Positions 1 through 40,877 of a stretch of 40,877 bases of DNA are shown one piece after another. The stretch is from the NCBI GenBank assembly GCA_022767945.1, contig JALENF010000024.1:1-40877 (forward strand). The letters run 5' to 3'. Each line of letters opens with the position of its first letter. Position 1 is the stretch's first letter. Both the position numbers and the translations under genes were made by a program. The notes under the pieces are model-generated. The model saw only the letters and a program-made list of their open reading frames with translations. It made no database searches and was not told the DNA's origin. This stretch comes from Bacillota bacterium. Its GTDB lineage: Bacteria > Bacillota > Clostridia > Peptostreptococcales > Anaerovoracaceae.

Positions 1-1
1 T

Positions 2-1105
2 GACATCATGCTGGCAGACAGTACTAATGCTCTTAGAGCAGGCTTTACTGCCTCAGAACAGGTTGTAGGGACGACCCTTGACCGCATCTTCAGACAGGTT
101 GAGCAGAGAATTATTATTGCGTCATTTTCGTCCAATGTTCACAGAGTTCAGAAAATTATTGAACTTGCTGCAAAATACGGAAGAAAATTTGCTGTTTCAG
201 GACGCAGTATGGAGAATGTTGTAAGGCTTGCTCAGGAACTTGGATATATGAACATTCCTGCAGGCATGATGGTTGAACTTAACAAGACAAAAAATATTCC
301 TGACAGGGAACTTGTGATCATAACGACAGGAAGCCAGGGAGAGCCTATGTCGGCTCTTGCCAGAATGGCAAACGACGAACACAAGAATGTTCATTTAAAG
401 AAAGGTGACACGGTTATTCTATCATCATCACCTGTTCCGGGAAATGAGAAGGCGGTTGCATCGGTTGTAAACAGACTTTTTGAAAAAGGTGTGAATGTTA
501 TATATAATGACATCGCAGACATCCATGTAAGCGGACACGCGTGTCAGGAGGAACTTAAGCTTATACAGACTCTGATAAAGCCTAAGTATTTTATGCCGGT
601 GCATGGAGAATTCAGACATCTTGTACAGCATGCGGCAATAGCTGAATCCATAGGTATGAGCAGAGACAGAATATTCATCCTGTCTAATGGAGATCAGCTC
701 ACTGTAGATAAGAAATCAGCAACTAAATTCCAGAATGTATGCAGTGCTGAAGATATTCTTGTTGACGGACTTGGAATCGGAGATGTAGGAAACATAGTAT
801 TAAGAGACAGAAAGCAGTTGTCTGAATCAGGACTTATCATAGTTGTTTTTGCTCTGGAAAAGTCAAGTGGAACAATTGTATCCGGCCCTGATATTGTATC
901 AAGAGGATTCGTATATGTTCGTGAGCATGAGGATCTGATTAATCAGGCGAAGGCACTTGCAACAGAGACTATTGAGAAGTGTCTGGCACATAATAATACA
1001 GACTGGAACTCAATAAAAAACAGCGTACGGGATGAAATGAGAAAATTCATCTTCAATCAAACAAAGAGAAGTCCGATTATCCTGCCGATAATCCTGGATG
1101 TATAA
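2..1105 (+). CDS. rnj: Ribonuclease J, 5'-truncated by window edge
   Basis: Frame open to the window edge (..DIMLADSTNA); RNase J motifs LADSTNA, ITTGSQGEPMSAL, PVHGEFRHL, SRGFVYVRE. Confidence 0.95.
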   Translation, partial: DIMLADSTNALRAGFTASEQVVGTTLDRIFRQVEQRIIIASFSSNVHRVQKIIELAAKYGRKFAVSGRSMENVVRLAQELGYMNIPAGMMVELNKTKNIPDRELVIITTGSQGEPMSALARMANDEHKNVHLKKGDTVILSSSPVPGNEKAVASVVNRLFEKGVNVIYNDIADIHVSGHACQEELKLIQTLIKPKYFMPVHGEFRHLVQHAAIAESIGMSRDRIFILSNGDQLTVDKKSATKFQNVCSAEDILVDGLGIGDVGNIVLRDRKQLSESGLIIVVFALEKSSGTIVSGPDIVSRGFVYVREHEDLINQAKALATETIEKCLAHNNTDWNSIKNSVRDEMRKFIFNQTKRSPIILPIILDV

Positions 1106-1127
1106 TATTTATGAGGAGGACGCGTAA

Positions 1128-1466
1128 ATGAACGTATACGATCAGGCTCACGGCCTTGCACAGGCTATAAAAGAATCAGAAGAGTTCAAGCAGTACAGTC
1201 GTCTGAAGTCTTCTATTGATGCAAATGAAGAACTTTCAAAGATGGTAAAGGATTTCCAGGCAAAGCAGTTTGAGGTTCAGGCAAAGCAGATGATGGGGGA
1301 GTCAGTAGGCCCTGAAGTTATGAATCAGGTTCAGGAACTGTATCAGATTATGGGAAGAGACCCGCTTGCAGCCCAGTATATGCAGGCTGAAATGAGATTT
1401 TCTCTTATGATGAACGATGTATATAAGATTCTTGGAGAAGCAATAGGACTTGTTAACCAGCAATAA
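1128..1466 (+). CDS. YlbF/YmcA family regulator
   Basis: 112-aa helical protein with YlbF-like pattern (VYDQAHGLAQAIKESEEFKQYSRLK); SD gaggagg upstream. Confidence 0.85.
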   Translation: MNVYDQAHGLAQAIKESEEFKQYSRLKSSIDANEELSKMVKDFQAKQFEVQAKQMMGESVGPEVMNQVQELYQIMGRDPLAAQYMQAEMRFSLMMNDVYKILGEAIGLVNQQ

Positions 1467-1478
1467 TTTTGGTATAAT
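1450..1478 (+). promoter_or_regulatory. Sigma-A-type promoter for efp
   Basis: TTGTTA (1450-1455), 17-nt spacer, TATAAT (1473-1478). Confidence 0.6.
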
Positions 1479-1531
1479 ACAAAAGAGTAGAACACAGTTT
1501 GAAAAATTTAAAAGAAAGTGAGAATAGAACA

Positions 1532-2092
1532 ATGATTTCTGCAGGCGATTTTAGAAAAGGAATGACATTTGAAATGAATGGAGATCCACATGTAGTACTG
1601 GATTTCCAGCACGTAAAACCGGGTAAGGGAGCTGCTTTCGTTAGAACTAAATATAAGAACATCCTTACCGGTGCTACCAGAGAAGAGGCTTTCAATCCAT
1701 CGGATAAATTCCCAAAGGCTCACATTGAGACAAAGGTAATGCAGTACCTTTATAATGATGGAGAACTCTATTACTTCATGGATATGGAATCATATGATCA
1801 GGTTCCTATCGCATATGATCAGGTTGAGGATGCAATTAAGTATCTGAGAGAGAATGACGAGGCTACTATTAAGTTCTATCAGGGAAGCCCATTCCTTGTA
1901 GAAGCACCAAATTTCGTAGATCTTGTTGTAACAGAGACAGAACCGGGTGTTAAAGGTAATACAGCAACTAACGTAACTAAAGCAGCTACAGTTGAAACTG
2001 GAGCAGTTATCCAGGTTCCTATCTTCATCGAAGAAGGGGAAAAAATTCAGATTGACACTAGAACAGGTGAATATCTGGGAAGATCAAAATAA
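1532..2092 (+). CDS. efp: Elongation factor P
   Basis: [40 protein letters not shown] is typical EF-P; true start is probably ATG 1532, not 1499. Confidence 0.97.
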
Positions 2093-2104
2093 TTTTTACG
2101 ATAC

Positions 2105-2131
2105 TAAAGGGATGCTTTATGCGTCCCTTTA
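2105..2131 (+). terminator. Terminator-like hairpin after efp
   Basis: TAAAGGGAtGC-TTTAT-GCgTCCCTTTA inverted repeat; weak T tract. Confidence 0.5.
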
Positions 2132-2151
2132 TTGAATGTTTGAGGTAACGA

Positions 2152-3207
2152 ATGAAAAAGTCAGTTAATAACAAAGTAATCCTAATACTGTCTGTGGCAG
2201 TGATAATGATACTTGTTGCGGGCGGAGTACTCTTTTACAATATGGGACTTTCTCCGGCTGATCAAAACAGCAAAGATGAAGTTACAGTAGAAGTTGCATC
2301 AGGCAGCAGTGCGTATGAAATACTGGATGCTCTTGATGAGGCAGGACTGGTAAAGAACAAGCTGAGTGCCAAAATATATATGAAACTGTCAAGTCCGGAC
2401 AACTTGCAGGCATACACTTACGTTCTGAATAAATCCATGAGTTTTAAGGAAATCCTGGAAATAATCGAGACAGGTGACCTGAAGCATGTTCTGACATCTA
2501 AATTCACTATCATTGAAGGTTCAACAGCAAAGGCCGCAGCTGAAAGCATAGCTGAATCTCTTTCACTGAGCACCAACGATATCCTGGCGGCATGGAACGA
2601 CAGGGACTATCTGAAACAATTGATTGACAAGTACTGGTTTCTTACTGATGAAATACTGAACGATGACTTGATATGCTCTCTTGAAGGTTATCTGTATCCG
2701 GATACTTACTTTATTATTAAGGCTAATCCTACAGTTGACGATATAACTGAACAGATTCTGGACAATACTGAAGAGAAACTTGATTCAATAAAGGATGACA
2801 TTGAGAGTAATGGTACAAGTGTTCATGAGCTTTTATCACTTGCTTCTGTTGTTGAAAATGAATCTTTATTCGAGGAGGACAGAGCAAAGATTGCAGGTGT
2901 GTTCGTAAACAGACTGAATAAGGATATGCCTCTTCAGAGTGATATCACTGTTCTGTATCCACTGGGGGTGAAGAGGGTAAACGTAACAGAAGAAGACCTC
3001 AAGGTGGACAGCAGATATAATACATATCTTCACAGCGGTCTTCCTGTAGGTCCGGTATGTAATCCGTCAGTTGACACGGTATCAGACTGTATCAACTACG
3101 AAAAGCATGATTATCTTTACTTCTTCGCTACGGAAGAGGGAAAGGTGCTCTACAGCAAAACTTATGAGGAACATCTGAGAACCATAGATGAGAATGGATG
3201 GTACTAA
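2152..3207 (+). CDS. mltG: Endolytic transglycosylase MltG (YceG-like)
   Basis: N-terminal TM; LASVVENES (catalytic Glu region), QSDITVLYPLG, YNTYLHSGLPVGPVCNPS. Confidence 0.92.
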   Translation: MKKSVNNKVILILSVAVIMILVAGGVLFYNMGLSPADQNSKDEVTVEVASGSSAYEILDALDEAGLVKNKLSAKIYMKLSSPDNLQAYTYVLNKSMSFKEILEIIETGDLKHVLTSKFTIIEGSTAKAAAESIAESLSLSTNDILAAWNDRDYLKQLIDKYWFLTDEILNDDLICSLEGYLYPDTYFIIKANPTVDDITEQILDNTEEKLDSIKDDIESNGTSVHELLSLASVVENESLFEEDRAKIAGVFVNRLNKDMPLQSDITVLYPLGVKRVNVTEEDLKVDSRYNTYLHSGLPVGPVCNPSVDTVSDCINYEKHDYLYFFATEEGKVLYSKTYEEHLRTIDENGWY

Positions 3208-3867
3208 GTGAAGAATATTACTAACGATTTAGTTGATAACTATATAACAGAATACTACAGACCTGTTAATGATACTCTGGGCGAATTAAGAAAAATGGGT
3301 GAGAATGACCATGTTCCGATTATACAGAGGGATACGGAAATGGTTCTCAACTCATATCTTAAGCTGAAGAAGCCTAAGAAAATACTTGAGATAGGTACAG
3401 CAATAGGGTACTCGTCATTATATTTTGCCACAGTCTGTCCTTATGCGGAAATATATACCATAGAGAAAGATGAGACTATGCTGCAGGCAGCGAGAAACAA
3501 CATTGAGGTTTCCGGAATGAGCCACAGAATTACATCTCTGTTCGGCGACGGTCAGGAACAGATTGAAAAGCTGAGAGATCAGAGCATTGACGGTTTTGAT
3601 TTTATCTTCGTAGATGCAGCCAAAAGCCATTACAAGAGATTTCTGGAGGCGGCACTGACAGTTGCAGCTGATGGGGCTTTGATAATCTCAGACAATATTC
3701 TTATGCGCGGAATGACAGCATCAGACGAATTCGATACCTTCAGGAAGCATAAGACAAATATAAGAAAAATGAGAGAGTATGTTGAATTTATATGCACGCA
3801 GAGTGACCTGGATACGAGCCTTATGGCTGTCGGCGATGGTCTTGCAGTTACAGTTTATAAGAGGTAA
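3208..3867 (+). CDS. O-methyltransferase (SAM-dependent, TrmR-like)
   Basis: LEIGTAIGYSSLYFA motif, FIFVDAAKSHY, IISDNILMRG; GTG start abuts mltG stop. Confidence 0.88.
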   Translation: MKNITNDLVDNYITEYYRPVNDTLGELRKMGENDHVPIIQRDTEMVLNSYLKLKKPKKILEIGTAIGYSSLYFATVCPYAEIYTIEKDETMLQAARNNIEVSGMSHRITSLFGDGQEQIEKLRDQSIDGFDFIFVDAAKSHYKRFLEAALTVAADGALIISDNILMRGMTASDEFDTFRKHKTNIRKMREYVEFICTQSDLDTSLMAVGDGLAVTVYKR

Positions 3868-5102
3868 TGATGAATAGAGAAGATTTTGAACTGCTTGCTC
3901 CTGCAGGCGATTTGGAAAAACTTAAGACAGCTGTTATATACGGTGCAGACGCCGTATACTTCGGAGGCGAACTTTTCAGCCTGAGAGCCGGTGCCGGAAA
4001 TCTCACTCTGGAGGAGATGAGGGAAGGCTGTGAATTTGCTCATGAGAGGGGTAAACGCTGTTATCTTACGATCAACATATTTGCCCATAATGAGGACATA
4101 GAGCCGCTCACAGCATATCTGAAAGAGGTAAGGAACATCAACATTGATGCATTTATTGTCAGCGACCCCGGTATAATTGATCTGATTCAGGAAATTATTC
4201 CGGATGCTGAAATACATCTTTCCACACAGGCAAATATGACAAACTACCGTACAGCAAATTTCTGGCACAAGATGGGTGTAAAGAGACTGGTGCTTGCCCG
4301 TGAGCTTACTTTCGATGAAATCAGGGGCGTGAGGGCTAATATTCCTGACAGCATGGAGCTGGAAGCTTTTGTACACGGAGCAATGTGTATATCATACTCA
4401 GGAAGATGTCTGCTTAGTAATTTTATGATTGAAAGGGATGCCAACAGAGGTGCCTGCGCTCATCCATGCAGATGGAAGTATGCTCTGGTAGAGGAAAAGC
4501 GACCTGGTGAATACTATCCTGTTGAGGAAGATGGAAGAGGAACATATATTCTGAATTCACGTGATCTCTGCATGATTGAACATCTCCCTGAAATTATAGA
4601 GAGTGGAATAATGAGTGCCAAAATTGAAGGCAGAATGAAGAGCAGTTTCTATGTTGCAACAATCATTCACGCTTACAGACAGGCTATCGATGCATATTTT
4701 CAGGATCCGGAAAATTATGTGTTCAATCCGGAGTGGCTTACTGAGCTGAAGAAGGCAAGTCACAGAGAATTCACAACCGGATTCTATTTTAACCAGCCGA
4801 CAAATCTCGATCAGAATTATCAGACAAGTGCATATACAAGAGAATATGCTTTTGTAGGCATAGTGAGAAGCTATGATGAAAGCACCGGAATGGCAGTAAT
4901 AGAGCAGAGAAATAAAATGGTTCTTGGAGATGAAATTGAGATTTTCGGACCTGACATTCCGTTCTTCAAGCAGAAGATAACTGAAATGTATGATTACGAA
5001 TCCGGTGACGCGATAGATGCAGCACCTCATCCTCAACAGATTATCACAATGAAAATGGATAAGCCTGTTAAGGAGCACTACATGCTTAGGAAGAAAAAAT
5101 AG
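3867..5102 (+). CDS. Peptidase U32 family protein (RlhA/TrhP-like)
   Basis: ELLAPAGDLEKLKTAVIYGADAVYFGG and U32 signature EAFVHGAMCISYSGRCLLS. Confidence 0.93.
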   Translation: MMNREDFELLAPAGDLEKLKTAVIYGADAVYFGGELFSLRAGAGNLTLEEMREGCEFAHERGKRCYLTINIFAHNEDIEPLTAYLKEVRNINIDAFIVSDPGIIDLIQEIIPDAEIHLSTQANMTNYRTANFWHKMGVKRLVLARELTFDEIRGVRANIPDSMELEAFVHGAMCISYSGRCLLSNFMIERDANRGACAHPCRWKYALVEEKRPGEYYPVEEDGRGTYILNSRDLCMIEHLPEIIESGIMSAKIEGRMKSSFYVATIIHAYRQAIDAYFQDPENYVFNPEWLTELKKASHREFTTGFYFNQPTNLDQNYQTSAYTREYAFVGIVRSYDESTGMAVIEQRNKMVLGDEIEIFGPDIPFFKQKITEMYDYESGDAIDAAPHPQQIITMKMDKPVKEHYMLRKKK

Positions 5103-5121
5103 ATATTTCACAAGGAGAACT

Positions 5122-6402
5122 ATGCATTATTTTATTATAGTAATTTCAATAATACTTAACGGAATAATAGTTGTTACCAACACGGCGATGAACTCCGTTA
5201 ACCGAAACAAAATCAAACAGCTTGCAGAGGAAGACAGCAGATCTGCCGCTGCACTGCTGCAGCTTCTGGAAAAACCAATTGTCTACAGATTTACCAACCG
5301 CCTGCTTAGCTATTCCTTCTTTGCTGTGGGTTTGTATTTTGCTGTTAATCTCCCATTTGACATGCCATATCATACGGCGGGGGCAATTGCAGTATATATT
5401 GCCTTGGTGCTTACCTTCAGTGAATATTTTACAAGAAAGCTGGCAGAACAGCACAGTGAGGGTATTTCGCTGACCTTTGCAGGCATGGAACGCTTCCTTG
5501 TGTTGATTCTTAAGCCGGTAATTATTATTCCGATACTGGCTGCAAACCTGTTCCTGGTGATTTTTCATCAGAAAACCAGCGTTGATGACAGTGAGTATTC
5601 CGAGGAAAAGGTGATGTCAATTCTAGAGGTAGGTCAACAGAGTGGTGAAATCAAAGAGGAAGGAAAGAGGATGATCAACTCCATCTTTAACTTTGATGAT
5701 AAACTGGCCTATGAAATAATGACACCGAGAACAGACGTGTTCCTGATTGATATAAACGATTCCCCCAATGAGTATCTGGACGAGCTTATGGAGCTTCGTC
5801 ATTCCAGAATTCCGGTATGCGAGGACGAGACAGATAATATAATCGGTATACTTCATATCAAGGACTATCTGATTAAAGCAAGAGAAACAGGTTTTGACAA
5901 GGTTGACATTCGTGAAATCCTGAGGACACCTTATTTTGTTCCCGATACAAAGAACATTGACTCCCTGTTCTTTGAGCTGCAGAAGGAAAAGCAGCAGGTT
6001 GCAATTCTCATCGACGAATACGGCGGATTCAGCGGAATTGTAACCATGGAGGATATAGTAGAGGAAATTGTAGGGGATATCGATGACGAATACGATGAAG
6101 AAGAACACGTAATACAGACTGTTGACGAAAACAATTATATTGTTGACGGGGATGTTTATCTGAGTGATCTGAGCGAGGAGACTAAGGTTAATCTGGAATC
6201 AGACAGCAGTGAGACAATCGGTGGATTTATCATTGATATTCTCGGGGAAATACCTGAGGACGGAGACGAAAATCGTATGCTGAGTTTCAGCAATTATGAA
6301 TTTACAATTCTGTCAGTAAAAGAACGTCGAATAGAAAAGGTTAAAATTTCAGTTCTTCCTGAAGATGTCATTTCTGAACAGGAAGAATCGAACGCAGAAT
6401 AA
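5122..6402 (+). CDS. HlyC/CorC-family transporter (CNNM domain, CBS pair, CorC_HlyC domain)
   Basis: N-terminal TM segments, YEIMTPRTDVFLID, LIDEYGGFSGIVTMEDIVEEIVGDI. Confidence 0.92.
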   Translation: MHYFIIVISIILNGIIVVTNTAMNSVNRNKIKQLAEEDSRSAAALLQLLEKPIVYRFTNRLLSYSFFAVGLYFAVNLPFDMPYHTAGAIAVYIALVLTFSEYFTRKLAEQHSEGISLTFAGMERFLVLILKPVIIIPILAANLFLVIFHQKTSVDDSEYSEEKVMSILEVGQQSGEIKEEGKRMINSIFNFDDKLAYEIMTPRTDVFLIDINDSPNEYLDELMELRHSRIPVCEDETDNIIGILHIKDYLIKARETGFDKVDIREILRTPYFVPDTKNIDSLFFELQKEKQQVAILIDEYGGFSGIVTMEDIVEEIVGDIDDEYDEEEHVIQTVDENNYIVDGDVYLSDLSEETKVNLESDSSETIGGFIIDILGEIPEDGDENRMLSFSNYEFTILSVKERRIEKVKISVLPEDVISEQEESNAE

Positions 6403-6411
6403 TACTTAACT

Positions 6412-8973
6412 ATGATGAAGAACAACTACTTAACAACAGCTATAGTTGCACATGTGGATGCCGGAAAGACAACTCTGTGTGAAGGCATCCTGTATAAAAC
6501 TGGCATCACACGCACACTTGGACGAGTGGATCACGGTGATGCTTTTTTTGATACACACAATCTTGAAAGAAAGCGCGGTATCACAATATTCTCCAAACAG
6601 GCAGTATTTCCGCTGGGTACCAAAACCGTTACACTCCTTGACACTCCCGGTCATATGGATTTCTCTGCTGAAATGGAGCGAACCCTGGGTGTACTGGATT
6701 ATGCCATCCTGGTTATAAGTGCTCCAGACGGAGTCACGGGACAGGTTGATACTCTCTGGAAGCTTCTGGAGAAATACGATGTTCCGACATTCATCTTTAT
6801 AAACAAGATGGATCAGGCCGGATGTCTCATTGAAAACGTCATGGAGAACCTGCATAAGTGTCTTGGGAACGAATGCGTGCTCTTCAACGAGGAGACAGAC
6901 GAATTCTACGAAAACGCCGCCTCCTGTGACGAAGATCTCATGGAGGAATACTTCGATTCGGGGGTACTGTCAGATGAAAGTATCACACGGGCTGTCAAAA
7001 CCCGCAGAATCGTGCCTTGCTATTCAGGCTCGGCACTCAAAATGACCGGAATAAGTGAGTTCCTAAAAGGAATGGAACGGTTCACGAGCTGTAGCGAATA
7101 TCCTGAAGCCTTCGGAGCCAGAGTCTTTAAAATAACAAGAGACGACAAGGGAGGAAGACTCACCCACATGAAGCTGACAGGTGGAACGCTGTCCGTTAAG
7201 GAAATCGTCGGCGAAGAAAAGATTAACCAGATAAGAATATACAGTGGAACAAAATTTGAAGCCGTAAACACAGCTGAAGCCGGACAGATAGTTTCAGTTA
7301 CCGGGCCGGATGCAACCTTCAGCGGACAGGGACTGGGATTCGAAAATCATGGTGACAAACCCGTTATAGATTCAGTACTTTCATATCAGGTTATCCTCTC
7401 TGAAGATACAGATGTTCACGAAGCATTTGTTAAGCTGAGCCAGCTGTCAGAAGAAATACCTGAGCTGCATGTTTTGTGGAATGATGCGGACGGTTCGGTC
7501 CGAATGAACCTTATGGGTGAAATCCAGGCTGAAATAATAAAAAATATTGTAAGCGACAGATTCGGTTTTGATATCGGCTACAGTCAGGGAACTGTAATGT
7601 ATAAGGAGACTATTAAGGGAAAGTCTTACGGCGTTGGACACTATGAACCTCTTAAACACTATGCCGAGGTACATCTTGCTATGGAGGCACTTCCTGAAGG
7701 AAGCGGTCTTGTGTTTGATACGATATGCAGTGAGGATATTCTGGATCGTAACTGGCAGCGCCTGATTATGACTCATCTTATGGAGAGGGAACATCCGGGA
7801 GTTCTGACTGGAGCACCGATTACTGATATGAAAATCAGCATAGCAACGGGCAGAGCACACATCAAGCATACAGAAGGGGGAGACTTCAGGCAGGCAACCT
7901 ACAGAGCAATTAGACAGGGACTCAGAAGGGCTGAAAATGTGCTCCTTGAACCTTTCTACAGTTATACACTGGAGCTTCCGCCAGATATGGTAGGGCGTGC
8001 AATGTCAGATATTCAGAGAATGTCAGGAACATGTACACCTGACGACCAGACACGTGAGGACATGACAGTAATTACCGGAATCTGCCCCGTGTCTACAATG
8101 AACGGCTATCAGAAAGAGGTTGTTTCGTACACAAGGGGTAAGGGAAGACTTTCATGCATTTTCGGCGGATACATGCCTTGTCACAATTCTGAGGAGGTAA
8201 TTGCAGAGGCTGCCTACAGTCCGGACAACGATGTTGATAATCCGACAGGCTCCATATTCTGCAGTCACGGAGGAGGCACCTTCGTCCCGTGGGATGAGGT
8301 GGAAAAGTACATGCATCTGGAAATGGCTGTTCAGGAAAAGGATATCTATGACTCCGGCGAGGGACTTCCAAGACCTCACAGAAAAGCAGAATATAGTCAG
8401 GCTGAGCTTGATGCTGTCTTTCAGATGACCTACGGGGTCAGCAAGAGAGAGCAAAACCGTTTCAGACGCAGTCCTCGTCTGATTCAGGCGGAACCTTCAG
8501 TACCCGGACCAAAGGTTCAGAGCGGGTACAACAAGAGCGATGCAGAAGAAATACTCATCATTGACGGGTATAATATTATCTTTGCATGGGAAGAGCTTAA
8601 GGAAATGTCAAGTCTGAATCTTGAGGCGGCAAGAGACATGCTTATTGACATACTCAGAAACTATCAGGGGTATACAGGCACAAAGATCATACTCGTTTTC
8701 GATGCGTATAAGCAGAAAGGTGCCTCAGAGCATAACGAAAGCTATGAAGATCTAAAGGTCGTATATACCAGAGAGAACGAGACAGCAGACAGATATATCG
8801 AAACTTTTGTTACCGAAAATGCAAAAAAATACAAAATTACAGTCGCAACCTCTGACGGACTGGAGCAGGTTATGGTATTTGGACAGGGTGCACTCAGAAT
8901 GCCTGCAAGAGAACTCAGAGAGCGAATTATGAATACAAACAGGGAAATTACAGAACTTATTTCAAAAAAATAA
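6412..8973 (+). CDS. TetM/EF-G-like translation GTPase fused to C-terminal YacP/Rae1-type NYN RNase domain
   Basis: G1 AHVDAGKTT, RGITIFSKQ, DTPGHMDF, NKMD; C-terminus EEILIIDGYNIIFAW...EARDMLIDILRNYQGYTG...VFDAYKQKG...VYTRENETADRYIE...VATSDGLEQ...FGQGALRMPARELRE matches the YacP/Rae1 motif order. Confidence 0.93.
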   Translation: MMKNNYLTTAIVAHVDAGKTTLCEGILYKTGITRTLGRVDHGDAFFDTHNLERKRGITIFSKQAVFPLGTKTVTLLDTPGHMDFSAEMERTLGVLDYAILVISAPDGVTGQVDTLWKLLEKYDVPTFIFINKMDQAGCLIENVMENLHKCLGNECVLFNEETDEFYENAASCDEDLMEEYFDSGVLSDESITRAVKTRRIVPCYSGSALKMTGISEFLKGMERFTSCSEYPEAFGARVFKITRDDKGGRLTHMKLTGGTLSVKEIVGEEKINQIRIYSGTKFEAVNTAEAGQIVSVTGPDATFSGQGLGFENHGDKPVIDSVLSYQVILSEDTDVHEAFVKLSQLSEEIPELHVLWNDADGSVRMNLMGEIQAEIIKNIVSDRFGFDIGYSQGTVMYKETIKGKSYGVGHYEPLKHYAEVHLAMEALPEGSGLVFDTICSEDILDRNWQRLIMTHLMEREHPGVLTGAPITDMKISIATGRAHIKHTEGGDFRQATYRAIRQGLRRAENVLLEPFYSYTLELPPDMVGRAMSDIQRMSGTCTPDDQTREDMTVITGICPVSTMNGYQKEVVSYTRGKGRLSCIFGGYMPCHNSEEVIAEAAYSPDNDVDNPTGSIFCSHGGGTFVPWDEVEKYMHLEMAVQEKDIYDSGEGLPRPHRKAEYSQAELDAVFQMTYGVSKREQNRFRRSPRLIQAEPSVPGPKVQSGYNKSDAEEILIIDGYNIIFAWEELKEMSSLNLEAARDMLIDILRNYQGYTGTKIILVFDAYKQKGASEHNESYEDLKVVYTRENETADRYIETFVTENAKKYKITVATSDGLEQVMVFGQGALRMPARELRERIMNTNREITELISKK

Positions 8974-8981
8974 AGGCTGTC

Positions 8982-9008
8982 ATATATCAGGCGCAAGTCC
9001 CATATAAT
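8982..9008 (+). promoter_or_regulatory. Candidate sigma-E-type sporulation promoter for spoIIIAA
   Basis: ATA (8982-8984), 16-nt spacer, CATATAAT (9001-9008), resembling the sigma-E consensus ATA-N16-18-CATAnnnT. Confidence 0.55.
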
Positions 9009-9013
9009 TAACC

Positions 9014-9904
9014 ATGATTAAGACAAGTCACTTTGAAAAGGTAATAGGATGTCTGCCGCCGGAAATAAAGAGACAGCTGGATGAACAGCCTCCGGATGTA
9101 CTGGAGTCACTGGAAGAAATCAGAATATACAAGCAGCGGCCGGCTCAGATCTTTGCAGCCGGCCGACGCATACAGCTGAACGGACTTACGGCTGCTGAAT
9201 CAATCAATTCAATACTGAACAGCCTTATGAAGTTTTCATACTATGCATATGAAGAAGATATAGGAAAAGGCTTCATCACAATAGATGGAGGACACAGAGT
9301 CGGAATATGCGGAAAGGCAGTTGTAGAAAACGGCTGTGTAAGACTGATTCGAGAGGTCAGTTCACTGAACATAAGGTATTCAAGAGAAGTTCCGGGATGC
9401 AGTGAAAAAATACAGTCACTTCTGACAGATTCAGAAACAGGCTGCATAAACAACATTCTTATCGCTTCACCACCCGGCTGCGGGAAGACTACGCTTCTCA
9501 GGGACATAGCCCGATGTCTGAGTCAGCAGATGTACAAGGTAGCAATCTGTGACGAGCGTTCAGAAATAGCAGGTGTATGTAACGGGTTGTCACCATACAG
9601 CTTTGGCCCTATGGTGGATATTCTGGATGGCTGTCCTAAGGCACAGGGTATGATAATGCTTATAAGGTCTATGTCTCCGGATGTCGTAATCACTGATGAA
9701 ATAGGCAGGGCTGAGGACATAGAAGCAATAGAAGCCTGCATTAACAGTGGTGTAAGCATAATTACATCTGTACACGGAAAGACAGCGGCAGAAATTAACA
9801 GGGGCATAAGCGGACATCTCATCAGCAAACACATATTCAATCATATCATTATTCTTACTAATTCCCCGAAGACCGGCACAGTCAGGGAGGTTATTCATGT
9901 TTAG
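9014..9904 (+). CDS. spoIIIAA: Stage III sporulation ATPase SpoIIIAA
   Basis: Walker A ASPPGCGKTTLLRDIAR, CDERSEIAG, DVVITDEIGR; first gene of a spoIIIAA-AH cluster. Confidence 0.95.
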   Translation: MIKTSHFEKVIGCLPPEIKRQLDEQPPDVLESLEEIRIYKQRPAQIFAAGRRIQLNGLTAAESINSILNSLMKFSYYAYEEDIGKGFITIDGGHRVGICGKAVVENGCVRLIREVSSLNIRYSREVPGCSEKIQSLLTDSETGCINNILIASPPGCGKTTLLRDIARCLSQQMYKVAICDERSEIAGVCNGLSPYSFGPMVDILDGCPKAQGMIMLIRSMSPDVVITDEIGRAEDIEAIEACINSGVSIITSVHGKTAAEINRGISGHLISKHIFNHIIILTNSPKTGTVREVIHV

Positions 9905-10412
9905 AGTAACGGGAATTATCTTGGCATTTCTTGCATCATCTCTGATAGGATTTATGAAATCAAACGAAATAAAAAAACGCAAAACTCTTCTTGAAGATTT
10001 CAGAGAGCTTACTGAACTGATATCAACCAGAATAGGATATTTCAAGGAGCCGCTTCCGGTGGTTTTCTACGGCCTTCTGAGCGAAACAGAAGGTGAAATA
10101 CGAAGTCTCCTGGAAAACTGTCTTATGTCTTATGAAATGGGACAAAAAGATATTAATACAGTATGGAATACAGCTGTCGAAACAGTGTATGGCAATGAAC
10201 CGCTGTCAGATGATGATCTCCGGGTCTTATCCAAATGCGGTCAGTTTCTGGGACAAAGTGACTACGACAATCAGATTAAGCATTTCAGCCTTTTGAACAG
10301 ACAGCTCGACAGACAGATAGAAGATTCAATCGAGCAGATAAGAACGAAAGGAAAAATGTACAGCAGAATGGGCGTATCTCTGGGAGCTTTGATAGCCATC
10401 GCCCTGATATAA
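9897..10412 (+). CDS. spoIIIAB: Stage III sporulation protein SpoIIIAB
   Basis: 171 aa, N-terminal TM, LSKCGQFLGQSDYDNQIKHF, C-terminal TM; position in cluster. Confidence 0.9.
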   Translation: MFRVTGIILAFLASSLIGFMKSNEIKKRKTLLEDFRELTELISTRIGYFKEPLPVVFYGLLSETEGEIRSLLENCLMSYEMGQKDINTVWNTAVETVYGNEPLSDDDLRVLSKCGQFLGQSDYDNQIKHFSLLNRQLDRQIEDSIEQIRTKGKMYSRMGVSLGALIAIALI

Positions 10413-10426
10413 GAGGAGGAGTCAAC

Positions 10427-10621
10427 TTGGAAATCGGAATTGTCTTTAAGATTGCAGGAATAGGCATCTGCATTGCCCTGCTCAACCAGATCCTTGTCAA
10501 AGCGGGCAAAGAGGAAATAGCTACTATGACAACACTTGCCGGAGTAATTATCGTTCTTGCAATAATAGTAAAAATGCTTCTTGAATTCTTTGACAGTATT
10601 AAAGTCTTTCTGGAGCTGTGA
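10427..10621 (+). CDS. spoIIIAC: Stage III sporulation protein SpoIIIAC
   Basis: 64-aa two-TM protein IGICIALLNQILVKAGKEEIATMTTLAGVIIVL; TTG start with SD gaggagg. Confidence 0.92.
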   Translation: MEIGIVFKIAGIGICIALLNQILVKAGKEEIATMTTLAGVIIVLAIIVKMLLEFFDSIKVFLEL

Positions 10622-10624
10622 ACT

Positions 10625-11008
10625 ATGGAGATTCTTAAAATAGCGGCTCTTTCACTTATTGCGGTCATTCTTATTACCATAGTGAAGAATTATAAAAAGG
10701 AATTTGCAATACCTACAGCCGTCGCATGCAGCATACTGATTCTGTATTATCTGCTGGACAGCCTGCGATACGGATTTACTTACATCACAGATTTCTACAA
10801 TAAGCTGGAGTATGGTAAATCCTATTACCCTATTATTATCAAAGCTCTCGCAATTGCATACATAACAGAATTCACATCACAGCTGTGCAAGGATGCAGGG
10901 GAGAGTTCCATAGCGAGTAAGGTGGAGCTGGCCGGGAAAATATTTATTTTTATTGTTGCTGTCCCGGTGTTCGCGTCCATATTTAATCTGGTGACCAAGT
11001 TATTATGA
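10625..11008 (+). CDS. spoIIIAD: Stage III sporulation protein SpoIIIAD
   Basis: 127 aa, multi-TM, IIIKALAIAYITEFTSQLCKDAGESSIASKVELAGKI. Confidence 0.93.
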   Translation: MEILKIAALSLIAVILITIVKNYKKEFAIPTAVACSILILYYLLDSLRYGFTYITDFYNKLEYGKSYYPIIIKALAIAYITEFTSQLCKDAGESSIASKVELAGKIFIFIVAVPVFASIFNLVTKLL

Positions 11009-12090
11009 ATTATGTTGAAATAATCAGAAAACAGAGGAAGAATTATCTGGATACCGAAGATACCGATGCACTCAGTGATTACGCAGGAAAGCTTACTGAC
11101 GGCTTATCTGACAGTTTTACATTAGATAAAATACTGAGTGCCACCTTAAAGGGGGAAAGTATTTTCGATGACGGTCAGCTGATTGAGGATCTGAAAACTC
11201 TTTTCCTGTACGAAATCAGAAGTGCGATGGTGATAGGAGCGGAGATAATAACCGTCTGCATCATAATCGGACTGATAAAAAATCTTTCTTCATCATTTGG
11301 AAAGTCAGCCGTTAACCAGATTGCAGGTCTGATATGTGCAATGGTAATCGTCGGACTTGCAATGACTAACTTTTATGACATATACAATCTGACGATAAGC
11401 TCTGTAAAAACCATAACATACACCATGGAAGTTCTGCTTCCGGTTCTTATTGCACTGATAATTGCTATGGGCAGGGTTGCCTCGGGGACAATAATGAGTC
11501 CGTTGCTCCTTGCCGCTATTACAGCATTTCAGTCTGTGATCAAAAACATCATTCTTCCTCTGGTTTTTGTTTCAACTGTACTTACAATGGTCAACTGTTT
11601 AACGGAAAAAGATTATGTAAACCAACTGTCTAAGTTCCTGAGGCGTGCAGCACTGTTTGCCTGTGGACTGATAATCACACTTATGACCGGAATAATTACT
11701 GTTCAGGGTATAATCGTAAAATCCACCGATTCTCTTCTCATGGATACGGCACGATATTCACTGGATAACTTTATTCCTATAGTTGGTGGCTTTGCGTCTG
11801 ATACCATAGATCTGTTTCTTAAATGTATGGGTTCCATAAAAAACGTAGTGGGTGTTTTCGGAATCATAACCATTGTCCTTCTTATGCTTTCTCCAATAAT
11901 TAAAATTGTTGCCGTTGCTCTCGTTTACAAAATAATCGGATTACTCACTGAAGCAGTTGCGCCTCCTAAACTGTCCTCCGGAATCAGTGACATTGGCTCA
12001 TCGCTTATCACCATGGGGGCTGTACTGTTCTTTTCATCACTGCTGTTCATTATATTTATCACCTGCATAATTAATCTTGGAGGTGGATGA
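11005..12090 (+). CDS. spoIIIAE: Stage III sporulation protein SpoIIIAE
   Basis: 361 aa, multi-TM, SIKTITYTMEVLLPVLIALIIAMG family pattern and cluster position. Confidence 0.93.
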   Translation: MNYVEIIRKQRKNYLDTEDTDALSDYAGKLTDGLSDSFTLDKILSATLKGESIFDDGQLIEDLKTLFLYEIRSAMVIGAEIITVCIIIGLIKNLSSSFGKSAVNQIAGLICAMVIVGLAMTNFYDIYNLTISSVKTITYTMEVLLPVLIALIIAMGRVASGTIMSPLLLAAITAFQSVIKNIILPLVFVSTVLTMVNCLTEKDYVNQLSKFLRRAALFACGLIITLMTGIITVQGIIVKSTDSLLMDTARYSLDNFIPIVGGFASDTIDLFLKCMGSIKNVVGVFGIITIVLLMLSPIIKIVAVALVYKIIGLLTEAVAPPKLSSGISDIGSSLITMGAVLFFSSLLFIIFITCIINLGGG

Positions 12091-12245
12091 TGGATAACAT
12101 TGCAACATGGGCAAAGGATCTTTTCCTTCTTATTCTGTCAATCACGTTCATAGAGATCCTTCTTCCGGAAAGCAACATGGCAAAATATCTGAAATTCATC
12201 TTTTCAGTAATAATACTTGCCGGAATTCTGAATATATTTAAGTGA
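12087..12245 (+). CDS. spoIIIAF: SpoIIIAF-like membrane protein, only 52 aa (TM region)
   Basis: Not in ORF track (<60 aa). Reads MMDNIATWAKDLFLLILSITFIEILLPESNMAKYLKFIFSVIILAGILNIFK*; matches the SpoIIIAF N-terminal pattern; lies between AE and AG with overlapping ends. Confidence 0.75.
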   Translation: MMDNIATWAKDLFLLILSITFIEILLPESNMAKYLKFIFSVIILAGILNIFK

Positions 12246-12256
12246 GGACTTATAAC

Positions 12257-12643
12257 ATGTTTGAAAAGATAAATATTACAAAAGAAAACCTGTCAAAGCT
12301 GATTATCGCACTGATTGTCGCTGCAGTGTTTCTTCTGACTATGAGCATACTTACCGATGATAACGACAGCAGAAAGTTTATCAGCAGTGATGGCCGTGGC
12401 AGTGAGGCTGCGCTCTGCAGCTTTCTTTCTGACATTGACGGTGTCGGCAGTGTGAGTGCTTTGATAGAATACGATACAGAAGAGAAAGTCGTAGGGGTCG
12501 TTGTTACCGCAGAGGGGGCAGCGGATCCTGTTGTACGGAATAATATAGTCAAGGGAGTTTCTACTCTTTACGATGTTCCGGCGACATCAGTTATGGTATT
12601 TCAAAAGGATACGGGGGTAAATGGTGATGAAAAAAAACAGTGA
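12257..12643 (+). CDS. spoIIIAG: SpoIIIAG-like protein, short
   Basis: N-terminal TM and IEYDTEEKVVGVVVTAEGAADPVVRNNIVKGVSTLYDVPATSVMVFQK; ATG 12257 preferred over GTG 12242. Confidence 0.85.
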   Translation: MFEKINITKENLSKLIIALIVAAVFLLTMSILTDDNDSRKFISSDGRGSEAALCSFLSDIDGVGSVSALIEYDTEEKVVGVVVTAEGAADPVVRNNIVKGVSTLYDVPATSVMVFQKDTGVNGDEKKQ

Positions 12644-13118
12644 TTCTTTCAGAAAGAAGATTTTTACAAAAGAAAACGTTGCGTTTATGTCTATCGCACT
12701 CATTCTGTGTTTCGGTGTGGTGGTATCAAAACTAAATTCGTCTGATATACCTCTTCACGATGGAGACGTTCTGGTAGACAGTAAAAATGTCTCAGCTGAG
12801 GAGAATGAGAAAAACAGGAGCCTTGATTTTGAGCAGCAGAGGGCAAATCTGGAGCTGGAAAGGAATGAACTTATGTCAAAATGTGATGAAGTAACGAAGA
12901 AAAATCTGAATGAGTATATGGAGCAGGAGGTTGCCTGTGAAAATGTAATAAAAACTAAGAATCTTCCGGACTGTCTTGTTATAATAACAGAGAACAAGGT
13001 TACTGTAACAGTTGATGAACAGAATCTGAAACAGGATGCTGTAGCTAAAATATGCAGTGTTATTATGGAGGAGACAGGTCGCACGGCAGATAAAATTGTC
13101 ATTCAGAGTAAGTATTAA
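12621..13118 (+). CDS. spoIIIAH: SpoIIIAH-like protein
   Basis: N-terminal TM, then a region resembling SpoIIIAH (EQEVACENVIKTKNLPDCLVIITENKVTVTVDEQNLKQDAVAKICSVIMEETG). Confidence 0.87.
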   Translation: MVMKKNSDSFRKKIFTKENVAFMSIALILCFGVVVSKLNSSDIPLHDGDVLVDSKNVSAEENEKNRSLDFEQQRANLELERNELMSKCDEVTKKNLNEYMEQEVACENVIKTKNLPDCLVIITENKVTVTVDEQNLKQDAVAKICSVIMEETGRTADKIVIQSKY

Positions 13119-13133
13119 ATGCTCTATTAAACA

Positions 13134-13162
13134 TTGAAAAATCCTTTTTAAAATGCTATAAT
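13134..13162 (+). promoter_or_regulatory. Sigma-A-type promoter for asp23-nusB operon
   Basis: TTGAAA (13134-13139), 17 nt, TATAAT (13157-13162). Confidence 0.6.
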
Positions 13163-13186
13163 TCATTTAATTGGGAGGTAGCATTT

Positions 13187-13549
13187 ATGCCAAACGATGA
13201 ACAGGGCAGCGGTAAGATTCCATACGATGTAATTGCATCCATTGCCGGTACTGCAGTATTAAAAAATGAATGCGTATACGAGCTTGCAGGTGGACTGACT
13301 GACAGCCTGTCACTGAGCATTCTGGGAAAGGACAGTGCCGGAAAGGGCATTAAAATTTCACGTAATGATGACGGTCTGGATCTTGATATTCATATAATTG
13401 TTGAATTTGAAACCAAGATACCTCAGCTTGCCTGGGAAATACAGGCGGCTGTTAAAGAAGCAGTTGAGGCGGAGACAGAACAGCATATTTCGGCTGTAAA
13501 TATACATGTGCAGGGAGTTCACTTGCCGGGAGAGGAAGAAGAAAAATAA
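13187..13549 (+). CDS. Asp23/Gls24 family envelope stress response protein
   Basis: GKIPYDVIASIAGTAVLKNECVYELAGG; DLDIHIIVEFETKIPQLAWEIQAAVKEAVE. Confidence 0.92.
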   Translation: MPNDEQGSGKIPYDVIASIAGTAVLKNECVYELAGGLTDSLSLSILGKDSAGKGIKISRNDDGLDLDIHIIVEFETKIPQLAWEIQAAVKEAVEAETEQHISAVNIHVQGVHLPGEEEEK

Positions 13550-13551
13550 AT

Positions 13552-13956
13552 ATGATTAATACCAGAAAAGAAGCAAGAGAGTATATGATGCAGATTGTTT
13601 TCCAGATGGAATCCAATCGTGATTTCAGTGTGGACAGTGTTGACAGATATCTTGATATTGACCACATTAATTCGAAGCAGTGGAACTACTGCAGCGACAC
13701 GTTCTCGCTTATATGCAACAGGAAAGAAACAATAGATGAAACGATAGAGCAGCACAGCCTTAAATGGAAATTATCCAGAATTCCTAAAACAGATCTGGCT
13801 ACATTGAGAGTGGCAGTCTGTGAAATTCTCTTTGAAGATGATATACCTGCACAGACATCTATAAACGAAGCTGTTGAGCTTGCAAAAAAATACGGAACTG
13901 ACGATTCATTCAGATATGTTAACGCCATTCTGGGTTCAGTTGTAAAAGAAGGATGA
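13552..13956 (+). CDS. nusB: Transcription antitermination factor NusB
   Basis: TRKEAREYMMQIVFQME; SRIPKTDLATLRVAVCEILFEDDIPAQTSINEAVELAKKYGTDDSFRYVNAILG. Confidence 0.95.
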   Translation: MINTRKEAREYMMQIVFQMESNRDFSVDSVDRYLDIDHINSKQWNYCSDTFSLICNRKETIDETIEQHSLKWKLSRIPKTDLATLRVAVCEILFEDDIPAQTSINEAVELAKKYGTDDSFRYVNAILGSVVKEG

Positions 13957-13960
13957 TTCG

Positions 13961-14911
13961 GTGAACAGTTCATCATGTTGTTTGGGAATTGACACAAGCA
14001 ACTATAAAACAAGCGTTGCTATAGTCAGCTGCGGAGGCGGTATTATATGCAATCTGCAGCAATATCTGAGTGTAAAGAAGGGCGAAAGGGGACTTAGGCA
14101 ATCTGACGCTCTTTTTCAGCATGTAATGAATCTGCCTGTTTTGATAGAGGAGGCATTCAGTAAGCTCCCGGAAGGCTGTTCGATAGATACCGTTGCGGTA
14201 TCTACAAGACCCAGGTCTGTTGAAGGGTCATATATGCCTGTATTTAACGGTGGAATAGCCGTTGGCCGTTCGCTTGCGGCCGGACTCGGGGTACCGCTGG
14301 TTGAGGTTTCTCATCAGGAAGGACATATAGAAGCTGTTAAATATTACAGCGAAATGAAGAACTGCGATAAACTTATCTGTTTTCATTTTTCCGGAGGAAC
14401 TACAGAAGCTCTCCTTGTAGACGGCGAAAAGCTTGAAATCGTAGGTGGCTCCAAAGATATCGCTTTTGGACAGGTTCTTGACAGAATCGGTGTGGCTCTC
14501 GGCATGGAATTTCCATGTGGAGAAGAAATGGACAATATGCCTGCAAGAAAAATCAGGCCTTCAGATAATATTCTTCCGAAGATTAAGGTCAATGAAGGTT
14601 ACATAAACCTGTCCGGAATTGAGAGCAGCGCACAGCGCATTATAGCCGGTGGAGATACTGAAGCAGAAGAACTGGTCTCTATGGTTTTTGACAGACTGGC
14701 AGATGCAATTGTAGGGATATGCAGGAATTTACATGACCGATATGATGTGTCTGATTTTCTTTTTGCAGGAGGAGTATCCTCAAGCCGGAGAATCAGAAGA
14801 ACAGTCGAGCACAGACTTGAAGAGTTTAATATTTGTTTTGGCAAGGCTGAGCTCTCCACAGATAACGCTGTGGGGGTCGCTTTGCTCGGGGGAAAGAAAA
14901 TATGGCTTTGA
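13961..14911 (+). CDS. TsaD/Kae1-like (COG0533) paralog
   Basis: GIDTSNYKTSVAIV, VSHQEGHIEAV (HxxxH), FSGGTTEALLVDG, FAGGVSSSRRIR, LSTDNAVGVALLGG. Confidence 0.87.
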   Translation: MNSSSCCLGIDTSNYKTSVAIVSCGGGIICNLQQYLSVKKGERGLRQSDALFQHVMNLPVLIEEAFSKLPEGCSIDTVAVSTRPRSVEGSYMPVFNGGIAVGRSLAAGLGVPLVEVSHQEGHIEAVKYYSEMKNCDKLICFHFSGGTTEALLVDGEKLEIVGGSKDIAFGQVLDRIGVALGMEFPCGEEMDNMPARKIRPSDNILPKIKVNEGYINLSGIESSAQRIIAGGDTEAEELVSMVFDRLADAIVGICRNLHDRYDVSDFLFAGGVSSSRRIRRTVEHRLEEFNICFGKAELSTDNAVGVALLGGKKIWL

Positions 14912-16050
14912 GACCCGTTACAGTAACACAATTAAATGAATATATCGGGAGAATCATAGGAACTGATCCTCTTCTGGCGGCTGTTGTAGTCAAAGGAGAA
15001 ATATCTAATCTGAAGTACCATTCAACAGGACACGTTTATTTCTCCATTGTAGACGCAGCAAGTAAAATAGCCTGTTTTCTTAACAGAAGTATTGCTGAGA
15101 CAATGACTTATCCTCTTGAAGACGGCATGGAGGTTACCATAACCGGTCAGGTAAATGTATTCTCCAAAAACGGATCATACTCAATTTATGTGAAGCACAT
15201 CGACCGCGAAGGGGCCGGAGCACTTGCAGCTGCATTTGAAGAAATGAAGAACAAACTCTGTAAGGAGGGACTGTTCGATCAGAAATACAAGAAACCGATT
15301 CCGAAATTTCCTAAAAAAGTCGGAATTGTTACATCTTCGACAGGTGCGGCTGTTGAGGACATCCTTAAGATACTTAAGACGAGAAATAATATGGTGGATA
15401 TCTCAATCTTTCCTGTCCTGGTACAGGGACCTGCTGCGGCAGGAGATATTTCGGCCATGATAGATTATATTAACGAGAATTATGATGACATTGATACACT
15501 TATAGTTGGAAGAGGCGGAGGTTCAGCAGATGATCTCTGGGCTTTCAATGAGGAAGCCGTTGCAAGAAGTATTTTCAGGTCAAGGATTCCCATAATTTCT
15601 GCAGTTGGGCATGAGATTGATTTCACAATTTCTGACCTGGTTGCTGATTTGAGAGCCGAGACACCAACAGCAGCAGCTCAGCTGGCCGTACCGGACGTGA
15701 GGGAGCTGGCTGACACCGCTGACAGTATGTATGAAAATCTGTATGTCCATCTCACAAATAAAGTGATGTACAATAGACTGCGTGTGGATAACCTTATAAA
15801 GGAGCTTGCATCAGATGTTCACCGCAGACTCGATAAATGCAGCAGCCAGCTGGAAAATGCACTGCTGGTTCTTGAAGAGAATAATCCGGTCAAGATACTG
15901 GAAAGCGGTTTTTCAGTAATAACCGATGAATCAGATCGCGTGATTGACTCAGTGAATGAACTGAGGGTTGACGGCAATTACCGCATTACACTTAAAGACG
16001 GGTTTGCAGATTGCGTAATTACAGAGATAGGGAGTGACTCCGATGGATAA
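14902..16050 (+). CDS. xseA: Exodeoxyribonuclease VII large subunit
   Basis: OB-fold VKGEISNLKYHSTGHVYFSI; GRGGGSADDLWAFNEEAVARSI; SAVGHEIDFTISDLVADLRAETPTAAAQLAVPD. Confidence 0.96.
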   Translation: MALRPVTVTQLNEYIGRIIGTDPLLAAVVVKGEISNLKYHSTGHVYFSIVDAASKIACFLNRSIAETMTYPLEDGMEVTITGQVNVFSKNGSYSIYVKHIDREGAGALAAAFEEMKNKLCKEGLFDQKYKKPIPKFPKKVGIVTSSTGAAVEDILKILKTRNNMVDISIFPVLVQGPAAAGDISAMIDYINENYDDIDTLIVGRGGGSADDLWAFNEEAVARSIFRSRIPIISAVGHEIDFTISDLVADLRAETPTAAAQLAVPDVRELADTADSMYENLYVHLTNKVMYNRLRVDNLIKELASDVHRRLDKCSSQLENALLVLEENNPVKILESGFSVITDESDRVIDSVNELRVDGNYRITLKDGFADCVITEIGSDSDG

Positions 16051-16231
16051 GTACAAATTTGAAGAATCTCTTGCAAAGCTTCAGGAAGCCTGTGACAGAA
16101 TGAAGGCGGGAGATATCTCACTGGAAGAGGCTATTGCCTGCTACAACGAGGGAAAAGAACATTATAGAAACTGCAAGGATATTCTGGAAAATGCGACCCA
16201 GACTATTGAAATCTTGGAAAGGGATGAATAG
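16043..16231 (+). CDS. xseB: Exodeoxyribonuclease VII small subunit
   Basis: FEESLAKLQEACDRMKAGDISLEEAIACYNEG; ATG 16043 likely start. Confidence 0.93.
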   Translation: MDKYKFEESLAKLQEACDRMKAGDISLEEAIACYNEGKEHYRNCKDILENATQTIEILERDE

Positions 16232-16233
16232 AA

Positions 16234-17127
16234 ATGATTGAAAACTATGAAGAGTATAAAGAAATAATTAACCAGCATATTTTAGACTATATCCCAAGTA
16301 TAGATGCAAAGAGCAACGTTCTTTATGAATCTATGAAGTACTCGCTTACCTCGGGCGGTAAGAGACTTCGTTCCGTGCTTCTTCTTTCTGCATGCGAGTT
16401 TGCCGGCGGAAAGTACCAGGATGCACTTCCGTATGCATGTGCAATGGAATACATTCATACATATTCGCTGATTCACGATGATCTTCCTGCCATGGATGAT
16501 GACGATCTGAGAAGAGGAGTGCCTACCAACCATAAGGTCTATGGAGAGGGGATGGCCGTTCTGGCCGGAGACGGACTTCTTAACACTGCTTATGAGGTAA
16601 TGAACAAGGATCTGTTCCTTCACTTTGATGATATAAAGGAACTGAAAAAAAGGATCAATGCTGCCCACTGTATCTGCAAGGGGGCAGGAGTTACAGGAAT
16701 GGTTGCCGGACAGGCTTCTGACATAGAAAATGAGAGAAAAAAATGCTCAAGGGAAATGCTAGAATATATACACCTGAATAAAACAGGTGCGCTTATCGTT
16801 GCAGCTGTACGTGCAGGCCTCTATCTTGGAGGTGCTACAGATGAAATGATGGCAGATATGACTTCGTATGCTGAAAATCTTGGACTGGCTTTCCAGATTG
16901 CAGATGACATTCTGGACGTCAAGGGCTCTGAAGAGGAAATGGGCAAGAAAGCAGGCGCTGATGAAAAGCAGGACAAGGTTACTTATGTTTCCCTGAACGG
17001 TCTGGAGGCATCTGAAAAAAGACTGGATGAACTGACTCAGGCATCCATAAAGGCTATCGAGAAATACTATGACAATGCAGAGTTCTTCTATAAACTCGTA
17101 TTGAAACTACAGAACAGGAATCACTAA
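16234..17127 (+). CDS. ispA: Polyprenyl (farnesyl) diphosphate synthase
   Basis: GGKRLRSVLLL, HDDLPAMDDDDLRRG, FQIADDILDVKG. Confidence 0.93.
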   Translation: MIENYEEYKEIINQHILDYIPSIDAKSNVLYESMKYSLTSGGKRLRSVLLLSACEFAGGKYQDALPYACAMEYIHTYSLIHDDLPAMDDDDLRRGVPTNHKVYGEGMAVLAGDGLLNTAYEVMNKDLFLHFDDIKELKKRINAAHCICKGAGVTGMVAGQASDIENERKKCSREMLEYIHLNKTGALIVAAVRAGLYLGGATDEMMADMTSYAENLGLAFQIADDILDVKGSEEEMGKKAGADEKQDKVTYVSLNGLEASEKRLDELTQASIKAIEKYYDNAEFFYKLVLKLQNRNH

Positions 17128-17131
17128 ATTT

Positions 17132-18979
17132 ATGAATATAAAGCTTTCACAGTATAGTTTTCCTGATGACCTGAAACAGATGGATATCGACGATATGAAA
17201 ATACTGTCTGAGGTTATCAGAGACTTTCTAATAGATAAAGTATCCAGGACCGGAGGGCACCTTGCATCCAATCTGGGAGTTGTTGAGCTGACTATTGCTC
17301 TCCATAAGGTGTTTGACAGTCCGAAAGATAAGATAATATGGGATGTGGGACATCAGTCATATGTTCACAAGATTCTTACAGGCAGAGCGGAAGGGTTTGA
17401 TACACTCCGTCAGTTCGGAGGAATGAGCGGATTTCCGAAAGCCAGAGAAAGTGAACATGATGTCTTCGACACAGGCCATTCAAGCACATCCATCTCAGCC
17501 GCCGCCGGAATGGCAGCTGCCAGAGATATTAAAGGTGAGAAGGGCGAGGTTATTGCTGTCATAGGTGACGGCTCTCTTACCGGTGGAATGGCCTATGAGG
17601 CGCTGAACAATCTGGGCGCATCAAAATCAAAGGCAATAGTTATCCTGAACGATAACGGTATGTCAATTTCAAAGAATATAGGCGGAGTATCGCAGCACCT
17701 GAACAGTCTGCGTGTATCCGACAGATATATAAAAGCTAAATCAGACATAAAGAACAGACTTCAGAATATAGGAAAGCTGGGAAACACTATATACGAAGGA
17801 CTGGACTCGGCTAAGGAGAAAGTGAAGTATGCCATAATGCCCCGAGGAGTAATCTTCGAGGAACTTGGCTTTACTTACCTGGGGCCTATTGACGGTCATA
17901 ATCTGGAGGCTGTGATAGAAGTGCTTGAACAGGCTAAGCATGCAAAGGGGCCGGTTCTGGTGCATCTGATAACGAAAAAAGGAAAAGGGTATGAAGATGC
18001 AGAAAATAATCCAAGCAAGTTTCATGGCGTCTCACCTTTTAATCCTGAAACAGGAAGATCAGAAAAGAAAAGCGTGATTTCATATTCAAACGTATTCGGC
18101 AGAACTGCGGTAAAACTTGCAGAATCGGACAGCAGTGTTGTTGCAATTACGGCAGCGATGGGTGAAGCAACCGGACTGGGTGAATTCTCACGGAGATTTC
18201 CGAACAGATTTTTTGATGTCGGAATAGCGGAACAGCATGCAGTTACTTTTGCTGCCGGTCTTGCAAAATCAGGTATGAGACCAATTGTGGCAATTTATTC
18301 ATCTTTCCTGCAGAGAGCCTATGACCAGATTATTGAGGACGTATGTCTTCAGAATCTTCCGGTTATATTTGCGATAGACAGAGCGGGAGTTGTGGGCGCA
18401 GATGGAGCAACTCATCACGGAGTTTTTGATCTGTCATATCTGAGGTCGATTCCAAACCTGACAGTTTTGACACCGACCTGCGGAAACGAGCTTGCTGCCA
18501 TGCTAGAGCATGCATTAACGATAAACGGTCCGGTAGCTATCCGTTATCCGAGGGGAGAGTGCAATTTCAATGAGGACTCTATTGAACCCTACGATGATTA
18601 CAACTGGAGGCTTTCGGAGGGCAGGGATCTGGATATCTGGGCCTGTGGAAGAATGGTGGATACTGCTGTTGAAGTAAAGAACAGACTTGTTTTGAAAGAT
18701 ATAGATGCCGGAATTGTAGCAGTAACCAAGGTTAAGCCTCTGGATCTTACAGAACTGGGGTCGTCAGACATGCCGGTTGTGACATTAGAAGATAATTCTC
18801 TTTCTGGAGGTTTTGGTGAATGCTTCAGATCATTATCCGGAGTAGAGAAGGTTATCAGTATTGGCTGGCCTGATGTTTTTGTTGAGCATGGCGATATAGA
18901 GTCATTGGAAAAGAAGTATGGACTTGATGCTGAGTCTGTTGTGGAAAGGATATGTGAAGAATTTGAAAGAAAGGCTTGA
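17132..18979 (+). CDS. dxs: 1-deoxy-D-xylulose-5-phosphate synthase
   Basis: IIWDVGHQSYVHKILTGR, GDGSLTGGMAYEALNN, DRAGVVGADGATHHGVFDLSYLR, IRYPRGE. Confidence 0.97.
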   Translation: MNIKLSQYSFPDDLKQMDIDDMKILSEVIRDFLIDKVSRTGGHLASNLGVVELTIALHKVFDSPKDKIIWDVGHQSYVHKILTGRAEGFDTLRQFGGMSGFPKARESEHDVFDTGHSSTSISAAAGMAAARDIKGEKGEVIAVIGDGSLTGGMAYEALNNLGASKSKAIVILNDNGMSISKNIGGVSQHLNSLRVSDRYIKAKSDIKNRLQNIGKLGNTIYEGLDSAKEKVKYAIMPRGVIFEELGFTYLGPIDGHNLEAVIEVLEQAKHAKGPVLVHLITKKGKGYEDAENNPSKFHGVSPFNPETGRSEKKSVISYSNVFGRTAVKLAESDSSVVAITAAMGEATGLGEFSRRFPNRFFDVGIAEQHAVTFAAGLAKSGMRPIVAIYSSFLQRAYDQIIEDVCLQNLPVIFAIDRAGVVGADGATHHGVFDLSYLRSIPNLTVLTPTCGNELAAMLEHALTINGPVAIRYPRGECNFNEDSIEPYDDYNWRLSEGRDLDIWACGRMVDTAVEVKNRLVLKDIDAGIVAVTKVKPLDLTELGSSDMPVVTLEDNSLSGGFGECFRSLSGVEKVISIGWPDVFVEHGDIESLEKKYGLDAESVVERICEEFERKA

Positions 18980-19760
18980 TACATTACTTGTCAGACAAGG
19001 CTATTATGAGTCTCGTGAAAAGGCAAAACGTGCAATAATGGCTGGAATTGTCTTTGTAAACGGGCAGAAGAGTGACAAGGCCGGAAATATGATAGATACT
19101 GAAGCAGAGATTTTTGTAAAGGAAAATATCTGTCCGTATGTGAGCCGTGGAGGACTTAAGCTGGAAAAATCCATAAAGATGTTCAATCTGGATCTGACAG
19201 ACGATGTATGCATGGATATAGGGGCTTCGACAGGAGGGTTTACAGACTGTATGCTTCAGAACGGAGCCGTCAGGGTCTATGCGGTTGATGTAGGTTACGG
19301 TCAGCTTGACTGGAAGCTTCGCAACGATGAACGCGTTGTAAATATGGAAAAATGCAATGTCAGATATCTTGACCCTGAGACAATTGCGGAACCGGTTGAC
19401 TTCATCAGCATTGACGTATCCTTCATATCACTTAAGCTGATTTTCCCTGTTGCCGCTCAGCTCCTTGCTGATGACGGACATATTGTCTGTCTGGTAAAGC
19501 CTCAGTTTGAGGCAGGCAGAGAGCAGGTAGGAAAGAAGGGAATCGTAAGAGACAGAAAGGTTCATGAGGAGGTTATTGAAAACGTTATAAAATATGCAGC
19601 TGACAACGGACTTTATCCTCATGGTCTGACTTTTTCACCGGTAACAGGTGCAAAAGGAAATATAGAATATCTTTTATATCTTTCCAAACAGGAGGATATA
19701 AGTTATAATGAGGCTGTGATAAGAGAAACTGTTGATAGCTCTCATAGAGAGTTGGAGTAG
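18954..19760 (+). CDS. tlyA: TlyA-family rRNA methyltransferase (S4 + FtsJ-like)
   Basis: KERLDTLLVRQGYYESREKAKRAIMAGIVFVNG (S4), MDIGASTGGFTDCMLQNGA; GTG 18954 start overlaps the dxs end. Confidence 0.92.
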   Translation: MKNLKERLDTLLVRQGYYESREKAKRAIMAGIVFVNGQKSDKAGNMIDTEAEIFVKENICPYVSRGGLKLEKSIKMFNLDLTDDVCMDIGASTGGFTDCMLQNGAVRVYAVDVGYGQLDWKLRNDERVVNMEKCNVRYLDPETIAEPVDFISIDVSFISLKLIFPVAAQLLADDGHIVCLVKPQFEAGREQVGKKGIVRDRKVHEEVIENVIKYAADNGLYPHGLTFSPVTGAKGNIEYLLYLSKQEDISYNEAVIRETVDSSHRELE

Positions 19761-19792
19761 ATTTATTTTTTTAAAAAGGAGAGTTAAAGGAA

Positions 19793-20992
19793 ATGAAACT
19801 ATCAAACAAAGTGGAATCAATGCAGTTTTCACCAATCAGAAAATTCAATCCGATTGCACAGAAAGCTAAGGATGCAGGCAAGAAGGTTTATCACCTGAAT
19901 ATCGGTCAGCCTGATGTTGAGACACCTCAGTGTTTTATGGATGCAATCAAAAATTATGATTCAAAGGTAATCGCCTATGCTGAATCAGGTGGATTAACGG
20001 TATTGCAGGACGCTGTTACTGAATATTTCAAGAACTACAATATGGACATCGAAAGAAAAGACATGATCGTTACTACAGGAGGATCAGAAGCTCTTAACAT
20101 GACTTTCCTTTCAATTCTTAACGAAGGTGATGAAGTTCTTATTGCAGAGCCTTTCTACACAAACTACCACACATTTGCTACAGCAGCAGGTGGAAAGGTT
20201 GTTCCTAGTACAACTAAAGCTGTAGAAGGATATCACTATTCAAAGAGAGAACAGATTGAACCATTAATCACTGAAAAGACTAAGGCTATCTGCTGCATCA
20301 ACCCTGGTAATCCGACGGGAACAGTTCTGACAAGAGACGAAATGAAGCTTATCGGCGAAATTGCTAAGGAACACGACCTTTGGATCATCGCTGACGAAGT
20401 GTACAGAGAATTTGCTTACGACGGAAGAGAAGCAACATCTTTCGGACAGCTTGATGAATTCAAAGACAGAGTTATCATCGTTGATTCAGTTTCAAAGAGA
20501 CATTCCGCATGTGGAGCAAGAATCGGTTTACTTATCTCCAAGAATGAAGAGTTCATGAAGAATGTTATGAAGATTGCACAGGGAAGACTTTGCGTATCAA
20601 CTGTAGACCAGATTGGTGCTGCTGCTCTGTTCAGACTTCCACTTTCATACTATGATGAAGTTAAGGCAGAATACTGCGGAAGAAGAGACGTTGTTTATGA
20701 GGAACTGATGAAGATTCCTGGAGTTGTATGCCAGAAACCTGGTGGAGCATTCTATATGACTGCTAAGCTTCCTGTAGACAATATCGAAGACTTCCTGATG
20801 TTCCTGTTAACTGAATTCGAAGATAACGGAGAAACAGTAATGTTCGCTCCGGCTGAAGGATTCTACGCTACACCGGGTCTTGGCAAGGATGAAATGCGTA
20901 TTGCATACGTTCTGAACCAGGCTGATATGAGAAGAGGCGTTGAGCTTATCAGACTTGGTATTGAAGCTTATAACGCTAAAAAGGCTAAATAA
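19793..20992 (+). CDS. PLP-dependent aminotransferase class I/II
   Basis: HLNIGQPDVETPQ, NPGNPTGTVLTRDE, VDSVSKRHSACGARIG (PLP Lys). Confidence 0.93.
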   Translation: MKLSNKVESMQFSPIRKFNPIAQKAKDAGKKVYHLNIGQPDVETPQCFMDAIKNYDSKVIAYAESGGLTVLQDAVTEYFKNYNMDIERKDMIVTTGGSEALNMTFLSILNEGDEVLIAEPFYTNYHTFATAAGGKVVPSTTKAVEGYHYSKREQIEPLITEKTKAICCINPGNPTGTVLTRDEMKLIGEIAKEHDLWIIADEVYREFAYDGREATSFGQLDEFKDRVIIVDSVSKRHSACGARIGLLISKNEEFMKNVMKIAQGRLCVSTVDQIGAAALFRLPLSYYDEVKAEYCGRRDVVYEELMKIPGVVCQKPGGAFYMTAKLPVDNIEDFLMFLLTEFEDNGETVMFAPAEGFYATPGLGKDEMRIAYVLNQADMRRGVELIRLGIEAYNAKKAK

Positions 20993-21036
20993 TTGTACTG
21001 AACTTTTACATATAGATTTAAATATGTGAATTCTGC

Positions 21037-21090
21037 GCAGGGTCGTCATCTTAAGATTTGTATTTCTTGAGATGACGGTTCTGTTTTTTT
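21037..21090 (+). terminator. Intrinsic terminator after aminotransferase gene
   Basis: CGTCATCTTAAG (21044-21055) / CTTGAGATGACG (21066-21077), followed by an uninterrupted T run. Confidence 0.85.
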
Positions 21091-21105
21091 TTACATATTT
21101 TAATA

Positions 21106-21125
21106 TTTTGTTAAAATTAACAAAA
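21106..21125. promoter_or_regulatory. Palindrome TTTTGTTAA-AA-TTAACAAAA upstream of por promoter (Rex-box-like)
   Basis: Perfect 9-bp inverted arms; half-sites TTGTTAA/TTAACAA. Confidence 0.4.
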
Positions 21126-21139
21126 AAATATGTAATTAT

Positions 21140-21168
21140 TTGACTTTATTTGACAATGGGGTTATAAT
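21140..21168 (+). promoter_or_regulatory. Sigma-A-type promoter for por operon
   Basis: TTGACT (21140-21145), 17 nt, TATAAT (21163-21168). Confidence 0.65.
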
Positions 21169-21216
21169 GATTGTCAAGTTGCATTCGTAAAAAAATATTT
21201 TATATAGGAGAAAGAA

Positions 21217-21810
21217 ATGTCTAATAAAATCAATGAAGCAGTTGAAATCAGATGGCATGGAAGAGGTGGACAGGGTGCAAAGACAGCATGTCTTATGCTT
21301 GCTGACATAGCTTTCACCTCCGGTAAATATGTTCAGGGTTTCCCTGAATATGGACCAGAGAGACAGGGCGCACCTATTACAGCTTATAACAGAATTACAG
21401 ATGCCCCTTGTAAAGTTCATTCTAACATCTACACACCTGATTATGTTGTAGTTGTAGATGAAACCTTACTTAAATCTGTAGATGTGGCAAAGGGGATTAA
21501 GAAGGATGGAGCCCTCATAATCAACAGTAAAAAGAGTCCTGAAGCATTAAGACCGCTGCTGAACGGATATAAGGGGAAAATCTGCACCGTGGATGCTGAG
21601 GCTATTTCAATTGAGTGTCTTGGAAAGAATTTTCCTAATATGCCTATGCTCGGAGCTATCGTCAAGGTAAGCAGGGTTATTGATGCACAGGAGTTCATCA
21701 GCAACATGCGTGAATCCTTCGAGCATAAGTTTGCCGGAAAGGAAAACGTAATAGAAGGAAATATGAAGGCTGTTGTTAAGGCTATGGAGGAAGTTGAGGT
21801 AGGAGAATGA
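21217..21810 (+). CDS. 2-oxoacid:ferredoxin oxidoreductase gamma subunit
   Basis: EIRWHGRGGQGAKTACLMLADIAFTSGKYVQGFPEYGPERQGAPI. Confidence 0.95.
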   Translation: MSNKINEAVEIRWHGRGGQGAKTACLMLADIAFTSGKYVQGFPEYGPERQGAPITAYNRITDAPCKVHSNIYTPDYVVVVDETLLKSVDVAKGIKKDGALIINSKKSPEALRPLLNGYKGKICTVDAEAISIECLGKNFPNMPMLGAIVKVSRVIDAQEFISNMRESFEHKFAGKENVIEGNMKAVVKAMEEVEVGE

Positions 21811-22112
21811 TTACTAAGGCTAAAGATATAAACGAAAAAATTACATGGCAGGACATAACTATAGGTGCTGAAATATATGAACCTGCAACTTCACTTCTTG
21901 TCGAAACAGGAGACTGGAGAGTCATGACGCCTGTTTTCAAGGAGGATGACTGCAGGCAGTGTATGCTTTGTGTTTTGTACTGTCCGGACAGTTCAATTCC
22001 GGTAAAGAATCACAAGAGACGTGACTTTGACTATATACACTGCAAGGGATGCGGAATCTGCGCCAAGGTTTGCCCTTTTGACGCGATAGAATTTGTAAAG
22101 GAGGATAAGTAA
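21807..22112 (+). CDS. 2-oxoacid:ferredoxin oxidoreductase delta subunit (2x[4Fe-4S])
   Basis: DCRQCMLCVLYCPDSSI and HCKGCGICAKVCPFDAI. Confidence 0.95.
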   Translation: MITKAKDINEKITWQDITIGAEIYEPATSLLVETGDWRVMTPVFKEDDCRQCMLCVLYCPDSSIPVKNHKRRDFDYIHCKGCGICAKVCPFDAIEFVKEDK

Positions 22113-23332
22113 TGTCCAGAAGAGATAGAATGTCAGGAAAAGAAGCCGTAGCGGAGGCTATGAGACAGATAAATCCAGATGTAATGGGGGCATTTCCTAT
22201 TACTCCGTCAACAGAGATTCCACAGTATTTTTCAAAATTTATTGCAGATGGTGAAGTTGATACTGAATTTGTTGCCGTTGAGTCAGAACACAGTGCAATG
22301 TCTGTCTGCATCGGTGCATCAGCTGCAGGTGCAAGAGCGGTAACTGCCACATCCTCTGCAGGTCTGGCACTTATGTGGGAACTGCTCTATGTTGCTGCAT
22401 CATCCAGACTGCCTATTACAATGGCGGTCGTAAACAGAGCGTTGACCGGTCCGATTAACATCAATAACGATCATTCCGATACAATGGGTGCAAGAGACTC
22501 CGGATGGATTCAGATTTATGCTGAATCGAATCAGGAGGTGTATGACAATTACATTCAGGCCATGCCTATTTCAGAGGCTATCAGACTCCCAATAATGATA
22601 TGCCAGGATGGATTTATAACGAGTCACGGTGTGTCCAACATTGAACTTCTGGACGATGATGAAGTAAAGGAATTTGTAGGAGAATACAAACCGGAGAACT
22701 ATCTGTTAAAGCACGAAAATCCTCTTGCTGTAGGTCCTTACGGAATTTCTCCTTACTACATGGAGGTTAAGAGAGCTCAGGCTCAGGCAATGAAGGATTC
22801 TATGCCGATTATAATGGAAGTTGCAGAGAAGTTCGAAGCATTGACAGGCAGAAAATACGGATTCTTTGAGGAATATATGATGGACGATGCAGAGGTTGCT
22901 ATCGTAATAATCGGTTCAAGTGCAGGCACAGGAAAAGAAGCTGTAGACAGGCTGAGAATGGAGGGAAAAAAGGTTGGCCTTATCAAACTGAGAGTTTTCA
23001 GACCATTCCCGAGACAGCCACTTGCTGAATCGATGTGTAAGGTTAAGGCTGTAGCTATAATGGATAAGGCTGAGTGCTTCTCTAACAGCGGCGGACCTCT
23101 GTTCAGTGAAGCAAGAAACTCCTTATATGATCTGCCTAATAAGCCATATGCAATCAACTACATCTATGGTCTCGGAGGAAGAGATATTACAGTTGAAGAT
23201 TTCTATGAAATCTATAATGACCTGTTTATCATCTATGATACCAACAAGCCGGGTGACATTTACAGATACGTTGGAGGTAGAGACTCCAGATACGGTGAAC
23301 ACGGATTCGACCACAGGAAATACGATGATTAA
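22112..23332 (+). CDS. 2-oxoacid:ferredoxin oxidoreductase alpha subunit
   Basis: GAFPITPSTEIPQYFSKF, VESEHSAMSVCIGASAAGARAVTATSSAGLALMWE. Confidence 0.95.
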   Translation: MSRRDRMSGKEAVAEAMRQINPDVMGAFPITPSTEIPQYFSKFIADGEVDTEFVAVESEHSAMSVCIGASAAGARAVTATSSAGLALMWELLYVAASSRLPITMAVVNRALTGPININNDHSDTMGARDSGWIQIYAESNQEVYDNYIQAMPISEAIRLPIMICQDGFITSHGVSNIELLDDDEVKEFVGEYKPENYLLKHENPLAVGPYGISPYYMEVKRAQAQAMKDSMPIIMEVAEKFEALTGRKYGFFEEYMMDDAEVAIVIIGSSAGTGKEAVDRLRMEGKKVGLIKLRVFRPFPRQPLAESMCKVKAVAIMDKAECFSNSGGPLFSEARNSLYDLPNKPYAINYIYGLGGRDITVEDFYEIYNDLFIIYDTNKPGDIYRYVGGRDSRYGEHGFDHRKYDD

Positions 23333-23359
23333 GCTTTGATACAGATGAGGTGAAAAAAT

Positions 23360-24289
23360 ATGGCATATGATTTAAAGAAAGAACTGGAAAAACCGGAGAG
23401 ACTGGCTGCCGGACACAGACTCTGTGCCGGATGTGGCGCAGGAATTGCAGTAAGAGGTGTGCTGAGAGCTCTTAATCCTGAAGATAAAGCTGTTATAACT
23501 AACGCAACAAGTTGTCTGGAGGTTTCTACTTTTATGTATCCTAACACTGCATATTATGACAGCTACATTCACAGTGCATTTGAAAACAGCGCAGCTACAT
23601 GCGCAGGAGTAGAGGCGGCATATAATGTTTTAAAGAAAAAGGGCAAGGTGAAGGACAACTTCAAGTTCATCACATTCGGCGGAGACGGAGGCACATACGA
23701 TATCGGTCTTCAGTCTCTGTCGGGAGCTATGGAAAGAGGTCATGACATGGTCTATGTGTGCTATGATAACGAGGCATATATGAACACAGGTGTACAGCGT
23801 TCATCATCCACTCCGAGGTTTGCTGATGCAACAACCTCTCCAGTAGGAAAGTATTCAACAGGTAAGACACAGAACAAAAAGAATCTCACTGAGATAATAG
23901 CTGCTCATAATGTTCCTTATGCGGCTCAGACAACATTTATCGGAAATTTTAAGGATTTACATGAGAAATCGCACAGGGCGATTTACACAGAAGGACCATG
24001 CTTCCTGAATATTCTTTCTCCGTGCCCTAGAGGATGGGGCTATGAAATGGCAGATATAGCAGAAATATGCAAGCTGGCAGTAGATACATGCGTGTGGCCG
24101 TTATATGAAATCATAGAAGGCGAATGGCATCTTACATACGAGCCTAAGAAAAAGCTTCCGGTTGAAGAATTCCTGAAGCGGCAGAACAGATTCAAACATA
24201 TGTTTAAGACCGGAAACGAGTGGATGATTGATGAAGCTCAGGCTTATGTAGATGAACAGTGGGAGAAGATTCTGTCAAAGTGTAAGTAA
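23360..24289 (+). CDS. 2-oxoacid:ferredoxin oxidoreductase beta subunit (TPP-binding)
   Basis: GHRLCAGCGAGIAVRGVLRAL, FGGDGGTYDIGLQSLSGAMERGHDMVYVCYDNEAYMNTG. Confidence 0.95.
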   Translation: MAYDLKKELEKPERLAAGHRLCAGCGAGIAVRGVLRALNPEDKAVITNATSCLEVSTFMYPNTAYYDSYIHSAFENSAATCAGVEAAYNVLKKKGKVKDNFKFITFGGDGGTYDIGLQSLSGAMERGHDMVYVCYDNEAYMNTGVQRSSSTPRFADATTSPVGKYSTGKTQNKKNLTEIIAAHNVPYAAQTTFIGNFKDLHEKSHRAIYTEGPCFLNILSPCPRGWGYEMADIAEICKLAVDTCVWPLYEIIEGEWHLTYEPKKKLPVEEFLKRQNRFKHMFKTGNEWMIDEAQAYVDEQWEKILSKCK

Positions 24290-24317
24290 CAGTAAAACAG
24301 TGAAGAAGATAAGTTTC

Positions 24318-24369
24318 AAAAAGAACTCTGAAGCAGACCGGACATTTGACCGGGTACAGGGTTCTTTTT
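24318..24369 (+). terminator. Intrinsic terminator after por operon
   Basis: AAAAAGAACTCTG / CAGGGTTCTTTTT stem ending in a T run. Confidence 0.8.
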
Positions 24370-24454
24370 GTATTTGCCATTATATAAATTGTAATTTATA
24401 ATCAAAGTATGTAGAACAAAAGTTATTGTCAGATATAAAAATACGGAGACAGAT

Positions 24455-25648
24455 ATGAACACGTTTGTAAAAAGATTCAGTGCAATACTGCTTGCGGTCT
24501 GTCTGACCATAGGTATGACGACCGCTACTGTTTCTGCAGTCTCGGCGGCGGTTTCGACAGGGACAACTATATCATCAATCGGTGCAGACCTGAGAGAGGC
24601 AATGAAGGCTCGTGAAAAAACCTTCACCTTTACGTACAAGCTGCCTTTTTCAAATAACGATGATGCATTTGCAAGCCTTATTGAAAAGGTCATGAATAAG
24701 GCTTTTGAACATACAGGTGATCCTGAAGAAGGGGACTATCTGAAGTATCATTTTTTAAGCTACAATGCATACGCAACTGTCAGTCCGAATGGTACGGCTC
24801 AAATTAAAATTCAAAACGAATATTACACCACTGCAGCTCAGGAAGCCAAGGTCACAGAAAAGGTTGACAGCCTTATCAGTCAGTGGAATCTGAAGTCCAG
24901 GTCAGATTATGAAAAAGCAAAGATTATATATGACTATATCTGCAGCAGTGTATCATATGATTATGAGCATTTAAAGGATCCGAATTATAAGCTGCAGTAC
25001 ACTGCTTATGCGGCTCTAATCAACGGAACCTCCGTATGTCAGGGATATGCCAATCTTGCATACAGGCTCTTCCTTGAAGCAGGTCTCGACTGCAGAATCA
25101 TAAGCGGAACTGCAAACAACGGACCTCATGCATGGAATATTGTAAAAATAGGAGGTCTGTATTATAATCTTGACTCCACATGGGATTCCAGACAGAGTGA
25201 TAACCGGTACAGATATTTCCTAAAGAACAACAAGAACTTCTTAGATCATACCCGCTACTCAGAATACTCGTCAGCAGCATTTAACCAGAGTTATACAATG
25301 GACGTTAACAATTACAGTCCGGAAGTCCCTGTGATAATTCAACCGGATCCAACAGCTTTGAGCAAGCTTTCTCCTGTTAAAAAAGGCCTGAAAGTCAGCT
25401 GGAAGTCACAGAGCAGTCTGGTAAACGGCGGACATATTACAGGATATCAGATCAGGTATTCAGGAAAATCAGATATGTCCTTTGCAAAAAAAATCACTGT
25501 AAAAGGGTATAAGACAGTAAATAAGACAATTACCAATCTTACACCTGAGAAGCGTTACTACGTTCAGATTAGAACATACAAGCTTATAAACGGCAGACCG
25601 TATTACAGTGCATGGAGCAAATACAGGTATGCCACAGCGAAAGGATAG
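24455..25648 (+). CDS. Secreted transglutaminase-like protein with C-terminal fibronectin type III domain
   Basis: Signal peptide; GTSVCQGYANLAYRLFLEAG (Cys), GPHAWNIVKIGGLYYNLDSTWD (His/Asp); Fn3-like GYQIRYS..KRYYVQIRTY. Confidence 0.88.
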   Translation: MNTFVKRFSAILLAVCLTIGMTTATVSAVSAAVSTGTTISSIGADLREAMKAREKTFTFTYKLPFSNNDDAFASLIEKVMNKAFEHTGDPEEGDYLKYHFLSYNAYATVSPNGTAQIKIQNEYYTTAAQEAKVTEKVDSLISQWNLKSRSDYEKAKIIYDYICSSVSYDYEHLKDPNYKLQYTAYAALINGTSVCQGYANLAYRLFLEAGLDCRIISGTANNGPHAWNIVKIGGLYYNLDSTWDSRQSDNRYRYFLKNNKNFLDHTRYSEYSSAAFNQSYTMDVNNYSPEVPVIIQPDPTALSKLSPVKKGLKVSWKSQSSLVNGGHITGYQIRYSGKSDMSFAKKITVKGYKTVNKTITNLTPEKRYYVQIRTYKLINGRPYYSAWSKYRYATAKG

Positions 25649-25651
25649 ACT

Positions 25652-26791
25652 ATGAAATTTATACATCTTTCTGACCTTCATCTGGGAAAACGCGTAAATG
25701 AATTCTCCATGATTGAGGATCAGGATTACATATTAAAGAAAATACTGGAAGTAATAGACGAAGAAAAGCCCGACAGTGTGATAATTGCAGGCGACGTCTA
25801 CGATAAATCAGTGCCATCAGCAGAAGCGGTGGCACTTTTTGACAGCTTCCTGGTAAGTCTGGCAGAGCGTAATATTCAGGTTTTCGTCATCAGTGGAAAT
25901 CACGATTCTGCGGAGCGTATAGCCTTCGGAAGCAGGCTTATGGATGCCAGCGGAATCCACCTGTCACCTGTATACAGCGGTGAGGTCAGTCCGATAGAAA
26001 TGTCCGACGATTACGGCAGGGTGAACGTTTACATGCTGCCTTTTGTTAAACCGTCAAATGTAAGAGCTTTCTTTCCGGAAAAGGAAATCTCTTCGTACAC
26101 CGATGCTGTCAAAACTGCCATAGACCGGATGTCCGTTGATCCATCCCAGAGAAATATTCTGATAACCCATCAGTTTGTCACAGGAGCCGCATCTGCAGGC
26201 TCTGAGGAACTGTCCGTTGGAGGCACAGATAATGTGGCCGCTGAAGTATTTGACGGATTTGATTACGTTGCCCTTGGACACATTCATCGTTCGCAGAAGT
26301 GTGGTCACGAATACGTAAGATATTCTGGAACGCCGTTAAAATACTCATTTTCTGAAGCAAAGGATCAGAAGTCGGTCACAGTTGTTGAGATGAAGGAAAA
26401 AGGCAATCTGGAGATATCATCTGTTCCTCTTAAGCCAAAACACGATATGGTGGAAATAAGAGGAACATATAATGAACTTATGCTGAAAAGCTTTTACGAA
26501 AACACATCTTACCGCTCAGACTACGTGCACATCACACTGACGGATGAAGACGATGTTCCGGATGCACTTGCAAAGCTCAGAGTTGTTTACAAGAACATTA
26601 TGAAGCTTGACTATGACAACACACGCACTCGCAATAACGCCGTGCTGAAAGATATTGAAGATGTGAAATCCAAGTCACCATTTGATTTGTTCAGTGAATT
26701 CTACAGGACACAGAACGGTCTGGAAATGAGTGATGAACAAGCCGAGACAGTAATATCACTTGTAGAAAAAATCTGGGAGGGGGACATTTAA
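25652..26791 (+). CDS. sbcD: Exonuclease SbcCD subunit D
   Basis: MKFIHLSDLHLGKRV, IIAGDVYDKSVPS, VISGNHDSAERIAFGS, YVALGHIHRSQ. Confidence 0.96.
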   Translation: MKFIHLSDLHLGKRVNEFSMIEDQDYILKKILEVIDEEKPDSVIIAGDVYDKSVPSAEAVALFDSFLVSLAERNIQVFVISGNHDSAERIAFGSRLMDASGIHLSPVYSGEVSPIEMSDDYGRVNVYMLPFVKPSNVRAFFPEKEISSYTDAVKTAIDRMSVDPSQRNILITHQFVTGAASAGSEELSVGGTDNVAAEVFDGFDYVALGHIHRSQKCGHEYVRYSGTPLKYSFSEAKDQKSVTVVEMKEKGNLEISSVPLKPKHDMVEIRGTYNELMLKSFYENTSYRSDYVHITLTDEDDVPDALAKLRVVYKNIMKLDYDNTRTRNNAVLKDIEDVKSKSPFDLFSEFYRTQNGLEMSDEQAETVISLVEKIWEGDI

Positions 26792-29563
26792 ATGAGACCG
26801 GTATTTTTAAAAATGTCAGCCTTCGGGCCGTACTCCGGAGTTACAGAAATAGATTTCGGTAAACTGGGCACAGGTGGACTTTACCTTATTACAGGAGATA
26901 CAGGCGCAGGGAAAACTACTATATTTGATGCTATCGCATACGCCTTGTTCGGGAGCCCAAGCGGTGATAACAGGGACAGCTCCATGCTTCGCTCCAAATA
27001 CGCTGACGAGTCACTTAAGACAGAAGTTGAACTGAAATTCATATATAATGGAAAAGAATACACTGTAAGACGAAATCCTGAATATTTAAGGAAGAAGACC
27101 AGAGGGGATGGAACTACTAAAGAGGCTGCAGGAGCCGAACTGTATTATCCGGACGGGAGGATAGTCAGCAAAGCCACAGCCGTAACAGCTGCAATTGAGG
27201 AAATTCTTGGAATCAACAGAAATCAGTTCTGTCAGATTGCCATGATTGCACAGGGTGACTTCAGAAAGCTGCTTTTTGCACCGACCGATGAGAGAATTAA
27301 AATATTCAGACACATATTCAAAACAGACAATTTCCTTGCGCTTCAGAACGAACTTAAGAATAAAGCGAAGGAACTGGGAAGTGAGTGTAAAGGTCTGAGA
27401 GAAAGTATCGGGCAGTATATTTCCGGAATTGTGTGCCCTGAAGAAAGCCCTCTTTACTCAGATGTATGTAAGGCTGTTAACGGTGATACACTTGTGGATG
27501 AGGTTCTGAATTTAATTGAAAAGCTTATCCATGAAGATATATTACTTGAAGAAAAAACAGAACTGTCCAGAGCGGATAATCGTATTAAGCTGGATGAAGT
27601 GAAAGAAAACATCAGTAAATACAACGAGAAAACTGACATCAAAAATAAGCTTAACAGCACAGACAATGCTCTTTCTGAAGGTAAGCACAGGCTAACTGAG
27701 CTGAACGATATACTTACTGATGCCTTACAGAAAGAACCAGAAATTCAGAATAACACAGCAAAGTCTGCAGAGATTACTGCTACACTCCCGGAGTATGACG
27801 AATTTGAGCAGAAGACGGCTGTCCTGACGGTCAACGAATCTTTTGTCAAAACCAACAGTGCCCTGGTAACACAGCTTGAAGAAAGCATCAGGACTGATAC
27901 AAAGATACTGGAAGATTTGACTGAAGAGAAGAAGTCTCTCGAACACGCCGGTGAAAATAAGGCCAGGCTGGAAGCTGAAATGAAGGATCTGGAAAGAAAA
28001 AACGACCGGCTAAAGAAGCTTGATTCCAATATAAAGGCTTTAGCTGAAACCGGAGAATTATACAATAAGGCAGTTGATAATTATCGTGAGAAGATGAAGG
28101 CTGCTGACCGGGCAAACGAAAACTTCAGAAAGGCACAGAAGCTGTATTACGATGCTCAGGCAGGGATTCTGGCACAAACACTTATTGAGGGTGAGCCTTG
28201 TCCCGTATGCGGTTCAGTAACACATCCGTCTGCCGCACAAAAGCCGGCAGAAGCACCGTCTAAGAATGAACTGGAAAACCTCGAGCAGCTGTTTAACGAG
28301 GCAGACAGAGTGGCGAAAAAATCCAGTGAAGATGCGGAAAAGCTGAAAGGTTCTGTGGAGGAGAAGGAAGCAGCTGTAAAAGAGGAGATTCAGGAACTTC
28401 TGGGAAATTACGGCACGGAGGCCGCTGAGGGAGCTTTGATAGAGGCTTTCGAGTCAGTAAGGTTGCGGGCTGCTGACCTGAACGCAGCTTTAGAAGAAGA
28501 AGGTAAGAATATAAAACGCAAAGGTGAAATCGATAAACTTATTGAAAAGACTCAAACACAGTTAAAGTCCAACAGTGATAAGCTGACAGAAATGAAGAAT
28601 GAACTTAACTCCAGAGCTGTTGAAAGCACTCAGCTCAGCGAAAGAATAGGTGTTCTCAGGGAGAAGCTTACCTTTGAATCTAAAGCAATGGCTGAAAAGG
28701 CAATCGTGCAGCTGGAAAAGGAATCCAAAGCTATTCAGAAGGCTATAGAGAATGCCAGATCGAATCATAAGGCATGCAGTGACAGGATTATTTCTCTGGA
28801 GGCAACAAAGAAGCAGCAGGAAGAACAGCTGGGAAAATTTGAAGAAGTGGATATTCAGACAGAAAAGATAAAGCTTTCTGAATTCAATGAGAGAGAAAGA
28901 ATGTTCGATACACGTTCCAAGACTGTTCACTCCAGAATTACTGCAAATGAGAGAACTCTTGAGAACCTGGAGGCAAAGGCTCCGCTACTTGTGAAAAAGG
29001 AGAGAGAATATTCCTCTGTTAAATCACTTTCGGATACTGCAAACGGAAACATATCGTCTAAGGAAAGAATCCAGCTGGAAACCTATGTCCAGATGCACTA
29101 CTTTGACAGAATACTGCAGCGTGCAAACACCAGACTGGCTGTTTTGACAGAAGGGCAGTATGACCTGGTGCGAAGGGCAGAGGCTGACAACAAAAGGAGT
29201 CAGAGCGGTCTGGAGCTTGATGTGATAGACCACTATAACGGCAGTATCCGCAGCGTGAAATCTCTTTCAGGCGGGGAGTCTTTCAAGGCGTCTCTGGCAC
29301 TGGCACTTGGACTTGCTGACGAAATCCAGTATTCTGCAGGAGGAATCAGGCTGGACACAATGTTTATCGACGAAGGTTTCGGTTCACTTGATGATGAGTC
29401 TCTGAATCAGGCCATGGCCGCTCTCAACGACCTAGCTGAAGGCAACAGACTGGTGGGAATTATATCCCATGTAGGTGAACTGAAACGCCGTATAGATAAA
29501 CAGATTATTATTAAAAAGGACAGGTCCGAAGGCAGTTATGTGGACGATATAATTGTATTTTAG
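26792..29563 (+). CDS. sbcC: Exonuclease SbcCD subunit C
   Basis: Walker [15 protein letters not shown], Zn-hook [32 protein letters not shown]. Confidence 0.96.
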
Positions 29564-29619
29564 GAATAGTTTGTGTTATAATATTCTGATATAGATTAAG
29601 GAAAAAGGAGAAACAACCT

Positions 29620-32280
29620 ATGGCTCAGCCAAAATTATCGCCGATGATGCAGCAGTATTTAGAAATAAAGGAATCCTACAAGGACTGTATCCTTTTCTTC
29701 AGGCTGGGCGATTTCTACGAAATGTTCTTTGATGATGCGAAGCTTGTATCAAGAGAGCTGGAACTTACTCTGACGGGAAAGAACTGCGGACTTGAGGAAC
29801 GTGCGCCTATGTGCGGCGTTCCGTTTCATGCTGTGGATACTTATCTTGCCAGGCTGGTCGAAAAAGGCTATAAGGTTGCAATCTGTGAGCAGGTTGAAGA
29901 TCCTGCTGCAGCGAAAGGCATAGTTAAGAGAGAGGTTATCAAAATCGTCACGCCGGGAACGGTGACTTCTCAGTCTATGCTGCGTGAGACAGAGAACAGC
30001 TATCTGGCCTCCGTTTACATCAGTAAAGAGGGTATGGCCATATCATACTGCGACATTTCAACGGGTGAGCTTTACACCACTGAGTCCTGCAGCAGGCTTA
30101 ACCTTGTTGAAGATGTACTTAACGAACTTGTAAAAATAGATCCTAAGGAGATTATAATAAACGAGTCCTACGAGGAATTTATGGATGCTGCCGATTTAAA
30201 GGCTGTGACAGGCGCATACATTTCGCCCTATCCGGATACATATTATTCAGAAAAAGCTGCTGAGGACGCGATTAAGGCACAGTTCAGCTGTATTTCACTT
30301 ACAGCCATAGGGCTTGCGGACAGAAATCTGAGCATACTTTCTCTGGGAGCACTGCTTGCCTATCTGCTGGAAACCCAGAAGCAGAATCTTTCACAGATTA
30401 CGGGCTGCAGCTTTTATGAGCTTGGAAAGCACATGTCACTGGACAAGGCGACCCTGAGAAATCTTGAAATCACAGAGACGCTGTACGAAAAAAAGATTCA
30501 GGGCTCTCTTCTCGGTGTTCTTGACAAGACAGGAACCGCTATGGGAAGCCGTAAGATGAAGCAGTGGCTTCGCGAGCCGTTAAATAATGCAGCAGAAATA
30601 AACATGAGGCTGGATGCGGTGGAAGAGCTTTATGACAACCCTATTGTTTGCAACAATATTCGTGAAGCTCTGAAGCAGGTCTATGACTTTGAACGTCTTG
30701 CCGGCCGCGTTGCTTCCGGAAACGCCAACGGAAAGGATCTTATCGCACTTCGAAACTCCATTTTCGTTCTGCCCGAAATCAGGGACAGCCTTGCTGATAC
30801 AGGCTCTGCACTTCTCGTTGAGCTGGGAGGTCAGATTCACGACCTCTGGCATCTGTACGCTTTGATAGAAAAGGCAATCGTAGACGACCCGCCGTTTACC
30901 ATCAAAGACGGTGGTCTGATCAAAGCCGGCTACTCCCGGGAACTTGACGACATCAAGTTCTCCATCAGTGACGGAAAGCAGTGGATTGCAAACCTGGAGA
31001 GCAAGGAGCGTGAACGCACCGGTATCAAAACCCTCAAGGTAGGGTTTAACAAGGTGTTCGGTTACTATATAGATGTAACCAAGATGAATGCTCATCTGGT
31101 GCCGGATGACTATATCAGAAAGCAGACCCTTGTGAACAACGAGAGATATATTACCCCCGAGCTAAAAGAAATGGAAAACCTGGTGCTGAATGCGGAGACG
31201 AAAATCAATCAGCTTGAGTACGAGATATTTCTTTCAATCAGAGCAGAGATTCAGAAATATATTCGTGAGATTCAGGAAACCTCACAGGCAATTGCGCAGC
31301 TTGATGTTTTGTGCGCCTTTGCAAATGTCAGCAGCAAGCTGGGTTATGTGAAACCGGTAATTGACGAAAGCTATGAGCTGCAGATTGAAAGAGGAAGACA
31401 TCCGGTTATTGAGCAGATGACTGAAAACGGAATGTTTGTTTCCAACGATACTTACCTTAATAATACGGATACAAGCATGCTGATAATCACAGGACCTAAT
31501 ATGGCCGGAAAATCAACTTATATGAGACAGACGGCTCTTATTGTTCTGATGGCTCAGGCAGGCTGTTTTGTGCCGTGCGACTATGCGAGAATAGGAGTCT
31601 GTGACCGAATTTTCACTCGTATCGGTGCATCTGATAACCTTTCACAGGGCCAGTCCACCTTCTTTGTGGAAATGAGTGAGCTGGCGTATATTCTGAACTG
31701 CTCCGGAGACAGAAGCCTTATAATTCTCGACGAAATCGGAAGGGGAACGAGTACCTACGACGGCCTGTCCATCGCGTGGGCAGCTGTCGACTATCTGTGC
31801 AATGAAAAAAAACATGTTCGTACTCTCTTTGCAACTCATTATCATGAGCTGACAGTGCTGGAGAATCAGATTGAAGGTGTCAAGAACCTTAATGTTGATG
31901 TCTCTGAGGAGAACGGAAACATCGTCTTCCTACACAAAATCATTCCGGGTTCTGCGAGCCGAAGCTATGGTATTCACGTTGCTAAGCTGGCGGGAGTACC
32001 TAAGGAATTGCTGACCAATGCAGAATCAAAGCTTCTTAAGCTTGAAAACGGTTCGGCTGATATCCAGAGTACTATTGAGATGACTGATGAACCTGAATCA
32101 GGAAGTAAATCAAAGAATGCTGCTGCAAGCAAGGCATCTGACGACGGATCGGAGCAGCTTTCGTTCTTTATGCCCGGACCAAATCCTGTTGCAGACAGAC
32201 TTAAGGAGCTGGATTTAATGGAGGTTACGCCGTCTCAGGCTATTAGAATTCTTGAAGAATTAAAGGAAATGATTAACTGA
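29620..32280 (+). CDS. mutS: DNA mismatch repair protein MutS
   Basis: LGDFYEMFFDDA, ITGPNMAGKSTYMRQTALIV, ILDEIGRGTSTYDGLSIAWA. Confidence 0.98.
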   Translation: MAQPKLSPMMQQYLEIKESYKDCILFFRLGDFYEMFFDDAKLVSRELELTLTGKNCGLEERAPMCGVPFHAVDTYLARLVEKGYKVAICEQVEDPAAAKGIVKREVIKIVTPGTVTSQSMLRETENSYLASVYISKEGMAISYCDISTGELYTTESCSRLNLVEDVLNELVKIDPKEIIINESYEEFMDAADLKAVTGAYISPYPDTYYSEKAAEDAIKAQFSCISLTAIGLADRNLSILSLGALLAYLLETQKQNLSQITGCSFYELGKHMSLDKATLRNLEITETLYEKKIQGSLLGVLDKTGTAMGSRKMKQWLREPLNNAAEINMRLDAVEELYDNPIVCNNIREALKQVYDFERLAGRVASGNANGKDLIALRNSIFVLPEIRDSLADTGSALLVELGGQIHDLWHLYALIEKAIVDDPPFTIKDGGLIKAGYSRELDDIKFSISDGKQWIANLESKERERTGIKTLKVGFNKVFGYYIDVTKMNAHLVPDDYIRKQTLVNNERYITPELKEMENLVLNAETKINQLEYEIFLSIRAEIQKYIREIQETSQAIAQLDVLCAFANVSSKLGYVKPVIDESYELQIERGRHPVIEQMTENGMFVSNDTYLNNTDTSMLIITGPNMAGKSTYMRQTALIVLMAQAGCFVPCDYARIGVCDRIFTRIGASDNLSQGQSTFFVEMSELAYILNCSGDRSLIILDEIGRGTSTYDGLSIAWAAVDYLCNEKKHVRTLFATHYHELTVLENQIEGVKNLNVDVSEENGNIVFLHKIIPGSASRSYGIHVAKLAGVPKELLTNAESKLLKLENGSADIQSTIEMTDEPESGSKSKNAAASKASDDGSEQLSFFMPGPNPVADRLKELDLMEVTPSQAIRILEELKEMIN

Positions 32281-34094
32281 TGATTAAAGTTTTAGATAAA
32301 AGTGTAGCTGATAAAATTGCAGCAGGAGAGGTTATTGAAAGACCGGTCTCCATCGTCAAGGAGCTTGTTGAGAACTCAATTGACTCAGGGGCTGACTCCA
32401 TCGTCGTGGAAATAAAAAACGGCGGAAAGTCATATATCCGTGTTACAGATAACGGCTCCGGAATCGAGCAGGATGAGGCTGAAACAGCCTTTCTTCGTCA
32501 TGCTACAAGTAAAATAAATACTGCAAAGGATCTGAATTCCATAGAAACACTTGGCTTCAGGGGCGAGGCTCTTGCAAGCATCGCAGCTGTTACGCACACG
32601 GAGCTGATAACTAAGACGAAGGACTGTCAGACGGGAACACGAATTATCATTCACGGCAGTGAGGTTATTTCAAACGAGAAAACAGGCTGCCCTGACGGAA
32701 CGACCTTTATCGTTACGGATCTGTTCTACAATACACCTGCACGCCTGAAATTTCTGAAATCAGATTCAGCGGAAAGCAGCCAGATTATTGATTTTATGTC
32801 GATGATTGCGCTGGCATTTCCGGAAATCAGATTCAGATTCATAAACAACGGAAATATTGTATTTTCAACGACCGGCAAAGGTGACCTGCTTTCTGCAATT
32901 CTATCCGTATACAGACTCAGTGAATATAAGGAGCTTGTTCCCGTAGACTACAGTCTGGGAGATAACACGGTAACAGGGTATATTTCCAAGCCATCACTGT
33001 CCAGGCCAAGCAGAAGAAATCAGGTGTTCTTCGTAAACGGCAGAGTGGTATCAAGCAGAGTAATTGAAAAGGGTGTTACAGAAGGGTACAGAGAGCGTCT
33101 GTTTGAAGGTCGTCACCCTGTGTGCTTCCTGTTCCTGCATACGAATCCGGCAAAACTGGACGTCAACATTCATCCAAACAAGAAAGAGGTTCGCTTTGAC
33201 AATGAGAGCGAGATAACAGCTTTAGTAAGTGAGGGAATCAAAACCGCCTTAAACAATGATGTTGCTGTCATCGAAGCAAAAGCTAAACCGGAACCTGTGA
33301 CTGTATTTGAGACGGAACCGAAGGTTGTCACAGCGGATTCACTAAAAAATGCTGCACCCTTTAAGGTGGCAGACTATATCAGGGATGATGAGGGTCAGGT
33401 TGACATAAAACAGATATTGTCTGCTAAACCATCGAGAGTGTCAGAAACAATAACCGGGGAAATCAAGCAGCCTGAAACTGCTGAAATCTCAATAGCAGCA
33501 CCTGTTAACAGACCATTTGATTTTGATGAACTGCGGCCGACAGGGGCAATTTTCAACACTTATATTACAGCTGTTGATGACCGCTGCTTTTATCTTATCG
33601 ACCAGCATGCCGCTCATGAAAGAGTATTTTATGAAAAGCTCGTAGGTGAATATATGTCTGATGAAAAGCTTCGCCAGCCGATACTTACACCTATTATTGT
33701 GGAGGCAGCACCATCTGTTATGGAACTGAAGGATGAATGGATGGACAGTCTTGTTCGAATGGGTTTTGATATCTCCGAATTCGGAGGAAACTCTCTGATG
33801 GTCAGAGAAATCCCTACCTTCATGTCTTTGTCTGAGGCGGAGGACTTTCTGAAGGAATATCTTGACGGTGCGTCTGACGGAGTGAGGAGCCCTAACACTG
33901 TTGTAATCAACAAGCTGATCACCAGGTCGTGCAAGGCCGCGGTGAAGGCTCACGATCATCTGTCAATGGCGGAAATCGAGGGGTTGCTTAAACAGCTGAA
34001 AGCCTGCAGAAACCCTTTTTCATGCCCTCACGGCAGGCCTACATTTATCAGATTCACCATGTATGAAATAGAAAAAATGTTCAAGAGAGTATAG
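32280..34094 (+). CDS. mutL: DNA mismatch repair protein MutL
   Basis: IAAGEVIERPVSIVKELVENSIDSGA, TLGFRGEALASIAAV, DQHAAHERVFYE, CPHGRPTFI. Confidence 0.98.
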   Translation: MIKVLDKSVADKIAAGEVIERPVSIVKELVENSIDSGADSIVVEIKNGGKSYIRVTDNGSGIEQDEAETAFLRHATSKINTAKDLNSIETLGFRGEALASIAAVTHTELITKTKDCQTGTRIIIHGSEVISNEKTGCPDGTTFIVTDLFYNTPARLKFLKSDSAESSQIIDFMSMIALAFPEIRFRFINNGNIVFSTTGKGDLLSAILSVYRLSEYKELVPVDYSLGDNTVTGYISKPSLSRPSRRNQVFFVNGRVVSSRVIEKGVTEGYRERLFEGRHPVCFLFLHTNPAKLDVNIHPNKKEVRFDNESEITALVSEGIKTALNNDVAVIEAKAKPEPVTVFETEPKVVTADSLKNAAPFKVADYIRDDEGQVDIKQILSAKPSRVSETITGEIKQPETAEISIAAPVNRPFDFDELRPTGAIFNTYITAVDDRCFYLIDQHAAHERVFYEKLVGEYMSDEKLRQPILTPIIVEAAPSVMELKDEWMDSLVRMGFDISEFGGNSLMVREIPTFMSLSEAEDFLKEYLDGASDGVRSPNTVVINKLITRSCKAAVKAHDHLSMAEIEGLLKQLKACRNPFSCPHGRPTFIRFTMYEIEKMFKRV

Positions 34095-34098
34095 AAAT

Positions 34099-35022
34099 AT
34101 GTCCAGGGAAATAATTGTAATCTGCGGCCCGACAGCCGTAGGAAAAACTAAATATGCAATAGAAACGGCGCTGCATGTGGGCGGTGAGGTTGTTTCCTGT
34201 GATTCCATGCAGCTGTATAAGTATATGGATATAGGCAGTGCAAAGCCGACACCGGAGGAGCAGCGTCAGGTAAGGCACTATCTTGTTGATGAGATAGATC
34301 CTCGTGAAAGCTTTTCTGTCGCTAAATACCAGAGGCTTGCAAAGGCTGCAATAGAAGAGATCTTCAGTAAAGGGAAAACGCCTGTAATTGCAGGGGGAAC
34401 CGGATTATATCTTAATTCACTTTTGTATGATATGGATTTCAGTGCTCCTCCAATGGATACATCTTATCGTGATGCGTTATATGCTGAGGCGGAGGAAAAG
34501 GGGGCACAGTCCCTTCATGACAGGCTCAGGGCGGTCGACCCGGATTCGGCAGAACGCATACACCCGAATAATGTAAAAAAGGTTATCAGAGCTCTTGAGG
34601 CGGCTGAGTCCGGAGACAGGGTGAAAGACTTCGCTACTGAGCTGAAGCCGTGCACTGATTACGATGTCAGACTTATCGGGCTGACTCGTGACCGCAGTGA
34701 GCTTTACGAACGCATTAATCTGCGTGTGGATGTTCTTGTAGAAGCAGGACTTCTGGATGAGGTCAGGGCTCTTCTTGATATGGGGCTGTCTGAAAGTGAT
34801 ATTTCCATGAAGGGAATAGGATACAAGGAGATTATCGGTTATTATAACGGCGAATATGATCTGGAAACAGCCCTGAATCTGGTGAAAAAGAACACTCGCC
34901 GCTATGCCAAGAGGCAGCTGACCTGGTTCAGACGGTATGAAGATATGAAGTGGTTTAATATTTCAGAATATGAAAGCGACGAAGCCTGTCTGGAGGATAT
35001 ATTCACATGGCTAAAGAAATAA
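34099..35022 (+). CDS. miaA: tRNA dimethylallyltransferase MiaA
   Basis: CGPTAVGKTKYAIE, SCDSMQLYKYMDIGSAKPT, YAKRQLTWFRR. Confidence 0.97.
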   Translation: MSREIIVICGPTAVGKTKYAIETALHVGGEVVSCDSMQLYKYMDIGSAKPTPEEQRQVRHYLVDEIDPRESFSVAKYQRLAKAAIEEIFSKGKTPVIAGGTGLYLNSLLYDMDFSAPPMDTSYRDALYAEAEEKGAQSLHDRLRAVDPDSAERIHPNNVKKVIRALEAAESGDRVKDFATELKPCTDYDVRLIGLTRDRSELYERINLRVDVLVEAGLLDEVRALLDMGLSESDISMKGIGYKEIIGYYNGEYDLETALNLVKKNTRRYAKRQLTWFRRYEDMKWFNISEYESDEACLEDIFTWLKK

Positions 35023-36134
35023 AAATCCATAACAAAAGCGACAAGCCCGATAATATAGTAAAAAAAGAGGCTCGTATCTTTCAGGAATGCGAAGAAATTG
35101 AAAAACAGCTTCCCAGCTTTATGCGTGGTTTTTTTATGTACCTTAAGGGAAACGTTCTTCCAATGACGCGATATGCTTATCTGCACGATATAAGATTTTT
35201 CTGCAATTATCTTATTAAGGAAACAGACCTAACCTCAGCTTCAGTACCTGCAAAGATTACCCTTAAGGAGTTTTCTGAAATTAAAGCGGTTGATATAAAT
35301 ATCTTCATCGATTACTGCAGAAAATATAAGGTGGAAACGGAGAATTCTGTATATGTTTATGAAAACAACAACAAGACTCTCTCACGTAAGAAATCCTCTG
35401 TTTCCGTTCTGTTTAAATATCTTTACAGAGACGAGCTTATACCAAAGAACATTACTGATGGTTTTGACCCAATCCGTCTGCCTAAGGCCGGAGAAAGGGA
35501 AATCAAAGCTCTTCAGGATGACGAGGTTATGGTTATGCTGGATGCTGTCTCCAATGGTACAGGGCTGACAAAGCATCAGTACAGCTACTGGCTTAAGACG
35601 AAAAAGAGGGATAAGGCGATTCTTATTATTTTTCTCACTTATGGTCTTCGTCTTTCTGAGCTGCAGCAGCTGAACGTATCCTCTTTCAATTTTTCCAGGG
35701 GTGAGTTCAAGATATTCAGAAAGCGGGGAAAAGAGTCGATCATGCCGCTGAATGAGTCGGTTACTGAGGTTCTGGAGGATTATCTTGAAAATGAAAGAGC
35801 CCCGGAAAGTGTTCTGGCTGACGAGGATAAGGACGCTTTGTTCCTTTCGCTTCAGGGCACAAGAATGACCGAAAGACAGATAAGACAGCTGGTCAAGAAG
35901 TATACCTCCATCGCTCTGAAAACCTCAGAGCATGACGGATACAGCCCACACAAGCTGAGGGCAACTGCGGCGACAAGCCTCATAGGAAGAGGAAATTCAA
36001 TATATGATGTGGCGGCACTGCTGGATCATGAGCAGGTAACAACCACACAGTTATATGCAAAACATAAACAGGATGTAAAACTGAATCTTGTAAGTGATAT
36101 GGAATGGGAAAAAGAAAGGCTAGGGAAAGAATAA
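35007..36134 (+). CDS. Tyrosine recombinase/integrase (XerC/D-like)
   Basis: TYGLRLSELQQL (Arg), FRKRGKE (Lys), SPHKLRATAATSLI (HxxR), LLDHEQVTTTQLY (His, Tyr). Confidence 0.92.
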   Translation: MAKEIKIHNKSDKPDNIVKKEARIFQECEEIEKQLPSFMRGFFMYLKGNVLPMTRYAYLHDIRFFCNYLIKETDLTSASVPAKITLKEFSEIKAVDINIFIDYCRKYKVETENSVYVYENNNKTLSRKKSSVSVLFKYLYRDELIPKNITDGFDPIRLPKAGEREIKALQDDEVMVMLDAVSNGTGLTKHQYSYWLKTKKRDKAILIIFLTYGLRLSELQQLNVSSFNFSRGEFKIFRKRGKESIMPLNESVTEVLEDYLENERAPESVLADEDKDALFLSLQGTRMTERQIRQLVKKYTSIALKTSEHDGYSPHKLRATAATSLIGRGNSIYDVAALLDHEQVTTTQLYAKHKQDVKLNLVSDMEWEKERLGKE

Positions 36135-37423
36135 TGAATTACTGCAAAGAACTGCTTATCAATGAACTTGGAATCAATCCCAGGATACTTAAACTTGTTG
36201 AAGAAGCTGAGAAAACTGTAAAAGATCAGTTTCAGGCTCTGGATGATATCACAGCCTATAATCAGTATAAAGTTCTGTCTGTTATGCAGAAACACCAGAT
36301 AGCGGACAGGCATTTTGCATGGAACACAGGCTACGGCTATGATGATGCGGGTCGTGAGGCCGTTGAAAATGTATATGCTGATGTCTTCGGCACAGAAACT
36401 GCCCTCGTAAGACCTACAATTGTAAACGGAACTCATGCTCTGGCAATTACTCTTATGGGCGTACTGAGACCCGGAGATGAGATGATATACTGCAGCGGAG
36501 GACCTTATGATACTCTGGAAGAGGTTATTGGTATAAGAGGTGAGGGAATGGGGTCCCTTAAGGAATATGGTGTCACCTACAAACAGGTAGATCTGCTTCC
36601 TGACGGCTCCATCGATCTGGAAACTCTGAAGTCCGTTATCTCCGAAAAGACAAGAATGGTCTGCGTTCAGCGAGCTACAGGATATGCTTGGCGTAAATCA
36701 ATTACTGTAAACCAAATTGGTGAAGTGGCTGAGCTGGTTCATGGAATCAGTCCGGATATAGTATGCATGGTTGACAACTGTTACGGTGAATTTTTAGATG
36801 TAAAAGAACCTACAAACGTTGGTGTGGATATCATGGCCGGCTCTCTTATAAAGAATCCAGGCGGCGGACTTGCACTGACAGGAGGATATGTATGCGGCCG
36901 CAGGGATCTGGTTGAAAAGGTATCCTATAGAATGACCTGTCCGGGAATAGGTGCTGAATGCGGTCTTACTTTTGGTCAGACACGTACAATACTTCAGGGA
37001 CTGTTTATGGCTCCTAAGGTTGTAAACGGAGCTGTTAAGGGCGCAATCCTCTGTGCCGCAGTATATGAGAAGCTCGGTTATCCTGTTTGTCCTGGTGTCA
37101 GTGATACACGCAGTGATATTATCCAGGCTGTTCAGTTAGGTTCAGCTGACGCCATGGTTGCTTTCTGCGAGGGAATACAGGCGGCAGCACCTATAGATGC
37201 TCATGTTGCTCCTGTTCCATGGGCTATGCCGGGATATGAGGACGAGGTTGTAATGGCAGCAGGAGCCTTTGTTCAGGGCTCTTCTATTGAACTTAGTGCT
37301 GATGGTCCTATCAGAGAACCATACAACATATATTTCCAGGGTGGTCTTACTTATGAACATTCGAAATTCGGTGTTCTGAAATCAGTTAACCGTATGTATG
37401 AAAAAGGTCTGCTTGAGATATAA
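36134..37423 (+). CDS. Methionine gamma-lyase-like / aluminium resistance family protein (YnbB-like)
   Basis: RHFAWNTGYGYDDAGREAVENVYADVFGTETALVRPTIVNGTHAL, SLIKNPGGGLALTGGYVCG; start ATG 36134 overlaps the recombinase stop. Confidence 0.92.
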   Translation: MNYCKELLINELGINPRILKLVEEAEKTVKDQFQALDDITAYNQYKVLSVMQKHQIADRHFAWNTGYGYDDAGREAVENVYADVFGTETALVRPTIVNGTHALAITLMGVLRPGDEMIYCSGGPYDTLEEVIGIRGEGMGSLKEYGVTYKQVDLLPDGSIDLETLKSVISEKTRMVCVQRATGYAWRKSITVNQIGEVAELVHGISPDIVCMVDNCYGEFLDVKEPTNVGVDIMAGSLIKNPGGGLALTGGYVCGRRDLVEKVSYRMTCPGIGAECGLTFGQTRTILQGLFMAPKVVNGAVKGAILCAAVYEKLGYPVCPGVSDTRSDIIQAVQLGSADAMVAFCEGIQAAAPIDAHVAPVPWAMPGYEDEVVMAAGAFVQGSSIELSADGPIREPYNIYFQGGLTYEHSKFGVLKSVNRMYEKGLLEI

Positions 37424-37463
37424 AGAGGTTTTATCTTAAGTCAGTTCTCTTTAGGGGGTTTTT

Positions 37464-38177
37464 ATGGGTAATAATCGTAGACTGGATACTGCAGTTTCTA
37501 TATTGAAACTGCTGATACTATTAGGGATTGTAATTGTTATACCTCTGTACATTTTCTTTTATCATGGAGACTTCATTGCCGAATTCAAATCGCTTGATGA
37601 TGTCACAGCCTTTCTGCAGCGTTACAAGCTTGCGAGCATTCCTATTTATATAGGTCTGCAGGCATTACAGATTGTTATTTCAATTCTGCCGGGTCAGGCA
37701 TTTCAGTTTGCAGCCGGTTATTTGTACAGATTCCTGCCCGGTCTGATATTTTCCCTGGCCGGTGCCGTTCTGGGGACGACGATATCTTTTTATCTGGCAA
37801 AGCTTCTGGGGCATGATGCTGTACGTCTGTTCTTTGGAAAGGACAAAACAGCTTATTATCTGGGGCGGCTAAACAGCAAAAGGGCATATACCATAGTTTT
37901 CATTATTTATCTTATTCCGGGTCTGCCTAAGGATTTAGTCAGCTATATTGCCGGTGTATCAGAAATGAGATTCAAACCGTTCCTTGTAGTTTCTCTTATC
38001 GGGAGATTGCCGGGTATGTGTGCAAGTCTGTTAATAGGTGATCTGTATCTCCACGATCATTTTGTTGCAATGGGAATAGTGGCGGCTCTTGCAGTGATTG
38101 CTTTCATTGTGTGCATAGCGAGAAGGGAAGTCATCAAAACCAGAATAGACAGATTATATGATAGAATTTCAAAATAA
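37464..38177 (+). CDS. TVP38/TMEM64 (VTT domain) membrane protein
   Basis: LPGQAFQFAAGYLYRFLPGLIFSLAGAVLGTTISFYLAKLLG; LIPGLPKDLVSYIAGVSEMRFKPFL. Confidence 0.9.
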   Translation: MGNNRRLDTAVSILKLLILLGIVIVIPLYIFFYHGDFIAEFKSLDDVTAFLQRYKLASIPIYIGLQALQIVISILPGQAFQFAAGYLYRFLPGLIFSLAGAVLGTTISFYLAKLLGHDAVRLFFGKDKTAYYLGRLNSKRAYTIVFIIYLIPGLPKDLVSYIAGVSEMRFKPFLVVSLIGRLPGMCASLLIGDLYLHDHFVAMGIVAALAVIAFIVCIARREVIKTRIDRLYDRISK

Positions 38178-38204
38178 TTATTTTCAATATAAGGGCAGAA
38201 ACTC

Positions 38205-38249
38205 TAGACCTATTGAAATTTCAATATTTCATATAGGTCTAATTTTTTA
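38205..38249 (+). terminator. Intrinsic terminator after TVP38 gene
   Basis: TAGACCTATTGAAAT..ATTTCATATAGGTCTA stem followed by ATTTTTT. Confidence 0.8.
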
Positions 38250-38258
38250 TGCTCTATG

Positions 38259-38272
38259 CGAACAAATGTTCA
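38259..38272. promoter_or_regulatory. LexA/SOS box 1
   Basis: CGAACAAATGTTCA vs Firmicutes LexA consensus CGAACRNRYGTTYC (13/14). Confidence 0.88.
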
Positions 38273-38280
38273 GAAATCTC

Positions 38281-38309
38281 TTGACAGCGAACAAACATTC
38301 TGATATTAT
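38281..38309 (+). promoter_or_regulatory. Sigma-A-type promoter of yneA-like gene
   Basis: TTGACA (38281-38286), 17 nt, TATTAT (38304-38309). Confidence 0.75.
38289..38302. promoter_or_regulatory. LexA/SOS box 2, inside the promoter spacer
   Basis: CGAACAAACATTCT (12/14 to consensus). Confidence 0.75.
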
Positions 38310-38318
38310 ATAGAAAAC

Positions 38319-38332
38319 GAACAAATGTTCAA
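38319..38332. promoter_or_regulatory. LexA/SOS box 3
   Basis: CGAACAAATGTTCA (13/14), identical to box 1. Confidence 0.88.
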
Positions 38333-38348
38333 ATGAGAGGTGAGAAGC

Positions 38349-38648
38349 ATGAAGAGATTCAGAATTAAGTCAAAGTTTAGATTTACATTATTTGCAATAA
38401 TTACAATATTAGTTTTTGTAACATGTTTTACCACAGCCCTTGGAATGAACACTGTAAGCAGCTCATCCAGAGACCAGTATGCACAGCTTAAGATTGAATC
38501 CGGCGATACAATCTGGAATATTGCCCAGGAATATGCCGCACCTGATATGGATGTTCGTAAGGTTGTCAGCGATATCTGCGATTTAAATGATATAACTGCA
38601 GAACAGCTGCAGGCTGGGCAGCACATAATCGTTCCTATATATAACTAA
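38349..38648 (+). CDS. yneA: YneA-like SOS cell-division suppressor (TM + LysM)
   Basis: TM near N-terminus, LysM LKIESGDTIWNIAQEYAAPDMDVRKVVSDICDLNDITAEQLQAGQHIIVP; LexA boxes upstream; ATG 38349 preferred. Confidence 0.83.
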   Translation: MKRFRIKSKFRFTLFAIITILVFVTCFTTALGMNTVSSSSRDQYAQLKIESGDTIWNIAQEYAAPDMDVRKVVSDICDLNDITAEQLQAGQHIIVPIYN

Positions 38649-38842
38649 CGGATGATTACATTTTTTTATCTCCGATATATACGTTAAACTTCGCAAATAC
38701 TCTTTGATATAGACGAAAGCAGTAAAAGTATGTTGTAGGCGATTTTACGAAAAATAATGGAGGGGTAATATATCGACCACTGTAAATAAAATCGCTTAAA
38801 ACGCAAAATAGAGCCTCTAATTTTTTTAGATATCCCATAATA

Positions 38843-38881
38843 AAACCCCCTGAAGCTGTAATTGCAACATCAGGGGGTTTT
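38843..38881. terminator. Bidirectional intrinsic terminator
   Basis: AAAACCCCCTGA (38843-38854) / TCAGGGGGTTTT (38870-38881); A/T tracts on both sides. Confidence 0.9.
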
Positions 38882-38949
38882 AAAGGTATTTTATTATGGA
38901 TAGTTGTTATAAAAATGCTTTAGAGTATATTTCAGGCTCTTTGTTTTAT

Positions 38950-38983
38950 AACTATTCCGAAAATTATGATTTTAGGAATAGTT
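38950..38983. repeat. Near-perfect inverted repeat (15-bp arms, 4-nt loop)
   Basis: AACTATTCCGAAAAT-TATG-ATTTTAGGAATAGTT, one mismatch, no following T tract. Confidence 0.8.
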
Positions 38984-39062
38984 ACGCATGACTTAAAGAG
39001 TCACACCATTTTTAAATATTGTCAGTTCTCTGTAATCGTTCACTCTTCTTTTTTACTATATA

Positions 39063-39520
39063 TCAAAAATTCATGTCAAATTCCATTACAGACTCACGAT
39101 TTTTTTCGTCATCATAAATATCAGATTCATAATATTTGCCACTTCTTGCATTAGTGAGATATCCCGGCTGTAGTTCCATTGCCATAAATGCCGGATAATT
39201 GGCACCGTTACAGTCTGTAATTCCAAATTGGGCAGCTTCTACAAAGCCAAACTGTGGATAATACTCAGGTCGGCCAAAAAACAAAATTGCACCGAATCCC
39301 ATAGTTTTCGCCTTAGCTATCATAGTCTTTAAAGGCTTAGCGATAAGATTCCGTCACGATTTCTCAGTTCATGTACCATCCAGTGTTCATATGGGCATCC
39401 TATTCCGCCCTGCTCAATTCGTCCGGGATATGAAAAAGCCTCTTTTGTAATTTCCTCAACTCTGCGGAAATCTTCCGGTCTCTCTTCTCTGACGCTTATA
39501 TTCAACTTATCTTGTTTCAT
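39063..39520 (-). pseudogene. GNAT family N-acetyltransferase, internally deleted and frame-disrupted
   Basis: N-part MKQDKLNISVREERPEDFRRVEEITKEAFSYPGRIEQGGIGCPYEHWMVHELRNRDGI and C-part KAKTMGFGAILFFGRPEYYPQFGFVEA lie in different frames with the central acetyl-CoA-binding segment missing. Confidence 0.82.
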
Positions 39521-39596
39521 TTTTACCTCATTTATTACTTGTTCTCGGCGATTGCAAAAATTCCGGCTCGCCTAAAACTTCCCATACCATTCGGCA

Positions 39597-39686
39597 TTAT
39601 ATTTTTGTCGTAGCCCCGGAATAGCCTTTGTCAATAATCAGGTTCATGGTAGCTTCTATTATCTTCAGTTGTGTTTCATCAAACAT
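39597..39686 (-). pseudogene. TetR-family regulator, N-terminal remnant
   Basis: 30-codon ORF MFDETQLKIIEATMNLIIDKGYSGATTKI* resembles the TetR helix 1-2 start. Confidence 0.62.
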
Positions 39687-39702
39687 GTTACATACCCTCT
39701 TG

Positions 39703-39720
39703 TGCAAGTGATTACTTGCA
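39703..39720. promoter_or_regulatory. Inverted repeat upstream of TetR remnant (putative operator)
   Basis: TGCAAGT-GATT-ACTTGCA, perfect 7-bp arms, 16 bp upstream of the minus-strand ATG. Confidence 0.6.
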
Positions 39721-39750
39721 TTTATATTGATTATGAAATTTTGTCAAGAT

Positions 39751-40836
39751 TTAACTAATTTGAATACTTATCAAACCACATGTCATAAACAATATGAAAA
39801 ATGTGACAGCAACTATAATTGCTCCGTTGCTGCGCCTTGCTGGTTTTGTTATTTCTTTCAATCTTTTAGCAAGGGATTTAGCTGAGGCTGACAGACACGT
39901 CGTAAACCCTCTTTCATCGCCGGCAATGTCGAGAAGAAGATTTGCATATTTTCTTCGGGTATCATTTCCCGCATTTGCTAAAACCGTTTCATCGCAGCTA
40001 AATTCAATTTCTTCAGCATGCTTTTTCATCGCAATCCAGATTAGTGGATTAAACCAGCACATGGCAATACAGAAAACAATAAACAATTTAGACCATGCAT
40101 CTTCGCGGCAGATATGTACAAGCTCATGAGTGAAAATAAGTTCCAACTCCTCCTCACCATATCTATGTTCAGGTAAAACAACTCTTATTGTATCGTTCCA
40201 CAACCCAATTGATACCGGCGTATTAACTGCAGGAGAAACAACCAGCTTGTATCCTTTTTTTCGTACACCGGCGCTTTTTGTTACCCTGTTCCAAACATCG
40301 AGTATTTCTGAATCAGAAACATCATATGCATCCTGCAATACCGTTCGTCTAAAGCTTAGATGTTCAATTGTTTTCCAGGTAAGGATGCCAAGAAATCCGG
40401 CCAGCCATACAAATATCATGGATTTAGCAAAAGCCGCAGATATACTGATATTAACAAGTGGTTCAGTGTGCATCGCATCATTAATGGCAATAAGATACAG
40501 ATAATTCGGTATCACCCAAAGCATTGCACGGGCTTTAGCACCGATGTGTTTTCTCATTACAGGTAATAGTATCATCAAAAGAGCGTAGTATATGCTTATA
40601 TGGAAAAATATATTCAAATATGTCATAAATATATCTACTGCAAATTCACTGCTATCTGTTATTCTCCAAAATAAAGGAACGTAGAAAAATGAAAATACAG
40701 CAACATAAATAAGAAGACAACTTGGAAGATATGGGGTATATCTTTGTTTACTATCGTCTGAACTTATTCTCAAAGCCATTGCGAAGCCGAAGCCCAAGGC
40801 TATTATTAATCTCATATACGTTCCAGTATTTGTCAT
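39751..40836 (-). CDS. BlaR1/MecR1-like M56 family membrane metallopeptidase
   Basis: Multi-TM N-terminus; zinc protease motif FTHELVHICREDAWSKL, EEIEFSCDETVL. Confidence 0.9.
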   Translation of the reverse strand: MTNTGTYMRLIIALGFGFAMALRISSDDSKQRYTPYLPSCLLIYVAVFSFFYVPLFWRITDSSEFAVDIFMTYLNIFFHISIYYALLMILLPVMRKHIGAKARAMLWVIPNYLYLIAINDAMHTEPLVNISISAAFAKSMIFVWLAGFLGILTWKTIEHLSFRRTVLQDAYDVSDSEILDVWNRVTKSAGVRKKGYKLVVSPAVNTPVSIGLWNDTIRVVLPEHRYGEEELELIFTHELVHICREDAWSKLFIVFCIAMCWFNPLIWIAMKKHAEEIEFSCDETVLANAGNDTRRKYANLLLDIAGDERGFTTCLSASAKSLAKRLKEITKPARRSNGAIIVAVTFFILFMTCGLISIQIS

Positions 40837-40877
40837 AACTCATTCCTCTCAAGGAGTGCTCGCAGTTCAGCTATTTC
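40833..40877 (-). CDS. C-terminal tail of upstream gene, probably BlaI/MecI repressor (truncated by window edge)
   Basis: Reads ..EIAELRALLERNEL* with stop overlapping the BlaR1-like ATG, as in blaI-blaR1 pairs. Confidence 0.5.
   Translation of the reverse strand, partial: EIAELRALLERNEL

What the first reader, a model, noticed from the sequence alone, without database searches (positions are those of the whole stretch)
6412..8973. TetM/EF-G-like GTPase fused to a Rae1/YacP-type NYN endonuclease
Seen: one uninterrupted 853-aa ORF with GTPase motifs (AHVDAGKTT, DTPGHMDF, NKMD), later EF-G-like domains, and a C-terminal ~140 aa carrying the YacP motif series DGYN, EARD, YQxYTG, VFDA, ENETAD, VATSD, FGQGALR, ARELRE. 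Known: TetM-type proteins bind the ribosomal A-site region and use GTP. B. subtilis Rae1 (YacP) is a ribosome-dependent mRNA endonuclease acting at the A site. Inference: the fusion may be a self-contained stalled-ribosome sensor and mRNA cleaver, with the GTPase delivering the nuclease. If so, automatic annotation as tetracycline resistance would be misleading.
Basis: partly seen in the sequence, partly recalled or inferred. Interest (0 to 1): 0.85.

Follow-up and report, generated by a model that had tools for sequence, protein, structure and literature searches.

The report
EF-G-like GTPase fused to Rae1 nuclease
This gut-type bacterium makes one protein in which a translation-factor-like GTPase carries an mRNA-cutting enzyme; in its class such fusions stand in for the free-standing enzyme (Rae1) and are often mislabelled as tetracycline resistance, but nobody has tested what they do.

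Summary
In detail: one 853-aa ORF (6412-8973, +) with EF-G domains I-V and a C-terminal Rae1/YacP NYN domain. All G-motif and NYN Asp residues are conserved in 81 orthologues. The architecture is not new: Atkinson 2015 reported Tet-like plus YacP fusions in ten Clostridiales. No functional test was found.

What is added here. (1) In 243 genomes of the class, 89 have the fused NYN and 72 a standalone one; none has both (26 expected). The fusion therefore replaces Rae1. (2) The GTPase is not TetM: it belongs to a strongly supported clade (100/100) sister to the Tet proteins, with its own domain-IV tip and C-terminal extension, and it also exists unfused. (3) The fusion arose once. (4) All 20 standalone Rae1s end in a conserved basic tail; about half of the fusions lack it. 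(5) RefSeq names some members tetracycline resistance. A strain carrying an NYN-less branch member is tetracycline-sensitive (MIC 1 ug/ml).

Best reading: the GTPase docks Rae1 on ribosomes with an open A site, where it cuts mRNA (0.5). Main doubt: a Bacillus cereus-group 'TetM' of matching length truly confers tetracycline resistance, and I could not place it.

The parts
6412..8973 (+). Whole fusion gene, 853 aa (start may be the second ATG, 6415)
   Evidence: orthologues full-length in 80 contigs
6427..7077 (+). G domain (residues 6-222), G motifs AHVDAGKTT, RGITI, DTPGH, NKMD
   Evidence: Pfam GTP_EFTU E 3e-46; D16, K19, T20, T58, D77, G80, H81, N131, K132 and D134 in 81/81 orthologues, H14 in 79/81
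7114..7320 (+). EF-G domain II (residues 235-303)
   Evidence: Pfam EF-G_D2 E 3e-6
7405..7575 (+). EF-G domain III (residues 332-388)
   Evidence: weak Pfam EFG_III below cut-off; helices and strands in the model
7588..7932 (+). EF-G domain IV (residues 393-507)
   Evidence: Pfam EFG_IV E 1e-14
7849..7890 (+). Domain IV tip loop GRAHIKHTEGGDFR (residues 480-493), diagnostic of the 'KHT' clade; TetM-type proteins have YYSPVSTPADFR-like loops
7939..8190 (+). EF-G domain V (residues 510-593)
   Evidence: Pfam EFG_C E 1e-18
8167..8316 (+). C-terminal extension (residues 586-635) shared by fused and unfused KHT GTPases, absent from Tet proteins; conserved C590, H591, C617, H635 (possible metal site, untested)
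   Evidence: folded in the AlphaFold model
8335..8532 (+). Flexible linker (residues 642-707) holding a conserved short helix around ELDAVFQMTYG (663-676)
   Evidence: pLDDT below 50 in 642-661 and 671-707, helix 663-674; motif seen in 63 of 81 fusions by regular expression
8554..8964 (+). Rae1/YacP NYN nuclease domain (residues 715-851), Asp718, Asp764, Asp793, Asp815
   Evidence: Pfam NYN_YacP E 3e-50; all four Asp in 81/81; lacks the C-terminal tail of standalone Rae1

Best explanation
The protein is a one-piece, GTPase-delivered form of Rae1 that has replaced free Rae1 in many Clostridia. The EF-G-like part binds the factor site of a ribosome whose A site is open (paused or stalled), placing the domain-IV tip in the decoding centre. 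After GTP hydrolysis the tip withdraws, and the NYN domain, on a linker of about 80 residues, reaches the exposed A-site codon and cuts the mRNA. The 3' piece is left to RNase J and the ribosome to tmRNA-type rescue. Shown here: domain content, conservation of both active sites, strict either/or distribution with free Rae1, single origin, frequent loss of the Rae1 tail. Inferred: ribosome binding (homology to EF-G/TetM), A-site cleavage (homology to Rae1), order of events and stall sensing.
For: Mutual exclusion: 89 genomes fused, 72 standalone, 0 both, 26.4 expected; 20 further fused genomes in the phylum each carry only that NYN. Own genome and 99%-complete sister have only the fused copy. 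Both states occur inside families f21, f22, f26 and f27. Four NYN Asp and the G motifs persist in 81/81 orthologues and, with variations, in the most divergent ones. GTPase parts form one clade 100/99 and fused NYNs one clade 100/99 apart from one re-split copy. All 20 standalone Rae1s keep a C-terminal LEKxRR-like tail; R166P in that tail inactivates B. subtilis Rae1 (PMC6613710), yet 42 of 81 fusions lack the tail and only 8 of the other 39 keep LE[KE]xR: the GTPase may have taken over docking. Unfused KHT GTPase and standalone Rae1 coexist in 10 of 15 plus 4 of 6 genomes. Rae1 is described as an A-site mRNA endonuclease thought to enter stalled ribosomes (PMC10100781, PMC12320835).
Against: No biochemical data. 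Domain IV and a Rae1 domain could not both occupy the A site, so sequential action is required and unproven. 7 of 21 genomes with an unfused KHT GTPase have no NYN_YacP at all, so the GTPase also works without a nuclease; among non-fused genomes the link between unfused GTPase and standalone Rae1 is not significant (p 0.17). Exclusivity shows replacement, not delivery. The p value ignores relatedness of genomes.
Confidence: 0.5

Rival explanations
1. It is a ribosome protection protein against tetracycline or another A-site antibiotic; the NYN domain is an accessory that clears the mRNA of drug-stalled ribosomes (the reading proposed in 2015).
For: Homology to TetM/TetO. Atkinson 2015 suggests it (PMC4342817). 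The chromosomal 'tetM' Btoyo_0322 of Bacillus toyonensis truly confers resistance (deletion lowers MIC from 16 to 1 ug/ml; cloned copy works in B. subtilis; PMC5209696) and its 647-aa length (307023-308966) fits the unfused KHT branch common in Bacilli (frames mostly about 645-670 aa). TetM loop III tolerates S508A/P509A/V510A (PMC4750697), so a different tip sequence does not exclude the activity.
Against: Separate clade from Tet proteins (100/100). NCBIfam tet_protect 370 bits against a cut-off of 775. Widespread, single-copy chromosomal gene, e.g. 89 of 243 genomes here and 197 of 261 for unfused relatives, in a housekeeping gene block in this window. L. salivarius P1CEA3 carries a member of the fusion branch without NYN on its 194,140-bp megaplasmid (NZ_CP116813.1; branch placement from the UCC118 copy) and has a tetracycline MIC of 1 ug/ml (PMC10778751), although silent tetM genes are also known (PMC5209696).
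Confidence: 0.22
2. It is ordinary Rae1 tethered to a ribosome anchor: the GTPase only raises local concentration on ribosomes, with no stall sensing and no role for GTP hydrolysis in cleavage.
For: Rae1 alone is ribosome-dependent in B. subtilis; exclusivity only says that one replaces the other. One lineage (G209, L015) has a standalone NYN that nests in the fusion clade, so the nuclease can apparently work free again.
Against: All G motifs and the catalytic His81 stay conserved in 81/81, which an inert anchor would not need; loss of the Rae1 tail argues that docking now depends on the GTPase.
Confidence: 0.15
3. The NYN domain processes rRNA or tRNA on or near ribosomes, as once proposed for YacP-like domains, and the GTPase is a maturation or quality-control factor for subunits.
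For: Older prediction for YacP NYN domains quoted in PMC4342817; in B. subtilis rae1 is co-transcribed with and acts in the same pathway as the rRNA methyltransferase gene yacO (PMC6613710).
Against: The only characterised relative, Rae1, cuts mRNA in translating ribosomes.
Confidence: 0.08

Closest known systems
Tet-like protein with C-terminal YacP-like NYN RNase domain (Atkinson 2015, BMC Genomics, PMC4342817)
   Same: Same architecture; reported in ten Clostridiales species
   Different: There filed inside the Tet subfamily and read as a possible resistance mechanism; here it is a sister clade, single origin, very common, and exclusive with standalone Rae1
Rae1/YacP of Bacillus subtilis (PDB 5mq8, 5mq9)
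   Same: NYN fold and all four conserved Asp; about 40% mean identity between fused and standalone NYN domains
   Different: Fused behind a translational GTPase; often lacks the C-terminal tail that B. subtilis Rae1 needs
Tet(M)/Tet(O) ribosome protection proteins
   Same: Five EF-G-type domains, about 30% identity, domain-IV loop of the same length
   Different: Different clade, tip sequence and C-terminal extension; below the NCBIfam cut-off
Unfused 'KHT' GTPases of Bacilli and some Clostridia (some annotated TetM/TetW/TetO/TetS family or translation factor GTPase family)
   Same: Same clade, same type of tip and same C-terminal extension
   Different: End after the extension; no NYN domain

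Membership tests
Rae1/YacP (NYN_YacP, PF05991) | NYN fold with conserved Asp residues | tested here: met
   Pfam E 3e-50; D718, D764, D793, D815 in 81/81; PIN-like strand/helix order in the model
Rae1/YacP (NYN_YacP, PF05991) | C-terminal LEKxRR-type tail (R166 needed in B. subtilis) | tested here: not met
   Absent in the window protein and in 42 of 81 fusions; present in all standalone copies checked
Rae1/YacP (NYN_YacP, PF05991) | Ribosome-dependent mRNA cleavage | not testable with these tools
   needs biochemistry
Tet(M)-type ribosome protection proteins | Score above the curated family cut-off (NF012153, 775 bits) | tested here: not met
   370 bits; a true Tet protein from the same survey scores 1001
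Tet(M)-type ribosome protection proteins | Falls inside the Tet clade | tested here: not met
   Tet rows are one clade (100/96), KHT rows another (100/100) (repeated)
Tet(M)-type ribosome protection proteins | Confers tetracycline resistance | not testable with these tools
   Indirect evidence points both ways: PMC10778751 against, PMC5209696 possibly for
Translational GTPase of the EF-G (EF2) superfamily | Domains I-V with intact G motifs and catalytic His | tested here: met
Tet-YacP fusion family (Atkinson 2015) | Tet-like GTPase with C-terminal YacP NYN domain in Clostridiales | tested here: met

The most novel reading that the evidence does not exclude
A bacterial counterpart of GTPase-coupled mRNA surveillance: one polypeptide in which a translational GTPase recognises ribosomes with an open A site and, by GTP hydrolysis, hands the site to its own tethered endonuclease that cuts the mRNA. 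It would be the main A-site nuclease of a large share of Clostridia, and unfused KHT GTPases would play the same partner role for free Rae1 elsewhere.
Probability: 0.3. Interest if true: 0.85.

Novelty: new member of a known kind. Interest (0 to 1): 0.6.

Why it matters
If right, many gut and soil Clostridia destroy mRNA on paused ribosomes with a factor that joins GTPase recognition and cutting in one chain, functions that elsewhere sit on separate partners. It also matters for annotation: RefSeq lists members as tetracycline resistance proteins, which can inflate resistome counts, while relatives in Bacilli may hold real but silent resistance. The either/or pattern with Rae1 and the lost tail give a clean, cheap experiment.

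Tried and rejected
Horizontal or mobile origin: gene context is housekeeping and not conserved outside the window's family; two 'phage' records with the fusion were checked and one holds host housekeeping genes such as a tRNA synthetase and feoB, so they look like mislabelled host contigs. Coexistence of fused and standalone NYN in three genomes: the second hits score 21 bits over 47 residues, below the cut-off, and were rejected. My first GTPase tree misread four reverse-strand EF-G rows and was discarded. The cereus-group TetM could not be found: published primers matched no fetched locus, so its clade stays open. Key Rae1 papers (Leroy 2017, Condon 2018) are not in the library. No Rfam element in the window. 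I did not test whether the rlmB-sigH gene pair lost yacP in fused genomes, nor the possible metal site (no model coordinates available).

Full report
WHAT IS THERE. The window (from a 1.57-Mb, 86% complete metagenome-assembled genome) holds an uninterrupted 853-codon gene at 6412-8973. Pfam finds the EF-G domain series and, behind a linker, a Rae1/YacP NYN domain at 715-851. By sequence the GTPase half matches TetO/TetM over 8-590 and the NYN half matches B. subtilis YacP crystal structures over 713-849. AlphaFold (40 sequences, mean pLDDT 78.5) gives five EF-G domains, a small folded extension after domain V, a disordered linker 642-707 with one conserved helix at 663-674, and a PIN/NYN-like C-terminal fold. 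Its best structural matches are EF-G structures.

PRIOR ART. The architecture is published: Atkinson 2015 states that Tet proteins from ten Clostridiales species acquired a YacP-like NYN RNase domain and suggests a new resistance mechanism (PMC4342817). I found no functional study. So the combination itself is not new; its meaning is open.

CONSERVATION. In 81 full-length fusions the G motifs, catalytic His81 and NYN residues Asp718, Asp764, Asp793 and Asp815 are invariant (His14 in 79 of 81). Even the most divergent fusion (G198, 37% identity) keeps ADTGKTT, DTPGH, NKCD, VDAYN, VFDAY, ETAD and VTSD. Selection keeps both activities.

REPLACEMENT OF RAE1. Of 243 genomes of the class, 161 hold a NYN_YacP domain: 89 in a frame joined to the GTPase (some cut by contig ends), 72 standalone (for 7 of these the place was not printed; they lack a fusion-type GTPase match), none with both; 26.4 would be expected if independent. 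Three apparent doubles were sub-threshold matches. Twenty more fused genomes from the wider phylum each have only the fused copy. The two states alternate within families f21, f22, f26 and f27. Genomes are related, so the Fisher p (2e-18) is indicative only.

NOT A TET PROTEIN BY DESCENT. The careful tree separates EF-G, Tet proteins (100/96) and a third clade (100/100) made of the fusions and of unfused GTPases of about 650 aa; fusions are one subclade (100/99). I call the third clade KHT after its domain-IV tip, HxKHTEGGDFR, which replaces the YYSPVSTPADFR-type loop of TetM. All KHT proteins aligned share an extension after domain V with C590, H591, C617 and H635 (window numbering; a few exceptions) that Tet proteins lack. 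The tetracycline-protection model of NCBIfam scores 370 bits against a cut-off of 775, whereas a true Tet protein from the same survey scores 1001. Unfused KHT GTPases are ordinary chromosomal genes in Bacilli: 197 of 261 genomes of one order have a match, nearly all of this type. Ligilactobacillus members fall inside the fusion branch but have no NYN, and in G209 a standalone NYN nests inside the fused NYNs, so the fusion seems to have come apart at least twice.

THE TAIL. All 20 standalone Rae1s end in a basic LEKxRR-like tail (the B. subtilis tail is). In B. subtilis, R166P in this tail is a loss-of-function mutation (PMC6613710). Forty-two of 81 fusions, the window's included, stop before it, and of the other 39 only 8 keep LE[KE]xR. 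A part that free Rae1 needs is dispensable when the GTPase is attached. This fits the GTPase having taken over docking; it is inference.

TETRACYCLINE. RefSeq names the Agathobacter rectalis fusion 'TetM/TetW/TetO/TetS family' and the Monoglobus one 'translation factor GTPase family protein'. L. salivarius P1CEA3, whose 194,140-bp megaplasmid carries a Ligilactobacillus member so annotated (NZ_CP116813.1), has a tetracycline MIC of 1 ug/ml (PMC10778751). Against this, a chromosomal 'tetM' of the Bacillus cereus group confers real resistance and can be silent in its own host (PMC5209696); its 647-aa length fits the unfused KHT branch, but I could not obtain its sequence. TetM also tolerates changes at the loop tip (PMC4750697). 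The tetracycline reading is therefore weakened, not excluded.

SURROUNDINGS. The gene starts 10 bases after a CNNM/CorC-type transporter gene and is followed by spoIIIAA; upstream lie RNase J, EF-P, mltG, an O-methyltransferase and a U32 peptidase, all on the same strand. This block is kept in close relatives only. No Rfam element such as an antibiotic leader was found.

MECHANISM. [quoted passage not shown] TetM and EF-G put domain IV in the same A site (established knowledge). The simplest joint model is sequential: GTPase binding tests and clears the A site, then the tethered nuclease enters. Steps shown: both active sites intact, replacement of Rae1, tail loss. Steps inferred: binding, order, stall recognition.

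Noticed in passing
window 8-1105 and 1499-2092: RNase J (C-terminal part) and EF-P genes lie within 6 kb upstream of the fusion on the same strand; in B. subtilis loss of rae1 suppresses an efp mutant (PMC6613710). The block is conserved only in the window's own family.
   Followed up: partly
L183 2980-4914 and 32 other Ligilactobacillus plasmid records: Megaplasmid gene labelled TetM/TetW/TetO/TetS is an NYN-less member of the fusion branch of the KHT clade; a carrier strain is tetracycline-sensitive.
   Followed up: yes
L181, L182 (MT835563.1, MT835514.1): Unverified 'Bacteriophage sp.' records carry the fusion; L182 holds host housekeeping genes (feoB, tRNA synthetase, glycerol kinase), so the labels look wrong.
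   Followed up: partly
L015 1483-2004: Standalone NYN of genome G209 nests inside the fused NYN clade, while G209 has an unfused KHT GTPase on another contig: the fusion seems to have split again.
   Followed up: partly
window 8398-8439: Conserved short helix in the disordered linker (consensus about [KE]ELxxIFxRTYG), a possible docking motif of unknown partner.
   Followed up: partly
window 8167-8316: C590, H591, C617 and H635 (75-81 of 81 fusions) in the extension after domain V could form a metal site; several unfused relatives end in MHC.
   Followed up: no
L117 and L118 (genome G106): Two close copies of the unfused KHT GTPase in one genome next to a single standalone Rae1.
   Followed up: no
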